Below are positions 1-64,000 of a stretch of DNA of 64,000 bases, in pieces. The DNA lies in NCBI GenBank assembly GCA_944325515.1, contig CALVAO010000004.1, positions 62,001 through 126,000 of the forward strand, in the 5' to 3' direction. The notes beneath the pieces are model-generated. The model saw nothing but the letters and a program-made list of their open reading frames with translations, had not been told where the DNA came from and did not search any database. The stretch comes from Candidatus Gastranaerophilales bacterium (GTDB taxonomy: Bacteria; Cyanobacteriota; Vampirovibrionia; Gastranaerophilales; Gastranaerophilaceae). Each line of letters opens with the position of its first letter. The stretch's first letter is position 1. The translations under genes were made by a program, and so were the position numbers.

Positions 1-710
<710 letters not shown>

Positions 711-886
711 TTATAAATTTATTATACACCTTAGAAAAATTTTATTATACTCAATAGAAATATAAGCCGAAAAGCAGGAACTGCAAGAAAATCTTCCCCT
801 GTAATAAATTTAATATTTCTGAATTATGCACTACAATAACAGAGTTCAAGACTCATTGCGATTAACCCTTTTTCTCTTAAAATAAA

Positions 887-3442
887 TTATTCTTCAACAG
901 GAGATTCTATAATGGTTGTTTGTTCTCCTACAGCCATTTCTGCAGTTGTACAAGCCTCTGCTGAAGGAATTTCTTCTTCATCTTTGTCTGTATTTACAAT
1001 TTTATTAACAGAAACCACTGTATCATTATCTACAAGGTTTTGCGCTCTTACGCCCGTAGCCGGTCTGCCCTGGCATGATATATCACCGGCTTTTATTCTT
1101 GTAACTATACCGTTTGCAGTAACAAGCATAATTTCATCATTTGCATCAACAATTGTTAATGCAACTAATCTTGACATATTAGATTTAAATTTAGTTGCAA
1201 TTAATCCTATTCCGCCTCTGTTTTGTGTTCTGAATTCAGACAACTTAGTACGTTTGCCAAATCCGTCGGACGTAACCACCAGTAAATCTGCATCATAATT
1301 TCTCGGTACAATATCGCATCCTATTATTGTGTCTGCAGCACGAAGTTTCATTGAAGTAACTCCTCTGGCGCTTCTACCTAACGGACGTAAATCTTCTATC
1401 GGGAATCTTATTGCCATACCGCAAGAAGTTCCGATTATTATTTCATCATTAGATTTTGCGAGTTTAACCCAGTTTAATTTGTCGCCTTCCTCTAAGGAAA
1501 TTGCAATTATACCGCTTCTTCTGATATTTACAAAGTTATCAAGCTCTATTCTCTTTATAAATCCTTTTTGTGTAAGCATAATCAAATTTAAATCATGAGA
1601 GAAACTACTTACAGGAACAACTGCTGTAATTGTTTCACCCTGCTCAATAGGAAGTACGTTTACAATCGGCAGACCTTTAGACTGTCTTCCGCCTTCCGGA
1701 AAATCATATACATTTAAACTGTAGACAATACCCTTAGAGGAGAAGAATAAAACTTTATCATGCATCATTGCCGTAAAGAAATGTTGAATATCATCATCAT
1801 CTTTAGTTTTCATGCCGGCTTTACCTCTGGTTGCACGATTTTGTCTTTCGAAAGTATCAAGTGAAATTCTCTTTAAATACCCTTGATGAGTGATAAATAC
1901 CGCCATTGGAGTATTTGGAGTCAAATCCTCTATAGTAACTTCACCTTGTTCCGGAACTATTTGAGTTTTTCTATCATCGCCGTATTTTTCTTTGTCTTCA
2001 AGAAGTTCTGCTTTAATAATATCAAGGACCTTTTGCCTGTCAGCCAAAATTCCTTCATATTCAGTAATTTTTTTCAAAAGGTCATCATATTCATTTTTAA
2101 TCTTATCCTGCTCTAAGCCTGTCAAACGTCTTAACTGCATCTCTAAAATAGCATTAGCCTGGTCAACATCAAATCCGAAGCGGCTCATCAATCCAACTCT
2201 TGCATCATCAGTTGTTTTGGACTTTTTAATAAGCTCAATAACTTCATCTAATGAACCTAATGCTATAAGTAAACCGGCAAGAATATGTGCTCTAATCTTT
2301 GCTTTTTTCAAGAAATATATTGTTCTTCTTGTTACAATTTCGACTCTATGCTCTACAAATTCACTTAAAACTTCATAGAGATTGAGAAGTCTTGGCTGCT
2401 TTCCGCACAATGTAACCATATTAACGCCAAAAGTTGTAGATAGCTGGGTAAATTTAAACAGATTGTTTTTAACAACTTCCGGCTTTGCATCACGTTTAAG
2501 TTCTATTACGATACGCATACCTTCTCTGTCGGATTCATCTCTTATATCAGAGATACCATTAATCTTTTGTTCTTTTACTAAATCAGCTATTTTTTGAATA
2601 AGCATTGATTTATTAACTTGATAAGGAATTTCTGTAACAATAATAGCAGTTCTGGTTTGCCTGCCGGCACCACCAGGAATTTCTTCAATAGTAGCAACAG
2701 CTGACATTTTTATAGAACCTCTGCCTGTTTCATAGGCTTGTTTAATATCATTGAGTCCTACTATAGTTGCTGCTGTCGGGAAATCAGGACCTTTTATGTA
2801 TTCCATTAATTCCGGAACAGTAATTTGAGGATTATCGATTAAGGCAATTGTACCATCAACAACTTCTCGTAAATTGTGAGGCGGAATATTGGTTGCCATA
2901 CCAACCGCAATACCGGATGAACCGTTTAAAAGCAGCATTGGCAATCTTACCGGCAGAACAGAAGGTTCTTCAAGAGAACCATCAAAGTTTGGTTCAAAAT
3001 CTACGGTATCACAATCAATATCTGCCAGCATTGAAGTTGTAATTTTATGCATACGGGCTTCTGTATACCTCATTGCAGCAGCGCCGTCACCGTCAACAGA
3101 ACCGAAATTACCATGCCCGTCTACGACAAGATATCTAGTATTAAAATCCTGTGCAAGTCTTACCAGTGCTTCATAAACAGAACTGTCACCATGCGGGTGA
3201 TATTTACCTAAAACTTCACCAACAATACGGGCACACTTTTTAAATGGTTTATCTGGAGTCATACCAAGCTCATTCATTGCGTATAATATACGTCTGTGCA
3301 CCGGTTTTAACCCATCTCTTACATCTGGAAGCGCACGACCTACAATTACACTCATAGCGTAATCTATGTAACACTTCTTCATTTCTTCTCTTATATTAAC
3401 CGGAACTATTTTACCGTCTGAAAATATATTCTGTTGAGCCAA
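887..3442 (-). CDS. gyrA: DNA gyrase subunit A
   Basis: Type IIA topoisomerase subunit that breaks and rejoins DNA; with GyrB it introduces negative supercoils. 851 residues, full length. The catalytic tyrosine is Y126 in [10 protein letters not shown]. The quinolone-resistance region reads [10 protein letters not shown], with Ser87 and Glu91 at the E. coli 83 and 87 positions, so the usual resistance substitution at Ser is absent. The GyrA box, usually QRRGGKG, is here [10 protein letters not shown], the form I recall from cyanobacterial GyrA. The start codon is TTG, with GGAG placed seven bases upstream; no ATG fits the conserved N-terminus. Confidence 0.95.
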
Positions 3443-3757
3443 TGTACTTCTCCTCTATCCCTTCGTCCTTATAACATACTAGCACAAAAAAGGTTTCTGT
3501 AAAGCAAATATAAATAACATGATATGTATATGATTGATAGAGTATATACGGTTTAAATCCAGTATTTATAACATTTTAAGCTTTGTTACAAATTGTTTAA
3601 AATTAAGCAATTTTTTAATAAAAAAATACTTTATTAATATGTAAGTAAGTTAAAAACATTAAAATTTTCTTTTTATACTCTCTCTTAATATCCTCGTGTT
3701 TATTTAATGTTTGCCATTGTCTCAACGGCAAACTTTTTTTTGCTTATTCCACGCCTG
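3443..3757. other. 315-bp AT-rich intergenic stretch
   Basis: Lies between the gyrA start and the end of a TPR-protein gene, both on the minus strand. It holds no convincing ORF. Its notable element is a plus-strand terminator-like hairpin at 3709-3741. It should also contain the gyrA promoter, near the TATGTTATAAG sequence just upstream of the gyrA ribosome-binding site on the minus strand. Confidence 0.6.
3709..3741 (+). terminator. Rho-independent terminator-like hairpin
   Basis: GTTTGCC (3709-3715) pairs with GGCAAAC (3727-3733) and is followed by eight T on the plus strand. No plus-strand gene precedes it. It may act in reverse for the minus-strand TPR gene, although the T tract is on the wrong side for that. 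Confidence 0.55.
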
Positions 3758-4984
3758 TTACCAGTAATACGGGAACCTGCCATAATAATAACGTGGATGA
3801 TTGTAATATAATTGATAATTTCTTATAGTTTCAAGCCTGTTCTGTTCCTGCAGCAGAGCATTCTGCTGTTCCAATAATCTGATTTGCTTTTCTCTCTGCT
3901 CCGCATCCCTGCGCCTTGAAGCTTCCAATGCAAGGTTGTTGTCCAATTTTAACTGGGTCTGATTTAAATCTGAAAAACAGGCTGACAAGTTATTGCCCTT
4001 GTATTTTGCAAGACAATCGTTTGCTGTTTCAAAAAAGTCTGTCTGCCTTTTATCCCAGTATATAACATCATTATCCAGCAGTCCTTTATTTCTTGTCCTT
4101 ATTGCTGCCCAATCCGGCTTTTTGCAATAATTGGTTATCTGTTTGTACGCATTATCAATTTTCTTTTGTTCAAGAGGATAGGTTAATGCATTTATTTTAC
4201 TAATCATGACATTATTACTCATTCCATAATAGAGAACTTTTGCTTTATAATAATTATTAAGTTTTTCCTGGATATTGGAAGTCACTCCGGCTAGTTTAAG
4301 ATAGTTATCTGGATTTTGCGGTACCAATTTTATAAGTAATAACGCGGTTTTATAAGCCTTTGATAAATCTTTTAGTGCCAGATAGCAACCGTATAAAATC
4401 TCTTGTGATTGTATATAAAACTTTGATTTTGCAGACACCTTTCCGGCATACAGTATTGAATTTTTAAAATCCTTCATGAAGTAATAATTTTCACTTACTT
4501 GATACGCGGAATCTTCTTTTAGCGGCGTAGCCTTATTTGTATAAGGCACCAGTATATTATTTGAAGCAGAATAATCTCCCATTCTTGCATAAAGAATTCC
4601 TATTTTATAATCCAGCATGTACTGAGGCAGCAGTTTATTTTCACCAATATCCTTCAATCGAAAAGCCTGTTCCAAAGCTAGAACATAATTACCCTGTAAT
4701 GAATAGTACTCAATAAAGCGCATTAAATTCGGAATAAAAGCAGGAAAAAGTTTTTCAGCTTTTTCAAACTCTCCTTTTTTTATGTACTTTTCATTTTTAA
4801 GGAGCTTCTTATATATTTTTTTGTCATTTTTATCAAGCTGAGATTCTTGATTTTTCGTTAATTCAGAAAAGGTTACCTTAAAACCGTTGACATTATAATA
4901 AGAAAATAAATCATTCTTAGCTGATACTGCAAAAACAGTATTTATAAATATTAAAAAAATTAAAATTAATAATCTCAACTTCAT
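3758..4984 (-). CDS. Secreted TPR-like hypothetical protein
   Basis: 408 residues with an N-terminal signal peptide (basic MKLR, then a hydrophobic stretch to about residue 20 ending AVSA). The body is helical with TPR-like repeats, for example YFMKDFKNSILYAGKV and GNYVLALEQAFRLKD, so a periplasmic protein-protein interaction role is likely. The C-terminus has a charged coiled-coil segment (about 350-390, rich in R, Q, E) and ends in a Tyr-rich tail (YYNHPRYYYGRFPYYW). It is the last gene of a five-gene operon; its ATG overlaps the upstream receiver gene's stop as ATGA. Function unknown. Confidence 0.75.
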   Translation of the reverse strand: MKLRLLILIFLIFINTVFAVSAKNDLFSYYNVNGFKVTFSELTKNQESQLDKNDKKIYKKLLKNEKYIKKGEFEKAEKLFPAFIPNLMRFIEYYSLQGNYVLALEQAFRLKDIGENKLLPQYMLDYKIGILYARMGDYSASNNILVPYTNKATPLKEDSAYQVSENYYFMKDFKNSILYAGKVSAKSKFYIQSQEILYGCYLALKDLSKAYKTALLLIKLVPQNPDNYLKLAGVTSNIQEKLNNYYKAKVLYYGMSNNVMISKINALTYPLEQKKIDNAYKQITNYCKKPDWAAIRTRNKGLLDNDVIYWDKRQTDFFETANDCLAKYKGNNLSACFSDLNQTQLKLDNNLALEASRRRDAEQREKQIRLLEQQNALLQEQNRLETIRNYQLYYNHPRYYYGRFPYYW

Positions 4985-5358
4985 TCCAAGATTGCCCTGT
5001 AAGCAGAAATACTCTTCAGAGCCGTCGGCTTAGGAATACAGTTGACTCCGAGCATTTCAGCTATATTTCTTGCATTATAAGACGCCGATATTAGTATTAT
5101 CCTTGTATTATTATAACGAGAGAAAGTCTTAATTTGTTCAATTAACCACTCCCCTGCATATTTAGGCATAAAATCATCTTCCATCTGTAAATCTGTTATT
5201 ATAACATCCAGCGGCTTATTTTCAAGAAGAATATCATAAGCCTCTCTTGCAGATTCAGCCGTTATTATTTCAAGCTCATCTCCAAGAATTTCCTGTACAA
5301 TCTCAGAATTAAAAACCCGCCAGCCTTTTATATCATCTACAATCAGAATTCTTTTCAT
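4981..5358 (-). CDS. Single-domain response regulator (receiver)
   Basis: 125-residue stand-alone CheY-like receiver. Acidic pair D8-D9 in ILIVDD, phosphoacceptor D56 in VIITDLQM, Ser91 in ILISAS and Lys110 in CIPKPT fit the receiver active site. There is no output domain, so it would act by protein contact. The ATG at 5358 is chosen over an upstream in-frame start because it gives an ATGA overlap with the stop of aroH and begins exactly at the conserved first strand. A histidine kinase gene lies in the same operon and is its likely partner. Confidence 0.85.
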   Translation of the reverse strand: MKRILIVDDIKGWRVFNSEIVQEILGDELEIITAESAREAYDILLENKPLDVIITDLQMEDDFMPKYAGEWLIEQIKTFSRYNNTRIILISASYNARNIAEMLGVNCIPKPTALKSISAYRAILE

Positions 5359-5705
5359 TTTCTGAGTCCTTCCGCACCATCCAAATAAACAAATTCCGGA
5401 GAAAATGATTCGCTGCAATTAATAACTACAAGCACTCTTAAGCACATTTTAAGACTACCAGGGACATCAAGTTCATGAAAACACATCATAGCAACATCTT
5501 TCCATTTTAAATTAACACGCGCATATTTAGCCGGAAAATCCGCATTTAAGTCATCCGTTAATGTGAATATTGCATGGGAAATCATATCTGTTTCAATATT
5601 ATTGCGGGCAATAATTTCATTCAAGAGTTTTATTGTTGCAGCTCCAATTGCTTCAGAAGAATTTTCTTCAACCGTAATCGCCCCTCTTATACCTTTTGTT
5701 ATCAT
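5355..5705 (-). CDS. aroH: Chorismate mutase, AroH class
   Basis: 116 residues, the usual size for the monofunctional AroH fold that converts chorismate to prephenate for phenylalanine and tyrosine. Residues equivalent to the B. subtilis active site fall at identical numbers: Arg7 (GIRGAI), Cys75, Glu78 (MMCFHELD) and Arg90 (KMCLRV). The start overlaps the upstream Nudix gene as ATGA. Its place between signalling genes and a Nudix hydrolase is unusual for an aromatic amino acid gene. Confidence 0.9.
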   Translation of the reverse strand: MITKGIRGAITVEENSSEAIGAATIKLLNEIIARNNIETDMISHAIFTLTDDLNADFPAKYARVNLKWKDVAMMCFHELDVPGSLKMCLRVLVVINCSESFSPEFVYLDGAEGLRK

Positions 5706-6259
5706 ACTCTTTCTCCTTTTGTAACCATAAAAAAATATAATGCTGCAAGTGTAGACATTGTTAAAGCATCCCCTGCCGCTTCACGTTCTTTTAGCCAGTC
5801 TGGAATTTTGTCAATGTCTATTAACATACGCTCACGTATGACACCACCGTCATCTACGGGTTTTTCAACTATTTTATATTCTTTAATCTCCGCTATAGCA
5901 ATTGTAATAGTTTCAGAAACACATCCTGCAGAACTAGCAGCTCTATGAGTCATTATATGTATATTATCAGCTTTTAACCCTGCTTCCTCCAAAAGTTCTG
6001 CCCGTATGGCATCCTCTATGGATTCCCCTTTTCTTTCATCTCCTACCAATCCGGCTGGAATACCTATACAATATTTAGCGATGCCCTCAGCCTGCAATGG
6101 AGGACGTTCTTCTTTCAAAAAAAGAATTTGTTTATTATTTATAACCGGAAGTATTACAACAACATCACTCGCATTCGGTCGATGAGCATAAACCCACTCT
6201 TTTCCGGTTTTTGAAGGTGTACTTTTTAACTGTAAGTATTTTGTATCATATAAAATCAT
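5702..6259 (-). CDS. Nudix hydrolase, ADP-ribose pyrophosphatase-like
   Basis: 185 residues. The Nudix box spans GDERKGE to LLEEAGL (G-x5-E-x7-x-E-L-x-E-E-x-G-L), with Ala where the consensus has the first Arg of REUXEE; the metal-binding glutamates are present. The overall arrangement, with an N-terminal beta domain and PAGLVGDERKGE, resembles ADP-ribose or nucleoside-sugar pyrophosphatases. Substrate cannot be assigned. GGAG lies 8 bases before the ATG at 6259, and three bases separate the gene from the upstream kinase stop. Confidence 0.85.
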   Translation of the reverse strand: MILYDTKYLQLKSTPSKTGKEWVYAHRPNASDVVVILPVINNKQILFLKEERPPLQAEGIAKYCIGIPAGLVGDERKGESIEDAIRAELLEEAGLKADNIHIMTHRAASSAGCVSETITIAIAEIKEYKIVEKPVDDGGVIRERMLIDIDKIPDWLKEREAAGDALTMSTLAALYFFMVTKGERV

Positions 6260-6262
6260 TTG

Positions 6263-7609
6263 TTATTCTCCATAAAGCAGATTAAGATTTATAACTGCAG
6301 GCAGTTTTATTGTAAATATAGTGTATTTGCCTTCTTCACTGTCAACTGTTAATTCTCCGCCATGTGATTTTACAATTTGCAGCGCAAGATAAAGCCCAAG
6401 ACCCGTACCAATTTTTCTAAATTTCTTTGCTGCTGAATAATATTTATTAAAAATCTTATCTATATCAGACTTCGATATACCTGCTCCATAATCTTTTACT
6501 GAAATAACAATATATTTCGGAATTTCACCTATAGTAATTTCTATGGGAGAATTCGGCTCACCATATGAAATAGCGTTTTGTATAAGATTCTTTACCACAC
6601 GTTTTAACTGCATTCTGTCAGCATAAACTCTTATATCACGCGGTAAAATAAACTCTATTTCATTATGGGTTTTAACAGCAATCGGCATCATATCTTCTAT
6701 AATTTCTTCTATAAAGCCTTTAAGCATAATATTTTCTTTATATAGCCTAATATTACCGTCCCGAACCTTATATGTTTCAAGAACAATTTGAACTAAATCC
6801 AGAAGTTCTTTGTTAGAAGACTGCATATTTTTTAAAGCCAGTTCCTGTTTTTCTGAAATCGGTCCAAAGCTCTCATTCAAGAATAACTCCAGCATATTAG
6901 TTTCTGCTATAATCGGCACTTTTAAATCGTGAGTAAGTGTAGCAACAAAATCCTCTTTCAGACTTTCCAGTTCCTTTTGGTTGGTAACATTCTTTATAAT
7001 TACTATAAAATATTTCTTTTTATCATCAGCTTTTAGTTCCATCGTGCTAGCAATAAAATTGGAATACATGTCATTCTTTAAAAAAACATCATCATCTTTT
7101 AAATTCGTAATGCTTTTGTTTTTACCAGGCTGGATATAGTCAAGAAGCTCCTCTCCCATTAAGCTGTTACCAGGAACATTAAACCACTCCGCTATTTTTG
7201 GAGTAGCACGCAGGATTTTATAATTTTCATCAACTATCACAAGACCGTCTGACAAAGAATTAATAACAGCCTCAAGAAATTTATTCTGCTTATGCAGTTC
7301 ATTCTGGTATTCTACAATCATTTTCTCTCTGTCATCCAGCGTTTCTATCATCCTGTTAATACTTTCAGCAAGGGATTCAGAGCCGGGGAATTCCATTTTT
7401 TCTATCTTTTTAGACAAATCACCATATCTTATAGAATTGACTGTTTTTGTAATTGCACCTAGATAATCACCAAGCCTTGACCATTGTTTTCCGGCATGCC
7501 TTGCAAAAATAAACAAAATAATCAAAGTTATTAAGATAAATAAATTAAGAACATGAATAAAAAATGCACTATTTTCTTGAAAAATATAGCTTATAACTTC
7601 CATTAGCAT
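6263..7609 (-). CDS. Membrane sensor histidine kinase with PAS domain
   Basis: 448 residues. One membrane helix (about residues 16-36), a HAMP-like linker, a PAS domain (about 107-215), a HisKA dimerisation domain with phosphoacceptor His in LTHDLKVPI (about residue 227), and a HATPase domain with N box NLIQNAISYG, G1 DYGAGIS and G2 GTGLGLYLAL. The first gene of the operon ending at 3758; the receiver protein encoded there is a likely phosphotransfer partner. An AGGA lies nine bases upstream of the ATG at 7609; a second Met two codons in is possible. Signal unknown. Confidence 0.93.
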   Translation of the reverse strand: MLMEVISYIFQENSAFFIHVLNLFILITLIILFIFARHAGKQWSRLGDYLGAITKTVNSIRYGDLSKKIEKMEFPGSESLAESINRMIETLDDREKMIVEYQNELHKQNKFLEAVINSLSDGLVIVDENYKILRATPKIAEWFNVPGNSLMGEELLDYIQPGKNKSITNLKDDDVFLKNDMYSNFIASTMELKADDKKKYFIVIIKNVTNQKELESLKEDFVATLTHDLKVPIIAETNMLELFLNESFGPISEKQELALKNMQSSNKELLDLVQIVLETYKVRDGNIRLYKENIMLKGFIEEIIEDMMPIAVKTHNEIEFILPRDIRVYADRMQLKRVVKNLIQNAISYGEPNSPIEITIGEIPKYIVISVKDYGAGISKSDIDKIFNKYYSAAKKFRKIGTGLGLYLALQIVKSHGGELTVDSEEGKYTIFTIKLPAVINLNLLYGE

Positions 7610-7634
7610 GCCAACTGGTCCTATTTAATAATTT

Positions 7635-7645
7635 TATGATACAAT
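7635..7645 (+). promoter_or_regulatory. Extended -10 promoter of fliO
   Basis: TATGATACAAT (TGn followed by TACAAT), 26 bp before the fliO ATG. No good -35 is visible. The same TATGATANNAT core recurs upstream of several other genes in this window. Confidence 0.5.
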
Positions 7646-7671
7646 TATAACAGAAAATAAGGTAAGTTTAA

Positions 7672-8481
7672 ATGAATAAGATTTATGGTGTATATTTGAG
7701 CTTTATAGCGTGGTGTTATACTGCAGTATGCTATGCAACAGAGAAATTTGACATCCTTCCGGATCTTCCGGAACCTCTTGCAAATGCTGCTCAAGCCTCA
7801 TCAGTATCCACTACAGACACCGCTTCTAACGCTCTGACTGCAACACAAACAGTGGGGCAGGAGCCTAATTTAATCTCAATATTATTCTCTCTTATTTTCG
7901 TTATTCTTCTTATTTATGCAACTGGCATTATTTATGCAAAACTTAATAAATTAGGGCTTACAACATTAAAAAAACAAATTGGTGACGGTGACGGCAGCCG
8001 TGTTTCAGTAATTTCAACAACAGCTCTGGGAAATAACAAAACACTGCATGTTGTAGAGCTAGGCGGTCAGAGAATGCTTATAGGTGCATGCTCCAGCTCT
8101 ATTCATCTTATAAAAGATTTAGGACAATACCCGCCATGTGAGATAAAAGAAGGCGAATTCTCCAAAATTGAAATTCCTAATATTCGTATCCCCAAAATTG
8201 AAATTCCTAAAATTGAAATACCGGGATTCACAAAAGTAGTTTCTAAAATAAATGACGATACCGACAAACAAGACCCCGCAAAAAACGAAGGTGATGAAGA
8301 AAGTAATAATGATACCTTTGAAATTTCGGATATTTATGAGGAAGAAAACTCTGATGGGATTATAGACAAACTTTTTCATACTGCAGCGTCAGAATCCTCG
8401 ACAAATACAACTACAAAAGAAGATTTAGAACATAAAGTGGATCCGGAAGAATTTGCTTTATACAAAAAATACTTATCTTAA
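7672..8481 (+). CDS. fliO: Flagellar biosynthesis protein FliO-like
   Basis: 269 residues. An N-terminal hydrophobic segment, then a membrane helix near 65-85 (LISILFSLIFVILLIYATGI), then the FliO-like soluble core (VSVISTTALGNNKTLHVVELGGQRMLIGACSSSIHLI), which resembles FliO of the flagellar export gate. The C-terminal half is unusual: a repeat of I-x-IP pentapeptides such as KIEIP (about residues 165-186), followed by an acidic, low-complexity tail. FliO is poorly conserved, so the call rests on topology and the core motif. Followed at 26 bp by neuB-like and HAD genes on the same strand. Confidence 0.72.
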   Translation: MNKIYGVYLSFIAWCYTAVCYATEKFDILPDLPEPLANAAQASSVSTTDTASNALTATQTVGQEPNLISILFSLIFVILLIYATGIIYAKLNKLGLTTLKKQIGDGDGSRVSVISTTALGNNKTLHVVELGGQRMLIGACSSSIHLIKDLGQYPPCEIKEGEFSKIEIPNIRIPKIEIPKIEIPGFTKVVSKINDDTDKQDPAKNEGDEESNNDTFEISDIYEEENSDGIIDKLFHTAASESSTNTTTKEDLEHKVDPEEFALYKKYLS

Positions 8482-8507
8482 ATAAATCGACAGCATAAGG
8501 GGTTTTA

Positions 8508-9380
8508 ATGAGTAAAAGGTGTGTAAAAATAGGAAACAAAACGGTTGGAGAAGGCTATCCGTGTTTTATAATTGCTGAAATCGGTATCAATCACAACGGT
8601 TCGGTAAAACTAGCCAAACAGATGATAGATATAGCTAAAACAACCGGATGTGATGCCGTAAAATTTCAGAAACGAACGGTAGATGTTGTCTATACTAAAG
8701 AAGAACTGGCGAGAGAACGTAAAAGTATTTTTGGGAATACAAACGGTGATTTAAAATACGGACTTGAATTTGGAGAAAAAGAATACAAAGAAATTGATAC
8801 ATACTGCAAAGAAAAAGGAATAATGTGGTTTGCGTCCTGCTGGGATGAAGATTCGGTTGATTTTATAGAAAAATTCGACGTGCCATGCTATAAAATAGCC
8901 TCTGCTTCTTTAACCGATGATAATCTGCTTAAATACACAAAATCTAAAGGAAAACCAATTCTGCTATCAACCGGCATGAGCACTATGGAGCAGATAAAAC
9001 ATGCTGTGTCCATACTAGGAGAAGAAAATTTAATACTTTTCCACTGCACATCAACATATCCTTCAAATACAGCAGAAATTAATTTGAGAGCTATAGAAAC
9101 TTTTAGAAAAGAATTTTCATGCCCGATTGGATATTCAGGGCACGAAAGAGGTGTAACGCCATCTATTCTTGCTGTAGCACTGGGTGCCTGTGCTGTAGAA
9201 AGACATATTACGGTAGATAGAACTAACTGGGGTTCTGACCAGGCAGCCAGCCTTGAAATGGCGGGATTATACCATATGGTCAGAGATATCAGACAGGTGC
9301 CGGACCTGCTTGGTGACGGCATAAAAACGGTGTATCAAAGAGAAATACCGATTATAGAAAAATTGAGACGAAAGGGATAA
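8508..9380 (+). CDS. NeuB-like nonulosonate (sialic acid-type) synthase
   Basis: 290 residues. Condenses phosphoenolpyruvate with a hexosamine-type sugar in the NeuB/PseI/LegI family. Family motifs are clear: FIIAEIGINHNGS at the start, DAVKFQKR, CYKIASASL, LLSTGMST, FHCTSTYPS, IGYSGHERG and AVERHIT. Most members are about 340-350 residues with a C-terminal SAF (antifreeze-like) domain; here the protein ends just after the TIM barrel. The following phosphatase gene suggests a 9-phosphate product that is then dephosphorylated. Proximity to fliO suggests flagellin glycosylation, but this is inference. AAGGGG precedes the ATG. Confidence 0.85.
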   Translation: MSKRCVKIGNKTVGEGYPCFIIAEIGINHNGSVKLAKQMIDIAKTTGCDAVKFQKRTVDVVYTKEELARERKSIFGNTNGDLKYGLEFGEKEYKEIDTYCKEKGIMWFASCWDEDSVDFIEKFDVPCYKIASASLTDDNLLKYTKSKGKPILLSTGMSTMEQIKHAVSILGEENLILFHCTSTYPSNTAEINLRAIETFRKEFSCPIGYSGHERGVTPSILAVALGACAVERHITVDRTNWGSDQAASLEMAGLYHMVRDIRQVPDLLGDGIKTVYQREIPIIEKLRRKG

Positions 9381-9405
9381 AAGGGGTAAAGGGGTAAAAG
9401 GGGCA

Positions 9406-9888
9406 ATGCTTAGCCTACCGGATTCTATAAAATTTGTTATTACTGACTTTGACGGAATTGTAACTGATAATTGTGTTTATATCGGTGCAAATGGTGAAAT
9501 GACACGCAAATTAAATTTTAAAGATGTTATGGCTTTTTCAATTTTACGCAAAAATGGTTACAGAATCGGCATCATTTCCGGTGAAAAGAATTCTGCCATT
9601 GATATTATCGCAAAGAAATTTAATGTTGAAGAAGTTCATCAAGGTATCAGAATAAAGATTGATGTATTAAAAAACATTGTTGAACGCTACAGCTTATCTC
9701 CGGATGAATATCTCTATATAGGAGATGATATAAATGATATCGAATCTCTCCAATATGCAAAATATGCAATAACTGTACCTAATGCTGTAGCATCAGTGAA
9801 AAACATTAATGGAATACAAATCACACAAACCAGAGGCGGCGAGGGTGCATTCCGCGAGGTAGTAGACACTCTTATTTATAGAGAATAA
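9406..9888 (+). CDS. KdsC-type HAD phosphatase
   Basis: 160 residues, typical of the compact C0-type HAD phosphatases (KdsC, or the phosphatase domain attached to CMP-acylneuraminate enzymes). Motif I is DFDGIVTD, motif II IISGE, and motif III GDDINDIESL. It likely removes a phosphate from the nonulosonate or related keto-acid made by the preceding NeuB-like enzyme. The 25-bp gap before it is built of AAGGGG repeats that provide several overlapping ribosome-binding sites. Confidence 0.85.
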   Translation: MLSLPDSIKFVITDFDGIVTDNCVYIGANGEMTRKLNFKDVMAFSILRKNGYRIGIISGEKNSAIDIIAKKFNVEEVHQGIRIKIDVLKNIVERYSLSPDEYLYIGDDINDIESLQYAKYAITVPNAVASVKNINGIQITQTRGGEGAFREVVDTLIYRE

Positions 9889-9903
9889 CACCATTTTTGT
9901 GTA

Positions 9904-11235
9904 TTATGCAATTTCAGCTCTGGTCTTTTGAGAAATATCCGCAGTTTTGTTTTGCGGAAGATGGATTAATTCTGCTTGATTATCCAACTCATCCTGTTTT
10001 TCAACCATTTCTTTTGTTACTGTAAATTTAGTTAAATCATGCGTTGTAGGAATGTCATACATAACATCCAGCATTAATTCTTCTACAATAGAGCGCAATG
10101 CTCTTGCACCTGTTTTTCTCTTTAATGCTTTTTGAGCTATTAAATCAAGAGCATCCGGTTCAAATTCTAAATCAACACCATCCATTTCAAGCAAACACTT
10201 ATATTGTTTAATAATAGCATTTTTAGGCTCGGTTAGAATCATTTTTAAAGTCTTTTCATCTAATGCATCTAAGACAGCATAAACAGGAATACGACCGATA
10301 AATTCAGGTATTAAACCAAATTTCAACAAATCTTCCGGCTGCAGCTTTTTAAGCATTCTGGAAGCAGCTTGCTCTTTTTCAGCCTGCGTAGGTGCAGATT
10401 TTCCAAAACCTATAGAAGAACCGTCTTTTACACGGTGCTCAATTATCTTATCCAAATCTACGAAGGCTCCGCCAACGATAAACAATATATTGCTTGTATC
10501 AATCTGTATCATTTCCTGCTGCGGATGTTTCCTGCCGCCTTGCGGAGGTACATTTGAAATAGTACCTTCTATAAGCTTTAATAAAGCCTGCTGTACACCT
10601 TCGCCTGATACGTCACGCGTTATAGAAGTATTTTCAGATTTACGGGCGATTTTATCAATTTCATCAATATATATAATGCCTTTTTCAGCTTTTTTCGCAT
10701 CATAATCTGCATTCTGATAAAGTCTCAAAAGAATATTTTCAACATCATCACCTACATAGCCTGCTTCTGTAAGAGTTGTAGCATCTGCAACTGCAAACGG
10801 TACATCAAGCATTTTTGCCAGTGTTTGTGCGAGTAAAGTCTTACCGCTTCCAGTAGGACCGACAAGAAGAATATTTGACTTTTGGATTTCTACTCCGTTA
10901 GTATCTTCTTTCTGATTGTGTTTTAATCTTTTATAATGATTGTAAACAGCTACCGAAAGGACTTTTTTTGCGTCATCCTGTCCGACAATATGCTGATCCA
11001 GATATGCCTTTATCTCATGAGGTTTTGGAATTGGTTTATCCTCAATGTCCTCATGTGATTTTTCCGATTTATCCGAACCTTTTTCTTTTGCTTCAAAAAA
11101 TTCTTCATCTAGAATTTCATTGCAAAGTTCAACGCATTCATCACAAATGAACACATCCGGACCTGCTATCAATTTCTTTACCTGGTCTTGAGTTTTTCCG
11201 CAAAAAGAACATTTTAATCTGTCGTTTGATGACAT
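9904..11235 (-). CDS. clpX: ATP-dependent protease ATPase subunit ClpX
   Basis: 443 residues. N-terminal C4 zinc finger (Cys9, Cys12, Cys31, Cys34), Walker A GPTGSGKT, pore loop GYVGDD, Walker [11 protein letters not shown], sensor and RKH-type loops, and a C-terminal small domain with EFIGRIPV and TGARALRSI. It unfolds substrates and feeds them to ClpP. Preceded on the same strand by clpP, 11 bp away; the two form the standard clpP-clpX unit. Confidence 0.98.
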
Positions 11236-11246
11236 ATTATCTCCTG

Positions 11247-11834
11247 TTACATATTATCTTTTGTAATAACTTTATCAATCATTCCATATTCAAGAGCTTC
11301 TTGAGGTGTCATGATATAATCTCTGTCTGTGTCTTTTTCTATTTTCTTGATAGATTGACCTGTATTAGAAGCCATAATCTCATTCAAAGTTTTCTTAATT
11401 CTTAAGATTTCTTGAGCTTGAATTTCAATATCAGTTGCCTGCCCCTGTGCTCCGCCTAATGGCTGGTGAATAAGCACTCTTGAATGGGGGAGAGCCATTC
11501 TTTTACCTTTTGCGCCGGAACAAAGCAAGAAAGCGCCCATTGAAGCTGCTTGACCTAAGCAAATAGTACAAACATCTGCTCTTATGTGCTGCATTGTATC
11601 ATATATTGCCAGACCTGCAGTAACACTACCACCGGGAGAGTTTATATAAAGCATAATGTCTTTTTCCGGATTTTCACTGTCAAGCAGCAACAATTGAGCA
11701 ACGATTAAGTTTGCTACCATATCGTCTACCGGTGTTCCTAAAAAGATAATTCTTTCTCTAAGTAATCTTGAGAAGATATCAAAAGAACGTTCTCCTCTGC
11801 TTGATTGTTCAATTACTACAGGTACGAAACTCAT
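11247..11834 (-). CDS. clpP: ClpP protease proteolytic subunit (copy 1)
   Basis: 195 residues. Serine protease triad Ser98 (GQAASMGAF), His123 (VLIHQP) and Asp172 (DRDYIM), numbered almost as in well-studied ClpPs. No propeptide extension. Operon with clpX. A second, closely related ClpP is encoded at 24951-25559. Confidence 0.97.
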
Positions 11835-11868
11835 ATTTTATTTTCCTTTCTTATTTATAGACAATAAC

Positions 11869-11896
11869 ATTATACATTACATCAATTAATTCACAA
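11869..11896 (-). promoter_or_regulatory. Sigma-70 promoter of clpP-clpX
   Basis: On the minus strand, TTGTGA (11891-11896) and TATAAT (11869-11874) with a 16-bp spacer, 35 bp upstream of the clpP ATG. Confidence 0.6.
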
Positions 11897-11965
11897 ATAA
11901 TTAATTTGTATGAAAGTATATTGGGTCATAAGTATTATAACACATAAAAAAATTATAACTACATA

Positions 11966-11994
11966 TTGACACAAAAATATCATACATTTAGAAT
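11966..11994 (+). promoter_or_regulatory. Sigma-70 promoter of the 65-aa gene
   Basis: TTGACA (11966-11971), 17-bp spacer, TAGAAT (11989-11994). A near-consensus promoter; it shows that translation does not start at the in-frame codon within it but at 12020. Confidence 0.7.
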
Positions 11995-12019
11995 AGACAA
12001 GTACTTAGAGGGGATATTT

Positions 12020-12217
12020 ATGCGTATAAATTTTACAAATTTAAGGTTTAACACTTGTAACACAGCTGCCAAAACGAAGAATACACTTAAACAAAATTAT
12101 AACGCAACAATCAATAGACCGGATAAGAAGGAACAAATTTATATTTCCGGACTGCTGGGAATGCTAATTAGCTGTGTTACAGCAAGTGCATCTATTTCGT
12201 CCAAGAAAGAAGAATAA
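12020..12217 (+). CDS. Small hypothetical protein (65 aa)
   Basis: Starts at an ATG 6-7 bases after AGAGGGG and just downstream of a near-consensus promoter, so it is expressed. Begins MRINFTNLRFN, resembling other lineage-specific proteins here (see 13809, 48310, 61750). A hydrophobic stretch near residues 43-57 (ISGLLGMLISCVTASASI) could be a membrane helix. Followed by a terminator hairpin. Function unknown. Confidence 0.7.
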   Translation: MRINFTNLRFNTCNTAAKTKNTLKQNYNATINRPDKKEQIYISGLLGMLISCVTASASISSKKEE

Positions 12218-12238
12218 AATTCCAAGCTAATCATAAAT

Positions 12239-12265
12239 AAAAGCGGTTGAAATTCAACCGCTTTT
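12239..12265. terminator. Bidirectional terminator
   Basis: Perfect 12-bp stem, AAAAGCGGTTGA (12239-12250) with its complement at 12254-12265, three-base loop, A/T tracts on both sides. Serves the plus-strand 65-aa gene and the minus-strand rubredoxin. Confidence 0.88.
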
Positions 12266-12267
12266 AT

Positions 12268-12426
12268 TTATTCTGCTTCAAACATATCTTTGCCTACAGA
12301 GCAAAGCGGGCAAACCCAATCTGCCGGCAAATCTTCAAATGCTGTTCCCGGCTGTATCCCGTTATCCGGATCTCCTGCTGCCGGATCATACACATAGTGG
12401 CACACTGTACATACATACTTTTGCAT
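12268..12426 (-). CDS. Rubredoxin
   Basis: 52-residue iron protein. Two CxxC knuckles, [12 protein letters not shown] (Cys6, Cys9) and [10 protein letters not shown] (Cys39, Cys42), form the Fe(Cys)4 site; the central [11 protein letters not shown] segment is typical. The ATG at 12426 follows GGAGG. It lies 50 bp downstream of a flavodiiron gene on the same strand, and rubredoxins are the usual electron donors to those enzymes. Confidence 0.96.
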
Positions 12427-12476
12427 AACTAGTCCTCCATTTTGATTAATCTGTTAACATCCATATTCTATTAATA

Positions 12477-13682
12477 CTATAAATTTAAAGATTTTACTAT
12501 TGTATTTACAACATTATCCAATTCGACAATCTGCTCTTCTTTTAGAGTAGACCTTATACAGATGCTATCATCTAATATCTCTGCTCCCTTAAGCTTTTCA
12601 AGAATTTCTCTTATCTGTGAACCGCAGGAAGGCGCCCAGCTTCCGTTTTGAATAATCACATATTTTCTGTTCTGCAGATTATGTGAACTCAATATGTGCA
12701 GGAAAGTTTCCATAGATTCAAATATTCCAGCATTATAAGTAGTGGTTGCAATTACAATGTGCGAATACCTGAAAGCCTCTGATAATACAAAGGAAGGATG
12801 CGTAATTGAAACATCAAACATTTTTATATTTTTTACACCCTTATCAGCAATTTTAGCCGCCAGAAGATTTACAGCACTTTCAGTCCCGCCGTAAACAGAA
12901 GAGTATGCTATAAGAACCCCATTTTCTTCCGGTTCATATTTAGACCATTTGTCATACTTATTAATAAACAAATCTATATTTTTTCTTATAATTACTCCAT
13001 GCAGAGGACAAAGCATTTTTATATCAAGTCCAGCAGCTTTTTTAAGAAGCATTTGTACTTGAAGTCCGTATTTTCCTACAATATTGGTATAGTACCGTCT
13101 TGCTTCATCTAAATAATCTCTCTCCCAACGAACTTCATCATCATATAAATTACCATTAACCGCACCAAAAGAACCAAAGGCATCTGCTGAAAATAAAATT
13201 TTGTCGGTTTTGTCGTAAGTTACCATAACTTCCGGCCAGTGAACCATCGGAGCCATAATGAATTGAAATTCATGCTTTCCGGTATTGAGAGTATCGCCCT
13301 CTTTAACAACAATAACACGTGAATCTATATCAAAATTAAAAAATTGTTTAATCATGCTTACAGTTTTTTGAGTGCAGACAATTTTAACATCCGGATGCGA
13401 TTTTACAACTTCTTCCAATAATGCACAGTGATCCGGCTCCATGTGCTGAACTGCTATATAATCTAAATGTCTTCCATTCAGTGCCGCATTAAGATTTTCA
13501 TAAAACTGCTCTGCACATACTCTATCAACAGTATCAAACAATATTGTTTTATCATCCTTAACAAGATATGAATTATATGACATGCCATCCTTAACCGGAT
13601 ATGCACTTTCAAATAGCGAAAGTTTTCTGTCTGAACACCCTATATAAAACAAATCATTACTAATTTTTCTTATATTATGCAT
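12477..13682 (-). CDS. Flavodiiron protein (oxygen/NO reductase, FprA-like)
   Basis: 401 residues: an N-terminal metallo-beta-lactamase-like diiron domain and a C-terminal flavodoxin domain. Diiron ligands are visible: His80-x-Glu82-x-Asp84-His85 (HMEPDH), His in APMVHWPE, Asp in FSADAFG, and His in CPLHG. The FMN-binding loop is YSSVYGGTES. The family reduces O2 to water (or NO to N2O) using rubredoxin, and the downstream rubredoxin gene supports this. It indicates oxygen protection in an anaerobe. Confidence 0.95.
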   Translation of the reverse strand: MHNIRKISNDLFYIGCSDRKLSLFESAYPVKDGMSYNSYLVKDDKTILFDTVDRVCAEQFYENLNAALNGRHLDYIAVQHMEPDHCALLEEVVKSHPDVKIVCTQKTVSMIKQFFNFDIDSRVIVVKEGDTLNTGKHEFQFIMAPMVHWPEVMVTYDKTDKILFSADAFGSFGAVNGNLYDDEVRWERDYLDEARRYYTNIVGKYGLQVQMLLKKAAGLDIKMLCPLHGVIIRKNIDLFINKYDKWSKYEPEENGVLIAYSSVYGGTESAVNLLAAKIADKGVKNIKMFDVSITHPSFVLSEAFRYSHIVIATTTYNAGIFESMETFLHILSSHNLQNRKYVIIQNGSWAPSCGSQIREILEKLKGAEILDDSICIRSTLKEEQIVELDNVVNTIVKSLNL

Positions 13683-13808
13683 TTCATACTCCTATTAAAA
13701 ATTTCATTATATATTATAACTTAAACAAAATAATAACTTTTAAAAATAAAATAGCAGACATAGCAAATTATATTTTTAGCAGTTTTTATAAATACAGAGG
13801 TTTATAAA

Positions 13809-14360
13809 ATGATAATAAATAAAATTAATTATGCAACTAACTATAAAAATATTTTTCCTAAAAAAGCTATCATAGGAACTATGATTGCAGGAAGTCTGCT
13901 TGGAGGAACACTTACATCCTGTAAAAACAATAATGCGGGAGTTTTAAATAAAGAAAAAATTGAATATGTATCTAACCAACAACCCGCTACAACCATCAAG
14001 ATTCACCCTGCACAAAAAGAAGCATCTATTACTAACCTTAAATTTATATCAGAAAAAGATTCTCCATTAAGAAATATTGGGAAAAGACTCAGTACCGGTC
14101 TTCTGGGAGGTCTGCTTGGAGGTTTAATAGGAGCTTTCAGAACAAATAAAACTTTTTTAACCAAAGCTTCTCAATGCGCAGCAGTAGGAGCCGCTGCAGG
14201 GGTATTATTCCCCGGACTCACACTAACCAGCATTGTAACACTTCTCTCCATTATTACAGGCGGTGCTGCCGGCACCATGCTGTCCGGCGGGAATGAAAAA
14301 GTTGGAAAAGTCGTCGCTGCGCTATTTGGTATTCTTGCAGCAGCAGCTTGTATTTTTTAA
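13809..14360 (+). CDS. Glycine-rich putative lipoprotein
   Basis: 183 residues, unknown family. Begins MIINKINYATNYKN, then a basic-hydrophobic segment ending in a lipobox-like LTSC (Cys38), so it may be a lipoprotein, though 17 residues precede the usual signal start. The C-terminal half (about 95-183) is glycine/alanine rich with small-residue zippers (LLGGLLGGLIGAF, AAVGAAAGVLFPG, ITGGAAGTML), consistent with membrane-inserting helices. AGAGG upstream of ATG supports expression. Confidence 0.65.
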   Translation: MIINKINYATNYKNIFPKKAIIGTMIAGSLLGGTLTSCKNNNAGVLNKEKIEYVSNQQPATTIKIHPAQKEASITNLKFISEKDSPLRNIGKRLSTGLLGGLLGGLIGAFRTNKTFLTKASQCAAVGAAAGVLFPGLTLTSIVTLLSIITGGAAGTMLSGGNEKVGKVVAALFGILAAAACIF

Positions 14361-14366
14361 TCTTAT

Positions 14367-14903
14367 TTATGTATTAATATAACCTATGTACGGCAGATTG
14401 CGATAATACCCGTCATAATCTAAGCCATAGCCTACAAGGAATTTATCATCAACTTCAAATGCATAATAATCTGGATCAATATTGACTTCCCGTTTTATCT
14501 TTTTATCCAGAAGTGAACAAAATTTTAATGATTTTGTCTTGAAATTATGACTTATAAAATCCATAAGAAATTTTGCAGTATGCCCTGTATCGATAATATC
14601 TTCAATAATTAAAACATTTTTTCCGTTCAAATCCGGAAGTGCTATATCAACCGCATTAACTTTGCCTGTAGATGTAAAACCGGATCCATAGCTGGAAAGT
14701 CTTATAAATTCCATTTTTAAAGGCATCTTTAATGATTTTGAAAGATCTGTCATAAACATTACGGCACCTTTTAGAACACATATAAGGTAAAGCTCTTCAC
14801 CCAAATACTCTTTATTTAAAATATCTGCTAATTTTTTTATTTCTTCCTGCAGTTTATCCTTATCAATGAACAAATTTAAATCATTTTCGGTTATCATTTT
14901 CAT
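14367..14903 (-). CDS. hpt: Hypoxanthine phosphoribosyltransferase
   Basis: 178 residues. Salvages hypoxanthine or guanine to IMP/GMP. The PRPP loop is VLIIEDIIDTGHT, with the conserved LKGAVMF near the N-terminus and the base-binding KFLVGYGLDYDG near the end. The ATG at 14903 is chosen because it overlaps the tilS stop as ATGA and has GAGG upstream; longer in-frame starts run into tilS. The tilS-hpt order is common in bacteria. Confidence 0.94.
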   Translation of the reverse strand: MKMITENDLNLFIDKDKLQEEIKKLADILNKEYLGEELYLICVLKGAVMFMTDLSKSLKMPLKMEFIRLSSYGSGFTSTGKVNAVDIALPDLNGKNVLIIEDIIDTGHTAKFLMDFISHNFKTKSLKFCSLLDKKIKREVNIDPDYYAFEVDDKFLVGYGLDYDGYYRNLPYIGYINT

Positions 14904-16249
14904 TTCTGCCTCATTTCTATAACATGAGTTGGTTTTACTTTTACACATATATTATTACTCAAGCCGACGCCTGTAACCCATAAAACTTCTTTGTCATCAC
15001 ACAATAACGGAATATTATTTCTATTATGGCGCGGAACTCCTTTAGCATTTAAATATTTTTTCAATTTCATAGAGCCTTTCATGCCCAGAGGTGTTATTTT
15101 ATCACCATCATGTCTTGTTCTAAGAAGTAACGGGAATTCTACATGCGACAAATCTACATAAGCAAAATTCGCTGTTGCATCGGGGAATACAAACAGTTTA
15201 TCTTCTACATACGGCTTTATAATAAAAATCTTATTACCATATTTATATTCACCTTCTCCGGTAATTGAACACTCCTTTGTCTGAGATTCATCTTTTTTAT
15301 CAATCGACGGAATGATTTCTATAGTCTTATCATCAGCATAAAGCCACACAGCTGACGCTAGTGATTTAGTACTTCCGTTCTTTTGTGCTATGTTGTTTTC
15401 TACAAACTCATATAACTCCGATATCTTTTTATAATCATAATCTAGAGTTAAAACCTGCATCAATTCATATAATATTCTTAATTTTACAGGTTTTGAAAGA
15501 ATTTTATATTCTTTAGATAAAATTTTATTACCATTAAATATACGCGGTCTTATTGTCTGTAGATATTCTTCAATAATTTCGTTGTCATTAACCGCATTTA
15601 CGGATAGTGTATTAAGTGCGTCTTTCACATTTTCGTTAATCTTTTCCAGAGCAGGAATAACATTAAGTCTAATGTAATTTCTTTGATATGCCGTATTAGA
15701 ATTTGAAGAATCATTATTTGGGCTTAAATTATTTTTATTGCAGTATTCCACAATTTCAGAACGCTTTGTTTTCAATAAGGGGCGGTAAAAATATTTACGT
15801 TTCTCGGAAATACCCTTTAATCCTATAATACCTGTGCCTTTTATAATTCTATAAAGAACCGTTTCAGCATTATCATCTTTGTTATGCGCTGTAAACACTG
15901 CATCTGCATCAAATTCTTCATACGCTTCTTCAAAAAACTCATATCTTGCTATTCTGGCATCATTTTCTGTTTTTTTTAGATTTTGGGGCGCATTTTGAGT
16001 ATAAAACTCAAAACCTTTTGATGCAGCAAATAGTCTGCACACCTCCTGCTCTCTTAAAGATTCTTCACCTCTCCAATTGTGATTGTAATGTGCAGCAATA
16101 ACCGTCATCTCAGCAAAATCCGGCTGCTGTTTTACTTTTGATAAAATATCTAGAAGACACATGGAATCATATCCGCCGGAGAATCCTACAATAATGGTTT
16201 TATCCTGCAGGTCGTATTTCCTTAAAAACTCCGTAATTCTATCTATCAT
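14900..16249 (-). CDS. tilS: tRNA(Ile)-lysidine synthase
   Basis: 449 residues. The N-terminal PP-loop ATPase motif is FSGGYDSM (SGGxDS), followed by the family segments AAHYNHNWRG, TAHNKDDNAETVLYRI and KYFYRPLL. The C-terminal TilS domain contains GDKITPLGMKGSMKLKKYL. It modifies cytidine 34 of the CAU anticodon to lysidine so that AUA is read as isoleucine. Start and stop overlap the neighbours as ATGA. Confidence 0.95.
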   Translation of the reverse strand: MIDRITEFLRKYDLQDKTIIVGFSGGYDSMCLLDILSKVKQQPDFAEMTVIAAHYNHNWRGEESLREQEVCRLFAASKGFEFYTQNAPQNLKKTENDARIARYEFFEEAYEEFDADAVFTAHNKDDNAETVLYRIIKGTGIIGLKGISEKRKYFYRPLLKTKRSEIVEYCNKNNLSPNNDSSNSNTAYQRNYIRLNVIPALEKINENVKDALNTLSVNAVNDNEIIEEYLQTIRPRIFNGNKILSKEYKILSKPVKLRILYELMQVLTLDYDYKKISELYEFVENNIAQKNGSTKSLASAVWLYADDKTIEIIPSIDKKDESQTKECSITGEGEYKYGNKIFIIKPYVEDKLFVFPDATANFAYVDLSHVEFPLLLRTRHDGDKITPLGMKGSMKLKKYLNAKGVPRHNRNNIPLLCDDKEVLWVTGVGLSNNICVKVKPTHVIEMRQK

Positions 16250-17583
16250 TTTATACCTTGAACACCATGTCTAATCTCAACAGCATCTACACCTAACTGG
16301 TCTAGTGCTTTCATCGCAAGAGAATCCGGCTCTTCAATTATAGCAAGCAGCAAATCTACAGCCTCAATTTTCTGCTTATTAGCCTTTTTAGCTGATAGCC
16401 AGGCTTTTTCTAAGACGCGCTTTGCTCTGCTTGTAAAAGTTATTTCTTTATCAAAATATTCATTCCCGTATCCTACAAGATTTTCTACCACAAGTCTTGC
16501 ATCTTTCAAGTTTATCTCTAAATCGCAGAGCACTTCATATGCTACACTTGTACCTTCCGCAATAATTCCAAGAAGAAACATTTCTGTTCCTACAATATTA
16601 CGTCCTATTCTTCTGGCTTCTTCTTTTGCCAGTTTCATTATAGTAAGCGTTTCCGGCATCTGTTTTTCAATTGGTTTGAGAATATCCTCAGAAAGTTTTT
16701 CGCTGTTTACATTTAAAGACTTAATAATCTCATAGGCTAGCCCCTTTTTTGTCTTTAAAAGACTTAAAACAATATGTTCCGGTGTAATTACAGAAGAACC
16801 AAGCTCTTTTGCAGTTTGCAGAGCGGAGTTCATCATTAAAAAAGCATTAGGAGTAAAAATAATTTTTTTATCTTCGTATTCTGCTTGCCTTGATTGTTGT
16901 TCAGAAAGTTTTTGTTCAAAATTTTCGGCATTAAGTCCATATTTCTCCATAGTATTTAAAAGCTCAGAATCATTTCCTTCTAATATAGAAGCCATAATTT
17001 GTTCAGTTCCGAGAATTTCATAGCCTGCTGCAGAGAGTTTTGAAACAGCTCTGTCAAACACATCTGCAAGTTCATCTCCTTCATAAACAGCTTCAAGATC
17101 GTTCTTTTTATCTTCTACTTCTTCAACTTCCGGATGTTCAAGACGCCTTATTTTTCGCTGTACCAATTTTGTCAGAATATCACGCGCATTATATACATCA
17201 AAATTAAAATGCTTAAGAATTTCTTGTATATTGTGGCTTTTATCAGTTATTACAGATAAAAAAATGTGTTCAAAAAGAATATTTGTATTTCCGGATTTAC
17301 TTGCTAGATCAAGAGTTCTTTTTAAAATATCTTTAAAAGAGTGGCTAAAAGGAATATTATCATATTTTTTACCACTTTTTATTATGTATTTATCTACCTC
17401 ACTCTGCATTTTATCAGAAGTTACTCCATACATTCTGAATAATTTTAGAGAAACTCCTTTTGCTTCATTTACAAGAGCAAGGAGCAGATGCTCCGGCACG
17501 ACTTCACTGCAGCAATACTCTTTAGCAAGCCTTTGTGCTTCGCAAACTACATTAACAGCTCTTTCCGTAAATCTTTCAAACAA
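16246..17583 (-). CDS. Stand-alone multi-Clp_N repeat protein without ATPase
   Basis: 445 residues made of about six Clp_N-type four-helix modules (near 1-70, 78-145, 173-240, 245-310, 312-375, 380-445). Module signatures include FTERAVNVVCEAQRLAKE with VVPEHLLLALV, NTNILFEHIFLSVI, SSVITPEHIVLSLLK, and KQKIEAVDLLLAIIEE. No Walker A or B motif is present, so it is not a ClpC or ClpB ATPase. Known Clp_N domains bind substrates or adaptors, so a role as adaptor, inhibitor or scaffold for Clp proteases is possible. The start is TTG with GGGAGAG upstream. It sits between DUF1292 and tilS in the operon. Confidence 0.85.
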   Translation of the reverse strand: MFERFTERAVNVVCEAQRLAKEYCCSEVVPEHLLLALVNEAKGVSLKLFRMYGVTSDKMQSEVDKYIIKSGKKYDNIPFSHSFKDILKRTLDLASKSGNTNILFEHIFLSVITDKSHNIQEILKHFNFDVYNARDILTKLVQRKIRRLEHPEVEEVEDKKNDLEAVYEGDELADVFDRAVSKLSAAGYEILGTEQIMASILEGNDSELLNTMEKYGLNAENFEQKLSEQQSRQAEYEDKKIIFTPNAFLMMNSALQTAKELGSSVITPEHIVLSLLKTKKGLAYEIIKSLNVNSEKLSEDILKPIEKQMPETLTIMKLAKEEARRIGRNIVGTEMFLLGIIAEGTSVAYEVLCDLEINLKDARLVVENLVGYGNEYFDKEITFTSRAKRVLEKAWLSAKKANKQKIEAVDLLLAIIEEPDSLAMKALDQLGVDAVEIRHGVQGIK

Positions 17584-17585
17584 AA

Positions 17586-17864
17586 CTACTCTCCCTCTTC
17601 TTCAAGCGATTCTATATATTCGCAGACTCGCTTGAATTCATTTTCGTCTTCTATATTCTGGAAGTAGCAGTCATCGCCATCTTCAATATACTCCATTACA
17701 ATAACTTCTGCAGAACTATCATCACTTTCCTCTTCCAACGGCAGCAATAATGTATAAGTCTTATCTTCAAAATCAATAATATCAAAAACTTCACATTTTA
17801 TAATCTGTCCGTTTTCATTATAAATCTCTACATAATTTTGTTCAGTATCTTCGCTCATAATCAT
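17586..17864 (-). CDS. DUF1292 family protein
   Basis: 92-residue acidic protein of the DUF1292 (YrzB-like) family, with NGQIIKCEVFDIIDFEDKTY and YTLLLPLEEE as typical segments. In many bacteria this family is encoded next to ruvX, as here. The ATG at 17864 overlaps the ruvX stop as ATGA. Function unknown. Confidence 0.85.
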   Translation of the reverse strand: MIMSEDTEQNYVEIYNENGQIIKCEVFDIIDFEDKTYTLLLPLEEESDDSSAEVIVMEYIEDGDDCYFQNIEDENEFKRVCEYIESLEEEGE

Positions 17865-18259
17865 TTCCCTAAATATTGTTCCAGTATAACACAGGCACTT
17901 TCAATATCAACAAGTCCTTTATTTTTTGAAAAATTAACTTTCCTTGCTTTTAGCCTTTCTTCAGCTTCTTCTGAAGTTAACCTTTCATCTTCTAATATTA
18001 TATCAAAACCAACAATTTTTTGTGAAAAATTTATACAATCTTGAGCTTGTGCACCTATTGAACCGTCCATATTCACCGGAACCCCGATTACAATTATTTC
18101 GACCCTGTTTTCTTTTGCAATCTTTATAATTTCTTCAATAGCCTTTTCTTCAGGCTTACGCTGAATACAAGAATGCGGCACTGCTATAACATGAAGAAAA
18201 TCGCTTAGTGCAACCCCTATACGCTTTGTTCCGACATCAAGTGCCATTATTTTATGCAT
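17861..18259 (-). CDS. ruvX: RuvX/YqgF pre-16S rRNA nuclease
   Basis: 132 residues of the RNase H-like YqgF family, which processes the 5' end of 16S rRNA. The conserved N-terminal acidic motif is ALDVGTKRIGVALSD, with VIGVPVNMDGSIGAQA and DERLTSEEAEERL downstream. The ATG at 18259 is chosen, with AGGTGG about 8 bases upstream; it overlaps the end of the preceding gene. Confidence 0.93.
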   Translation of the reverse strand: MHKIMALDVGTKRIGVALSDFLHVIAVPHSCIQRKPEEKAIEEIIKIAKENRVEIIVIGVPVNMDGSIGAQAQDCINFSQKIVGFDIILEDERLTSEEAEERLKARKVNFSKNKGLVDIESACVILEQYLGK

Positions 18260-19847
18260 TTGCAACCCACCTGGCTTCTATACTTGATATTATCATATCA
18301 AGCTGTAATAGTTGAAAATCATTAGTTTTTGGCTGTAATTTCTTTTCAAAAATTGTGGAAGCTTTTCTTTGATTTTTCAATATATAACGCTTGCCGACAT
18401 AATATTCATATACACTTTTTCTTATTATATTGGTTAAGAACATATAATTCGAACCTAATGAATAAAATATTTGTGCAAGTTCTTTATCGCCGTTTAAAAG
18501 ACGTAAATAAGCTGCAATATTAAAGGTTACAAGCTTATATGCCAGCTCTTTTGCTGTATATATATTATCAAAATTATCAGCGATAAATTTATCCAAATCC
18601 ACAGAAAAGTTGTTCGATTTAAACTCGGCGGAGAGTTTATCTATAAAAGTTTTGAATTCTTCCGAGGTTATTTCATCATAGAACCAGCTTTGCACATAAT
18701 CATTTAGACATAATTTATCAATGTCTTTCTGATTAAGCTCTTTTTTCTCCAAATTAACTTCCGGTTTTTCTGGTTCTATATCGAGAAGAATGCTTTGCCA
18801 GCATATATACTCATACGGAATAGGCTCATTGTTCGCATGAGAGCTTTCTTCTGCCTGCTGAAGCAGATACTTTGCCACTCCTGCACTAATGCTATACCTT
18901 TCTTGATAGTTATAAAACTTATCTACAATTTTATAAAAATCCTGCACAGTCATTGAGTTAAAACCAAAAGCATCCAGAATGCCATATTTTGGATTAATTA
19001 CAATTGCAAGAAACTGTAAAGTATTATTTTCTCTTATACGTGAAAATATAAGTGCCAGATTTCCGTGCCCGTCTGGAAACGAAACATATGTCTTATATGG
19101 TTTGGATTCTTTTAAAATATTTTTGTAGAATTCTGATGTATTATCTACCCTTATACCTGCCATTTTGAGTTCTGATAATGCTTTATTAATTCGGGTTTGT
19201 AATTGTTCAGAAGCATAACTTTTAGCATTCTCCAGTGCATGATATGCAAGCTGTGATTTTGAGCGTCCTAAAATATCTAAAGCAGTATTTCCGACTTCTG
19301 TATCAATATAATACAGAAATACCGGAATTAAAATATTTGCAAGGGCATCATTTGCGTAATCTTCTTCCAATGACTTAATCAGAATAATTTTATCATTATC
19401 ATTTATGGCGCTCAAAAAGTCCATAAAATCTATCTGTGCTTCTGGATTCATAATTGCTGTTTCAAGAAGCTCTTTTGTTTCTTTATTAATAAGTTCATTG
19501 AATTTTTCGAAATAACCGCTTATAACATCATAGTCAATTTTATTCCCGAGATCCTTAAGCATGTTAAAAGCAATCATTTTTACATGATCACTATATTCCG
19601 GTGCTTTTATAACATTCCATAATTCATCATTAAGAGTATCCTTGTCAATCAATTCAGTTAAAAGCCAGCATATTAAGAGAGCTTTTTGTTCGCCGGCATT
19701 AACAAGCTCTTTAATTAAGACTTCCAGCACCGTTTTCTTATCTTCGATATTTTTCAAATCTGTTATTAAAGAAGAATTTGGCTGCGCAGAAGTTGATAAA
19801 GCTGTTAAAGTGGCAAGAATTTCAGCCTTAATTTGAATTTTATTCAT
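18252..19847 (-). CDS. HEAT-like repeat hypothetical protein
   Basis: 531 residues, helical throughout. The first 230 residues look like HEAT/armadillo-type helical repeats (for example ANILIPVFLYYIDTEVGNTALDILGRSKSQ). No catalytic motif recognised. No signal peptide, so cytoplasmic. First gene of the operon leading to ruvX and tilS. AGGTGA precedes the ATG. Confidence 0.7.
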   Translation of the reverse strand: MNKIQIKAEILATLTALSTSAQPNSSLITDLKNIEDKKTVLEVLIKELVNAGEQKALLICWLLTELIDKDTLNDELWNVIKAPEYSDHVKMIAFNMLKDLGNKIDYDVISGYFEKFNELINKETKELLETAIMNPEAQIDFMDFLSAINDNDKIILIKSLEEDYANDALANILIPVFLYYIDTEVGNTALDILGRSKSQLAYHALENAKSYASEQLQTRINKALSELKMAGIRVDNTSEFYKNILKESKPYKTYVSFPDGHGNLALIFSRIRENNTLQFLAIVINPKYGILDAFGFNSMTVQDFYKIVDKFYNYQERYSISAGVAKYLLQQAEESSHANNEPIPYEYICWQSILLDIEPEKPEVNLEKKELNQKDIDKLCLNDYVQSWFYDEITSEEFKTFIDKLSAEFKSNNFSVDLDKFIADNFDNIYTAKELAYKLVTFNIAAYLRLLNGDKELAQIFYSLGSNYMFLTNIIRKSVYEYYVGKRYILKNQRKASTIFEKKLQPKTNDFQLLQLDMIISSIEARWVANA

Positions 19848-20027
19848 AAATCACCTACAAACATCTCTTCTTATATAAGAGATTGTACCCCAAAAATCCC
19901 CATTATGCAAGAAAAACCATCTACAATAACAAAGTACGTCATTTGCACGCTGTGCGTTATGCCGGCGCATAAAATAAGATACACATATAACTTCTGCCCA
20001 AATTACTACTATAATCTATAACAAGTT

Positions 20028-20038
20028 TATGATACTAT
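20028..20038 (+). promoter_or_regulatory. Extended -10 promoter of prenyl synthase gene
   Basis: TATGATACTAT (TGn-TACTAT). The hexamer ends 7 bases before the ATG at 20046, so transcription would start at or next to the start codon, and there is no ribosome-binding site: a candidate leaderless mRNA. Confidence 0.5.
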
Positions 20039-20045
20039 TCAGAGT

Positions 20046-20846
20046 ATGAATAACATTAAACAAACCGTTGAAGATGAGCTGAATACTGTCAATTATGAAC
20101 TTAATAAAATACTATCCTCTAATGGAAAAATTTTTGAAGAGTTAAAAGATTTTATTAACAGCCCGCAAAAAAGAATACGCTCTCTCAGCGCTATTTTATA
20201 TTTTAAAGCCTGTAATACAAAAATTAACAAAAGCATAATATCAATACTTACTGCAGGCGAACTTATCCACAACGCTTCACTTCTGCATGATGATATTATT
20301 GATAATGCATATGAAAGACGGGGAAAACCAACCCTGGGTGTCAGATACTCGCCTCAAATCTCAATCCTCTCCGGTGACTTATTATTGTCACTTGCGACAG
20401 AATTACTTATAAACCTTGAGAACGCAAATGTTATAAAAACATTTCAAGAATGCACACGTGAAATGAGTGAAGCTGAAATAAATCAATATTTTTTGCGCGG
20501 CAAGATTCCTAAAATAAATGAATACATAAAAATTGCAGAAGGCAAAACCGCAAGTTTATTTAAATCCATATTCAAAAGCATTGCATACATATGTAATACG
20601 GATACTGAAAAAGCGGAAGGTTTCGCAAAAAACTTCGGCATTCTGTTTCAACTAAAAAATGATCTAGAAACAGAATCTGCTAAAATTGACACCCGCAATA
20701 AGATATTCACCCCCAAGGATATTTTAGGTATTGAAAAAACAAATATTTTAATAGATAATTATCAAGAAGGTATAAGAAGAGAGCTCAATGAACTCCCCGA
20801 TAATATATACACTAACGGGTTAAAAGAACTATTAGGACTGGTATGA
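20046..20846 (+). CDS. Polyprenyl synthetase-like protein
   Basis: 266 residues, shorter than the usual 290-325. The first aspartate-rich motif is intact (SLLHDDIIDNAYERRGKPT, D82, D83, D86). The second, normally DDxxD, reads LKNDLETE and lacks the final Asp. Substrates would be IPP and an allylic diphosphate in quinone or undecaprenyl chain synthesis, but the degraded second motif leaves catalysis uncertain; it could be a non-catalytic partner subunit. Overlaps lepB as ATGA. Confidence 0.82.
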   Translation: MNNIKQTVEDELNTVNYELNKILSSNGKIFEELKDFINSPQKRIRSLSAILYFKACNTKINKSIISILTAGELIHNASLLHDDIIDNAYERRGKPTLGVRYSPQISILSGDLLLSLATELLINLENANVIKTFQECTREMSEAEINQYFLRGKIPKINEYIKIAEGKTASLFKSIFKSIAYICNTDTEKAEGFAKNFGILFQLKNDLETESAKIDTRNKIFTPKDILGIEKTNILIDNYQEGIRRELNELPDNIYTNGLKELLGLV

Positions 20847-21481
20847 TTGATAAAGAAAAATTCAAGGCTAATTTACGGGAAACAATAGACACTATAGTTT
20901 TCGTTGTTGTCGCTGTTATACTAATACGTTTTTTCATAGCAGAATTAAGATGGATACCATCCGGTTCCATGAAACCAACACTTGTTGAAGGTGATAGAAT
21001 CGTTGTTGAGAAACTTTCTAAATTTCCTAATCTAATCAAAACCCACCATTTTGAAAATACACCTAAACGCGGCGATATTATGATATTTTACCCGCCGTTT
21101 GTTAAGCTTCAGACAACGCCCTGGGCAGTTTTCAGCAGGCTTACAGGTTTCTTCTGCAAAGATATTGCTTATATAAAACGTGTAATAGGTCTTCCCGGCG
21201 AAAAACTGGAAATCAAACAGAGTTCTAACGGTGCCTACAAAGTTTATATAAATGATAAGCCCTTGGATGAAGAATATATAATGAGCGAATATGACTTCCA
21301 TAAATGTAAAGAAGATATGTTCTGCGGACCGCTTGTTATTCCGCAGGGTCAGTATTTTATGATGGGTGATAACAGAGGAAATTCTATGGACAGTCGTTTT
21401 TGGGGAACATTGCCTAAAGAAAGATTTATTGGGCGTGCAGTTTTCTTATTCTGGCCGTTAACCCGTATAAAGGGACTGTAA
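20843..21481 (+). CDS. lepB: Signal peptidase I
   Basis: 212 residues. One N-terminal membrane helix (about 17-33), catalytic Ser42 in IPSGSMKPTL, catalytic Lys112 in YIKRVIGLPGE, and the later GDNRGNSMDSRFWG box. Removes signal peptides from exported proteins at the outer face of the inner membrane. Confidence 0.96.
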   Translation: MIDKEKFKANLRETIDTIVFVVVAVILIRFFIAELRWIPSGSMKPTLVEGDRIVVEKLSKFPNLIKTHHFENTPKRGDIMIFYPPFVKLQTTPWAVFSRLTGFFCKDIAYIKRVIGLPGEKLEIKQSSNGAYKVYINDKPLDEEYIMSEYDFHKCKEDMFCGPLVIPQGQYFMMGDNRGNSMDSRFWGTLPKERFIGRAVFLFWPLTRIKGL

Positions 21482-21547
21482 TATTATTGCGGTGCAAACA
21501 CCGTACTAAATCGCCTACAGCCAACATAACAAAATATGCTTTTACAT

Positions 21548-21576
21548 TCTAACTAAAGTTAGAGAAATTTCTAACT
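21548..21576. repeat. Triple inverted heptamer upstream of flagellin
   Basis: TCTAACT (21548-21554), AGTTAGA (21557-21563), TCTAACT (21570-21576). The middle arm can pair with either neighbour, giving two alternative hairpins or two overlapping dyad operators about 165 bp before the flagellin start. Confidence 0.6.
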
Positions 21577-21738
21577 ATTTGAGAATTTAAAAAAATAAAA
21601 ACGCAACTTATTATATTAGTGTGAAGATATAAAACCCCAAGGCTTACTGACAGGCTCAGTCAAGTCTTAGTGAACATATGGCAGTAGAGAGTATTGCCAA
21701 GTTCAAGGATGAAAAAAATAAGAAAAGGAGATCACACT

Positions 21739-22830
21739 ATGGCTTCAATCACAATCAACACGAACCTTGCCGCCTTAACGGCGCAAAGGAACTTGTCTGC
21801 CGCAACAAGCGGTATGAACACTGCAATGGAAAGATTGTCTACAGGTTTTAGAATCAATTCCGGCGCAGACGATGCAGCAGGTTCTGCAGTATCAACATTA
21901 ATGGAAGCACAAATTTCCGGTTATGACGTAGCAGAATCAAATGCAACAATGGGTTTATCACTTCTTGATACTGCAGAGGGTGTACTGGACATTGTAGGCG
22001 ATTACTTACAGCGTATCAGAGATTTGACCGAACAAGCTGCTAACGGTACATACGGTACATCTTCAATGCAAGCTATCAGAACAGAAGTTCAGCAGAGAAT
22101 GCTTGAAATTAACCGTCTTTGTGAAGTTATTGACTTTAACGGTATACAACTTCTCGATGGTACCAGCTCTGCACACATAAGCGGATCCGGCGTAAATCTT
22201 CAAGTAAGTAACAATTCCGGACGTCCTAATATCATTAATCTTGACAGCTCACTTTTTGCATCTGCAAAATGTACAGCATTATTCATAACAAGTGAACCGG
22301 GAAGAACCGCTGATAATTGGTATGAAAGAGGACAAGGCGCTGCAGATAGCAGTATAGATTATGAAACATCTGCTTTATATGCAAGAATAACAGGACAGAG
22401 AGTTGAACTTAGCAACGGTACTGTCTATGACTATTCCGAATTAGGCTACACCGCTATCCAAGATATGAAGTATGACCCCAATAATGATGGTAGCAGCGTA
22501 AACAGCGTTTCATGTATTACAGCAATTTGCGATGCTGTATATACAGATGACTCAACTGCTCGTGAATTCTTGCAGTTCATTGACGAAGCTATCGAAAACG
22601 TTTCTGACAGACGTACACTAATCGGTGCTTACATGAACAGAGTAGAATCAGCTGTTGATGCAATCGGGGTGCAAAAGGAGAATATCGTATCAGCAAACTC
22701 TTCTATCAAAGATGCAGATGTTGCAGAAGAATCTTCAAACTACATAAAATATCAAATTCTTCAGCAATCAACGGCAACATTGCTATCAACTGCAAACCAG
22801 ATGCCGAGTATTGCGTTAAACTTACTATAA
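21739..22830 (+). CDS. Flagellin
   Basis: 363 residues. Conserved N-terminal D0/D1 (SITINTNLAALTAQRNL, then STGFRINSGADDAAG) and C-terminal D1/D0 (LISTANQMPSIALNLL-like end) flank a central variable region of about 150 residues. The D1 stretch LQRIRDLTEQAANG parallels the TLR5-recognised segment of enterobacterial flagellins, including the Arg and Gln. The ATG at 21739 with AAGGAG upstream is the true start; an in-frame upstream codon is ignored. Followed by a strong terminator, so monocistronic. Export requires the FliI, FlhB and FliO encoded elsewhere in the window. Confidence 0.97.
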   Translation: MASITINTNLAALTAQRNLSAATSGMNTAMERLSTGFRINSGADDAAGSAVSTLMEAQISGYDVAESNATMGLSLLDTAEGVLDIVGDYLQRIRDLTEQAANGTYGTSSMQAIRTEVQQRMLEINRLCEVIDFNGIQLLDGTSSAHISGSGVNLQVSNNSGRPNIINLDSSLFASAKCTALFITSEPGRTADNWYERGQGAADSSIDYETSALYARITGQRVELSNGTVYDYSELGYTAIQDMKYDPNNDGSSVNSVSCITAICDAVYTDDSTAREFLQFIDEAIENVSDRRTLIGAYMNRVESAVDAIGVQKENIVSANSSIKDADVAEESSNYIKYQILQQSTATLLSTANQMPSIALNLL

Positions 22831-22850
22831 TAATATTAAATAGTGTATTG

Positions 22851-22879
22851 AAGCCCCCGCTTTATGCGGGGGCTTTTTA
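22851..22879 (+). terminator. Rho-independent terminator of flagellin
   Basis: Perfect 10-bp GC-rich stem AAGCCCCCGC / GCGGGGGCTT with a TTTAT loop, followed by T residues. Confidence 0.95.
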
Positions 22880-22905
22880 TTATATAACCGAACAGCTTAA
22901 CCATG

Positions 22906-22935
22906 TTGACCTAATAAAATATTTATTGATAGAAT
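22906..22935 (+). promoter_or_regulatory. Promoter of acyltransferase gene
   Basis: TTGACC (22906-22911), 18-bp spacer, extended -10 TGATAGAAT ending at 22935. The expected +1 coincides with the ATG at 22942, and no ribosome-binding site is seen, so a leaderless transcript is likely. Confidence 0.6.
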
Positions 22936-22941
22936 AAAGCT

Positions 22942-23523
22942 ATGAAATTGTTTCAGAGAAATTATTATAAATTTTTAAGAAACAAGGGATATGACATCGG
23001 GGATTTCACATATATTGGGATTAAAACACGATTATGTGACAAGAGCAAAATTAAAATAGGGAAATATTGCTGTATCGGGAATTATGTTTTAATAAATCCA
23101 GCATCACACCCCTTGAACTGGTTATCAGTACATCCGTTTCAATACAAAAAAGCTCTGGATTATAAGCTGTACGGCAATATGCCGGACAATTTGAATTATA
23201 AATTTTTTGATGAAACTCCAAAATCTGTAGAAATAGGACATGATGTCTGGATTGGCGAAGACGCCTGCATAATGGGAGGGGTAAAAATCCACACTGGTGC
23301 TGTAATCGGAGCAAAAGCGGTTGTAACAAAAGACATACCGCCATATGCTGTAGCAGTTGGAGTACCCGCTAAAGTTATCAAATACAGGTTTGAAAAAGAT
23401 ATTATAGAAAGATTACTCAAATCATGCTGGTGGGATCTGCCTTATGAATTTATAAAAACACTGCCGTTTAATAATATTAAAGAAAGTCTTAATTTAATAG
23501 AAAACTATTCGGATTTTAAATAA
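22942..23523 (+). CDS. Hexapeptide-repeat acetyltransferase
   Basis: 193 residues, left-handed beta-helix acyltransferase of the chloramphenicol/maltose O-acetyltransferase type. Repeats include IGIKTRLCDKSKIKIGKYC and VEIGHDVWIGEDACIMGGVKI, then AVIGAKAVVTKDIPPYAVAVGVPAKVIKYRF. It probably transfers an acetyl group to a surface sugar. Flanked by terminators on both sides, so a single-gene unit. Confidence 0.88.
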   Translation: MKLFQRNYYKFLRNKGYDIGDFTYIGIKTRLCDKSKIKIGKYCCIGNYVLINPASHPLNWLSVHPFQYKKALDYKLYGNMPDNLNYKFFDETPKSVEIGHDVWIGEDACIMGGVKIHTGAVIGAKAVVTKDIPPYAVAVGVPAKVIKYRFEKDIIERLLKSCWWDLPYEFIKTLPFNNIKESLNLIENYSDFK

Positions 23524-23524
23524 A

Positions 23525-23556
23525 AAAACTCCCTGTTAGTTAAAACAGGGAGTTTT
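23525..23556. terminator. Bidirectional terminator
   Basis: Perfect 13-bp stem AAAACTCCCTGTT / AACAGGGAGTTTT with a six-base loop, between the converging acyltransferase and metK genes. Confidence 0.92.
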
Positions 23557-23571
23557 AATATTATCTTACTA

Positions 23572-24843
23572 TTAGCATAAAGCGCAAAGATTTGATGCAG
23601 CCTTTTTCAAATCATCAGCTTTATCAAGCTGTTCCCAAGGAACAATAATATCAGTACGACCTACATGACCGTATGCAGCAAGTTTTTGATAGAATTTACC
23701 GCCGTTTTTAGCCGGCAGGTTTCTTAAATCAAAGTTAGAAATGATAGCAGCCGGTCTTAGATCAAAGTTTGCACGAACAAGTGCTGAAATTTCATCATCA
23801 GAAATTTTTCCTGTTCCGAAAGTATCTACAAAAATAGAAACAGGTTCTGCAACACCAATAGCATAAGCTAACTCGATTTCACACTTATCTGCAAGCCCTG
23901 CTGCTACGATATTTTTAGCAACATATCTTGCAGCATATGCAGCTGAACGGTCAACCTTCGTCGGATCTTTTCCGGAGAAAGCACCGCCACCGTGGCGAGA
24001 ATATCCGCCGTATGTGTCAACAATAATTTTTCTGCCGGTTAAGCCGGAGTCACCCTGCGGACCGCCTACAACAAAGCGTCCTGATGGGTTAATAAGAATA
24101 ATAGTCTCTGCATCCGGTTTAATAGCTTCTTTTTCAAAGACATAATCAATAACACAATGGCGTAAATCCTGTTGTATTATAGCTTGTATTTTAGCATTAT
24201 CGCTAATACCGTTTATCTCAGCAGCATGCTGTGTTGAAAGTAGCACTGTATGAATTCTTGAAGGTTTACCATCTACATATTCAACAGTAACCTGTGATTT
24301 GCCATCCGGTCTTAAATAGCTTAAAATACCTTCTTTTCTTACTTGAGCAAGTCTGTATGACAATTTATGAGCCAAGCTTATCGGAAGAGGCATTAATTCC
24401 GGTGTTTCATTACAAGCATAACCAAACATAATTCCTTGATCGCCTGCACCGATATTATCAGTTTCACTTGTTGAGGTGTCTGAATTCTGGCTTCTGCTTT
24501 CCAGAGCTTTATTTACACCGCCTGCAATATCAACAGACTGCTCATCAATACTTGTAAGCACAGCGCAGGTATCGCAGTCAAAACCGCCTCCTGCAGAACC
24601 TGCATATCCGATATTGCGTACAGTTCTTCTTACTACATGCGGAATATCTACGTAACAATTTGATGTAATTTCACCGCAGACCAAAACCATGCCTGTTGTA
24701 GCAGTTGTTTCAGCAGCTACACGCGCATGAGGATCTTTTGTAAGAAATTCATCTAAAATTGCGTCAGAAATCTGATCGCATACTTTGTCGGGGTGTCCTT
24801 CCGTAACAGATTCGGAAGTAAATAGAAATTTTTTTGATGTCAT
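23572..24843 (-). CDS. metK: S-adenosylmethionine synthetase
   Basis: 423 residues. Makes SAM from methionine and ATP. Motifs: [20 protein letters not shown] at the start, [26 protein letters not shown], and [19 protein letters not shown]. Slightly longer than typical, ending in CALC. AAGGAG precedes the ATG. The 107-bp leader was searched by eye and shows no recognised SAM riboswitch. SAM feeds the SpeD, RlmD-like and O-methyltransferase enzymes encoded in this window. Confidence 0.97.
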
Positions 24844-24950
24844 TTTTTTTCTCCTTAATTTATATTACTCCGGTAAGGTTTTTAATTCCGACCCGGCTCT
24901 ACACATATTAGCAACATTCTAGTATGAAGGAGAAAAAAAATCAAGAAATA

Positions 24951-25559
24951 TTAGTCGTTCACAGAAGATACAACTTTATCAATCAAACCGTATTCTACAG
25001 CCTCTTGTGCTGACAAATAGTGGTCACGTTCACAGTCCTCTTTAACTTTTTCAAACGGCTGATTTGCATTTTCAGCCATAATACCGATTAACATGTCCTT
25101 CATTCTTAAAATTTCTTTTGCTTCAAGTTCAATATCGGTAGCCTGTCCTTTTGCACCGCCTAAAGGCTGGTGAATCATTATTCTTGCACTCGGAAGCGCC
25201 ATTCTTTTGCCTTTTGCGCCTGCTGAAAGCAAAAATGCACCCATTGAAGCGGCTTCGCCAAGGCAGATTGTCTGGACATCGGCTTTAATAAGATTCATTG
25301 TGTCATAAATTGCCATGCCTGCAGTTATAACACCGCCCGGAGAGTTGATATAGAGCATGATATCTTTTTCAGGATTTTCGCTGTCCAGCAAAAGAAGCTG
25401 GGCAACAACAGAATTAGCTACATCATCGTCTATCTCTGTTCCGAGAAATATAATACGTTCTCTCAAAAGTCTTGAAAATATGTCAAAAGACTTTTCGCCT
25501 CTTGATGATGATTCAATAACCGTCGGCACGTAGCTCAATATCTTTTTATAATCTGTCAT
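24951..25559 (-). CDS. clpP: ClpP protease proteolytic subunit (copy 2)
   Basis: 202 residues, close to copy 1 over its whole length but with a longer N-terminus ([21 protein letters not shown]). Triad Ser105 (GEAASMGAF), His130 (IMIHQP) and Asp179 (CERDHYLS). Not linked to a Clp ATPase gene. Multiple ClpPs occur in cyanobacteria, where mixed rings form; whether the two copies here mix is unknown. AGGAGAG precedes the ATG. Confidence 0.96.
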
Positions 25560-25615
25560 ATATCTCTCCTTGAATTCTTAACATTATTTTACAATAAAGT
25601 TAAATCGTGTGCAAT

Positions 25616-25912
25616 TTATTTTTTAAGAGCATTCTCCAGAGCCTTTTCCAAGACCTCTATTTTAGCCTCAAGAACTTTTACCCTGGAACTGCTTTCCGTA
25701 GAATTTATAGACTCTTTTTCCAGCTCGCGCTTATATGAATTAATCCTGTCATTTTTGACATTCAGCCTTAAATTCATTAAAAGAATACCAAGCAAAAAAC
25801 CGCATGTGAAAATAACAGCCATACCGGTCTTTCCATTCAAGTAAACAAAGGCATAGACAGCGCCGGCTAAGCACAGCAGGGATAATATTATAATTAAAAT
25901 TTGTTTTAGCAT
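25616..25912 (-). CDS. Small two-helix membrane protein, LapA/DUF1049-like
   Basis: 98 residues. Two membrane helices (about 4-24 and 31-50), then a basic linker and a C-terminal coiled coil (about 60-97, heptads KVLEAKIEVLEKALENALKK). The topology matches the LapA-domain (DUF1049) family. AAGGAG precedes the ATG. Divergent from flhB by about 84 bp. Confidence 0.7.
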   Translation of the reverse strand: MLKQILIIILSLLCLAGAVYAFVYLNGKTGMAVIFTCGFLLGILLMNLRLNVKNDRINSYKRELEKESINSTESSSRVKVLEAKIEVLEKALENALKK

Positions 25913-25955
25913 ATATCAAGCTCCTTGTGATTAATTGTACAATAAAAGCTTAATT

Positions 25956-25966
25956 TATGATAGAAT
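25956..25966 (+). promoter_or_regulatory. Extended -10 promoter of flhB
   Basis: TATGATAGAAT (TGn-TAGAAT), 30 bp before the flhB ATG. Confidence 0.5.
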
Positions 25967-25996
25967 AAAAGAAGATAATCCAACTAGGGTAAAAAA

Positions 25997-27064
25997 ATGG
26001 GTGATGAAGATAAACAATTTGATGCCACACCCCAGAAACTGGAAAGAGCTAGAAAAGAGGGGCAGGTTGTTAAGTCAAAGGACGTTTCTACGGCATTGTC
26101 CCTGCTTATTATGTTTACTTTTATTAATATGTTAGCCCCGATTATCTGGAAGCTGATTGTAGGACTTTTTAGAACATTATACGAACAAATACCCAATCAG
26201 CATCTGTCGGCAATCGGATACCCGTATATGCTGACGGTGAGCTTAATTCCGACGGTTGTAATTATCGGTTCGATTTTATTTGTTGCGGCTTTCGTCGCAA
26301 TTATAGGAGATTTTATTCAAGTGGGACCGCTTGTTGCTGTAGCGCCTCTTGTTCCTAAGCTTGATAAACTAAACCCGATGAAATACTTCAAGAACCTTTT
26401 TCAGATGAAAACACTGTTTGAGCTTGGGAAAAATATCGTAAAGGTTGCATTATTAGGTCTTATCGGCTGGTCAGTATACAAAGACCACCTCGAAGATATA
26501 TTAATGCTGGCTTCTATAGATAATAACTTTGCTGTTATGATTGAATTCGGGAAACTTGTTGTTGAATTTATATACAAAGCCTGTATTGCATTTTTAATTA
26601 TCGCAGCTGCTGACTACGGGGTTACAAAATGGAAATTCTTAAAAGACCAGAAGATGTCTTTCAAAGAAATTAAAGATGAGTACAAAAACTCCGAAGGCGA
26701 CCCGCATGTAAAAGCAGCTTTAAGACAGCGCCGTATGCAGATGCTTCAGCAGGGCGCAATGGATTCCGTACCGGATGCTGACTTTGTAGTAAGAAACCCT
26801 ACCCACGTTGCCTGCGCGCTTAAATACGATGCAGAAACTATGCAGTCCCCGACACTTACCGCCAAAGGAACAGAGCTTATTGCTAAAAAGATTATTGAAA
26901 TCGCAATTCAGCACAATGTGCCTGTTATCGATAACGCCCCTGTTGCAAGAGCCTTATTCAGAATGGTTGACTTAAACCAGCAGATTCCGCCCGAACTTTA
27001 TAAGGCAGTTGCAGAAATTCTATTATTCGTATACGGATTGAAAAATAAACAACAGGGCAATTAA
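25997..27064 (+). CDS. flhB: Flagellar export apparatus protein FlhB
   Basis: 355 residues. Four membrane helices in the N-terminal half and a cytoplasmic C-terminal domain with the self-cleavage motif NPTH (residues 267-270). The N-terminal DATPQKLERARKEGQV signature is typical. FlhB sits in the export gate and controls the switch from hook to filament substrates. Followed by a FliA-like sigma gene 108 bp downstream. Confidence 0.97.
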   Translation: MGDEDKQFDATPQKLERARKEGQVVKSKDVSTALSLLIMFTFINMLAPIIWKLIVGLFRTLYEQIPNQHLSAIGYPYMLTVSLIPTVVIIGSILFVAAFVAIIGDFIQVGPLVAVAPLVPKLDKLNPMKYFKNLFQMKTLFELGKNIVKVALLGLIGWSVYKDHLEDILMLASIDNNFAVMIEFGKLVVEFIYKACIAFLIIAAADYGVTKWKFLKDQKMSFKEIKDEYKNSEGDPHVKAALRQRRMQMLQQGAMDSVPDADFVVRNPTHVACALKYDAETMQSPTLTAKGTELIAKKIIEIAIQHNVPVIDNAPVARALFRMVDLNQQIPPELYKAVAEILLFVYGLKNKQQGN

Positions 27065-27116
27065 AAGACTGAATTCCTGCACATTTAGCATCTTTCAGCG
27101 CAGTATATTACCTATC

Positions 27117-27145
27117 TTGAAAAAATATTAAAATCAAGGTAAGAT
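27117..27145 (+). promoter_or_regulatory. Sigma-70 promoter of fliA-like gene
   Basis: TTGAAA (27117-27122), 17-bp spacer, TAAGAT (27140-27145), 27 bp before the ATG. Confidence 0.55.
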
Positions 27146-27172
27146 TAAATAAGGTTAGTTTAATAAGAAAAG

Positions 27173-27862
27173 ATGGATAATAAAACTTTAATTAAACAAT
27201 ACTTAGGTGTTGTACAGAAAATTGCAAGAATAGAGCATAAACGTATACCTAACCATATGATTGAATATGAAGAACTGGTTAGTATAGGTGTGATTGCTGT
27301 ACAGACTTTAATTAAAGGTAAAACAGAAGAACAGCTTGCTCATTACAATGAAGCTTACATAGGAACTGCTGTCAAATGGGCTATAAGAAATGAACTGAGA
27401 CACAGATATAAATGGTATACATTAAAACATAAGAATGATGAAAACGGAGATTATGTTTCTGACGCAATAGAAAACAGCGAAGCCGATTCAGATGAAGATA
27501 TGGGATTTTCAATATCTCCGACAAAGGTTCGTGAAGCAGTTTACGAAACAATCTTATCTATTGACGGTCTTGCAGCGGCTGCAACAGATAATGCTTCTCC
27601 GTTCGATTTTATCAAAGATCCGTCTGCCCTGCCGGATGAACAGGCTGAAATCATTGAAATGAGCAAATTAATAAAACAGGCTATAGCAAAATTACCCCAA
27701 AAAGAACGCACCGTTGTTGAGTATCGTTTTTACAGAAATATGCAGGCAAAAGATATCGCAACAATGGTAGGTCTATCACCATCAAGAATAACAAGAATTA
27801 TCCAATTTTCATTAAACCAGATAAGAGAATATCTAAAATCCCGTGGAAGAGAGGATTACTAG
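27173..27862 (+). CDS. fliA: Flagellar-type sigma factor (sigma-28/FliA-like)
   Basis: 229 residues. Region 2 (EYEELVSIGVIAVQTLI and YIGTAVKWAIRNELRHRYKW) and region 4 with the helix-turn-helix (AKLPQKERTVVEYRFYRNMQAKDIATMVGLSPSRITRI) are clear; region 3 is diverged and acidic. Size and position after flhB suggest FliA, but a sporulation-like or general sigma-70 family role cannot be excluded, and I saw no sigma-28 consensus in front of the flagellin gene. Its stop shares CTAG with the converging methyltransferase. Confidence 0.8.
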   Translation: MDNKTLIKQYLGVVQKIARIEHKRIPNHMIEYEELVSIGVIAVQTLIKGKTEEQLAHYNEAYIGTAVKWAIRNELRHRYKWYTLKHKNDENGDYVSDAIENSEADSDEDMGFSISPTKVREAVYETILSIDGLAAAATDNASPFDFIKDPSALPDEQAEIIEMSKLIKQAIAKLPQKERTVVEYRFYRNMQAKDIATMVGLSPSRITRIIQFSLNQIREYLKSRGREDY

Positions 27863-28425
27863 CCTCTATAAGCAACCAGCAGCCCGCCTTGCAGGTTTAA
27901 AATTTCATACTGAAACTCTTCATCTGCATCAATTGCGTCAATAAAAGGCTGCACCTTTTCAGCATGCGATGTAATATTATCTGCTGTTATAACAGCTCTT
28001 GGCGTTAAATGCGGCTTTATTAGTTCAAAATATTTTACATATTCTCTTTTATTTGCATCAATAAAAACAAAATCAAACTTCTCATCTTCTTTGAGATACT
28101 CTAAAATCATACAGGCAGAACCTTGAATGGGATTTATAATATCAGCGATACCGCATTTCTTAAAATTATCAATAGCAACAGACTGTCTTTTTTCATAAAA
28201 TTCAATAGTGGTAAGTTTCCCGCCGGTATGTTTAAGAGCTTTTGCAAGCCATATACCGGAATAGCCGTTAGAAGTTCCTATTTCAAGCACACTTTTAGCA
28301 CCCATCATTTTAATAAAAGTATTTAATAAAATACCTGTTTCTCTCGGTATATTCCAAAATTCCTTCTGAGTTTTTTCAAGCTCAGCCAGCACATCAGAAG
28401 TTACGTCATCCAGCTTTATATCCAT
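27859..28425 (-). CDS. SAM-dependent O-methyltransferase, catechol type
   Basis: 188 residues of the small O-methyltransferase (family 3) group. SAM-binding motif VLEIGTSNGYSGIWLA, then FDFVFIDANKREYVKYFE with the metal-binding Asp, and ITADNI. Substrate unknown. Starts with AAGGAT eight bases before the ATG. Confidence 0.9.
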   Translation of the reverse strand: MDIKLDDVTSDVLAELEKTQKEFWNIPRETGILLNTFIKMMGAKSVLEIGTSNGYSGIWLAKALKHTGGKLTTIEFYEKRQSVAIDNFKKCGIADIINPIQGSACMILEYLKEDEKFDFVFIDANKREYVKYFELIKPHLTPRAVITADNITSHAEKVQPFIDAIDADEEFQYEILNLQGGLLVAYRG

Positions 28426-28434
28426 ATGAAATCC

Positions 28435-29874
28435 TTAATCAAATAATTTTACTTTATTAGTTATGATTACATCCTTTATCGGAACATTTATTGCATAAGT
28501 TTTCAACAATTTTCCTTTGGATAAATCTATTATAGAATAAAAATTATTTTTTAAATCTGTTATAATTGCCAAATTGGTATCTTCAATTAGATTAAAACCG
28601 GAGGAAAAGCCGTTGGTTCCAAGCTCAATTGTTCCGATTATAGAATCGTCCTTGGTATTAATTTTTTGGATAACATTATTTTGCGCACCTAATACGTATA
28701 AAATATTATTATACAATTTCATAGCTATAGGCTTATTAACAGTTGTAAATTCATTTATCAAACCTAACGTCGAATAGTCTATTACAGCTATTCTGCTTTT
28801 TGTACGGCTGGAAATATATAGTTTATTATCTTTAAAAGCAAGAGCGGAAACATTCGGGAATTTACCGATATCTTTCAGTTCATATTGTTTTTTTAATTCT
28901 ATAGCCCAAATTTCATTTTTTAATTTATCAACATAAAATAATTTATCATCTTGCAGCAAAAGGTTTTCACAATAACCATTTATTTTTATTTTCTGAACCA
29001 AAGTCATAGTTTTCAAATCAAGAACAAAAATAGTAGAGGCTGAAGGTGATGTAATAAAAGCTTTTGCATTAGCTTTATCTACTAGTATTTCTTCCGGATT
29101 AGAAGTCAAATTTACCTGTTTTATAAAACGTGAATCCGCTACTGAAATAATATCAACAAATGGTCTGTCATAAGTCGTCACCAGAAGGAACTTACCATCA
29201 TCTACAGCTTTTACATCTATTGGTATTGATTTTTGAGCAAGCGAATACGAAGGCACAGCTTTTGCCGGCTCTATAACTTGAACATTTTTAGAATAATTTG
29301 TTGTAACAAAAAGTATTTTATCTTTTAATTGCGGAATCATAGTCTGTGGAGCAGCAGGTTCTGATTCAGATAAAAAGTCTTCATAAGAGTCCTTATTTTC
29401 AACCTTTATCATATCTTCACTTTTTGTATCTATTTTAAGATTACCTATAATACCTTTTATATTTTCCGGTATTATGAGACCGCTCGGAACCAGCATATCC
29501 TGCGGCAAAAGTCCTGTACGAACTTGAAGCGGTGGATTAACCATATGTAATACCGTGCGGTGTCCTTCACCATCAGTAAAAACTTTTAGCAAAACAAAGT
29601 CATTGTTAAAAATAACAACATCCGGTTCTTGCTGCAGAGTTTGATTTGCCGGATAACTTTCTTTTATTTTTAACTCTTTTATGTCTGAAAATAATGACGG
29701 ATAAAGCGGCAAATAAATAGTATTATCCGGTAATATTATAACTCCGTCAAATCTTATGTCAGCCTGCGGAATATTATCTAATATATATGAACGGACTTCA
29801 GCCGGAATTTTAGCGGCAAAAGCATTTGTGCAGCCGATTAGCAAGAATCCCAATATCAATAAAAACTTCCGCAT
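28435..29874 (-). CDS. YncE-like beta-propeller secreted protein
   Basis: 479 residues. Signal sequence with both a lipobox-like LIGC (Cys15) and a signal peptidase I-like AFA site, so lipoprotein versus soluble periplasmic cannot be settled. From about 180 onward it has repeated blades such as AKAFITSPSASTIFVLDLKTMTLVQKI and KLYISSRTKSRIAVIDYSTLGL, typical of YncE/40-residue YVTN beta-propellers. The second Met is used as start because GGAG is then five bases away. Function unknown, perhaps surface binding. Confidence 0.8.
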   Translation of the reverse strand: MRKFLLILGFLLIGCTNAFAAKIPAEVRSYILDNIPQADIRFDGVIILPDNTIYLPLYPSLFSDIKELKIKESYPANQTLQQEPDVVIFNNDFVLLKVFTDGEGHRTVLHMVNPPLQVRTGLLPQDMLVPSGLIIPENIKGIIGNLKIDTKSEDMIKVENKDSYEDFLSESEPAAPQTMIPQLKDKILFVTTNYSKNVQVIEPAKAVPSYSLAQKSIPIDVKAVDDGKFLLVTTYDRPFVDIISVADSRFIKQVNLTSNPEEILVDKANAKAFITSPSASTIFVLDLKTMTLVQKIKINGYCENLLLQDDKLFYVDKLKNEIWAIELKKQYELKDIGKFPNVSALAFKDNKLYISSRTKSRIAVIDYSTLGLINEFTTVNKPIAMKLYNNILYVLGAQNNVIQKINTKDDSIIGTIELGTNGFSSGFNLIEDTNLAIITDLKNNFYSIIDLSKGKLLKTYAINVPIKDVIITNKVKLFD

Positions 29875-29921
29875 CATCTCTCCAGATTCATTTAGACTTT
29901 TTTATTTTACCACAAGTTTTT

Positions 29922-31043
29922 TTATTTAAAAACACCTTTTATACGTTCCTTTACGGATTCTTTTGCTTTACGTCCCGCTTGAATTTCATATAGTTTTTGA
30001 TATAAAGCTTTTTCCTCATTCGATATTTTTACAGGAGTTATTATACCTACAACAACAATATGTTCACCTCTGACGCCTTGTTTCGATAAACTTGGAATAC
30101 CGGCACCTTTTATTTTTACAACTTCGCCATGCTGTATTCCGGCTGGAATAGAAACTTCTCTTTCTCCGTCAAGAGTTTTAATTGTAACCCTGTCGCCAAG
30201 CACTGCTTGTGCCGGTGTTATATCCAGTTTTGTAAAGACATTAATTCCGTCGCGTTTATAATACATAGAAGGCTTAACATGTATAACAATATACAAATCT
30301 CCAGAAACGCCTCCGTTTAGTCCGGCATCCCCCTCGTGCGACAGACGCATTTTAGAGCCGTTATCGACACCTGCCGGTATTTTTAACTCAATCTTCTTCT
30401 CGACATTTATTCGACCTTCACCATGACAATCCGGACATGGGTCTTCAATAACAGTACCCTTTCCATGACAGTGAGGACAGGTTACTATCTGAGTAAAGTG
30501 TCCCAGAACAGTTTTAGTTGTCTGTTGTATTCTTCCGCTTCCGCCGCATGTTTTGCATGTTACAGGTTTTGAGCCTTCTTTTGTACCCGTACCTTTACAG
30601 GATTGACAACTTTCCAGATGATCAATTTTTATCTCTTTTGTTAAGCCAAAGACTGCTTCTTCAAAGTCCAACTCAATATCCAGCCTTAAATCATCCCCCC
30701 TTTGCGGTGCATTAGGGTCTTGTCTTCTTGAACCGCCAAAACCGAAACCACCAAAGAATGAATTAAAGACTTCATCCAAATCGCCGAAACCTCCGGCAAA
30801 TGGACCTTGAGTATTAAACCCTGCATTTCTTAGACCATCTTCACCGAAACGGTCGTATGTTGCACGCTTATCATCATCCATTAATGTTTCATAAGCTTTA
30901 CCCAGTTCTTTGAACTTTGTTTCAGCTTCCGGTGACTTATTTACATCGGGATGCCATTTTCTTGCCATCTTCCGGAAAGCGCTTTTTATCTCCTCTTTCG
31001 TAGCGTTTCGTTCTACGCCCAATATCTCATAGTAATCACTCAT
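29922..31043 (-). CDS. dnaJ: Chaperone protein DnaJ
   Basis: 373 residues. J domain with HPD (KWHPDVN), a Gly/Phe-rich segment (about 75-110), four CxxCxGxG zinc repeats ([32 protein letters not shown]), and the C-terminal substrate-binding domains. Stimulates DnaK. Nine bases after grpE; dnaK is not in the window. Confidence 0.97.
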
Positions 31044-31052
31044 CGCTATTGT

Positions 31053-31652
31053 CTATTCCTCTGCTGTTGCAACATTTACCAGTGCCGGTCTCAAAACTTT
31101 ATCACCCAGTTTGTAGCCTTTTTGCAGCTCTGCTATAATCGTATTTTCTTCCTTTTCCGATGTAGGAGTCTGCATTACTGCCTCATGATAATTAGGATCA
31201 AAAATCTCGCCTTCCGCCTTTATAGTTTCTAACCCTGCCTTTGATAGTACGTCTGTAAAATTCTTGTACGCAAGATTATAACACTCTTTAACTTTATCGC
31301 AATCTTCTACAATCTCTATTGCCTTAAGACCTCTTTCAAAATTATCAAGGACTTCTATCATTTTTTTCAAAGTATTTTCTGCACCATATTTTAAAAGACT
31401 TTCTCTTTCTTGCTCATGGCGCTTTCTATAATTTTCAAAATCAGCCGCTAACCTGATATACTGATTATTTAACAAATCATATTTCTCTTGAAGTTTATTA
31501 ATTTCACTGTTACTTTCGTCTTCCGGTTTTTCTGCAGCTTCTTCTACAGCTTTATTATCTTCCGTATTTTCTTCTTCTGTCTTAATTTCTTCTATATTTT
31601 CATTTGAATTTTCTTCACCGGTATCATTTACCCCTTTGAATGGATTTTTCAT
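31053..31652 (-). CDS. grpE: Nucleotide exchange factor GrpE
   Basis: 199 residues. Acidic N-terminal tail of about 55 residues, long coiled coil, and the C-terminal GrpE core (FRKRHEQERES-type region, then YHEAVMQTPTSEKEENTI and LRPALVNVA). Releases ADP from DnaK. No CIRCE element is seen upstream. AAGGGGGC precedes the ATG. Confidence 0.96.
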   Translation of the reverse strand: MKNPFKGVNDTGEENSNENIEEIKTEEENTEDNKAVEEAAEKPEDESNSEINKLQEKYDLLNNQYIRLAADFENYRKRHEQERESLLKYGAENTLKKMIEVLDNFERGLKAIEIVEDCDKVKECYNLAYKNFTDVLSKAGLETIKAEGEIFDPNYHEAVMQTPTSEKEENTIIAELQKGYKLGDKVLRPALVNVATAEE

Positions 31653-31672
31653 AAAATGCCCCCTTATTTAAC

Positions 31673-31700
31673 ATTATATATGATAATTATAAGGTATCAA
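31673..31700 (-). promoter_or_regulatory. Sigma-70 promoter of grpE-dnaJ
   Basis: On the minus strand TTGATA (31695-31700), 16-bp spacer, TATAAT (31673-31678), about 20 bp before the grpE ATG. Confidence 0.6.
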
Positions 31701-31739
31701 ATCCGATATACAAGTAAAGTTTATTTTTTTTTAATAATT

Positions 31740-31769
31740 AAAAAGCCTCAATATGCATTGAGGCTTTTT
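31740..31769 (-). terminator. Terminator after alcohol dehydrogenase
   Basis: Perfect 13-bp stem AAAAAGCCTCAAT / ATTGAGGCTTTTT with a four-base loop, 11 bp after the dehydrogenase stop on the minus strand; T-rich sequence follows. Confidence 0.9.
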
Positions 31770-31779
31770 AGATCTTATC

Positions 31780-32838
31780 TTAATCAATAATAACAAGAGG
31801 TTTTATCAAATCTCTGGGCTTATCTTTCATAAGCATTAACGCAGGTTCTACATTTTCCAAACCATGGAATGTATGAGTTATTAATTTTTCCGGATGAATT
31901 CTGTGAGTCTGAACAAGTCTTGCAAGTTTTTCAGAACGCAGTCTTCCTCCCGGCATAAGACCTCCGGTAATCATTTTGTGTCCCATACCGCATCCCCATT
32001 CTACTCTAGGGATTTTTACATAATCACCTTCACCTAAATAATTGACATTACCAATTTTTCCACCCGGTTTCAGCATTTTTATTGCCTGTTCAAAAGTATC
32101 ATTGTTCCCGCCTGCTATAACAATTTTATCAACACCCTTACCATAAGTTTTATCAAGAACTTGTTCGGTAATATCACCTTCTCTGTAATTTATAATGTCT
32201 GTTGCTCCAAATTCTTTTGCTAAATCAATACAATTTTGTCTAGAACCTACCGCATAAATATTTGCAGCACCTCTTATTGCAGCAGCTGCAACCGACATTA
32301 GCCCTACCGGTCCGATACCGATTACAACAACATTATCGCCAAACTGTATATCTGCGAGTTCTACACCGTGGAATCCTGTCGGCACCATATCACTAAGCAT
32401 ACAAGCAGCGCCCAAATCCATTCCTTCCGGCAAATGCGCCAGATTTCCATCTGCATCATTTACATGAAAATACTCTGCAAAAACACCATCTTTAAAATTA
32501 GAGAATTTCCATCCAGACAGCATTCCGCCTGAGTGCATTGCATAACCATCTTGAGCTTCCAAAGAATTCCAGTCAGGAGTTATTGCAGAAACAAGCACCT
32601 TATCACCGGCTTTAAAATCTTTAACAAGACTGCCAACCTCTACAACTTCACCGACAGCTTCGTGCCCTAGAATCATATTATGCCTATCACCGATAGCTCC
32701 AGCCCATACGGTATGTACATCTGAAGTACAAGGTGCAAGAGCAATGGGCTTACATATAGCATCTGTCGGACCGCATTTAGGAATATCTTTGGTGATCCAG
32801 CCGGTTTTTCCTATAGATAACATCGCAAAACCCTTCAT
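31780..32838 (-). CDS. NADP-dependent secondary alcohol dehydrogenase
   Basis: 352 residues, the zinc medium-chain family, and strikingly like the isopropanol/secondary alcohol dehydrogenases of Clostridium beijerinckii and Thermoanaerobacter. Numbering coincides: zinc ligands Cys37, His59, Glu60, Asp150, and the NADP-specificity residues Gly198, Ser199, Arg200, Tyr218. It would interconvert secondary alcohols and ketones (or aldehydes) with NADPH to balance fermentation. The close match to Firmicutes enzymes suggests transfer. AAGGGGG precedes the ATG; bounded by terminators, so a one-gene unit. Confidence 0.95.
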   Translation of the reverse strand: MKGFAMLSIGKTGWITKDIPKCGPTDAICKPIALAPCTSDVHTVWAGAIGDRHNMILGHEAVGEVVEVGSLVKDFKAGDKVLVSAITPDWNSLEAQDGYAMHSGGMLSGWKFSNFKDGVFAEYFHVNDADGNLAHLPEGMDLGAACMLSDMVPTGFHGVELADIQFGDNVVVIGIGPVGLMSVAAAAIRGAANIYAVGSRQNCIDLAKEFGATDIINYREGDITEQVLDKTYGKGVDKIVIAGGNNDTFEQAIKMLKPGGKIGNVNYLGEGDYVKIPRVEWGCGMGHKMITGGLMPGGRLRSEKLARLVQTHRIHPEKLITHTFHGLENVEPALMLMKDKPRDLIKPLVIID

Positions 32839-32931
32839 GATTACCCCCTTAATTTTTTTAAATAAACACTAATAAACAACCTATACATGTTAACATATAA
32901 ATGCCTTTGTTTCAATCCTCAAATACACAAA

Positions 32932-32958
32932 CCCGCTCCGATTATTATCCGGAACGGG
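32932..32958 (-). terminator. Possible terminator after phosphodiester glycosidase
   Basis: CCCGCTCCG (32932-32940) pairs with CGGAACGGG (32950-32958) with one mismatch; no strong T tract follows on the minus strand. Confidence 0.4.
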
Positions 32959-32985
32959 CAGCTTTTAGGGCAAATGATTGCACTA

Positions 32986-34209
32986 TTAAGAAACTTTTAT
33001 ATTAAGTGTATGTGATAACGGAATTCCTCCTTGAATGGCAGGTTTATTTACAACTTTTCCTTTTATAAACATGACAGTTGAACCGCCTCCGTCAAGATTC
33101 ATGGCATTTACACAGCCTAGCTCTTTCATCAAACGGGCTAATTCCATTAAAGTTAAACCGATAGATGCTCCCTCTCTTCCGTCAGCGGTAAGCATTATTA
33201 GATGATTATCAGCTGTATAACCTATAGCTGTTCTGGGGTTTCTTCCTCCAATAGAAGCTAGTTTTTGTGCAGTCATGTCAACATATATATCACCGTTTTT
33301 AATTAAATATGGACCTCCGCTTATTATATGATTTACATCTCTCCACTCCGGATTCATTCCTATTTTTAATTTGAATTTTTTTGCTTCTGCGAATTTACTT
33401 AAATTCTTTTTTGTACCAACTATTACATAACCGTTTTTGGGGATTTTATTCCTTCCGATAGAGGTATTAACCAGCCTGCCATCCTCTATGACCATTTGCA
33501 TCCCATACCGAGGACTAGGCGGAGAATATTCACCCCAATCCGGCGTATATACGATTGTATGCAGCGACAGCATTCTAGGTTGATTGACATTATCAATTTT
33601 TAACCCTCCTATATTAGTTTCCAATATTGCATTAAGCTTTATTCTTGCCATTTCAAAGCCTTTGTCGAAAATTCCCATTGCCACTCTGTCATAAATCGGA
33701 CCGGTATAAACTTTCTTATTTATCATCAATGTGCCAAGCGGTACACCGGTTTGTGGTTTAAAGTATCCGCCGTTAATTGAAACTATTGCATTTTCCCTGT
33801 TTGCTATTGCAGAAATTTTTGAGCGGTTTGCGAGTGTATCGGATGCTATTGCAGGTTCTATCACCAATCTGTCATTTACACCCTGTGAAAGCTCGACAAT
33901 GTTTATTCGAACGGGTTTATTATTATAGTATTTTATCATTCTGACATGTTTAACACCTCTTTCTACATCTATGACCTGTGAATTAGGATATTTTTCTAAA
34001 ATTTTTTGCTCAAAGACCAGTTCTTCGTATTTTTTTTGTTCTTCAATATAATTTACTTGATAATTTACTCTCTGCGAAATTCCCGCATTTATATCTTTTG
34101 CGGAAATAAGCAGGTTCTGAGAAAAAAATAAGCAAATAGCTATACCTATACCTGCAGCGCTTGTTGCTGTTTTTTCGAATTGGGGTCTTTGTATAATGGC
34201 TGTATCCAT
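32986..34209 (-). CDS. Phosphodiester glycosidase family protein (DUF2233)
   Basis: 407 residues. One N-terminal membrane helix or signal anchor (about 16-37), a Gln/Glu-rich linker, then the NAGPA/DUF2233 domain with the signatures SINGGYFKP, GTLMINKKVYTGP, RNPRTAIGY, and the C-terminal CVNAMNLDGGGSTVMF. The family hydrolyses sugar phosphodiesters and is linked to exopolysaccharide genes. The ATG at 34209 is preferred over a GTG at 34218 because AGGTGAG is then correctly spaced. Expressed from a leader of about 215 nt. Confidence 0.88.
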   Translation of the reverse strand: MDTAIIQRPQFEKTATSAAGIGIAICLFFSQNLLISAKDINAGISQRVNYQVNYIEEQKKYEELVFEQKILEKYPNSQVIDVERGVKHVRMIKYYNNKPVRINIVELSQGVNDRLVIEPAIASDTLANRSKISAIANRENAIVSINGGYFKPQTGVPLGTLMINKKVYTGPIYDRVAMGIFDKGFEMARIKLNAILETNIGGLKIDNVNQPRMLSLHTIVYTPDWGEYSPPSPRYGMQMVIEDGRLVNTSIGRNKIPKNGYVIVGTKKNLSKFAEAKKFKLKIGMNPEWRDVNHIISGGPYLIKNGDIYVDMTAQKLASIGGRNPRTAIGYTADNHLIMLTADGREGASIGLTLMELARLMKELGCVNAMNLDGGGSTVMFIKGKVVNKPAIQGGIPLSHTLNIKVS

Positions 34210-34218
34210 TGCTCTCAC

Positions 34219-34338
34219 CTATTGTATAAAGTAACAGATACCTTTTTTATTAAGGAGTGGTGTGGGGCTATAACACTCCGCGGGTAAATATATTCCAGAC
34301 AGCACCTGCGCCGGTATATCTGTCCTGTATTTACTCAT
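34219..34338 (-). CDS. Possible 39-codon leader peptide
   Basis: ATG at 34338 to TAG at 34219-34221: starts MSKYRTDIPAQVLSGIYLP and ends LLNKKGICYFIQ. Its stop lies 9 bp before the glycosidase ATG, inside that gene's ribosome-binding region, which would allow translational coupling. No strong ribosome-binding site (AAGAAG, four bases away). GC content is higher than the surrounding spacer. It may instead be fortuitous within a structured RNA. Confidence 0.35.
   Translation of the reverse strand: MSKYRTDIPAQVLSGIYLPAECYSPTPLLNKKGICYFIQ
34254..34336. ncRNA. Structured leader element (unassigned RNA)
   Basis: Two nested hairpins. GGAGTG (34254-34259) pairs with CACTCC (34274-34279). GGGTAAATA (34282-34290) pairs with TATTTACTC (34328-34336) with one G-T wobble, enclosing GACAG (34298-34302) with CTGTC (34320-34324) and an inner ACC/GGT. 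It lies in the leader transcribed on the minus strand. It does not match a riboswitch class that I recognise. Confidence 0.4.
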
Positions 34339-34431
34339 CGACTTCTTGCCTATTAAGGCTTTTTAGTTGTCACATTCCAAAATTTTAAATTTTAGAATTA
34401 CGCTCAAGGAAATATTCTTTCCTCTACTATT

Positions 34432-34460
34432 ATTATATCATACACTTAATCTATTCTCAA
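34432..34460 (-). promoter_or_regulatory. Strong sigma-70 promoter of leader and glycosidase gene
   Basis: On the minus strand TTGAGA (34455-34460), exact 17-bp spacer, TATAAT (34432-34437) with an extended TGA in front. The start would be near 34425, leaving about 215 nt untranslated before 34209. Confidence 0.75.
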
Positions 34461-34592
34461 GAGGGTTGTACGCTAATTTATATAATACTTTAGGATAATT
34501 TTTAAAATAGTTAAAAATACACTTAATATTTATTAACATTTAAAATGCTCTTATATACTGATTTTCGGAATTGTGTATGTTAATATAGTTTT

Positions 34593-35627
34593 ATGAGTAT
34601 TATTTCCGTTTTGAAGAAAAAAAACAAAAAAACTCTTTTTACGACTCCTAGCCATAATGGTAATTATTGTATTTTTCATAAATTTTATCAATGGTACAGG
34701 AGAGATATATCAGAAGTTGATGCATACAATCCGCAGGCTGCTCTTGAAAAAGCTGAAAAAGAAGCTGCTAAAATTTATGGAGTAAACTCTACTCATTTTT
34801 TAACCAACGGTTCAACAAGCGGAATTATAGCGGCGGTTTTAAGCTGCTGCAAAAAGGGGGATAAAGTTTTAGTCTGGAGTAATGCACATCAGTGCCACAA
34901 AAATGCCTGCATTTTAGCAGGTGCTGATATTCTGGAATATAATTTGCCTTACAACACTAATTGGGGAGTTTTTGAACCTGCAAAGCCGGATTTTTATGCA
35001 CAATTAATTAAGGAAAATATGCCCAAAGCCTTAATAATTACATCACCAAGCTATGAAGGACTTGTTTCCGATATAAAAGAAATAAGTTCTATATGTAAAA
35101 AAAACAATGTTTATTTAATAGTAGACGAGGCTCACGGGGCATTATATCCGTTTTCTGATTTATTACCGGAAAGTGCGGTAAAATATGCGGATTTCACAGT
35201 TCAATCATTGCATAAAACTGCCGGCGGCATAAATCCTACAGCTCTTTTGCACTGCAATTGCAGCATAACTCCTAAAACTGCACTTAAATTAATTACAACA
35301 ACTTCGCCGTCTTATCCGATGATGGCAACGATTGAAGCCAACATAAAATATTTAAATTCTTCGAAAGGAAGGAAAAAAATTCACGAACTTATAACAGAAA
35401 TCAATGCTGTAAAAACAAAGCTCACGAACCTGCAGTTTTACGGAGATGACCCATCTAAAATTCTTTTCAAAAAAGAAGGAATGTCCGGTTATGATTTATC
35501 AAGGGTTTTGTTTAATAAATACAATATTGAAGATGAGCGTGCCAATGAAAAGTCTGTAATGCTTCTTACAGGCATTGGGACAACAAAAAAAATGCTGGAA
35601 AAACTAAACTATTTGATAAGACTTTGA
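34593..35627 (+). CDS. Orn/Lys/Arg decarboxylase-like PLP enzyme
   Basis: 344 residues: the PLP-binding large domain of the fold-III-like (prokaryotic, aspartate aminotransferase-type) Orn/Lys/Arg decarboxylases, with a shortened C-terminal domain (family usual about 480). Motifs: TNGSTSGIIAAVLSCCKKGD, the PLP Asp178 in VDEAHGA, and Lys208 in SLHKTAGG, which binds PLP. Probably an arginine or ornithine/lysine decarboxylase feeding polyamine synthesis along with the SpeD at 47241, but substrate is not determinable here. No ribosome-binding site; the -10-like TAATAT ends six bases before the ATG. Confidence 0.82.
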   Translation: MSIISVLKKKNKKTLFTTPSHNGNYCIFHKFYQWYRRDISEVDAYNPQAALEKAEKEAAKIYGVNSTHFLTNGSTSGIIAAVLSCCKKGDKVLVWSNAHQCHKNACILAGADILEYNLPYNTNWGVFEPAKPDFYAQLIKENMPKALIITSPSYEGLVSDIKEISSICKKNNVYLIVDEAHGALYPFSDLLPESAVKYADFTVQSLHKTAGGINPTALLHCNCSITPKTALKLITTTSPSYPMMATIEANIKYLNSSKGRKKIHELITEINAVKTKLTNLQFYGDDPSKILFKKEGMSGYDLSRVLFNKYNIEDERANEKSVMLLTGIGTTKKMLEKLNYLIRL

Positions 35628-36157
35628 ATTTCTTTAAAATTTGGATGTTTAGCACTTTTAAGCCATTCAAACAGTGCGATTTCAGTTGTAATTATATGAG
35701 CCCCGTTATCTTTCATTTTATTTAATCCTGCAGAATATTCTAATTCTGCACGGCTTCCGCAAGCATCTTTTATAACATGTACTTCATAACCTGCATTCAT
35801 TAGAGCAGCAGCAGTCTGGCTTACACAAATATGAGTTTCTATGCCAAACAATACCGCCTGCTTTCGTGAAGATGCTTCCAACTTATTAAAAACCTCTTTA
35901 TTTTCAAGAGCAGAAAATGCAGTTTTATCAAAATATACCATATCATCAGGGAGCACACTTCTTATCCCGTCAATTGTATATCCAAGCCCTTTGGGGTATT
36001 GCTCAGTAATTATAATCGGAATATTCAAAATATTAGCAGCTTTTGTTATAATTTCAGCCTTTTTTTCAAGAGATGTTCTGTTAAAAACAGCATTCAAGAG
36101 TTTTTCCTGTACATCAATAATCAAAACAAAACTATTTTCTGCATCAAGTATTGCCAT
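35609..36157 (-). CDS. Isochorismatase-family cysteine hydrolase
   Basis: 182 residues. Catalytic triad Asp15 (LIIDVQEKL), Lys56 (QYPKGLG) and Cys111 (GIETHICVSQTA); YcaC-like arrangement. Substrate unknown (amides or isochorismate-type). AAGGAG before the ATG. Overlaps the end of the plus-strand decarboxylase gene by 19 bp and the upstream gene by 14 bp. Confidence 0.88.
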   Translation of the reverse strand: MAILDAENSFVLIIDVQEKLLNAVFNRTSLEKKAEIITKAANILNIPIIITEQYPKGLGYTIDGIRSVLPDDMVYFDKTAFSALENKEVFNKLEASSRKQAVLFGIETHICVSQTAAALMNAGYEVHVIKDACGSRAELEYSAGLNKMKDNGAHIITTEIALFEWLKSAKHPNFKEIQSLIK

Positions 36158-37331
36158 AATCTATCTCCTTTTTGAATTCTTCTATAAACTGTACTATTAA
36201 ATCTTCCAGCAAACCAGCTTCCAGCTCATCCGGTTCCAGAGTAACTCTTTTAGCCGGAATTGTCTGATTATTATACATTATATCAATATTAATTTTTGAA
36301 AGCCCTGGAGTAGTAATTTTTAGAGAGGCAATAGTGTTACGGCTTTTTATAGTCATTACAGCAATACCGTCACCTGTTGATTGTTCTATCTGCACTCCGA
36401 ATAATTTACTATTATATTTTTGCTGGGTATGATAAAAAACCGGTGTTATAATATTTTCCATACGCCGGTTAAATTCCTGCCGGTACATTTTGAATGTCTG
36501 ACCGCTTGCATCAAGTTTCTCGCCGGTTTTAATATAATTTTTTTCATAATTAATAGCTTCATGAAGCTTATTAAGCACTTCATTTACAAGCTGCTGCCTG
36601 CTTTTGCTATTAACGCTTGCAAAACCTGCATACATTTTTTCCTGCAGTTGACCTTGTATTTTTATCCAAATTTTTTGCGCATTCTCAATATCAGTATCAT
36701 ACAATAATAAAAAATACTTATTTGCCGCATATGTCATTAATACATCGTTTTTTCTTATATTATTTAGAATTGCCTTCTCTACCGTATTAGGCTGTATAAA
36801 AAACTTATTGTTTTCATTTGGAGAAATAGCTGCTAATACAGCCTGCCCCGAACTGTCTTTTATGGATTTAAGTTCTTCATCCAGAATTTCTGTATAATTA
36901 TTAAAAACTTCATTATTAGACGAAATCAAACTTTCCTTGACCAGCATATCACGGTATTGCTTATTTTTTCTTATCAAAGAAGATACATTCAAAGCAGAAA
37001 TCAACTGCGCATGCATTTCTTTATCCGGAGTAAGAGGAGTTATACAGGATAAAGCTCCAAGCGTATATGCATTAATCTTAAATTGTTCATTTTCATTATA
37101 AGAAAAAACTATACACACATTGTCTTGCAAATGCTTTAATAAATCCAGCGTACCAGTTTCCGCACCTTCACTGTTAATTATAAACAGAGAAGGCTTAACG
37201 ATTTGCATTTTTTCATAAACTTCTTTAAATGAAAATTTAAATAACTCATCCTGTTTTCTGAGTACAAGTTTTGGTGTAATGTACTCAAAAAAATCAGAAT
37301 CATCTGAAACGAGAATTATTCTGGTCTGCAT
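36144..37331 (-). CDS. Receiver-like and degenerate GGDEF protein
   Basis: 395 residues. N-terminal receiver-like domain (about 1-115; IILVSDDSDFFEYI) that lacks the standard phospho-Asp context (LFIINSEGAET at the expected position). The middle (about 140-260) reads as a GGDEF fold in which the catalytic GG[D/E]EF is replaced by YAANKYFLLLYD, so it should not make c-di-GMP. The C-terminal part is an unknown domain. Upstream of an isochorismatase gene; downstream of an HDOD gene. Regulatory role inferred. Confidence 0.65.
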   Translation of the reverse strand: MQTRIILVSDDSDFFEYITPKLVLRKQDELFKFSFKEVYEKMQIVKPSLFIINSEGAETGTLDLLKHLQDNVCIVFSYNENEQFKINAYTLGALSCITPLTPDKEMHAQLISALNVSSLIRKNKQYRDMLVKESLISSNNEVFNNYTEILDEELKSIKDSSGQAVLAAISPNENNKFFIQPNTVEKAILNNIRKNDVLMTYAANKYFLLLYDTDIENAQKIWIKIQGQLQEKMYAGFASVNSKSRQQLVNEVLNKLHEAINYEKNYIKTGEKLDASGQTFKMYRQEFNRRMENIITPVFYHTQQKYNSKLFGVQIEQSTGDGIAVMTIKSRNTIASLKITTPGLSKINIDIMYNNQTIPAKRVTLEPDELEAGLLEDLIVQFIEEFKKEIDYGNT

Positions 37332-37342
37332 TTATACCGCCC

Positions 37343-38140
37343 TTAAGCTAATTCAGAGATAAGAAGTTCGGATTTTTGCATTATAGTATTTCTTAAATCT
37401 TCAATATCGGCAAAATCTATCCCGAGAGTTTTAATAAAATCTTTATCAAGAGTGCTCGGGTTAAAATTATCCTGTACTAATTTATCAACCATACATACAA
37501 GATTGCATGGAAGCGGTATTGAAGAAAGTGACGGTGTATGGTGGTAAGATATTATATTTGCCAGCAATATAGGAAGCTGCCATCTTTTTGCCATCAAAGA
37601 CCCAGTTTTTACGTGATCTGAATCGAAATATTTTTTCTCCGCATCAAGAACATCAGCACCATCGCGAACAGCATCCAGCACTTTATTGTACAGTTTTTCA
37701 TTTGCCATATGTAATACCATCTTACCGACATCATGAACAAATCCGGCAATAAAAGCCTCATCAGAATCCATTACCTTTGTTACATTCGCCAGATATTCAC
37801 ATCCTGCAGCAACGCGCATTGAGTGTTTCCACAACTCTTTGTCGCCCTGATTTGACATCATAGGTTTCATTGCTACAGCAACTATAATGTTTTTAACTTT
37901 AACCATTCCCAGCAGAGAAAGCGCAATACTTATTGAACTTATCTGTTGAGAGAATCCGTAATATGCAGAATTAACCAGTGCAAGAATTTTTATTGTCAAA
38001 GACTGGTCATACATAACAATGTCGCCCAGTTCTTTCATACTGGCTGTTGGTTTCTTCATTATATTTAACGCCTTTACTATTACGCTCGGCATTGCGTGAA
38101 TATCTTTTACACTGTTTACTAATTCTATAGTTTTATCCAT
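37343..38140 (-). CDS. HDOD domain protein
   Basis: 265 residues. HDOD domain with the features AMPSVIVKALNIMKKPTASM, the motif YDQSLTIKILALVNSAYYG, FVHDVGKMVL and SYHHTPSL. HDOD proteins are signalling partners without established catalysis. The ATG at 38140 is used, with AGGTGA upstream; the preceding GTG at 38149 would abut the ftsX stop. Twelve bases before the next gene. Confidence 0.88.
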   Translation of the reverse strand: MDKTIELVNSVKDIHAMPSVIVKALNIMKKPTASMKELGDIVMYDQSLTIKILALVNSAYYGFSQQISSISIALSLLGMVKVKNIIVAVAMKPMMSNQGDKELWKHSMRVAAGCEYLANVTKVMDSDEAFIAGFVHDVGKMVLHMANEKLYNKVLDAVRDGADVLDAEKKYFDSDHVKTGSLMAKRWQLPILLANIISYHHTPSLSSIPLPCNLVCMVDKLVQDNFNPSTLDKDFIKTLGIDFADIEDLRNTIMQKSELLISELA

Positions 38141-38149
38141 ATCAATCAC

Positions 38150-39058
38150 CTATACTTGTAAATGTTTTTTTATAGACAGGAAGCTTCCAATTGCTCCAAA
38201 CGCTGTACCTATTAATAATAACGATATAATAACAATATTTTGTGCATAAGCAGGGTTTGGAATCAAGAAGAATTTATGAACATTAATCAGAAGTCCCTGC
38301 ACCCAATTAAGCGGTACTACTGCAATAACAGAAGAGACAAAGCCGTAAAAAGCGCCCTGCATAATTAAAGGAGTTTTTATGTACCAGTTGCTAACTCCCA
38401 TAAGCCGCATTATTTCAATTTCATCTTTTCTCGACTGTATTACCAGCTGAATTGTGTTATTAATAATTGTTATTGTTAATGCTGCTGACACAATTATTAC
38501 AAAAATCATTGTCGTATTAAATACGTTTGTCAGCACCTGCATTTTCTTAGCAAGCTCTTTTGCGTATCCGATATCTTCCACACCGGAAATCGGCTTAATT
38601 TGATTAAACACTTCCCCGATGTTTTCCGGCTTATCAACACTTACGCGCAGTGTATCCGGAAGCGGATTTGTAATATCATGAAGCCCCAGTTCCTGTTTTA
38701 AGCTGTTCCATGATTCTTCTTTTGTTTTCAGAGTAACACTTTTTACATGTTTAATCTCTTTAATTCTATCTTTTATTATCGACGGAGATGAATTAGCTTT
38801 AAGATAAACCGAAATTTCCAGAACATTGCCGAGTTCATTTGCAAAAGTAGACAGAGAGAGCGTAAATCTAAACAATACGCCGAATAGAGTTAATATAGCA
38901 GCCATAGTTGTTATAATAACGAGATTAATAATCCCCGTTCTTTTTATATCGTTAACTGCTTCCATAACTATTCTGTATATTATACGCAGTTCGCACAGCC
39001 AATCTTTAGGAATGTGCTTTTTTACCTGTTTTTTAAGCTGCTGTCTGCTATTGTCCAT
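38150..39058 (-). CDS. ftsX: Cell division protein FtsX
   Basis: 302 residues. Four membrane helices (near 38-60, 180-205, 232-255, 270-295) with an extracellular loop between the first two, and FtsX permease motifs (RKDEIEIMRLMGVSNWYIKTP near 212-232). Forms FtsEX with the upstream ATPase; it controls peptidoglycan hydrolases at the septum. Overlaps ftsE by 11 bp. Confidence 0.94.
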   Translation of the reverse strand: MDNSRQQLKKQVKKHIPKDWLCELRIIYRIVMEAVNDIKRTGIINLVIITTMAAILTLFGVLFRFTLSLSTFANELGNVLEISVYLKANSSPSIIKDRIKEIKHVKSVTLKTKEESWNSLKQELGLHDITNPLPDTLRVSVDKPENIGEVFNQIKPISGVEDIGYAKELAKKMQVLTNVFNTTMIFVIIVSAALTITIINNTIQLVIQSRKDEIEIMRLMGVSNWYIKTPLIMQGAFYGFVSSVIAVVPLNWVQGLLINVHKFFLIPNPAYAQNIVIISLLLIGTAFGAIGSFLSIKKHLQV

Positions 39059-39725
39059 ACGTACCTGCCTGAATATCTCTTATTATCTCGCCTTTTTCAA
39101 GCGTCAAAACTCGTTTTCTAAACCTGTCTACCAGCGTATAATCGTGTGTTGACACAATAACCGTAATTCCCCTCTGGTTAATCTGTTCAAGAATTTGCAT
39201 AATTTCCAGAGAGTTTTTAGGGTCTAAATTACCTGTCGGTTCATCTGCTATCAGCAATGGCGGTCCATTCACCAGAGCTCTTGCAATACTTACACGCTGT
39301 TGTTCTCCGCCGGAGAGTTCCGTTGGTTTTGCCTTTGCTTTATCAAGCAGCCCAACAACTTTTAAAGCGCCTGTTACGCGGGTTCTAATATCAGAAGAAC
39401 TAATACCTAGAGTTCTTATCACGTATGCAATATTATCATACACGGTCTGGTTTTGCAGAAGCTTGTAATCCTGGAAAACAATCCCCATACAGCGTCTTAG
39501 ATTCGGTACTTTTTCCGGAGGCAGATTTGCTATATTAATACCGCCTATCAGTACAGTTCCGGTCGTAGGAGTTTCTTCCTTGTAAAGCATTTTTATCAAT
39601 GTTGACTTTCCGGCACCGGACGCACCGGTTATAAAAACAAACTCACCGGAGAGAATATCCAGATTTATGTTTTTTAATGCATAATTATTTTTATATTTTT
39701 TTGTAACCGATCTTAATTGTATCAT
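39048..39725 (-). CDS. ftsE: Cell division ATP-binding protein FtsE
   Basis: 225 residues. Walker [11 protein letters not shown]-loop FQDYKLL, signature [15 protein letters not shown], Walker [14 protein letters not shown]-loop STHDYTL: a complete ABC ATPase. Overlaps the transketolase-half gene as ATGA and ftsX by 11 bp. Confidence 0.96.
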
Positions 39726-40669
39726 TTTTTCAACTCAATAATCCTATTTGCAATACTCAAAGCATCTATACCATAATATTTTAGCAGTTCATCTGGCTTG
39801 CCGCTCTGTCCGAAACAGTCATTTACACCTATTCTGATAACTTTGTGAGGCGAAGTTTCTGATAAACATTCACAAACTGCAGAACCCAGCCCGCCTATAA
39901 TGGAATGATTTTCTATTGTCACCGCTAAACCTGTTTTTTCAACACTACTTATTATAGTTCCACAATCTAACGGTTTTATAACAGGTAAATTTATAACTTC
40001 TGCATTAATACCATTTTTTTCGAGTATTTCAGCGGCTTTTAGCACTTCACAGGTAATATCTCCATATGTTAACAATGTAACATCTGAGCCTGTTTTTAGA
40101 ATATCTGCTCTGGACGGATTAAACACATAGTCACTGTCGTAAATATCCGGTACGTTTATTCTGGACAAACGTATATAGACAGGACCGTTATATTCTGCAG
40201 CATATCTTACAGCCTGCCTTGTCTGCTCATAATCAGCCGGAACGATTACCGTCATTCCGGGAAGTCCGCGCATAAGAGATACGTCTTCCAATGCTTGATG
40301 GCTTGCTCCGTCTTCTCCTACAGTAATACCGCCATGAGCGCCTATAATCTTAACATTACCGTTTTGGTAGCACACAGAATTTCTAATCTGGTCATACGCC
40401 CTGCCTGTAGCAAAAACTGCAAAAGTAGCAGCAAAGGGAATTTTACCTTCAAGCGACAGCCCGAGTGCAGTTGTAATCAAATCTTGTTCTGCAATTCCAA
40501 CATCAAAAAATCTTTCCGGAAATTGTTTTGCAAAGATTTTAGTTTGAGTAGAGCCGGACAAATCGGCATCGAGAGCAACAATATTTTTATTTTGTTCTCC
40601 TATGTGTGCCAGCTCTTCTCCAAAAGCACCTCTTATAGATTTTTTAGAATCATAGTTTATAGTATGCAT
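39722..40669 (-). CDS. Transketolase C-terminal subunit
   Basis: 315 residues equal to the second half of transketolase/DXS-type enzymes: pyrimidine-binding domain (FFDVGIAEQDLITTALGLS) and C-terminal domain (GSDVTLLTYGDITCEVLKAAEIL). Split transketolases need a separate N-terminal TPP-pyrophosphate subunit, which is normally the gene just before it, but the next upstream gene here is a 77-residue coiled-coil protein. GCGAGG before the ATG; ATGA overlap with ftsE. Confidence 0.9.
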   Translation of the reverse strand: MHTINYDSKKSIRGAFGEELAHIGEQNKNIVALDADLSGSTQTKIFAKQFPERFFDVGIAEQDLITTALGLSLEGKIPFAATFAVFATGRAYDQIRNSVCYQNGNVKIIGAHGGITVGEDGASHQALEDVSLMRGLPGMTVIVPADYEQTRQAVRYAAEYNGPVYIRLSRINVPDIYDSDYVFNPSRADILKTGSDVTLLTYGDITCEVLKAAEILEKNGINAEVINLPVIKPLDCGTIISSVEKTGLAVTIENHSIIGGLGSAVCECLSETSPHKVIRIGVNDCFGQSGKPDELLKYYGIDALSIANRIIELKK

Positions 40670-40720
40670 ATTTCCTCGCCTTCTAAAATTATAACATAAA
40701 CTATGAAAAACGCATAAAAA

Positions 40721-40954
40721 TTATTTATTCCAATAATCGCAAATCAACTTTTCTCTTTTTCTAAAGGTATTTTTCAGCTTTTCCAGCACCGGATTTTTAT
40801 CAAGATTTTCAAGTTCTTTTTTCAAGATAGCTTTTTCCAGTATCAAAGAATTATAGAGTTGATTACAAATATCAGAGGTTGCTTGATGCAGTTGGAGTTT
40901 TTTTATTTGTAATTCTTTTTGGAGTATTTGTTTTTTTAATTGATGTTTCTTCAC
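40721..40954 (-). CDS. Small coiled-coil protein
   Basis: 77 residues, very rich in Lys, Leu and Gln; almost entirely coiled coil (KKQILQKELQIKKLQLHQ, then LILEKAILKKELENLDK). Start codon GTG with AAGAGG six bases upstream. Fifty-one bases before the transketolase-half gene on the same strand. Function unknown. Confidence 0.6.
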   Translation of the reverse strand: MKKHQLKKQILQKELQIKKLQLHQATSDICNQLYNSLILEKAILKKELENLDKNPVLEKLKNTFRKREKLICDYWNK

Positions 40955-41073
40955 AAAAGACCTCTTAGAATAAGAATAAAACTTTTAATAAAATTTTGCA
41001 ATCAATCTTTTAGAGTATTCTTGTAATTATTGATTAAAATTAGGAATTAAAACTACTGGCACAATATCTGTGT

Positions 41074-41123
41074 AAAACCCCTCCCCGAAATCAAAGATTT
41101 CTACCCTCCCACAAGGGGAGGGT
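41074..41123 (+). repeat. Intergenic repeat family A, copy 1
   Basis: 50 bp, matching the inverted copy at 41443-41492 at 49 of 50 bases. Contains two internal hairpins: GAAATC/GATTTC and ACCCTCCC/GGAGGGT-type. Confidence 0.85.
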
Positions 41124-41147
41124 AAGCTGAACGCCAGACGTGACTTG

Positions 41148-41194
41148 TCCCTCGCCCCTTGTGGGAGAGGGCGGCTAGGGAGAGGGGTCTGTAT
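41148..41194 (+). repeat. Intergenic repeat family B, copy 1
   Basis: GC-rich TCCCTCGCCCCTTGTGGGAG then AGGG and GAGAGGGGT; also at 47023-47068 (direct) and about 41558-41596 (inverted). Confidence 0.75.
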
Positions 41195-41301
41195 GTTTTA
41201 GTCTACCAAATAATAAACCCTACTGAAACTAGATAAATAAATAAATAAATAAAGACAATATTCTAAATTCATCCAAAGAACAACATAAGCGCCGCGAACG
41301 T

Positions 41302-41319
41302 GTTATGCGAAAGCATAAC
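41302..41319 (+). repeat. GNRA tetraloop hairpin
   Basis: GTTATGC-GAAA-GCATAAC: 7-bp perfect stem with a GAAA loop. Confidence 0.6.
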
Positions 41320-41329
41320 GATAGAGAGT

Positions 41330-41418
41330 AGGGTGCAAATTTTTGCACCAATATTTTTCATAAACATATACACACGGACATTTTTAAATCCAATAATGGT
41401 GCAATGAATTGCACCCTA
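41330..41418. mobile_element. MITE-like element, copy 1
   Basis: About 89 bp flanked by TA on both sides, with inverted termini GGGTGCAA / TTGCACCC. Each end also forms a small palindrome (TGCAAATTTTTGCA; TGCAATGAATTGCA). A second copy lies at 46891-46982 in the same orientation, on the other side of the autotransporter gene. No transposase; a TA target suggests Tc1/IS630-type mobilisation. Confidence 0.65.
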
Positions 41419-41442
41419 CACACTCTATAAGTAAACAGCGTC

Positions 41443-41492
41443 ACCCTCCCCTTGTGGGAGGGTCGAAATCTTTGATTTCGGGGAGGGGTTTT
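41443..41492 (-). repeat. Intergenic repeat family A, copy 2 (inverted)
   Basis: Inverted match, 49 of 50 bases, to 41074-41123; the two copies face each other around the MITE-like element. Confidence 0.85.
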
Positions 41493-41557
41493 ATACTGAT
41501 ATTGCGCCTGTAGAAGTAGGGTACGCACACTTGCGCATCGATACAAACAACGTATAA

Positions 41558-41596
41558 ACCTCTCTCCCTACCCCTCTCCCGCAAGGGGCGAGGGGA
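41558..41596 (-). repeat. Intergenic repeat family B, copy 2 (inverted)
   Basis: Reverse complement reads TCCCCTCGCCCCTTGCGGGA then GAGGGGTAGGGAGAGAGG, matching 41148-41194 with small changes. Confidence 0.7.
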
Positions 41597-41797
41597 TTTC
41601 CGACACATAATGTACGTAAACAATCGCGTTTTTCTCTTTCTTTGTTACCATTTTTTTTATTTGCAAAAAAGAGAAAAAATGTTAGACCCCATCCATGTAA
41701 ATTTTTGTAACAATTCCGCATTTTTGTGTTACCTCGATAAATAAATGTGGAATGAAAAGATATATAAGGATATTACAAAAAGAATGCGAGGTTAATT

Positions 41798-41956
41798 ATG
41801 GTTGATAAAGATGCTGAAAGAGTAAAAGTGCTGCCTTGCGCTGCCTTTAGCCCGCGGGGGGGGGGGGGGGAAAACACTCTCTATGAGCGGGTTACAGCGC
41901 ACTTCTTTAACTTCCTGTGCATTACTTTTATCATTATCAACTGTTGCTTATGCTAA
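41798..41956 (+). other. Upstream start and leader frame of autotransporter
   Basis: ATG at 41798 after GCGAGG with six-base spacing, a better translation start than the ATG at 41883. The frame MVDKDAERVKVLPCAAFSPR reads into the 15-G tract and, at this length, ends at TAA 41954-41956, out of frame with the autotransporter. With 14 or 17 G it would be in frame. This makes the upstream codon the likely true start in the ON state. Confidence 0.7.
41856..41870 (+). repeat. Poly-G tract (15 G), predicted phase-variation switch
   Basis: Fifteen consecutive G just inside the 5' end of the autotransporter reading frame, between the well-placed ATG at 41798 and the ATG at 41883. Long homopolymeric tracts slip during replication. 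Sequencing error in tract length is possible. Confidence 0.9.
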
Positions 41957-44900
41957 TCCGGAAACAACAACAGAAACACCGTCTGCCGATTATGAAAAGG
42001 GATATATTTTAACACCTGTTGAAACACAAGGTGCTAATACTATAACAAAGTACGAGTTTAATGAAGAAACCAACAAACTAGAGCCTGTTTATTATCAAGT
42101 TGATTTGGCTAAAACTGAATACGGCGAAGGGGATACAACTAAGTATTTTGAGTGGTCAAAAGATGAGTATGACAAAAATTATCTATTTGGAGAAGTAAAT
42201 GAGCCTACAGAAGGTAAAACGACCATAACTGTGCATTATAATACTCCAACAGTTTCGCATAATAGGATAGAAGTGCCTGCTGGTGATACAACTTACAAAG
42301 ATTCGGGGATTATTGCTGATTTTATAAATAACACTGCCAGACCGAGAGGCGGTGCGATTTATAATGAAGGTTCAATAGGTAATATCATAGGTGATTTTAT
42401 TGGTAATTCTGCCGCCATCTCCTCCACCTACAGCCCCTCCTCTGGTGGTGCGATTTATAACAAAGGTGAAATCGGCGATATCACCGGTGATTTTATTGGT
42501 AATTCCACAGACTCCTCTGTTAACTCCTCCTCTGGCGGTGCGATTTATAACGATGAGGGTGGAACAATCGGCGATATCACCGGCGATTTTATTGGTAATT
42601 ACGCTGCCACCACCGACAACGAAGCCCACTCCTCTGGCGGTGCGATTTATAACGATGAGGGTGGAACAATCGGCGATATCACCGGCGATTTTATTGGTAA
42701 TTACGCTGCCACCACCGACAACGAAGCCCACTCCTCTGGCGGTGCGATTTATAACGATGAGGGTGGAACAATCGGCGATATCACCGGCGATTTTATTGGT
42801 AATTCCACAGACTCCTCTGGTATCTCCTCCTCTGGCGGTGCGATTTATAACAAAGGTACAATCGGCGATATCACCGGTGATTTTATTGGCAATTACGCCG
42901 TCACCACGACCCGCTACTCCTCCTATGGTGGTGCGATTTATAACAAAGGTACAATCGGCGATATCACCGGTGATTTTATTGGCAATTACGCCGTCAACAC
43001 CGCCCGCTACTCCTCCTCCTCCTATGGTGGTGCGATTTATAACGATGGGGGTGGAACAATCGGCAATATCACTGGCGATTTTATTGGTAATTCCTCCTCC
43101 TTCGATGGTGGTGCGATTTATAACGATGGGGGTGGAACAATCGGCAATATCACTGGCGATTTTATTGGTAATTCCTCCTCCTCTGGCGGTGCGATTTATA
43201 ACAAAGGTGAAATCGGCGATATCACTGGCGATTTTATTGGTAATTCCTCCTCCTCTGGCGGTGCGATTTATAACAAAGGTGAAATCGGCGATATCACTGG
43301 CGATTTTATCGGTAATTCCTCCTCCTTCGATGGTGATGCGATTTATAACAGTGGTACAATCGGTAATATTGTTAGCGATTTTATCGGTGATTCCTCCTCC
43401 TCTGGTGGTGCGATTTATAACGATGAGGGTGGAACAATCGGCAATATCACCGGCGATTTTATCGGTAATTCCTCCTACTCTGGCGGTGCGATTTATAACA
43501 GTGGTACAATCGGTAATATTGTTAGCGATTTTATTGGGAATTCCACAGACTCCTCTGGTATCTCCTCCTCTGGCGGTGCGATTTATAACAGTGGTACAAT
43601 CGGTAATATTGTTAGCGATTTTATCGGTAATTCCTCCTCCTCCACCATGCACTATGAGTCCTCTGGCGGTGCGATTTATAACAAAGGTGAAATCGGCGAT
43701 ATCACCGGCGATTTTATCGAGAATTCTTCCTCTCATATCTCCAATATTTACCAAAACGTCAACTCACTTGGCGGCGCGATTTATAACAGTGGTACAATCG
43801 GTAATATTGTTGGCGATTTTATCGGTAATTCCTCCTCCTCCAGTACAGGCACCTCTCTCTATGGCGGTGCGATTTATAATAGGGGTGAAATAGGTAACAT
43901 CACTGGCGATTTTATTGGGAATTACGCCTCTACTTCTAGCCAGAAGGTCTATGGCGGTGCGATTTATAACATAGGGGAAATTGGCAGTTTAGATGTAGAG
44001 GGTAATCTGGTCGGTGGGATTTCCGGCTCGTTCATTAATAACTACGCCACAACAAAATCTACATCAAGGCTGGCTCTTGGCGGTGCAGTTTATACAACAA
44101 AAGATATGAATTTTATAGCCAACGCCCAAACCCACACAATCAGCGGTAACTATACAGAAGACCCTACAAGAGGCAAGGTCGAAAATGCGATATTTGTAGC
44201 AACATCCTCTTCATCTTCTCCAACAATAACATTTAAAACAGAAGATGGCGGGAAATACTTGATTTATGATCAGATAGAAGGAGGCACGGTAAGTGGTACA
44301 AATATATCGTATGATTACGGCTACAACCTTACGCTCACAGGTGACGGAACCGGAACAATTGGTCTGTATAACGATATAATCAACGCCGATGTCAAGACGG
44401 ACAATGTAACAGTTGATTTTGTTAACAACGAAACTAAGGAATATGAGTTTGTTTCAATGTCAGCGGATGAAAATACCAAGTTAAATATTGATGTTGATAT
44501 TGTTTCACAAACAGCAGACCGAATAACAACCCAGGAAGATTCTTCCGGTACAATCGGCTTAAATAAGATAAACTTTATCGGGCAATATTCCGGAACACCA
44601 ATTACTGTACAAATACTTAACACACAAAATGATGATTTACAGCTATCATTATTAGATAATATTATTACAATTCCGGATATCGGAAACACTGTATATGATG
44701 ACCAAATAATAGCAGAAGCAGGTGCTATAGAGCTTGCAACAACTAATACAACAAATGACAGTATAACAATAAAAGATAAAATCTATGATGCATTGAATGT
44801 AATTACATCAAAAAGCAGCAAGGACGAACGTAATTTCACATTCCGCACAGCTGATAAATATGTTTTATCCACTGATCTTGAGTCTGCAGGAAGCGGAGTT

Positions 44901-46784
44901 TTGAACATCAACGGGCTTGGTGCAGCAAATCCTTCAACAATCGATGCAAACGGGCATACGCTCTTTAATCTCAACGACGAAACTACATTAAATATCACAA
45001 ACACAACAATAGAGAATGCAAAAGATTACGCTATAAAGGCTGAAAACTCTTCTTCTGCAATTAATCTAACAAACACATCTATCAAAAACACCGCAGGAAC
45101 CGCGATTGCTTCCAACGTTGATGTTAATTTGACAGCAGACAACGGTAAGAGCGAATTTAGCGGAAACACTACAGCAATCAATATGAATGACAGCGGAAAA
45201 ACAATTAATATTACAGCGAAAAATGCAGGCGAAGTTGTCCTTGATGATGAAATAACCGGAACATCTCTATATAATCTTAAACTGACAGGTGATAAAACCG
45301 GCAAAGTTACATTGAATAATAAAGTATCTAATGCTAACACGACATTAGAGGAAGTAACACTTCATCTAACCAAAGCTGATATTTTAGCCTCCTCAACGTT
45401 GACAGCCAATTCCGGTCATTTGTCTTTGATGAACGGTATAGCAGAAACACAGGTTATGCAGGGCATGAATATCAACGGACATTTGGGAATGAGTGTTGAT
45501 GTTGACCTTCAGGCAGCCAAGATGGATAGATTGCCGGAGAATGTTGTAGTATCACCGGACGCGCAAATTGACGTAGAATACCTTAATCTATTAAATGACG
45601 CAAAAGGAGATAAAACAGATATCCAATTTGCGGACAAGAGTTATTCCAACCAAGTAAGCTACACCGGAGACAACGAGGTTATGTACAAGGGAACAGCTTA
45701 TTCTCCAATCTACAAATATGATGTAAGCTACAATAAAGATGATGGTTTCTTCACTTTCTTGAGAGGTGGTGCCTCAAGCGGTAACGCGTCAGATAGTTTC
45801 AACCCATCCGTATTATCCACGGGCGTAACCTCCCAAGCGGGAGCCTATGCAACTCAGATGAACACATTCCATTATGCGTTCCAGCATCTTGATAACTTTA
45901 TGAACCTTCCGTATATGGAGAGATTAGCAATCAAGAACCAGAACCGCTATGCATTAACCTCCAGCGCAGAAAGCGGAATCTTCTCCCCGACATATGCGGA
46001 AAATTTAGGCGCCAGCTACTGGATAAAACCGTATGTAAGCTTTGAAAGCATTCCGTTAAACAATGGTCCGAAAGTAGATAATATCAACTATGGTACACTA
46101 ATCGGTTTTGACGGAGAAATGAAACCTATAGCACACGGGTTTGACCGTGTATTGAGCGGATATGTCGGCTACAACGGCGCAAGCCAGTCCTACAGCGGTG
46201 TAGACAGTTACCAAAACGGCGGCTTATTAGGCGGAACAATGTTCTTGTACAAAGGAAACTTCTTTAACGCAACAACCTTATCCGCCGGTGCAAGTATAGG
46301 CGAAAACCATAATATGTACGGCAACGAAGATTTTACCATGTTACTTGCCGGAATCGGCAACAGGTTAGGTTACAACTTTGAGTTCAAGGGGGGAAAATAT
46401 ATAATCCAGCCGTCGATGTTAATGAGTTATACGTTTGTAAATACTTTTGATTACACAAACTCTGCCGGATTGAATGTAGAAAGCGACCCGATGCATGTTA
46501 TACAGTTAAGCCCCGGGGTTAAATTCATTATGAATACAAAGAACGGATGGCAGCCGTATGCAACAGTTAATATGGTTTGGAATATACTTAACAAAACCAG
46601 TGTGACTGCAAATAGTGTCCGCCTGCCGGAAATGAGTGTTGACCCGTATGTCCAGTATGGCGTGGGGATTCAAAAACGAATCAAAGACAAGTTTGTAGCA
46701 TTCGGTCAAGCTCTGGTATCCAACGGCGGACGTAACGGCGTATCTCTGACCTTCGGCTTGAGATGGTTCCTCGGAAAAGAATAA
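41883..46784 (+). CDS. Pmp-like autotransporter, predicted phase-variable
   Basis: 1,633 residues from the internal ATG (or about 28 more from 41798 when in frame). Signal peptide to about residue 24 (ending VAYA). Passenger: about 19 repeats of GGAIYN-x(2-5)-IG(D/N)I(T/V)GDFIGNS (about residues 150-730), each carrying the GGAI and FxxN motifs of chlamydial polymorphic membrane proteins; these should form a beta-helix. A second parallel-helix region follows (about 750-1300). The last ~290 residues (from about 1340) form a beta-barrel, with aromatic strands and a terminal FGLRWFLGK. Expected to be displayed on the outer membrane. Bordered by dispersed repeats. Confidence 0.88.
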   Translation: MSGLQRTSLTSCALLLSLSTVAYANPETTTETPSADYEKGYILTPVETQGANTITKYEFNEETNKLEPVYYQVDLAKTEYGEGDTTKYFEWSKDEYDKNYLFGEVNEPTEGKTTITVHYNTPTVSHNRIEVPAGDTTYKDSGIIADFINNTARPRGGAIYNEGSIGNIIGDFIGNSAAISSTYSPSSGGAIYNKGEIGDITGDFIGNSTDSSVNSSSGGAIYNDEGGTIGDITGDFIGNYAATTDNEAHSSGGAIYNDEGGTIGDITGDFIGNYAATTDNEAHSSGGAIYNDEGGTIGDITGDFIGNSTDSSGISSSGGAIYNKGTIGDITGDFIGNYAVTTTRYSSYGGAIYNKGTIGDITGDFIGNYAVNTARYSSSSYGGAIYNDGGGTIGNITGDFIGNSSSFDGGAIYNDGGGTIGNITGDFIGNSSSSGGAIYNKGEIGDITGDFIGNSSSSGGAIYNKGEIGDITGDFIGNSSSFDGDAIYNSGTIGNIVSDFIGDSSSSGGAIYNDEGGTIGNITGDFIGNSSYSGGAIYNSGTIGNIVSDFIGNSTDSSGISSSGGAIYNSGTIGNIVSDFIGNSSSSTMHYESSGGAIYNKGEIGDITGDFIENSSSHISNIYQNVNSLGGAIYNSGTIGNIVGDFIGNSSSSSTGTSLYGGAIYNRGEIGNITGDFIGNYASTSSQKVYGGAIYNIGEIGSLDVEGNLVGGISGSFINNYATTKSTSRLALGGAVYTTKDMNFIANAQTHTISGNYTEDPTRGKVENAIFVATSSSSSPTITFKTEDGGKYLIYDQIEGGTVSGTNISYDYGYNLTLTGDGTGTIGLYNDIINADVKTDNVTVDFVNNETKEYEFVSMSADENTKLNIDVDIVSQTADRITTQEDSSGTIGLNKINFIGQYSGTPITVQILNTQNDDLQLSLLDNIITIPDIGNTVYDDQIIAEAGAIELATTNTTNDSITIKDKIYDALNVITSKSSKDERNFTFRTADKYVLSTDLESAGSGVLNINGLGAANPSTIDANGHTLFNLNDETTLNITNTTIENAKDYAIKAENSSSAINLTNTSIKNTAGTAIASNVDVNLTADNGKSEFSGNTTAINMNDSGKTINITAKNAGEVVLDDEITGTSLYNLKLTGDKTGKVTLNNKVSNANTTLEEVTLHLTKADILASSTLTANSGHLSLMNGIAETQVMQGMNINGHLGMSVDVDLQAAKMDRLPENVVVSPDAQIDVEYLNLLNDAKGDKTDIQFADKSYSNQVSYTGDNEVMYKGTAYSPIYKYDVSYNKDDGFFTFLRGGASSGNASDSFNPSVLSTGVTSQAGAYATQMNTFHYAFQHLDNFMNLPYMERLAIKNQNRYALTSSAESGIFSPTYAENLGASYWIKPYVSFESIPLNNGPKVDNINYGTLIGFDGEMKPIAHGFDRVLSGYVGYNGASQSYSGVDSYQNGGLLGGTMFLYKGNFFNATTLSAGASIGENHNMYGNEDFTMLLAGIGNRLGYNFEFKGGKYIIQPSMLMSYTFVNTFDYTNSAGLNVESDPMHVIQLSPGVKFIMNTKNGWQPYATVNMVWNILNKTSVTANSVRLPEMSVDPYVQYGVGIQKRIKDKFVAFGQALVSNGGRNGVSLTFGLRWFLGKE
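42541..42744 (+). repeat. Two identical 102-bp tandem repeats
   Basis: Copies 42541-42642 and 42643-42744 are identical, encoding two identical 34-residue GGAIYN units. It marks recent expansion of the passenger repeat array. Confidence 0.9.
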
Positions 46785-46890
46785 GCTATATTTCTTTCTC
46801 TTTCTAGTGTTTTTCTTTTTTTGCAAATAAAAGTAAGTATCGGTGCGCTACTTCCAAGAACATCATAAGAATAAAACCGATACATGTGCA

Positions 46891-46982
46891 GAGTGCAAAT
46901 TTTTGCACCAATATTTTTCATAAACAAAAAATACACACGGACAATTTTTTAATCCAATAATGGTGCAATGAATTGCACCCTA
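46891..46982. mobile_element. MITE-like element, copy 2
   Basis: Direct copy of 41330-41418 with a few base changes and a slightly degraded left end (GAGTGCAA) but intact right end GCACCC followed by TA. Confidence 0.6.
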
Positions 46983-47022
46983 CTGCTGCTACAGCTCAAA
47001 CTTGCACAATAAGTACACTTCA

Positions 47023-47068
47023 TCCCCTCGCCCCTTGTGGGAGAGGGTTATGGAGAGGGGTTTGTATG
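47023..47068 (+). repeat. Intergenic repeat family B, copy 3
   Basis: TCCCCTCGCCCCTTGTGGGA followed by GAGGGTTATGGAGAGGGG; direct copy of 41148-41194. Confidence 0.7.
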
Positions 47069-47240
47069 TTTTTATAACGCTAGAAAAAACATAAATTGTA
47101 GAAGCATATTGTAACAATTTCTTTACAAACATGAGAAAAAGTGTAAAATGTACAAATTTTTTGTTTTTTATAGTAATATATAGAAGTTAGTAAAAATTGA
47201 TTGGTGTGGTAATGCACCGGTAGTAAAGGAGGCACATGAA

Positions 47241-47699
47241 TTGACAATTGTATCATCATCGCTCGACGAGCTTGAAAAGCAGAACTTGGACAAAGTAAAC
47301 TTGGGACAGCATGTCCTGGCAGAATTTTTTGAGTGTGACCCAAATACACTTAATAGTAATGATAAAGTAGAAAAGTACATGATAGACGCGGCTCTTGAGT
47401 GCGGTGCCACAATCGTTCAAAAGTGCTTTCATATGTTTAATCCCTATGGAGTAAGCGGCGTGGTTATTATATCAGAAAGCCACCTTGCAATTCATACTTG
47501 GCCGGAACTAGGCTACGCAGCAGTTGATTTATTTACCTGCGGCACAAAGTGTGATCCAAAAGTAGCATATGAATTCTTGAAGAAAAAATTTAACTCTAAA
47601 AAAGCTTCTTTTACAGAACTTAAAAGAGGCATTATAGATAGAGAAACTTTAAAACTTGCTGAACAGCCTTTTGAAATAGCAGAGCAGTTTGAAGGTTAA
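47241..47699 (+). CDS. speD: S-adenosylmethionine decarboxylase proenzyme
   Basis: 152 residues. The cleavage site is Glu79-Ser80 in ISESHLAIHTWPE, giving the pyruvoyl cofactor from Ser80; Cys in FTCGTKC is the usual active-site Cys. Supplies aminopropyl groups for spermidine. Start is TTG at 47241, eight bases after AAAGGAGG; the ATG at 47236 runs into TGA after one codon. The N-terminal extension is longer than in the Thermotoga type. Confidence 0.92.
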   Translation: MTIVSSSLDELEKQNLDKVNLGQHVLAEFFECDPNTLNSNDKVEKYMIDAALECGATIVQKCFHMFNPYGVSGVVIISESHLAIHTWPELGYAAVDLFTCGTKCDPKVAYEFLKKKFNSKKASFTELKRGIIDRETLKLAEQPFEIAEQFEG

Positions 47700-47715
47700 A
47701 ACTCTTAAAATAAAC

Positions 47716-47751
47716 AAAGAGAGGCTTGAAAAAAATTCAGCCTCTCTTTTT
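47716..47751 (+). terminator. Terminator of speD
   Basis: AAAGAGAGGCTTGAA pairs with TTCAGCCTCTCTTT (one bulged T), five-base loop, followed by T. Confidence 0.85.
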
Positions 47752-47773
47752 GTTTTGTTGTAAACACCGGCTA

Positions 47774-48244
47774 TTATGCATTATATTCCATTATGTAATC
47801 ATCCATCACAAAGCCGCTGCCAATATCTGTCACTACGCTGTCAATAACCTTAAACCCGTATTTAAAATAAGCATCTATTGTATTTTTATTGTACTTATTG
47901 ACTGTTAGCCTTATTTTAGGGAAATTCATTGCTTTTAACAGTTCTACTGTCTTTCTGCCAAGACCCTTATGCCGGTATTTTTTTAAAAGATAAAGTTTTG
48001 ACAAAAATAAATAATCCCCTTTATCCGAAATACCTGTATATCCTGCATTTTTACCGTCTTCAACTATAAAATAATATGTATATTGTTCATTTTTAATCTG
48101 TTCTTCAATCGCTTTTTGTGACTGAAATTTTTCTATCATATAATTGATTTGTTCTTCTGATAATATACAAGTCCAGTATTCATGCCAGATTTCTGCTGCT
48201 AAATCGGCTAGCTGCTTTATGTCATTGACTTTAACTAATTCCAT
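47774..48244 (-). CDS. GNAT family N-acetyltransferase
   Basis: 156 residues. The acetyl-CoA-binding motif is LYLLKKYRHKGLGRKTVELL (R-x-x-G-x-G), preceded by YYFIVEDGKNAGYTGI. Substrate unknown. Converges with speD; its 3' end is 22 bp from the speD terminator. Confidence 0.9.
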   Translation of the reverse strand: MELVKVNDIKQLADLAAEIWHEYWTCILSEEQINYMIEKFQSQKAIEEQIKNEQYTYYFIVEDGKNAGYTGISDKGDYLFLSKLYLLKKYRHKGLGRKTVELLKAMNFPKIRLTVNKYNKNTIDAYFKYGFKVIDSVVTDIGSGFVMDDYIMEYNA

Positions 48245-48309
48245 AAAACAATAATAACATAAATTGACAAAAAATATTTTTAGAGGTTTTATATAAACAA
48301 GGAGTACAT

Positions 48310-48591
48310 ATGACTAATATAAATTTCGGTTCAACATATAAAATTCCCGTAACCCAATGGGGAATCAATAATACAAAAAAAGTACAATTAAAGAATCTTA
48401 TAAGCGCGCATAATGGTCTTGTAACAAAAGGCAAAGATAGTTATGCACTGGTTTCTATTTTAGACAAAAAAGATTTAAGTTTTATTCGAAGATTAAGAAA
48501 AATCGGATATTACAGTTTTGAAAAATATGAAGGCGAAAAAATACCGAAAGATTCTCTTGAATTACATATAAAAAATGCACGGAAATTTTAA
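48310..48591 (+). CDS. Hypothetical protein (93 aa)
   Basis: Basic 93-residue protein starting MTNINFGSTYKIPVTQWG, like other small genes here. AAGGAG precedes the ATG. No recognised domain. Confidence 0.6.
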   Translation: MTNINFGSTYKIPVTQWGINNTKKVQLKNLISAHNGLVTKGKDSYALVSILDKKDLSFIRRLRKIGYYSFEKYEGEKIPKDSLELHIKNARKF

Positions 48592-48619
48592 TCCCGCGCA
48601 TTTTTCAAAGATTATTTTA

Positions 48620-49795
48620 TTAGTGGCAAAGAGCCAGTAATACGCCTGCTGCTACAGCTGAACCGATTACACCTGCTACATTCGGTCCCATTGCGTGCAT
48701 AAGCAGGAAGTTTTGAGGATTAGCTTCCTGTCCGACTTTGTTAGATACACGTGCTGCCATTGGTACGGCTGAAACCCCTGCAGAGCCGATAAGCGGATTG
48801 ATTTTTTCTTTTGAAAATAAGTTCATAATTTTCGCCATAATTACTCCTCCAGCTGTAGCCAGAGAAAATGCTATGATACCTAATATCAAAATAAACAGCG
48901 TTTGTACTGTCAAAAACTGGTCAGAAGAGAGTTTTGAGCCCACAGATAAGCCTAAAAATATTGTTACAATATTAATTAAAGCATTCTGCATTGTATCCGA
49001 TAATCTTTCTACCACACCGCATTCTTTACATAAATTACCGAAGGTCAAAGCTCCGATAAGCGGGCAGGCATCAGGTAACAGAATTACACATAATAGAAGT
49101 ACAAGGAGAGGAAATACAATTTTCTCTCTTTTTGAAACATCTCTAAGTTGTGTCATCTGGATTTTTCGTTCTTCTTTTGTAGTAAGAAGTTTCATAATTG
49201 GCGGCTGAATTACAGGAACAAGAGCCATATATGAATACGCTGAAACTGCAATTGCCCCTAGAAGTTCGGGCGCAAGCCTTGAAGTTACGAATATTGATGT
49301 CGGTCCGTCAGCACCGCCTATAATTCCGATAGCGGCAGATTGCGGCAGAGTAAACCCGAATAAGCAGAGTGCCATAAGAAGTGCTCCGAATATACCGAAT
49401 TGAGCGGCACCGCCAAGAAGAGCTGTTTTAGGGTTAGCAATCAAAGGTCCGAAGTCTGTCATAGCACCAACGCCCATAAAGATTATTAATGGAAATAAGC
49501 CTTTATGAATACCGGCTTCATAAATAATACCTAAAAACCCGTTAGCGCCTGCAATATCGCACACCGGTATATTTGATAATAATCCACCGAATGCAATAGG
49601 AACAAGAAGAAGCGGTTCAAATTGTTTCTTAATGCCAAGCCATAAAAGGAATAAGCATACAAGAATCATTATCCAGCTTCCGTGCATATGCAAGAACTGT
49701 TCAAAACCGTTTGTAATCGCAGGGTCTGCAGGTTTTACAAAATTCATTAGACCTGTAGACTGCCAGAGAGTAAGTAAACCTTCCGTAATATTCAT
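48620..49795 (-). CDS. oadB: Na+-translocating decarboxylase beta subunit
   Basis: 391 residues, hydrophobic throughout (about nine membrane helices). Signatures of the OadB/GcdB/MmdB family: [17 protein letters not shown] and the C-terminal [29 protein letters not shown]-like region. Couples decarboxylation to Na+ export. Directly downstream of oadA; the gamma/delta subunit gene is not visible. GAGAGGGGG precedes the ATG. Confidence 0.93.
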
Positions 49796-49809
49796 TATTT
49801 ACCCCCTCT

Positions 49810-51600
49810 CTAACCTACAACCGCCAGAATCTGACCTGTTACAACTTTATCGCCCTGGCTGACCGCAACGGATTGAACGACTCCGGCTTTTGGAGATTTA
49901 ACTTCAATTTCCATTTTCATAGCCTCAAGCACCATAATTGTATCACCCTCATTTATAGAAGTTCCTGTCTGAGCTTCTATTCTTAAGACGTTACCCGGAA
50001 CACCGGCTTTAACTTCTTCTCCTGCGCCGGAAGATACTGTTGCCGTTTGTTTTTCAATACCGGCTTTTACTGAAACATCATAAGTTTTACCGTTTACTGA
50101 AGCTTTATCACCTTCAAGTTTTACGGCGTAAGCTTTACCGTTAACAGAAACAGTAAATTCATTTCCGGAAGCCATTTTTGCGTCACTCTTCGCAGGTTCG
50201 TTTTTGCGAACCCCTATTTGTCCCTTACCTTGAAGGAACATAATACCTTTTTCTTTGCAAGCGCCTGCAATAAAGATATTTTCGTCATTAACCTCCAAGC
50301 CGGCATCTTCAAGCATCTTAGTTGCAGCTTTAATCCCCTTATTCGGATCTTTGTCGTTTAAATCTACGACCAGTTCTTTTGTAGGAGCAAGACCAAGCTG
50401 TTCTTCTGCAATCTTAACGACTTCACTGTCAGGCTCACAAGGAGTTTTTCCAAAATAACCCAGAACCATTTTGCCATATCCTTCCGCAATCTTTTTCCAA
50501 TTCCCGAACATAACATTATTGAATGCCTGCTGGAAATAGAACTGTGAAACAGGAGTAACGGATGTTCCGAAACCGCCTTTTTCAACAACTTCTTTCATAG
50601 CAGCAACTACTTCCGGGAATTTATCCATAACGCCGTTATCTCTCATCATTTGAGTGTTAGCAGTAAGCGCCCCGCCCGGAAGCGGTGAAGATATTATCAT
50701 CGGATTAACAGCAAGAGCCTCCGGCGGTAAGAAGTAGTCTTTCATACATTCTTTAAATATTTCTTCTGTTTCTAAAATCTTATTAATATCAATCCCTAAA
50801 TCGTATTCAGTACCTTTTAGCGCATGCCACATAGAAACGATATCCGGCTGGGCAGTTCCGCCAGAGACAGGTTTCATCGCTAAATCAATACCATCAGCTC
50901 CTCCTTCTAATGCGGCTAAATAAGCTGCCAGTCCTGTTCCTGCAGTTTCGTGTGAATGAAATCTTATATGAGCATCAGTACCTAAAATTTCTCTTGTTCT
51001 TTTGATTGTTTCATAAACTTTTCTTGGAGCAGAAGTTCCGGAAGCGTCTTTAAATGCAATACTGTCAAATGGGATTCCGGCATCAAGAATGTTTCTCAAA
51101 ACTCGTTCATAAAAAGCAACGTCATGAGCTCCTTCACATCCTATCGGAAGTTCCATCATTGTTATAGTAATTTCATGCTTTAAGCCGTTATTTTTAATAC
51201 ATTCACCGGAATAAATAAGGTTATTGACATCATTTAAAGCATCAAAGTTTCTAATAGTTGTAACTCCGTGTTTCTTGAATAATTTCGCATGTAAATTAAT
51301 CATATCTCTCGGCTGGGAATCAAGCCCTACAACATTAACCCCTCTTGCAAGCGACTGCAGATTAATATCCGGTCCGACTGCGGCTCTGATTTTATCCATA
51401 GTTTCAAAAGCGTTTTCATTACAATAAAATATCGGAGATTGAAATCTTGCACCGCCGGCGGTTTCAAAATGTCTTATGCCGGCTTCAACCGCAGATTTAA
51501 GAGCCGGTATAAAATCGTCTACAAATACTCTTGCACCGTAAACAGACTGAAATCCGTCTCTAAATGATGTGTCCATTACTTTAATAAGTTTTTTTCCCAT
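49810..51600 (-). CDS. oadA: Oxaloacetate decarboxylase alpha-type biotin protein
   Basis: 596 residues: carboxyltransferase TIM barrel (VMDTSFRDGFQSVYGAR; metal-site HSHETAGTG and the catalytic-Lys region SIAFKDASG) and a C-terminal biotinyl domain with Lys562 in EAMKM. A Pro/Ala-poor linker with alternative beta repeat (about 430-520) joins them. Removes CO2 from oxaloacetate or a related keto-acid and drives the OadB pump. Fifteen bases separate it from oadB; followed upstream by birA. Confidence 0.9.
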   Translation of the reverse strand: MGKKLIKVMDTSFRDGFQSVYGARVFVDDFIPALKSAVEAGIRHFETAGGARFQSPIFYCNENAFETMDKIRAAVGPDINLQSLARGVNVVGLDSQPRDMINLHAKLFKKHGVTTIRNFDALNDVNNLIYSGECIKNNGLKHEITITMMELPIGCEGAHDVAFYERVLRNILDAGIPFDSIAFKDASGTSAPRKVYETIKRTREILGTDAHIRFHSHETAGTGLAAYLAALEGGADGIDLAMKPVSGGTAQPDIVSMWHALKGTEYDLGIDINKILETEEIFKECMKDYFLPPEALAVNPMIISSPLPGGALTANTQMMRDNGVMDKFPEVVAAMKEVVEKGGFGTSVTPVSQFYFQQAFNNVMFGNWKKIAEGYGKMVLGYFGKTPCEPDSEVVKIAEEQLGLAPTKELVVDLNDKDPNKGIKAATKMLEDAGLEVNDENIFIAGACKEKGIMFLQGKGQIGVRKNEPAKSDAKMASGNEFTVSVNGKAYAVKLEGDKASVNGKTYDVSVKAGIEKQTATVSSGAGEEVKAGVPGNVLRIEAQTGTSINEGDTIMVLEAMKMEIEVKSPKAGVVQSVAVSQGDKVVTGQILAVVG

Positions 51601-51618
51601 TATTTATTCCTCTCTATT

Positions 51619-52344
51619 TTATTGAGTCAATATATCGCCGATTAAAAGAATTTGACTATTGCCTTTTGAGTCTATAAGCCTTATTGCACCGTTATCGGTT
51701 ACACCTTCGATTACACCTGAAATATTTCCTTTTGCTCCTCGAACAGTAACCTCTTTTGTCATAAAACCAAATCTTTTCAAATAATCTTCTTTTATGACCT
51801 TAAACCCTTCGGCTATAAATTTATCATACCCTAAACAAAATCTCGTTAAAAGTTTTTTTAAGAATTCTTCCGCGTTGATTGAATGCCCTGTTTCAATATT
51901 CAAAGATGTTGCGGGCTGACTTATTTTTGCTAAGATTTCTTTTGTACTGTTTAAATTTACGCCAAACCCTAGAACAATTCCTTCCAACTTACCTCCTTGA
52001 ACAACGCCTTCCGCTAAAATACCGGAGATTTTTTTAGAATTTACAAGAATATCATTCGGCCATTTGATGACGGGTTTAACTCCGTATTCTTCAAAAAGCT
52101 CGGAGAGTTTTACACATAAATACTGGGTAAGGTTAGAAAATTTTTCTTCCATTTTATCTGAAGGTTTTAAAACAATCGTTGCATAGATATTGTCTTTTCC
52201 TAAATACTCCCAGCTTCTGTTAAGCCTCCCCCTTCCGTTTGTCTGGTTAAATGTATAAACAACATCTTTGTCTTTAAGTTCATTAATATGCTCTTTTGCA
52301 TACTTATTTGTTGAATCAACCTCATCTAAATAAATAAATTCCAT
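51619..52344 (-). CDS. birA: Biotin-protein ligase
   Basis: 241 residues, the monofunctional type without the helix-turn-helix repressor domain. Catalytic signature GRGRLNRSWEYLGKDNIYATI, KWPNDIL, and KISGILAEGV. It attaches biotin to oadA's Lys562, 18 bp downstream. No ribosome-binding site is evident. Confidence 0.93.
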   Translation of the reverse strand: MEFIYLDEVDSTNKYAKEHINELKDKDVVYTFNQTNGRGRLNRSWEYLGKDNIYATIVLKPSDKMEEKFSNLTQYLCVKLSELFEEYGVKPVIKWPNDILVNSKKISGILAEGVVQGGKLEGIVLGFGVNLNSTKEILAKISQPATSLNIETGHSINAEEFLKKLLTRFCLGYDKFIAEGFKVIKEDYLKRFGFMTKEVTVRGAKGNISGVIEGVTDNGAIRLIDSKGNSQILLIGDILTQ

Positions 52345-52360
52345 TTTTTAATTTTATAAT

Positions 52361-52394
52361 AAAAAAACTGCTCCGGAAATTAATCCGAAACAGT
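52361..52394 (-). terminator. Terminator of the 693-aa protein gene
   Basis: ACTGCTCCGGA pairs with TCCGAAACAGT with two mismatches; seven T follow on the minus strand. Confidence 0.7.
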
Positions 52395-52436
52395 CTTTCT
52401 TTGTATGTACACATTAGGTTTGCATTTATTTTATGT

Positions 52437-54518
52437 TTAAGCAATTTGTTTTGTGTTAGTCATTGACTTCAATTCAACTTCTTTTGCTGTATTAACAGCC
52501 GGCTGCAGGGCTATTTGTTTAGGCTTATTTCGTTCATTTAATTTATTACTTATAGCATTTGCAAGTGGAGTTATAATTACCGGTGTCGCAAATCTATAGA
52601 TAAAAGTGAAAATTGTAAGACTTGTTAGTAATCTTATACCCTTTAATTTGTCTCCAAGATTTTTTGTCATTGCAGCAGTTGCTTTTCCTTCAAACTTTGC
52701 CATATCAATTTTGCGTTCTTGTAATCCAGAGAAACGATATTCTCGTTTTTTAGTCCAGTTTTTAAGTAATCTATCTACGCTATAAGCTGCTATTGTAGGA
52801 ATTACAAAGCAGAGAGCCTGGTTTAGAGCCAGAGTTTTACGTCTTTCCGGATCTAAATCTTTTTTGGTTAAAGTTTGTTGAACATATACACTACTTGTAA
52901 TCAAAGAACCTAGTGTAGTTAAAAGTTGTGTTGGTCCACCCCATACTTTTGACAATTCCTTTGAAACTTTACCTGCTGTTTCGGATTCCATTAATTTCTT
53001 GCCATAATATTTGCCAAACATTCTAACAAACCAGCTTCCGGTTTCTTTAGGATTTCCTTTCCCCTTAAATGCTAAGGAATTATTTGCACTAGAAACATTA
53101 GCTGTTTTTATATTTTCTAATTCTTTTTGTACAGCAGGCTGTTCTTTTTTTACATTTTTAGATTTTTCAAGATGAAATGCATGTTTTAATATCCATGGTA
53201 TTAATGCTATAGTTGTTGCAGCAATAGGAACCCTAAATGCTAAATCCGGTAACCACGTTATCAGCTTAAATAAACCCTCATTAGCAGACTCCGCTTCAAC
53301 CATTTCATTTGTAATCTCTGTTCCTAATTTATCATTAATACCGTTCTTTTGATATGTAGTAAATTTAAATTCTTTGTCTTTTGCATCAAATCTTTTTTTG
53401 CCGGAAATACGCGGTTTATAATTAGCAGTTTCAAATGGTGATGAAACATAAATTTCATCTAAATCGAGCTTCCACTGTTTGCCCGACATATCTTTCCAGT
53501 TTCTAAAATCTACAACATTTTTACCGTCAAAAACTGAATTTATATCCAAATCACTCCATTTAGAGCCAGAGTTTTTAGCATCATTAATGACCTTTTCTAA
53601 ATATTCCTTATCTATATCTTTAAATAGAATCTGAGCATCATTAATCCCGTTTTCTTTCACTACAAACCCTAATCTTGACATATCAATCGCATCATATAAT
53701 TGCCTACCATCTTTCAGAACAACATCATTAAATGATTTTCCTTTTTGAGCTGCCCAATCAGCATCAACTTTTAAAACTTCTTTAAAGGTTTGAGCCGAAA
53801 CATCACCTAGATGTTTAAAATCTGGTAATTTTGCAACGTCTTTGATATCAGACGTGAATTTATTTCCGCTGGTATCAACCCATTCCTTTATTTCTTTACG
53901 CAAACCATCTTTATTTATTATTGATTTTTCATTTACATGTGGATATAATCTTTTTAACGTTTTTGCCTGTAAGTCTTTTAACATTACATCCATAACATAT
54001 TTATGCCCCTTTTTAAAAGGAACTGTAAATGCTGCCGTAGTAACTAACCCAACACTACCAGATGCCATTGAATGAGCTGAAGCAAAAATATTATCTTCTT
54101 TATTTTTTTTCGTAGGAATCAACATTATAGCGGCAGGTCTTAATGCTATACAAACAATTGCAGCCATTGCAGCCTGTGCAACATTTTCATATTCCGCTAC
54201 CCGTAAAAGGGTATGAAAAAAGGGACTATCCATCATTTTGTCCCCTTTTATCCTCTCGGGTTGACCCTCTTTTACAACTTCGCCAACCTTTTTATTAATA
54301 GCTACAATAACTTTTTTTGAATCCTTTATGAGCTTTTCTTTGCCCTTAAATGACACACCGCTCTCGTAAGAGTCTGGCTGGGCATGCAATAACTTCTGCT
54401 TGCGCATTTGTTCCGAATAATTTAATCTAATCTCGTCATTGGTGATAGTACTGCTGTTGGTTGATTGCATCCTTCCCAAGGAGTTTAGATTTTGCGTTGT
54501 ATGAATTTTCATCATCAT
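52437..54518 (-). CDS. Large lineage-specific membrane protein
   Basis: 693 residues, no known domain recognised. N-terminal third soluble with VSFKGKEK near residue 50; a hydrophobic segment near 118-140, and several more in the last 250 residues (about 420-445, 510-545, 560-600, 620-660). A second FKGKG copy lies near residue 485. Middle region is mixed charged. The ATG at 54518 (first of three in a row) follows GGAAA. The FKG motif is shared with the gene at 61750. Role unknown. Confidence 0.75.
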   Translation of the reverse strand: MMMKIHTTQNLNSLGRMQSTNSSTITNDEIRLNYSEQMRKQKLLHAQPDSYESGVSFKGKEKLIKDSKKVIVAINKKVGEVVKEGQPERIKGDKMMDSPFFHTLLRVAEYENVAQAAMAAIVCIALRPAAIMLIPTKKNKEDNIFASAHSMASGSVGLVTTAAFTVPFKKGHKYVMDVMLKDLQAKTLKRLYPHVNEKSIINKDGLRKEIKEWVDTSGNKFTSDIKDVAKLPDFKHLGDVSAQTFKEVLKVDADWAAQKGKSFNDVVLKDGRQLYDAIDMSRLGFVVKENGINDAQILFKDIDKEYLEKVINDAKNSGSKWSDLDINSVFDGKNVVDFRNWKDMSGKQWKLDLDEIYVSSPFETANYKPRISGKKRFDAKDKEFKFTTYQKNGINDKLGTEITNEMVEAESANEGLFKLITWLPDLAFRVPIAATTIALIPWILKHAFHLEKSKNVKKEQPAVQKELENIKTANVSSANNSLAFKGKGNPKETGSWFVRMFGKYYGKKLMESETAGKVSKELSKVWGGPTQLLTTLGSLITSSVYVQQTLTKKDLDPERRKTLALNQALCFVIPTIAAYSVDRLLKNWTKKREYRFSGLQERKIDMAKFEGKATAAMTKNLGDKLKGIRLLTSLTIFTFIYRFATPVIITPLANAISNKLNERNKPKQIALQPAVNTAKEVELKSMTNTKQIA

Positions 54519-54584
54519 AGTTTCCAATCTAAATTAACTGTCTACACATTTATAGTAAAACAAAGAAAAATTTTTTTTGCTAGT

Positions 54585-54604
54585 TTGTGACAAATTTGTT
54601 ACAA
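54585..54604. promoter_or_regulatory. 20-bp near-palindrome (operator candidate)
   Basis: TTGTGACAAATTTGTTACAA; half-sites TTGTGACAAA and TTGTAACAAA match at nine of ten positions. Lies between divergent genes, 57 bp before the GTG at 54661. Confidence 0.5.
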
Positions 54605-54616
54605 TTGGAATGAAGC

Positions 54617-54665
54617 TAGTGAATAGTGAATAGTGAATAATGAATAGTGAGTAGTGAATAGTGAA
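54617..54665 (+). repeat. Heptanucleotide tandem repeat (7 x TAGTGAA)
   Basis: Seven contiguous TAGTGAA-type heptamers (two with a single substitution), the last containing the GTG start of the downstream gene. Heptamer tandem repeats are known in cyanobacterial genomes (STRR). Confidence 0.85.
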
Positions 54666-55515
54666 TAGGAAGATAATTTTTATATTTATTTTACTGCTTT
54701 GCTGCAAATCAGCGTTTGCTCTGGATTTAGACATGACGGTTGATGATGAAATCAGAAAGAATTATAATCCGTCAAAACTTATTCAAGATACAGGGGTAAA
54801 AGGAGGAAATGATTCAGAAGAAACTTTGCCGGAGCTTCCTGTTATTCTTGATATGGAAGCAGATGAAATTGCTCCTGCTCAGCAAGTCCAATCAAATACT
54901 CAAACGACAACGCCTCCTACCAAAATTGTTACAGGCGGAAATATAAAAATTAGAAAAGGAACCAGTTTTAATGTTGTTAATACCGCAAAAATTTCAGATT
55001 GGCAGAGAAAAGGCACTACCGTCAAATTCAAAACCAACAGTGCTATAGTTAAAAAGAAATACACAATTCCTGCAGGCACAGTATTTACAGGAGAAATTAT
55101 TGAATCGCACCAGCCACAAATCACATGTAACGGAGGGCTGGTTGTAATAAGAATTAGGAGCATGCTATATAAAGGACAGACAATACCTGTAAATGCTTAT
55201 GTTACAAGAGCTGATGATAAAAAAATATTCTTGAATAATATTAAAGGTGACAGAACCTATCTAAAAACAATGTGGAAAAAAGGAAACTGGGGACGTACTC
55301 TTTTTGGTAGAATGCTTAACCTAACTGTTAATTTAGGCGGAGACGGTGCAACATTATTATTATCACCGTTCCCGTTTGCATACGGCACAATATGCCTTGG
55401 TGTAAATACTCTTATATCACCAATAACCGCGTTTTTCTCTAAAGGCGGACATGTTTCAATACCGGCAGGAAGCGTTTTTCGCATAAAACTTCTTGATGAA
55501 GCTTATATAAACTAA
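54661..55515 (+). CDS. Secreted hypothetical protein
   Basis: 284 residues. Signal peptide (NRKIIFIFILLLCCKSAFA, cleavage after AFA), a Pro/Thr-rich linker (about 60-95), and a C-terminal beta-rich domain with IPAGTVFTGEIIES and SIPAGSVFRIKLLDEAY, near-duplicate strands suggesting an outer-face or periplasmic assembly protein. The start is GTG at 54661, inside the heptamer repeat; an in-frame TGA just upstream excludes anything longer. No good ribosome-binding site. Confidence 0.65.
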   Translation: MNRKIIFIFILLLCCKSAFALDLDMTVDDEIRKNYNPSKLIQDTGVKGGNDSEETLPELPVILDMEADEIAPAQQVQSNTQTTTPPTKIVTGGNIKIRKGTSFNVVNTAKISDWQRKGTTVKFKTNSAIVKKKYTIPAGTVFTGEIIESHQPQITCNGGLVVIRIRSMLYKGQTIPVNAYVTRADDKKIFLNNIKGDRTYLKTMWKKGNWGRTLFGRMLNLTVNLGGDGATLLLSPFPFAYGTICLGVNTLISPITAFFSKGGHVSIPAGSVFRIKLLDEAYIN

Positions 55516-55607
55516 CGGGTAAGTACAGTCACTACCGCACCAATAATAAAAATGCCAATTCCGCATCTGAACTTAGTTCCACAGCAACCTGTCTACTCAC
55601 AACTCAT
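55512..55607 (-). pseudogene. Possible small membrane peptide with internal TAG
   Basis: ATG at 55607 with AGGAAGA upstream, 31 codons to TAG 55512: MSCE, then an in-frame TAG at 55593-55595, then TGCCGTKFRCGIGIFIIG and VVTVLTR. After the TAG the sequence looks like a real Cys-rich, membrane-spanning peptide; one C-to-T change (CAG to TAG) would explain it. Could equally be chance. Confidence 0.3.
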
Positions 55608-55612
55608 TCTTC

Positions 55613-57121
55613 CTAAAACAAATTAACAACATTTTGTTCTTCAAATCTCGGGCAGGTATTCCATACCAGAGTCGGTATGATATCTCCCGGAGTTCTTCCC
55701 TGGAATTGACATTTACAGCAGCCTTTGACCATATTTGTAGAACCATCAACAACAGGCTGAAAATATTTACAGCACTGGCAGATTTTTAGCGCTAAGCCGT
55801 AATCATTCAACTTAGCTGATAATTCTCTTATTGCATCCACCATTCTTAAATGATTATTTTTTGTTGTGTATGTTTTTCCCTTATTGATGAACTTTACTCT
55901 TGCAAGTCCGTCATCAGATATTAACTCAAGCTTGCACGGAAAATCATTTCTGCCATCCGTTACTATTATATCTGTAATCATTTTTTCTATATTATGTTTG
56001 CGTGTCAAGGAAACAAACAAGCTTCTTGTTCCTCTTATCGGCGGGAAATTATATATTATGTGTGCAGCTGAATACACAGGATATGCAAACAGATATAAAT
56101 ATTCTTTTGCATAAATACCTGCATTAAATAGACTAAGGCAAAACGCAAGAGCAAGAATAATAAAAGTTATTAGTATTGTTGAATATCCCACTAAAAACGG
56201 GAATTTATACGAATGTAAAAGTAAAAGCGTATATATTAAAATACAGGTAAGCCAATTAGGCTGAATAAGCGAACACACATATTCTTGAGTCATAAAATTA
56301 GGGCATTTCAATATATTGGTTCTAAAAATATTAATTCTTTTTGTCAATGATGGAATTCTTGTATCATATCTGCTTATATCTTTATAAACTTTCAAATCAT
56401 TCACAAAAGCAACTGCCGTTTTTTCTTTTGCCAGTTTTAGAGTATAGATTAGCTCATCTGTTTTATCTTTAAAGTCAAAACATCCAATCTGATTTAGTAA
56501 ATATTTTTTGATAACAAAATTATCTGTATCGATTAAGTTTGTAAGCCCTAGTCTTGTTCTTGTCGCCATAATAAATCTTGAAACATATCTTGAGTATGTT
56601 GCTTTAACGCAATCCCAGAACTTCAGTTCTTTGTATTCACCTATATAATTAACCATAGGTATAAAGACATTGTATTTGCCTAAATAGTAATTTACATTCA
56701 TCAAAAAGTCCGAATCTACGTAGTTATTTGCATCTAAAAACACATATGCATCAAGATTTTGGGCTTCTGAAAGTTTTTCTGCAAGAATAGAATATGCTTG
56801 ACTTTTACCAATCGGTTCCAGATTATTGATATTTATGACATTAACCTCCAAATCTGTCTGAAGAGTCACATCAGAAATATTTTCACATTTATCCAAAATT
56901 GCATATATTGTGTAGTGCTGTTTAGAATAATTTTGATTTTTAAGCTGTTTTATCAGATTTTCCAGAGTATCTGTTTTGCCTGTAGCGTAAATAACAACGC
57001 ATATGTTTGCATCTTTTGATGTATATTTATCGCGAATTTTTTTGGCAGGTTTAATACTAACACTTGCAAGTAGAATATAAAAAAGTGTAAAAATTGTTAC
57101 ATATAAATAAAGAATTGTCAT
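55613..57121 (-). CDS. Membrane glycosyltransferase family 2 protein
   Basis: 502 residues. N-terminal hydrophobic segment, then a GT-A catalytic domain (ICVVIYATGKTDTLENLIKQL; YVFLDANNYVD for the metal-binding region; FVIKKYLLNQIGCFD), then three or four membrane helices (about 285-370). The C-terminus (about 450-495) carries CQCCKYF and CCKCQF and a final Cys, a zinc-ribbon-like cluster unusual for this family. Makes or extends a surface glycan. GGAG precedes the ATG. Confidence 0.8.
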   Translation of the reverse strand: MTILYLYVTIFTLFYILLASVSIKPAKKIRDKYTSKDANICVVIYATGKTDTLENLIKQLKNQNYSKQHYTIYAILDKCENISDVTLQTDLEVNVININNLEPIGKSQAYSILAEKLSEAQNLDAYVFLDANNYVDSDFLMNVNYYLGKYNVFIPMVNYIGEYKELKFWDCVKATYSRYVSRFIMATRTRLGLTNLIDTDNFVIKKYLLNQIGCFDFKDKTDELIYTLKLAKEKTAVAFVNDLKVYKDISRYDTRIPSLTKRINIFRTNILKCPNFMTQEYVCSLIQPNWLTCILIYTLLLLHSYKFPFLVGYSTILITFIILALAFCLSLFNAGIYAKEYLYLFAYPVYSAAHIIYNFPPIRGTRSLFVSLTRKHNIEKMITDIIVTDGRNDFPCKLELISDDGLARVKFINKGKTYTTKNNHLRMVDAIRELSAKLNDYGLALKICQCCKYFQPVVDGSTNMVKGCCKCQFQGRTPGDIIPTLVWNTCPRFEEQNVVNLF

Positions 57122-57231
57122 AATAATATCTCCACAAAAAGTTTACTCTAAAAAAAACATTTTCTCAAATAAAAATACTTGATTTAGAAAAATGTCCATG
57201 ATACATTAGATTGTGCCGATGGTTTAAATGA

Positions 57232-57237
57232 TATAAA
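57232..57237 (+). promoter_or_regulatory. Promoter -10 of tRNA-Ile
   Basis: TATAAA preceded by TGA (extended -10), with TTGTGC 15 bp before it; 39 bp upstream of the tRNA. Confidence 0.45.
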
Positions 57238-57276
57238 TAGTAACATTTACACCAGAGAGTAATGAAATTTAAATAC

Positions 57277-57350
<74 letters not shown>

Positions 57351-57353
57351 TAT

Positions 57354-57387
57354 AAAAAAGACTCCTAAAAATATTGGAGTCTTTTTT
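57354..57387 (+). terminator. Terminator after tRNA-Ile
   Basis: AAAAAAGACTCC pairs with GGAGTCTTTTTT, ten-base loop; T tract in both directions, so also usable by trxA. Confidence 0.92.
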
Positions 57388-57432
57388 ATTATATTTATAA
57401 ATTAAAGCGTTTTTAATAAAGACGCTCATATT

Positions 57433-57750
57433 TTATATACATTTTTCTATATTAGTAATAATAGAATTTTTAGGCATCAAACCAACCATTCTTTCAACAA
57501 CTTCTCCGTCTTTAAATACAAGAAGCGTAGGAAGACCGCTTATTTGATATTTCTTTGCAACATCTAAATTTTCATCAGTATCAATCTTTGTAAATTTCAC
57601 CTTATCTTCAAGTTCGCGTTCTACTTCTTCCAGTATAGGTCCGAGTTTACGGCATGGACCGCACCAGTTTGCAAAAAAATCAACGACTGTGACTTTGTCA
57701 CTGCCTATAACTTCAAGGTCAAAAATATCTGTATTAATTTCCTGCACCAT
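57433..57750 (-). CDS. trxA: Thioredoxin
   Basis: 105 residues. Active site WCGPC (Cys30, Cys33), cis-Pro in ISGLPTLLVFKDG. Disulphide reductase for ribonucleotide reductase and other proteins. GGAGGG precedes the ATG. Confidence 0.96.
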   Translation of the reverse strand: MVQEINTDIFDLEVIGSDKVTVVDFFANWCGPCRKLGPILEEVERELEDKVKFTKIDTDENLDVAKKYQISGLPTLLVFKDGEVVERMVGLMPKNSIITNIEKCI

Positions 57751-57805
57751 TATTAAAAGCCCTCCATATAAATAATATAACCTATATTACCACATATTAA
57801 ATATT

Positions 57806-57816
57806 TATGCTATTAT
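57806..57816 (+). promoter_or_regulatory. Extended -10 promoter of exonuclease gene
   Basis: TATGCTATTAT (TGn-TATTAT), 21 bp before the ATG at 57838. Confidence 0.45.
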
Positions 57817-57837
57817 ACTTGTAGGGAGAAATAGGGA

Positions 57838-58758
57838 ATGCCGAGAAAAAAAGAAATTGAAATCGTTTTAGACACTGAAACTACAGGTCTGGATTATACA
57901 AGAGAAAGAATTATTGAATTTGCGGGAGTGAGGCTGGAAAACGGAAAAATAAAAGATGAATTCCAAACACTAATTAACCCGCATCAGCATATAAGAAAAT
58001 CAAGCATGGCAATACACGGAATCTCTCAGGAAATGGTTGAAGATGCCCCGTCTGAAGAAGAAATTTTACCCAAAATTTTAGAATTTATCGGCGACTATCC
58101 CATTGTTGCACATAATGCTATTTTTGATTATTCATTTTTAAATGAAGCAAAAATGAGAGTTTTCGGAGAAAAATTAGAAAACCCGCGTATTGATACTCAA
58201 ACTATGTTCAAAGAAGTTGCGCCGGATTTAGAGTCACATGGACTGGAAGCGCTGACAAACAGATTTAATGTAGATTTAAAAAATCACCATAGAGCCATGG
58301 CGGATGCAATGGGACTTGCGTTAGCTTATCCGAAATTAAAAAAACTTTATCTGCAAAAACTGGATTGGCAGAGAAAACAGCTTGCGAATGTAGATTATCT
58401 ATTTGACAGATATCTTCGAATACAGCAGAGCATCGCAACAATGCAGGCAGAGTTGCAGGATTTAAAATCAATATTTAAACTGCACTTTGATTTAGGCGGA
58501 GAACCTCTTATTGCAGAAACAGGAGAAATGATGGTTTATCAGTCAAAGCAATCTTTCGGTTATGATCTGGCTGATATCAAAGATGTTCTTGAAAGTGTCG
58601 GTGCGCTGGAAAAAGCCGTAAAAGTTAATAATGGATTTATAGACAGACTGTGCAACGGATTGAGCTTATCAGACGAATATAAACAAATAATAAAAGATGC
58701 CAGACAGGAAATCTCTGAAACAAGAAATATTCAAGTAATCAAGCCATGCAGACAATAA
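57838..58758 (+). CDS. DnaQ-like 3'-5' exonuclease
   Basis: 306 residues. DEDDh nuclease: Asp12 and Glu14 (VLDTETTGLD), Asp in HNAIFDYSFL, and His/Asp in HHRAMADAMG. The C-terminal 130 residues are a helical domain unlike the standard epsilon subunit, so proofreading, repair or RNA trimming are all possible. AGGGAG precedes the ATG. The next gene overlaps its end by 13 bp. Confidence 0.85.
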   Translation: MPRKKEIEIVLDTETTGLDYTRERIIEFAGVRLENGKIKDEFQTLINPHQHIRKSSMAIHGISQEMVEDAPSEEEILPKILEFIGDYPIVAHNAIFDYSFLNEAKMRVFGEKLENPRIDTQTMFKEVAPDLESHGLEALTNRFNVDLKNHHRAMADAMGLALAYPKLKKLYLQKLDWQRKQLANVDYLFDRYLRIQQSIATMQAELQDLKSIFKLHFDLGGEPLIAETGEMMVYQSKQSFGYDLADIKDVLESVGALEKAVKVNNGFIDRLCNGLSLSDEYKQIIKDARQEISETRNIQVIKPCRQ

Positions 58759-60128
58759 ATAAAAAAGACATACCTGAAGTTTTAACCGTCGCAATAGAAC
58801 GACTCTCTAATCTCGGTCTCGGAATTGCACGATTTGATGGCTATGTAATTTTTGTAGAGGGCGCTTGCCCGCAGGATATTGTAAAAGTTAAGCTCGGAAA
58901 GAAAAACAGAAATTTTGCAGAAGCAAAAATAATTGAAATTATCAAACCTTCACCGCACAGAATAATTCCATTCTGTCCGATGCAAAAAATCTGCGGGGCA
59001 TGCCAGCTTCAGTTTATTGACTATGAGTACCAGCTAAAATTAAAAAAAGAAATTGTTGAAGATGCAATGCACTCTATAGGTTCTCTTGATCTTGAAGTCC
59101 GTAATGTTATTCCCAGCCCTAAAACCAAAAATTACAGATACAAGATTCAGTATCCAGTATCTGAAACCAAAAATTCAAAAAGAATATTAGCCGGATACTA
59201 TAAAACAGGTTCTCATGAACTTGTAAATATTAAATATTGTCCGATACAGCCGGATTACTGTGATAATATTATTGAGTTTATCAGATTAGCAGCGCAGGAA
59301 TGCGGAGTTTCCGGATACAACGAATACAACCACAGCGGGGATTTAAAACATATTGTAATTAGAACTTCTGCATATAACGGTCAAAGTCTGGTAATACTGG
59401 CTGTAAATTCCGTAAAAATATTTGAAAAACTTAAAACTCTGGCACATCGTATTTATACTGAATTAAAAAATATCCAAGGAGTAGGGATTAATCTAAATCC
59501 GGCAAAAACCAATCTTATTCTGGGAGAAAAAACAGAAATACTTGAAGGCAAAGATTTTATTGAAGAAGAATTGTGTGATAAAGTCTTTAAAATCGGAGCT
59601 AAAACTTTTTTCCAGATAAATCCTTATACTGCTGATAATATTTTTCGTTATGTAAAAGATTATATTACCCGAAATATAGACAAACCTGTTATCCTTGATG
59701 CTTATGCAGGAATTACAGCTTTCGGTATCTGTCTTTCTGATATAGCTAAAAAAATTATAAGTGTAGAGGAAGTTAAAGATTCTGTAGTCCTTGCAGATAA
59801 AATTATCAAAGAAAACGGTATAAAAAACATTGAACTTCATAATATGGATGCTGGAGAATTTTTTGAAAAAGAACTTAAAACAAAAGGACGCAAATTTGAT
59901 GTAACAATTCTGGACCCTCCAAGAAAAGGTTGTTCAAAACAGAGTCTTGATTATGTATTAAAACTTACAAAAACAAAAATTATTTATGTTTCATGTAATC
60001 CTGCCACACTTGCACGTGACTTAAAATACTTAACAGAAAACGGGTGTAAAGTAGAATTTATACAGCCTTTTGATATGTTCCCGCACACTTATCATATCGA
60101 AAATGTTGCAATATTGAATATTAAATAA
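58746..60128 (+). CDS. 23S rRNA (uracil-5-)-methyltransferase, RlmD/RumA-like
   Basis: 460 residues. N-terminal TRAM-like domain, a [4Fe-4S] cluster site (Cys77, Cys83, Cys86 in CPMQKICGACQLQF, plus a later Cys), and a methyltransferase with the DPPRKGC motif and the catalytic Cys in YVSCNPATLARDL near residue 412. Methylates a uridine in rRNA or tRNA using SAM; RlmD, RlmC and TrmA-type specificity not resolved. Confidence 0.92.
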   Translation: MQTINKKDIPEVLTVAIERLSNLGLGIARFDGYVIFVEGACPQDIVKVKLGKKNRNFAEAKIIEIIKPSPHRIIPFCPMQKICGACQLQFIDYEYQLKLKKEIVEDAMHSIGSLDLEVRNVIPSPKTKNYRYKIQYPVSETKNSKRILAGYYKTGSHELVNIKYCPIQPDYCDNIIEFIRLAAQECGVSGYNEYNHSGDLKHIVIRTSAYNGQSLVILAVNSVKIFEKLKTLAHRIYTELKNIQGVGINLNPAKTNLILGEKTEILEGKDFIEEELCDKVFKIGAKTFFQINPYTADNIFRYVKDYITRNIDKPVILDAYAGITAFGICLSDIAKKIISVEEVKDSVVLADKIIKENGIKNIELHNMDAGEFFEKELKTKGRKFDVTILDPPRKGCSKQSLDYVLKLTKTKIIYVSCNPATLARDLKYLTENGCKVEFIQPFDMFPHTYHIENVAILNIK

Positions 60129-60196
60129 TAAATTCGGATGAAACAAGTCATATAAACCGGATAAAATGAACTAACACCAAAAACTTAAGCCGGTGG

Positions 60197-60225
60197 TTTA
60201 CCATAATACCTTAGTATGATAAAAT
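60197..60225 (+). promoter_or_regulatory. Promoter of fliI (candidate leaderless start)
   Basis: TTTACC (60197-60202), 17-bp spacer, extended -10 TGATAAAAT ending at 60225. The predicted start falls at the fliI ATG (60232), and no ribosome-binding site is present. Confidence 0.6.
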
Positions 60226-60231
60226 AATTTT

Positions 60232-61578
60232 ATGGACGGGGTTAATCAAGAGTATTTAGATAATTTAAAAACAAAGGCTCACGGTAAGATTGAAAACCTT
60301 GATTTATACCAGTTTAAAGGCAGTGTTTCAAAACTTGTCGGCTTGACTGTAGAAGTAAAACTTCCAGGGTTAAAAATCGGAGATTTATGCTATATAGAAG
60401 CTGCAAACGGAGAGAAAAAACCTGCAGAAGTAGTTGCTTTTAAAGGAGATGCTGCACAGCTTTTGCTTTTATATGACGGCGCCGGCATAGGACAGGGAAG
60501 CCTTGTGACGACAACAGGAAAACCTATTATTATTCCGGTCGGAGATTTCTTACTCGGCAGATTGATTAATCCCATGGGAGATCCTATTGACGGTAAACCG
60601 ATGAATATTGAAGGCGCACTCTGGCGTCCGGTAGAAGGACCGCCCCCCGGACCATTTGAAAGACCTATTATTACTGAGATGTTTTCAACCGGAGTAAGAG
60701 CTATAGATGCTTGTTTGACATTCGGATGCGGACAGCGTATGGGCTTGTTTGCCGGTTCCGGTGTTGGTAAGAGTACACTTCTCGGTATGATTGCAAGAAA
60801 CTCTGATGCAGACGTAAACGTTGTAGCACTAATAGGAGAACGTGGAAGAGAAGTTAAAGAGTTTGTTGAAGATGCTCTTGGACCGGAGGGTATGAAAAAA
60901 TCAGTACTGGTATGCTCTACTGGCGACCAGCCTCCACTTATTAGACAAAAATGCCTATTAACAGCAACTGCTGTGTGCGAATATTTTAGGGATCAAGGCA
61001 AAAAAGTTTTCTTAATGACAGATACTGTTACCCGTTGTGCGATGGCTGGGCGTGAAGTAGGACTTTCCATCGGCGAGCCTCCCACAATGAAAGGTTATCC
61101 GCCTTCTATATTCTCATGGCTCCAGAAAGTGCTTGAAAGGGCAGGTAACAGTCCAAAAGGCTCTATTACGGCTTTTTATACAGTGCTAATGGAAGGCGAT
61201 GATATTAATGACCCGATTGTTGATACCGTAAGAGGTATCACAGACGGTCACATTTTCTTATCCAGAAAAGTTGCAGAAGCTAACCACTATCCGGCTATTG
61301 ACATTTTAGGGAGCATCTCAAGACTTATGTCTTCAATTGCTTCTCAGCCTCATAAAGAAGCTGCAGCTAAACTCAGAAAAATTATGGCAATGTACAGAGA
61401 AAACAAAGATTTGATTGATGTCGGTATGTATCAGCCGGGGACAAACCCGAAGCTGGATATTGCAATTGAAATGATGCCAAAAATTAATGCATTCCTTCAA
61501 CAGAGAACAACAGACAGTGTAAATATGCAAAATACCATTGACACACTTATTAATATGATGTCCGGTGTTGATATATAA
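60232..61578 (+). CDS. fliI: Flagellum-specific ATPase FliI
   Basis: 448 residues. Walker A GSGVGKST (about 175-182), with the family segments GAGIGQGSLV, GERGREVKEFVEDALGPEGM and GEPPTMKGYPPS. Powers unfolding and export of flagellar proteins through the FlhB-containing gate. The C-terminal lid is present. Gene stands alone, apart from the other flagellar genes. Confidence 0.97.
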   Translation: MDGVNQEYLDNLKTKAHGKIENLDLYQFKGSVSKLVGLTVEVKLPGLKIGDLCYIEAANGEKKPAEVVAFKGDAAQLLLLYDGAGIGQGSLVTTTGKPIIIPVGDFLLGRLINPMGDPIDGKPMNIEGALWRPVEGPPPGPFERPIITEMFSTGVRAIDACLTFGCGQRMGLFAGSGVGKSTLLGMIARNSDADVNVVALIGERGREVKEFVEDALGPEGMKKSVLVCSTGDQPPLIRQKCLLTATAVCEYFRDQGKKVFLMTDTVTRCAMAGREVGLSIGEPPTMKGYPPSIFSWLQKVLERAGNSPKGSITAFYTVLMEGDDINDPIVDTVRGITDGHIFLSRKVAEANHYPAIDILGSISRLMSSIASQPHKEAAAKLRKIMAMYRENKDLIDVGMYQPGTNPKLDIAIEMMPKINAFLQQRTTDSVNMQNTIDTLINMMSGVDI

Positions 61579-61749
61579 AATAGCCTAAAATGGCTAGCTT
61601 GCTTATAATTTATTTTCGTTATACGATTTAATGGTAATGTGTATTATATACAATATTAAATTTTGTAAAATTTTTTGATAAACATGCCGGAATGATGGCA
61701 AAAAATTTTATTTTACATTCTTTATATATGTAGAAGGAGTACTCGAAAG
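61579..61749. other. Spacer before amylase-like gene
   Basis: 171 bp. A short TAGCC/GGCTA hairpin (61581-61596) directly after fliI may act as a weak terminator. AAGGAG about 11 bases before the GTG at 61750 is the ribosome-binding site of the next gene. Confidence 0.4.
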
Positions 61750-64000
61750 GTGTTTATTAATAAAATTAACAGTGTATCAAATGTAGGTTTTAAGGGGTAT
61801 AACCACGTAAAAAATAATGTTGGTGAAACCGTAATGAGATTTAATTATCCTTATAACTATAAGGATGAAGATTGTGAAATTCAGTTTTTTAGAGCAACAC
61901 CGAATGAAAAATATAATTATATAATAGACGAAAAGCCTATTTATACTGCGGCTTTGAAACCGGAGGGTGTTGATATAAACCTGCAGGATGTTACAAACCT
62001 TGATAAGGATGAGGCTTTTGCATACAAAATTGTAAGAAAAAGTAAAAAAGACGGCAGTATTATTTGGGAAGGTGCTGATACCGGTACAAAGGTAATACGT
62101 CAGGACGGTAATGAATACGGGTTTAGACTGCATCAAGATGTTTATTGGAAAGATAAGGAAGTAACACCGGATAATAAAGTTATCCCTGGACATTATACAT
62201 TAGCAGGTCCGGCTGTTTCGGATTACAAATACAGTCTTGTTACACGTAAAGGAACTACTCCGACTGTACAGGGTGCAGCATATCTTGCAATACCGGATTC
62301 TTTTTACCCTGGATGGAAATACAGAGGATTTGACGATGAAAATACCGGCGAAATATATTATGATGCAGCATACCAGAAAGAAATGGAAGGCGTAAAAAGA
62401 AACTTCTCCAATAAATTTGGCGGAGGTCTTGCCGGGCTGCAAGCAGGAATTCCATATCTAAAGAAAAACGGATACAAAGTAATATTTACAACTCCTACTG
62501 CCAACGGTGATAATAAATCATCACACAGTTACTGGAATAAAAACAATTTCTGGGTTTCTCCGGAGATGGGAAATATTGAAAACTATAAAAATCTTTTAAA
62601 AGAGTATTATAAAAACGGAATGTCATATGTATATGACGGAACTTTTACATCAGAAGGACTTGAAGGCATCCATTTTGCATACGCAATGAGATGGGGCGCT
62701 CAAAATCCGCAGACATACTACTGGTTCAGAATGAGCGGACTAAAAAATTCTAACTTAACATTAGGCACAGTACCTAAGAATAAGGAAAATTTAAGACATA
62801 AGCTTATTAATGCTCCATTCAGATATGAACTGCAAGAAAACGGTACATATAAAGCTGTTCCTAAAGAATATGACCCAAATAAAGAAACTTTGATTCAAAT
62901 TTATGATGCTTCTCAAGTATCTGAAGAACAAATCAAAGCGGAAGATAAACTTATAAAATATGATAATCTTAAATCTGCAAATGAATTAGATAAAGTAACT
63001 CATGACGATACTCTTATAAATTATGTGTATGAAATAAATCCTAAAGATTATCAAAAACGAATTGATGCTATAAATAATTTGAATAAAAAACAAGGAAAAG
63101 ATATTAAGTTAGATTCCGCAGAAGGAACTCTTATTGCAAGCCAATTCCCATTCTTCAAGCATGGAAAGAAAACAGAAGGCGGCTTTGTAGCATGGGATGC
63201 TAATACAGATATGGCAAAATTAAACTACCATATTTCCGGTTATGATGAAAAAATTCTGCAGGCAATTCCGGATCTCGCACAACGCGAACATGAAAGAGAA
63301 ATGATTATCCGCGGAACAAAAGAGGTTCAAGATTTAACTCTTCAAGCAATAAAATACTTAATACAAACAGATAAAGATGTACAGACTATGTACACTGCAC
63401 AGACTGTCGGCGGAGCAAAAACAATTGATGCTTTAAACAAATTAATTGAAGAAGGGAAACTGCCGGAAGAAACCAGAATAAATTCTTATATGCTTAATAA
63501 CATTCTTAACGGTCAGTATATTCTTTCCCCAAAAGGTGTTATGAGCAAAGATGATGTTACTGTAAAGGCATTGATGAAGCTTCCTCTGGATGCTCTGGAA
63601 GTTGGAGAAAATACTGTAGGCGTTCTCTCTACTTCATATTTCTCAAATAGAGCTACCACTGATGAAACAATAGGTGTATCGAGATTTGATTTAATGAAGG
63701 ATAACAATCCGCATCTGGTTGAACCATATGAGAGAACATATAAAAATGTTAACAGCCTCTTTAAGAACGAAATCAAAGATTTTGCAGATGCAGTTATTAA
63801 AAAAGTCAACGAAACTTCTAATGAAAAATTATTAGATAAAAATGGTGATTATACAGAATATGGTGAATATGTTATAGACTTAATCGGTCAAGATATTACC
63901 AAATATGCGTTCTTAAAATCATTAGCAGGTAATAATCTCCGAACAAAACTCTTAAAAACAGGAGAAGTTACATATGATTATGACAAACTTAGAGAAACAA
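61750..64000 (+). CDS. GH13-like alpha-amylase-family protein (partial, lineage-specific)
   Basis: At least 750 residues; runs off the window with no stop. Start GTG at 61750. Begins MFINKINSVSNVGFKGYNHV, the INKIN and FKG peptides shared with other genes here. A TIM-barrel-like stretch around residues 235-310 reads like glycoside hydrolase 13 (LAGLQAGIPYLKKNGYKVIF, SPEMGNIENYKNLLKEYYK, MSYVYDGTF), and later FVAWDANTDMAKLNY resembles the next part. I could not find the catalytic GxRxD or E motif in the portion seen, so activity is uncertain. No signal peptide obvious. Confidence 0.6.
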   Translation, partial: MFINKINSVSNVGFKGYNHVKNNVGETVMRFNYPYNYKDEDCEIQFFRATPNEKYNYIIDEKPIYTAALKPEGVDINLQDVTNLDKDEAFAYKIVRKSKKDGSIIWEGADTGTKVIRQDGNEYGFRLHQDVYWKDKEVTPDNKVIPGHYTLAGPAVSDYKYSLVTRKGTTPTVQGAAYLAIPDSFYPGWKYRGFDDENTGEIYYDAAYQKEMEGVKRNFSNKFGGGLAGLQAGIPYLKKNGYKVIFTTPTANGDNKSSHSYWNKNNFWVSPEMGNIENYKNLLKEYYKNGMSYVYDGTFTSEGLEGIHFAYAMRWGAQNPQTYYWFRMSGLKNSNLTLGTVPKNKENLRHKLINAPFRYELQENGTYKAVPKEYDPNKETLIQIYDASQVSEEQIKAEDKLIKYDNLKSANELDKVTHDDTLINYVYEINPKDYQKRIDAINNLNKKQGKDIKLDSAEGTLIASQFPFFKHGKKTEGGFVAWDANTDMAKLNYHISGYDEKILQAIPDLAQREHEREMIIRGTKEVQDLTLQAIKYLIQTDKDVQTMYTAQTVGGAKTIDALNKLIEEGKLPEETRINSYMLNNILNGQYILSPKGVMSKDDVTVKALMKLPLDALEVGENTVGVLSTSYFSNRATTDETIGVSRFDLMKDNNPHLVEPYERTYKNVNSLFKNEIKDFADAVIKKVNETSNEKLLDKNGDYTEYGEYVIDLIGQDITKYAFLKSLAGNNLRTKLLKTGEVTYDYDKLRET

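Follow-up and report, generated by a model that had tools for sequence, protein, structure and literature searches.

A conserved RNA element at the start codon of NAGPA-family genes in Candidatus Gastranaerophilales is a probable cis-acting regulator of translation initiation

Results

The NAGPA gene and its promoter

We analyzed a 64,000-nucleotide stretch of Candidatus Gastranaerophilales DNA (the window), in which a gene at positions 32986..34209 of the minus strand encodes a protein of 407 aa. A Pfam search assigned the protein to PF09992 (NAGPA) with an E value of 9.7e-40, so that the name phosphodiester glycosidase, given in an earlier note on this DNA, holds by family; in a sequence-based comparison, the closest solved structure was 5h3k, Slr0280 (E 8.3e-23). 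Judged by conservation, the start codon is probably the ATG at 34209 rather than the GTG at 34218 of the ORF list. The window's own genome contained a second NAGPA-family gene (two matches), and the RNA element described below was found there once, no further copy being detected.

An extended -10 promoter was located at 34432..34460 (minus strand), consisting of TTGAGA (34460-34455), a spacer of 17 nt with TG ahead of the -10 box, and TATAAT (34437-34432), followed by AATAGTAGAG. The boxes matched the consensus at 11 of 12 positions, and the promoter recurred upstream of NAGPA in relatives, as befits the near-perfect promoter reported earlier. Of 39 non-redundant loci, 37 had TAAGTGTATGNTATAAT upstream of NAGPA, exactly in 35 and with one mismatch in two, which argues that the promoter is more than a chance match; the two loci without it were L009, where the upstream region is replaced by unrelated repeats, and L044, which is divergent. 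A TGnTANNNT box with at least five of six -10 matches, followed by TAGTA, was found in 117 of 166 loci; for the AAGTGTA and TATTTAGTTTTGTAA box counts and for the pairing counts of 164 elements given below, loci fetched from genome contigs were placed in the window's genus by default, and L044 (52% identity), counted in that genus, probably belongs elsewhere. In L009 and L041, the promoter region was swapped for repeated GCCGACCGG-type sequence, either a real insertion or a misassembly. The promoters of L088-L258 had a lineage-typical extended -10, for example TGTTACAAT, then TAGTAG at the likely transcription start, and the same arrangement was noticed by eye in orthologues lacking the element.

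Conserved boxes accompanied the promoter. A TTAAGTGTAT box in the spacer (34440..34449, minus strand) is, from its conservation, a probable protein-binding site, and a second, likewise conserved copy lay upstream at 34517..34526 on the same strand. Among 49 promoters of the window's group, AAGTGTA occupied the spacer position in 47 and was present in two copies in 46. Exact TTAAGTGTAT sites numbered 12 in the window's genome, and one was noticed at 33002-33011 (plus strand), near the 3' end of the NAGPA gene. In other genera (L283-L288 included), a TATTTAGTTTTGTAA box was observed upstream of the -10 box, its 7-mers being found in 78 to 91 of 105 promoters. Exact TATTTAGTTTTGTAA occurred in six of the ten genomes searched, each time at the NAGPA locus only; allowing one mismatch added one further NAGPA site and six sites elsewhere in the ten genomes.

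The leader and its 39-codon ORF

Measured from the predicted promoter, with the -10 box at 34437-34432 and the ATG at 34209 of the minus strand, the leader is about 215 nt long, as had been proposed. Its structured nature was also borne out: a 231-nt leader sequence folded at -57.7 kcal/mol (z = -3.27), and only one of 200 dinucleotide shuffles folded as well. Alignment of the regions upstream of NAGPA homologues revealed two conserved blocks, the promoter and about 78 nt ending in codon 3, between which lay a stretch that varied in length; the distance from the -10 box to the ATG ranged from 110 to 317 nt at 37 loci.

The hairpins that make up the leader's 5' part (H1-H3) are additions specific to the lineage. 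The 5'-most hairpin, H1 (34406..34425, minus strand), and the second, H2 (34370..34403, minus strand, with conserved flanks GCGUAAU and AUGUGA), were confined to a subclade, in which an alignment of 13 sequences showed compensatory changes, six of 18 pairs having changed on both sides. These covarying hairpins account for part of the earlier observation of two substantial hairpins in the leader. In the variable part, the minimum free energy (MFE) fold contained a long stem, H3, formed by AGUAAAUA..UAUUUACC (34283..34335, minus strand), the conservation of which was not convincing in a generic stem test (7.3 pairs vs 6.6 in shuffles, 53 loci).

The variable middle of the leader carries about half of a 39-codon ORF (34338-34219, minus strand), the TAG of which shares nucleotides with the main gene's ribosome-binding region, GGTGAG. 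This placement favors a leader-peptide (uORF) attenuator, one of two readings offered by the earlier note. However, neither frame nor length was conserved. The phase of the ATG relative to the conserved block was distributed 67/55/42 among 164 elements, all three phases being used, and the window's reading frame met a stop ahead of the tail GG in 55 of them. An in-frame start was present in 39 elements and an ORF of at least 30 codons in 19, in counts for which some loci offered only about 200 nt of upstream sequence. Within the leader, the minus strand showed no terminator-like site, and the start-codon helix described below was retained in elements without such an ORF. Because the frame was not kept and the middle region was so variable, we rejected the leader peptide: the ORF is very unlikely to encode one, and uORF-dependent attenuation is scarcely credible. 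The kind of system that a leader peptide would need is represented by the Corynebacterium ilvB-II motif, the uORF of which is reported to be conserved (PMC10272879), unlike the ORF in this leader.

Layout of the element

The conserved element spans about 78 nt (34279-34202, minus strand) and reaches into the first three NAGPA codons. Its order is GGAGUG, loop UUAUAGCCCCACAC, CACUCC, tail UUAAUAAAAAA, GG, UAUCUGUU, GGUGAG, and AAUGGAUAC. The first hairpin, P1 (34254..34279, minus strand), is formed by GGAGUG (34279-34274) and CACUCC (34259-34254) around the loop UUAUAGCCCCACAC (34273-34260), and in the consensus appeared as a GAGUG:CACUC hairpin with a UUA..CCCC loop. It is followed at 34241..34253 (minus strand) by the A-rich tail UUAAUAAAAAA (34253-34243) and GG (34242-34241). 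Leader GGUAUCC can pair with AUGGAUAC, which spans the start codon. In the MFE prediction for the window, P1 was accompanied by a nine-pair helix between GUAUCUGUU (34233..34241, minus strand) and AAUGGAUAC (34202..34210, minus strand), the latter containing the ATG (34209-34207) and codons 2-3, so that the whole AUG was buried; the ribosome-binding GGUGAG (34214..34219, minus strand) lay in the apical part of this start-codon helix. When the 91-nt element stretch was folded alone, z was only -1.43 and 17 of 200 shuffles were as good. The element alone is thus not unusually stable, and the case for it rests on comparison.

Distribution and linkage to the NAGPA gene

With 0.1 as the highest E value accepted, a covariance model built from 39 elements (R1) matched 171 of the 286 genomes searched in the order, in 22 of 50 genera. 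Of these genomes, 157 held what were read as elements and four gave chance matches; in G228 the match was truncated by the end of a contig, and nine genomes were left unread (G103, G104, G111, G117, G145, G193, G217, G240, and G244). The chance matches (G140, G155, G222, and G253) were none of them near NAGPA, and their removal dropped genera g30 and g36. The element was therefore present in about 20 of the 50 sampled genera, all in family f1 of Candidatus Gastranaerophilales; elements were read in 19 of these 20, whereas genus g46 was included only on its coordinates, with the element at G217:C91:7562-7647 and a NAGPA domain on the same strand at 8377-8883. With a second model, R2, matches came from 112 of the 386 phylum genomes and 18 of 142 genera, every one in family f1. 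Searches of more than 40 genomes used stricter filters, by which weak matches were lost.

Of 383 genomes of the order, 378 had NAGPA-family genes, which indicates that the gene is widespread and the element an addition specific to one lineage. Several genera of family f1 retained the NAGPA gene without the element. Of 15 family genomes with no convincing element, ten kept the gene, and no close homologue was found at E up to 1e-8 in the others (G059, G076, G081, G082, and G119); in several element-less genomes of the family, a promoter was seen by eye directly ahead of the ATG.

A NAGPA homologue lay directly downstream of the element in 194 of 195 loci, a count in which several genomes are included more than once; the exception, L210, was at a contig end. 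The 195 exclude duplicates (L001, L033, L036, L038, L039, L041, and L047), L046 (without upstream sequence), pattern matches from the window's own genome (L048-L057), L136 (element visible, contig end before the ATG), chance matches (L139-L141, L143-L149, and L152-L157), partial matches at contig ends (L150 and L151), and orthologues from element-less genomes (L158-L183). Starting instead from the protein, 15 of 16 selected homologues carried the element, the remaining one being L046. Candidate elements at other genes were dismissed as chance: in the sequence retrieved for 16 weak loci (L139-L141, L143-L149, and L152-L157; E 0.0255 to 0.72), no NAGPA homologue was present, and four further weak matches were left unread.

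The gene neighborhoods of ten loci from ten genera gave no functional hint. By eye, a convergent gene cluster was common to six of them and another upstream gene to four; since neighbors are partly shared between genera, the linkage of element and gene is not wholly independent of position. None of these recurrent neighbors was among the NAGPA neighbors in the window.

Pairing, covariation, and controls

Structure statistics were collected from 164 distinct elements. The five inner pairs of P1 were standard in all 164. Pair 9:34 was G-C in 161 and A-U in three, the latter in genus g35, with one change on the tree of the downstream protein. The outer pair, 8:35, was A-U in 49, G-C in 15, U-A in nine, G-U in three, and C-G in two, with at least nine changes among paired states on the same tree; in the other 86 elements it was mismatched (U-U in 71 and C-U in 15), and we therefore regard this pair as optional. 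Covariation thus supports the predicted P1 hairpin.

The first five pairs of the start-codon helix were likewise standard in all 164 elements. The fifth pair was C-G in 159, U-A in three, and U-G in two, and the sixth was C-G in 140, U-G in 23, and other in one. Three elements of genus g35 had AAU in place of GAU as codon 2, each with a leader C to U change, and a fourth element of the genus had the U-G intermediate at the fifth pair; the putative start-codon helix is supported by this one genus. Insertions between the helix arms (L131 and g35) left the helix intact, and that of L131 looks, by eye, like a small mobile inverted repeat. The sequence ATG[G/A]ATA[C/T] was present in 195 of 195 element loci. 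ATGGATAC was absent from all 26 orthologues without the element, and codons 2-3 are therefore apparently held by the RNA and not by the protein.

Alignment A2, which excludes elements longer than 115 nt (g35 among them) and contains an accidental 12-nt stub row (L137), was compared with 500 shuffles. Its paired cells and covariation score exceeded all of them, whereas its count of pairs changed on both sides did not stand above them (500 of 500 as high). When partners were slid by +1 or +2, the covariation score was equal or higher, and paired cells fell to 27.9% and 53.1%, respectively, vs 94.7% in the true register. Covariation was confined to two P1 pairs and one start-helix pair, most helix pairs being invariant, and the changes at the start-helix pair and at pair 9:34 each occurred within a single genus. 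The covariation search over homologous leaders that the earlier note had proposed therefore favored the P1 hairpin and, from one genus, the start-codon helix, with mixed A2 controls. That note had also named a lack of conservation among relatives as part of its refuting condition; both sequence and structure proved to be conserved.

Since GAGTG..CACTC and GTATCC..GGATAC are also inverted repeats in DNA, a DNA operator read by a transcription factor, with no RNA structure, might be considered in place of an RNA. However, the P1 arms may lie 11-100 nt apart and the ATG followed GGUAUCYN at anything from 11 to 101 nt, G-U and U-G wobbles were in use, and the element was tied to the start codon, the -10 box lying 25-248 nt upstream of P1 in 117 loci. 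We therefore regard a DNA operator as very improbable.

The predicted pseudoknot

The GG at 34242-34241 is able to pair with loop CC at 34267-34266, which would give an H-type pseudoknot. The tail was 12 nt in 156 of 164 elements and 11 nt in eight, the outer P1 nucleotide included, and remained fixed while the loop and the distance to the ATG varied. Large insertions occurred on either side of loop CCCC (L132, L134, and g35), and the loop CC was present in 163 elements and was CU in one (L105). A fixed tail, a variable loop and ATG distance, and insertions flanking CCCC are what is expected of an H-type pseudoknot with an A-rich third loop. The proposed P2 comprises two or three pairs, none of which was seen changed on both sides in the 164 elements; with so few pairs and no covariation, we infer the pseudoknot from this geometry and consider a short one, formed by loop CC with tail GG, likely.

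The exposed, conserved CCCC loop could also be the target of a trans-acting small RNA that pairs with its C-rich sequence. In the window's genome, a 20-nt complement of the loop with up to three mismatches was found at the element only, and such a target appears quite improbable.

Discussion

Comparison with known RNAs

With Rfam 15 at the gathering score, the only match in the 64-kb window was a tRNA elsewhere in the window. Up to E = 10, the 501 bases around the element gave only a chance snoRNA, and 17 divergent loci gave two matches, both below their gathering scores. In architecture, the closest system is the preQ1 class I riboswitch (RF00522). These riboswitches control genes for queuosine synthesis or transport. 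The element resembles them in combining a small hairpin, an A-rich tail, and a possible H-type pseudoknot in a translational leader. However, preQ1 models gave no match up to E = 10 around the element or up to E = 1 in the 17 divergent loci, the sequences of loop and P2 differ from the preQ1-I consensus, and at 194 of 195 loci the element precedes NAGPA and not a queuosine gene. Because no preQ1 model matched and the gene is different, we did not assign the element to preQ1-I. In the Tte preQ1 riboswitch, two nucleotides are common to the pseudoknot P2 and the Shine-Dalgarno sequence (PMC9410914); unlike this arrangement, the pseudoknot arm presumed for the element would adjoin the start-codon helix and would not lie in the Shine-Dalgarno sequence.

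The element also stands near the orphan riboswitch candidates obtained from comparative genomics. Across species, it preceded a single type of gene with its orientation and position unchanged, and it had conserved unpaired nucleotides and covarying stems, the latter amounting to three pairs with mixed A2 controls. The carA, PBC-28-3, and odc1 motifs (PMC8632094) are similarly conserved structured RNAs that adjoin the start codon of a single gene type and are thought to be translational. They differ in their genes, and the element pairs with coding sequence, codons 2-3. In the literature on Gastranaerophilales or Melainabacteria, or on the gene, in combination with riboswitches, the matches listed contained nothing on the element, and the lineage and gene names had no occurrences in the main texts of PMC8040213, PMC11109978, and PMC8632094, to which the search was confined. 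An RNA switch that controls Rpf expression in Mycobacterium tuberculosis (PMC6009663) is alike in that it is reported to affect cell-wall enzyme genes, in an unrelated organism and at an unrelated gene.

Proposed function

From the comparative evidence, the leader's 3' end is probably a conserved RNA acting in cis to control initiation of NAGPA translation. The comparison shows P1 with its UUA..CCCC loop, the A-rich tail of constant length, and a helix of leader GUAUCC with GGAUAC, made up of the G of the AUG and codons 2-3. In the mechanism that we propose, this helix would hold the start codon, and loop CC and tail GG would form a compact H-type pseudoknot. The leader arm of the start-codon helix would begin at the second G of the GG, beside or within the pseudoknot strand. 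Since GG/GUA would be common to, or abut, the start-codon arm, we infer that folding of the pseudoknot or binding of a ligand could alter the hold on the start codon; CC:GG alone would not necessarily exclude the start helix. Predicted accessibility speaks somewhat against this reading: the start codon was unpaired with a median of 0.36 vs 0.42 in element-less orthologues (p = 0.016), a slight difference, and accessibility of the ribosome-binding region did not differ from that in element-less orthologues (p = 0.24).

Such a structure may act without a specific trigger, as a passive translation-tuning or temperature-sensitive structure in which the start helix sets a low rate of initiation and no ligand is involved. 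The start helix is short and A/U-rich, and its predicted pairing is near 1: the median predicted pair probability was 0.997 for its central pair (n = 163) and 0.91 for the central pair of P1 (n = 156). This explanation accounts neither for the near-invariant unpaired UUA and CCCC and the fixed-length A-rich tail nor for the restriction to one gene, and we consider it rather unlikely.

The trigger might instead be a protein, either the gene product itself in autoregulation or a dedicated RNA-binding repressor, in which case the element would be a translational operator and not a metabolite aptamer. A short hairpin with a strongly conserved unpaired loop and tail, the single copy in the window's own genome, and the conserved promoter box found in exact form at the NAGPA locus only in the genomes searched would all suit such an operator. 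However, the NAGPA product looks membrane-anchored and exported from its N-terminus, read by eye, and is therefore an improbable RNA binder, and the recurrent neighbors, such as the convergent cluster seen by eye at six of ten loci, are not beside the gene in the window. A protein trigger thus seems unlikely to us.

A small molecule is the possible trigger to which we give some weight, albeit with reserve. As to the form that sensing would take, we tentatively propose a new riboswitch class restricted to the family, in which the ligand of a minimal H-type pseudoknot aptamer would be a metabolite of the envelope or a sugar phosphate, and the aptamer's P2 strand would also serve as an arm of the start-codon helix. 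Of the unassigned riboswitch that the earlier note had offered as its other reading, a conserved cis-regulatory RNA without an Rfam match stands, and the riboswitch itself is only a candidate; taken together, we regard the element as a new orphan cis-regulatory RNA acting on translation initiation and, plausibly, as a riboswitch. If the proposal is true, non-photosynthetic gut relatives of cyanobacteria would possess a new riboswitch class acting on an envelope phosphodiester glycosidase. The element is in any case a strongly conserved regulatory RNA candidate in a lineage with little on record, and conserved promoter boxes together with the RNA single out the NAGPA enzyme as one that is probably under unusually tight control. 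Because the element is tiny and the covariation yields exact mutations, experiments can directly address what it senses.
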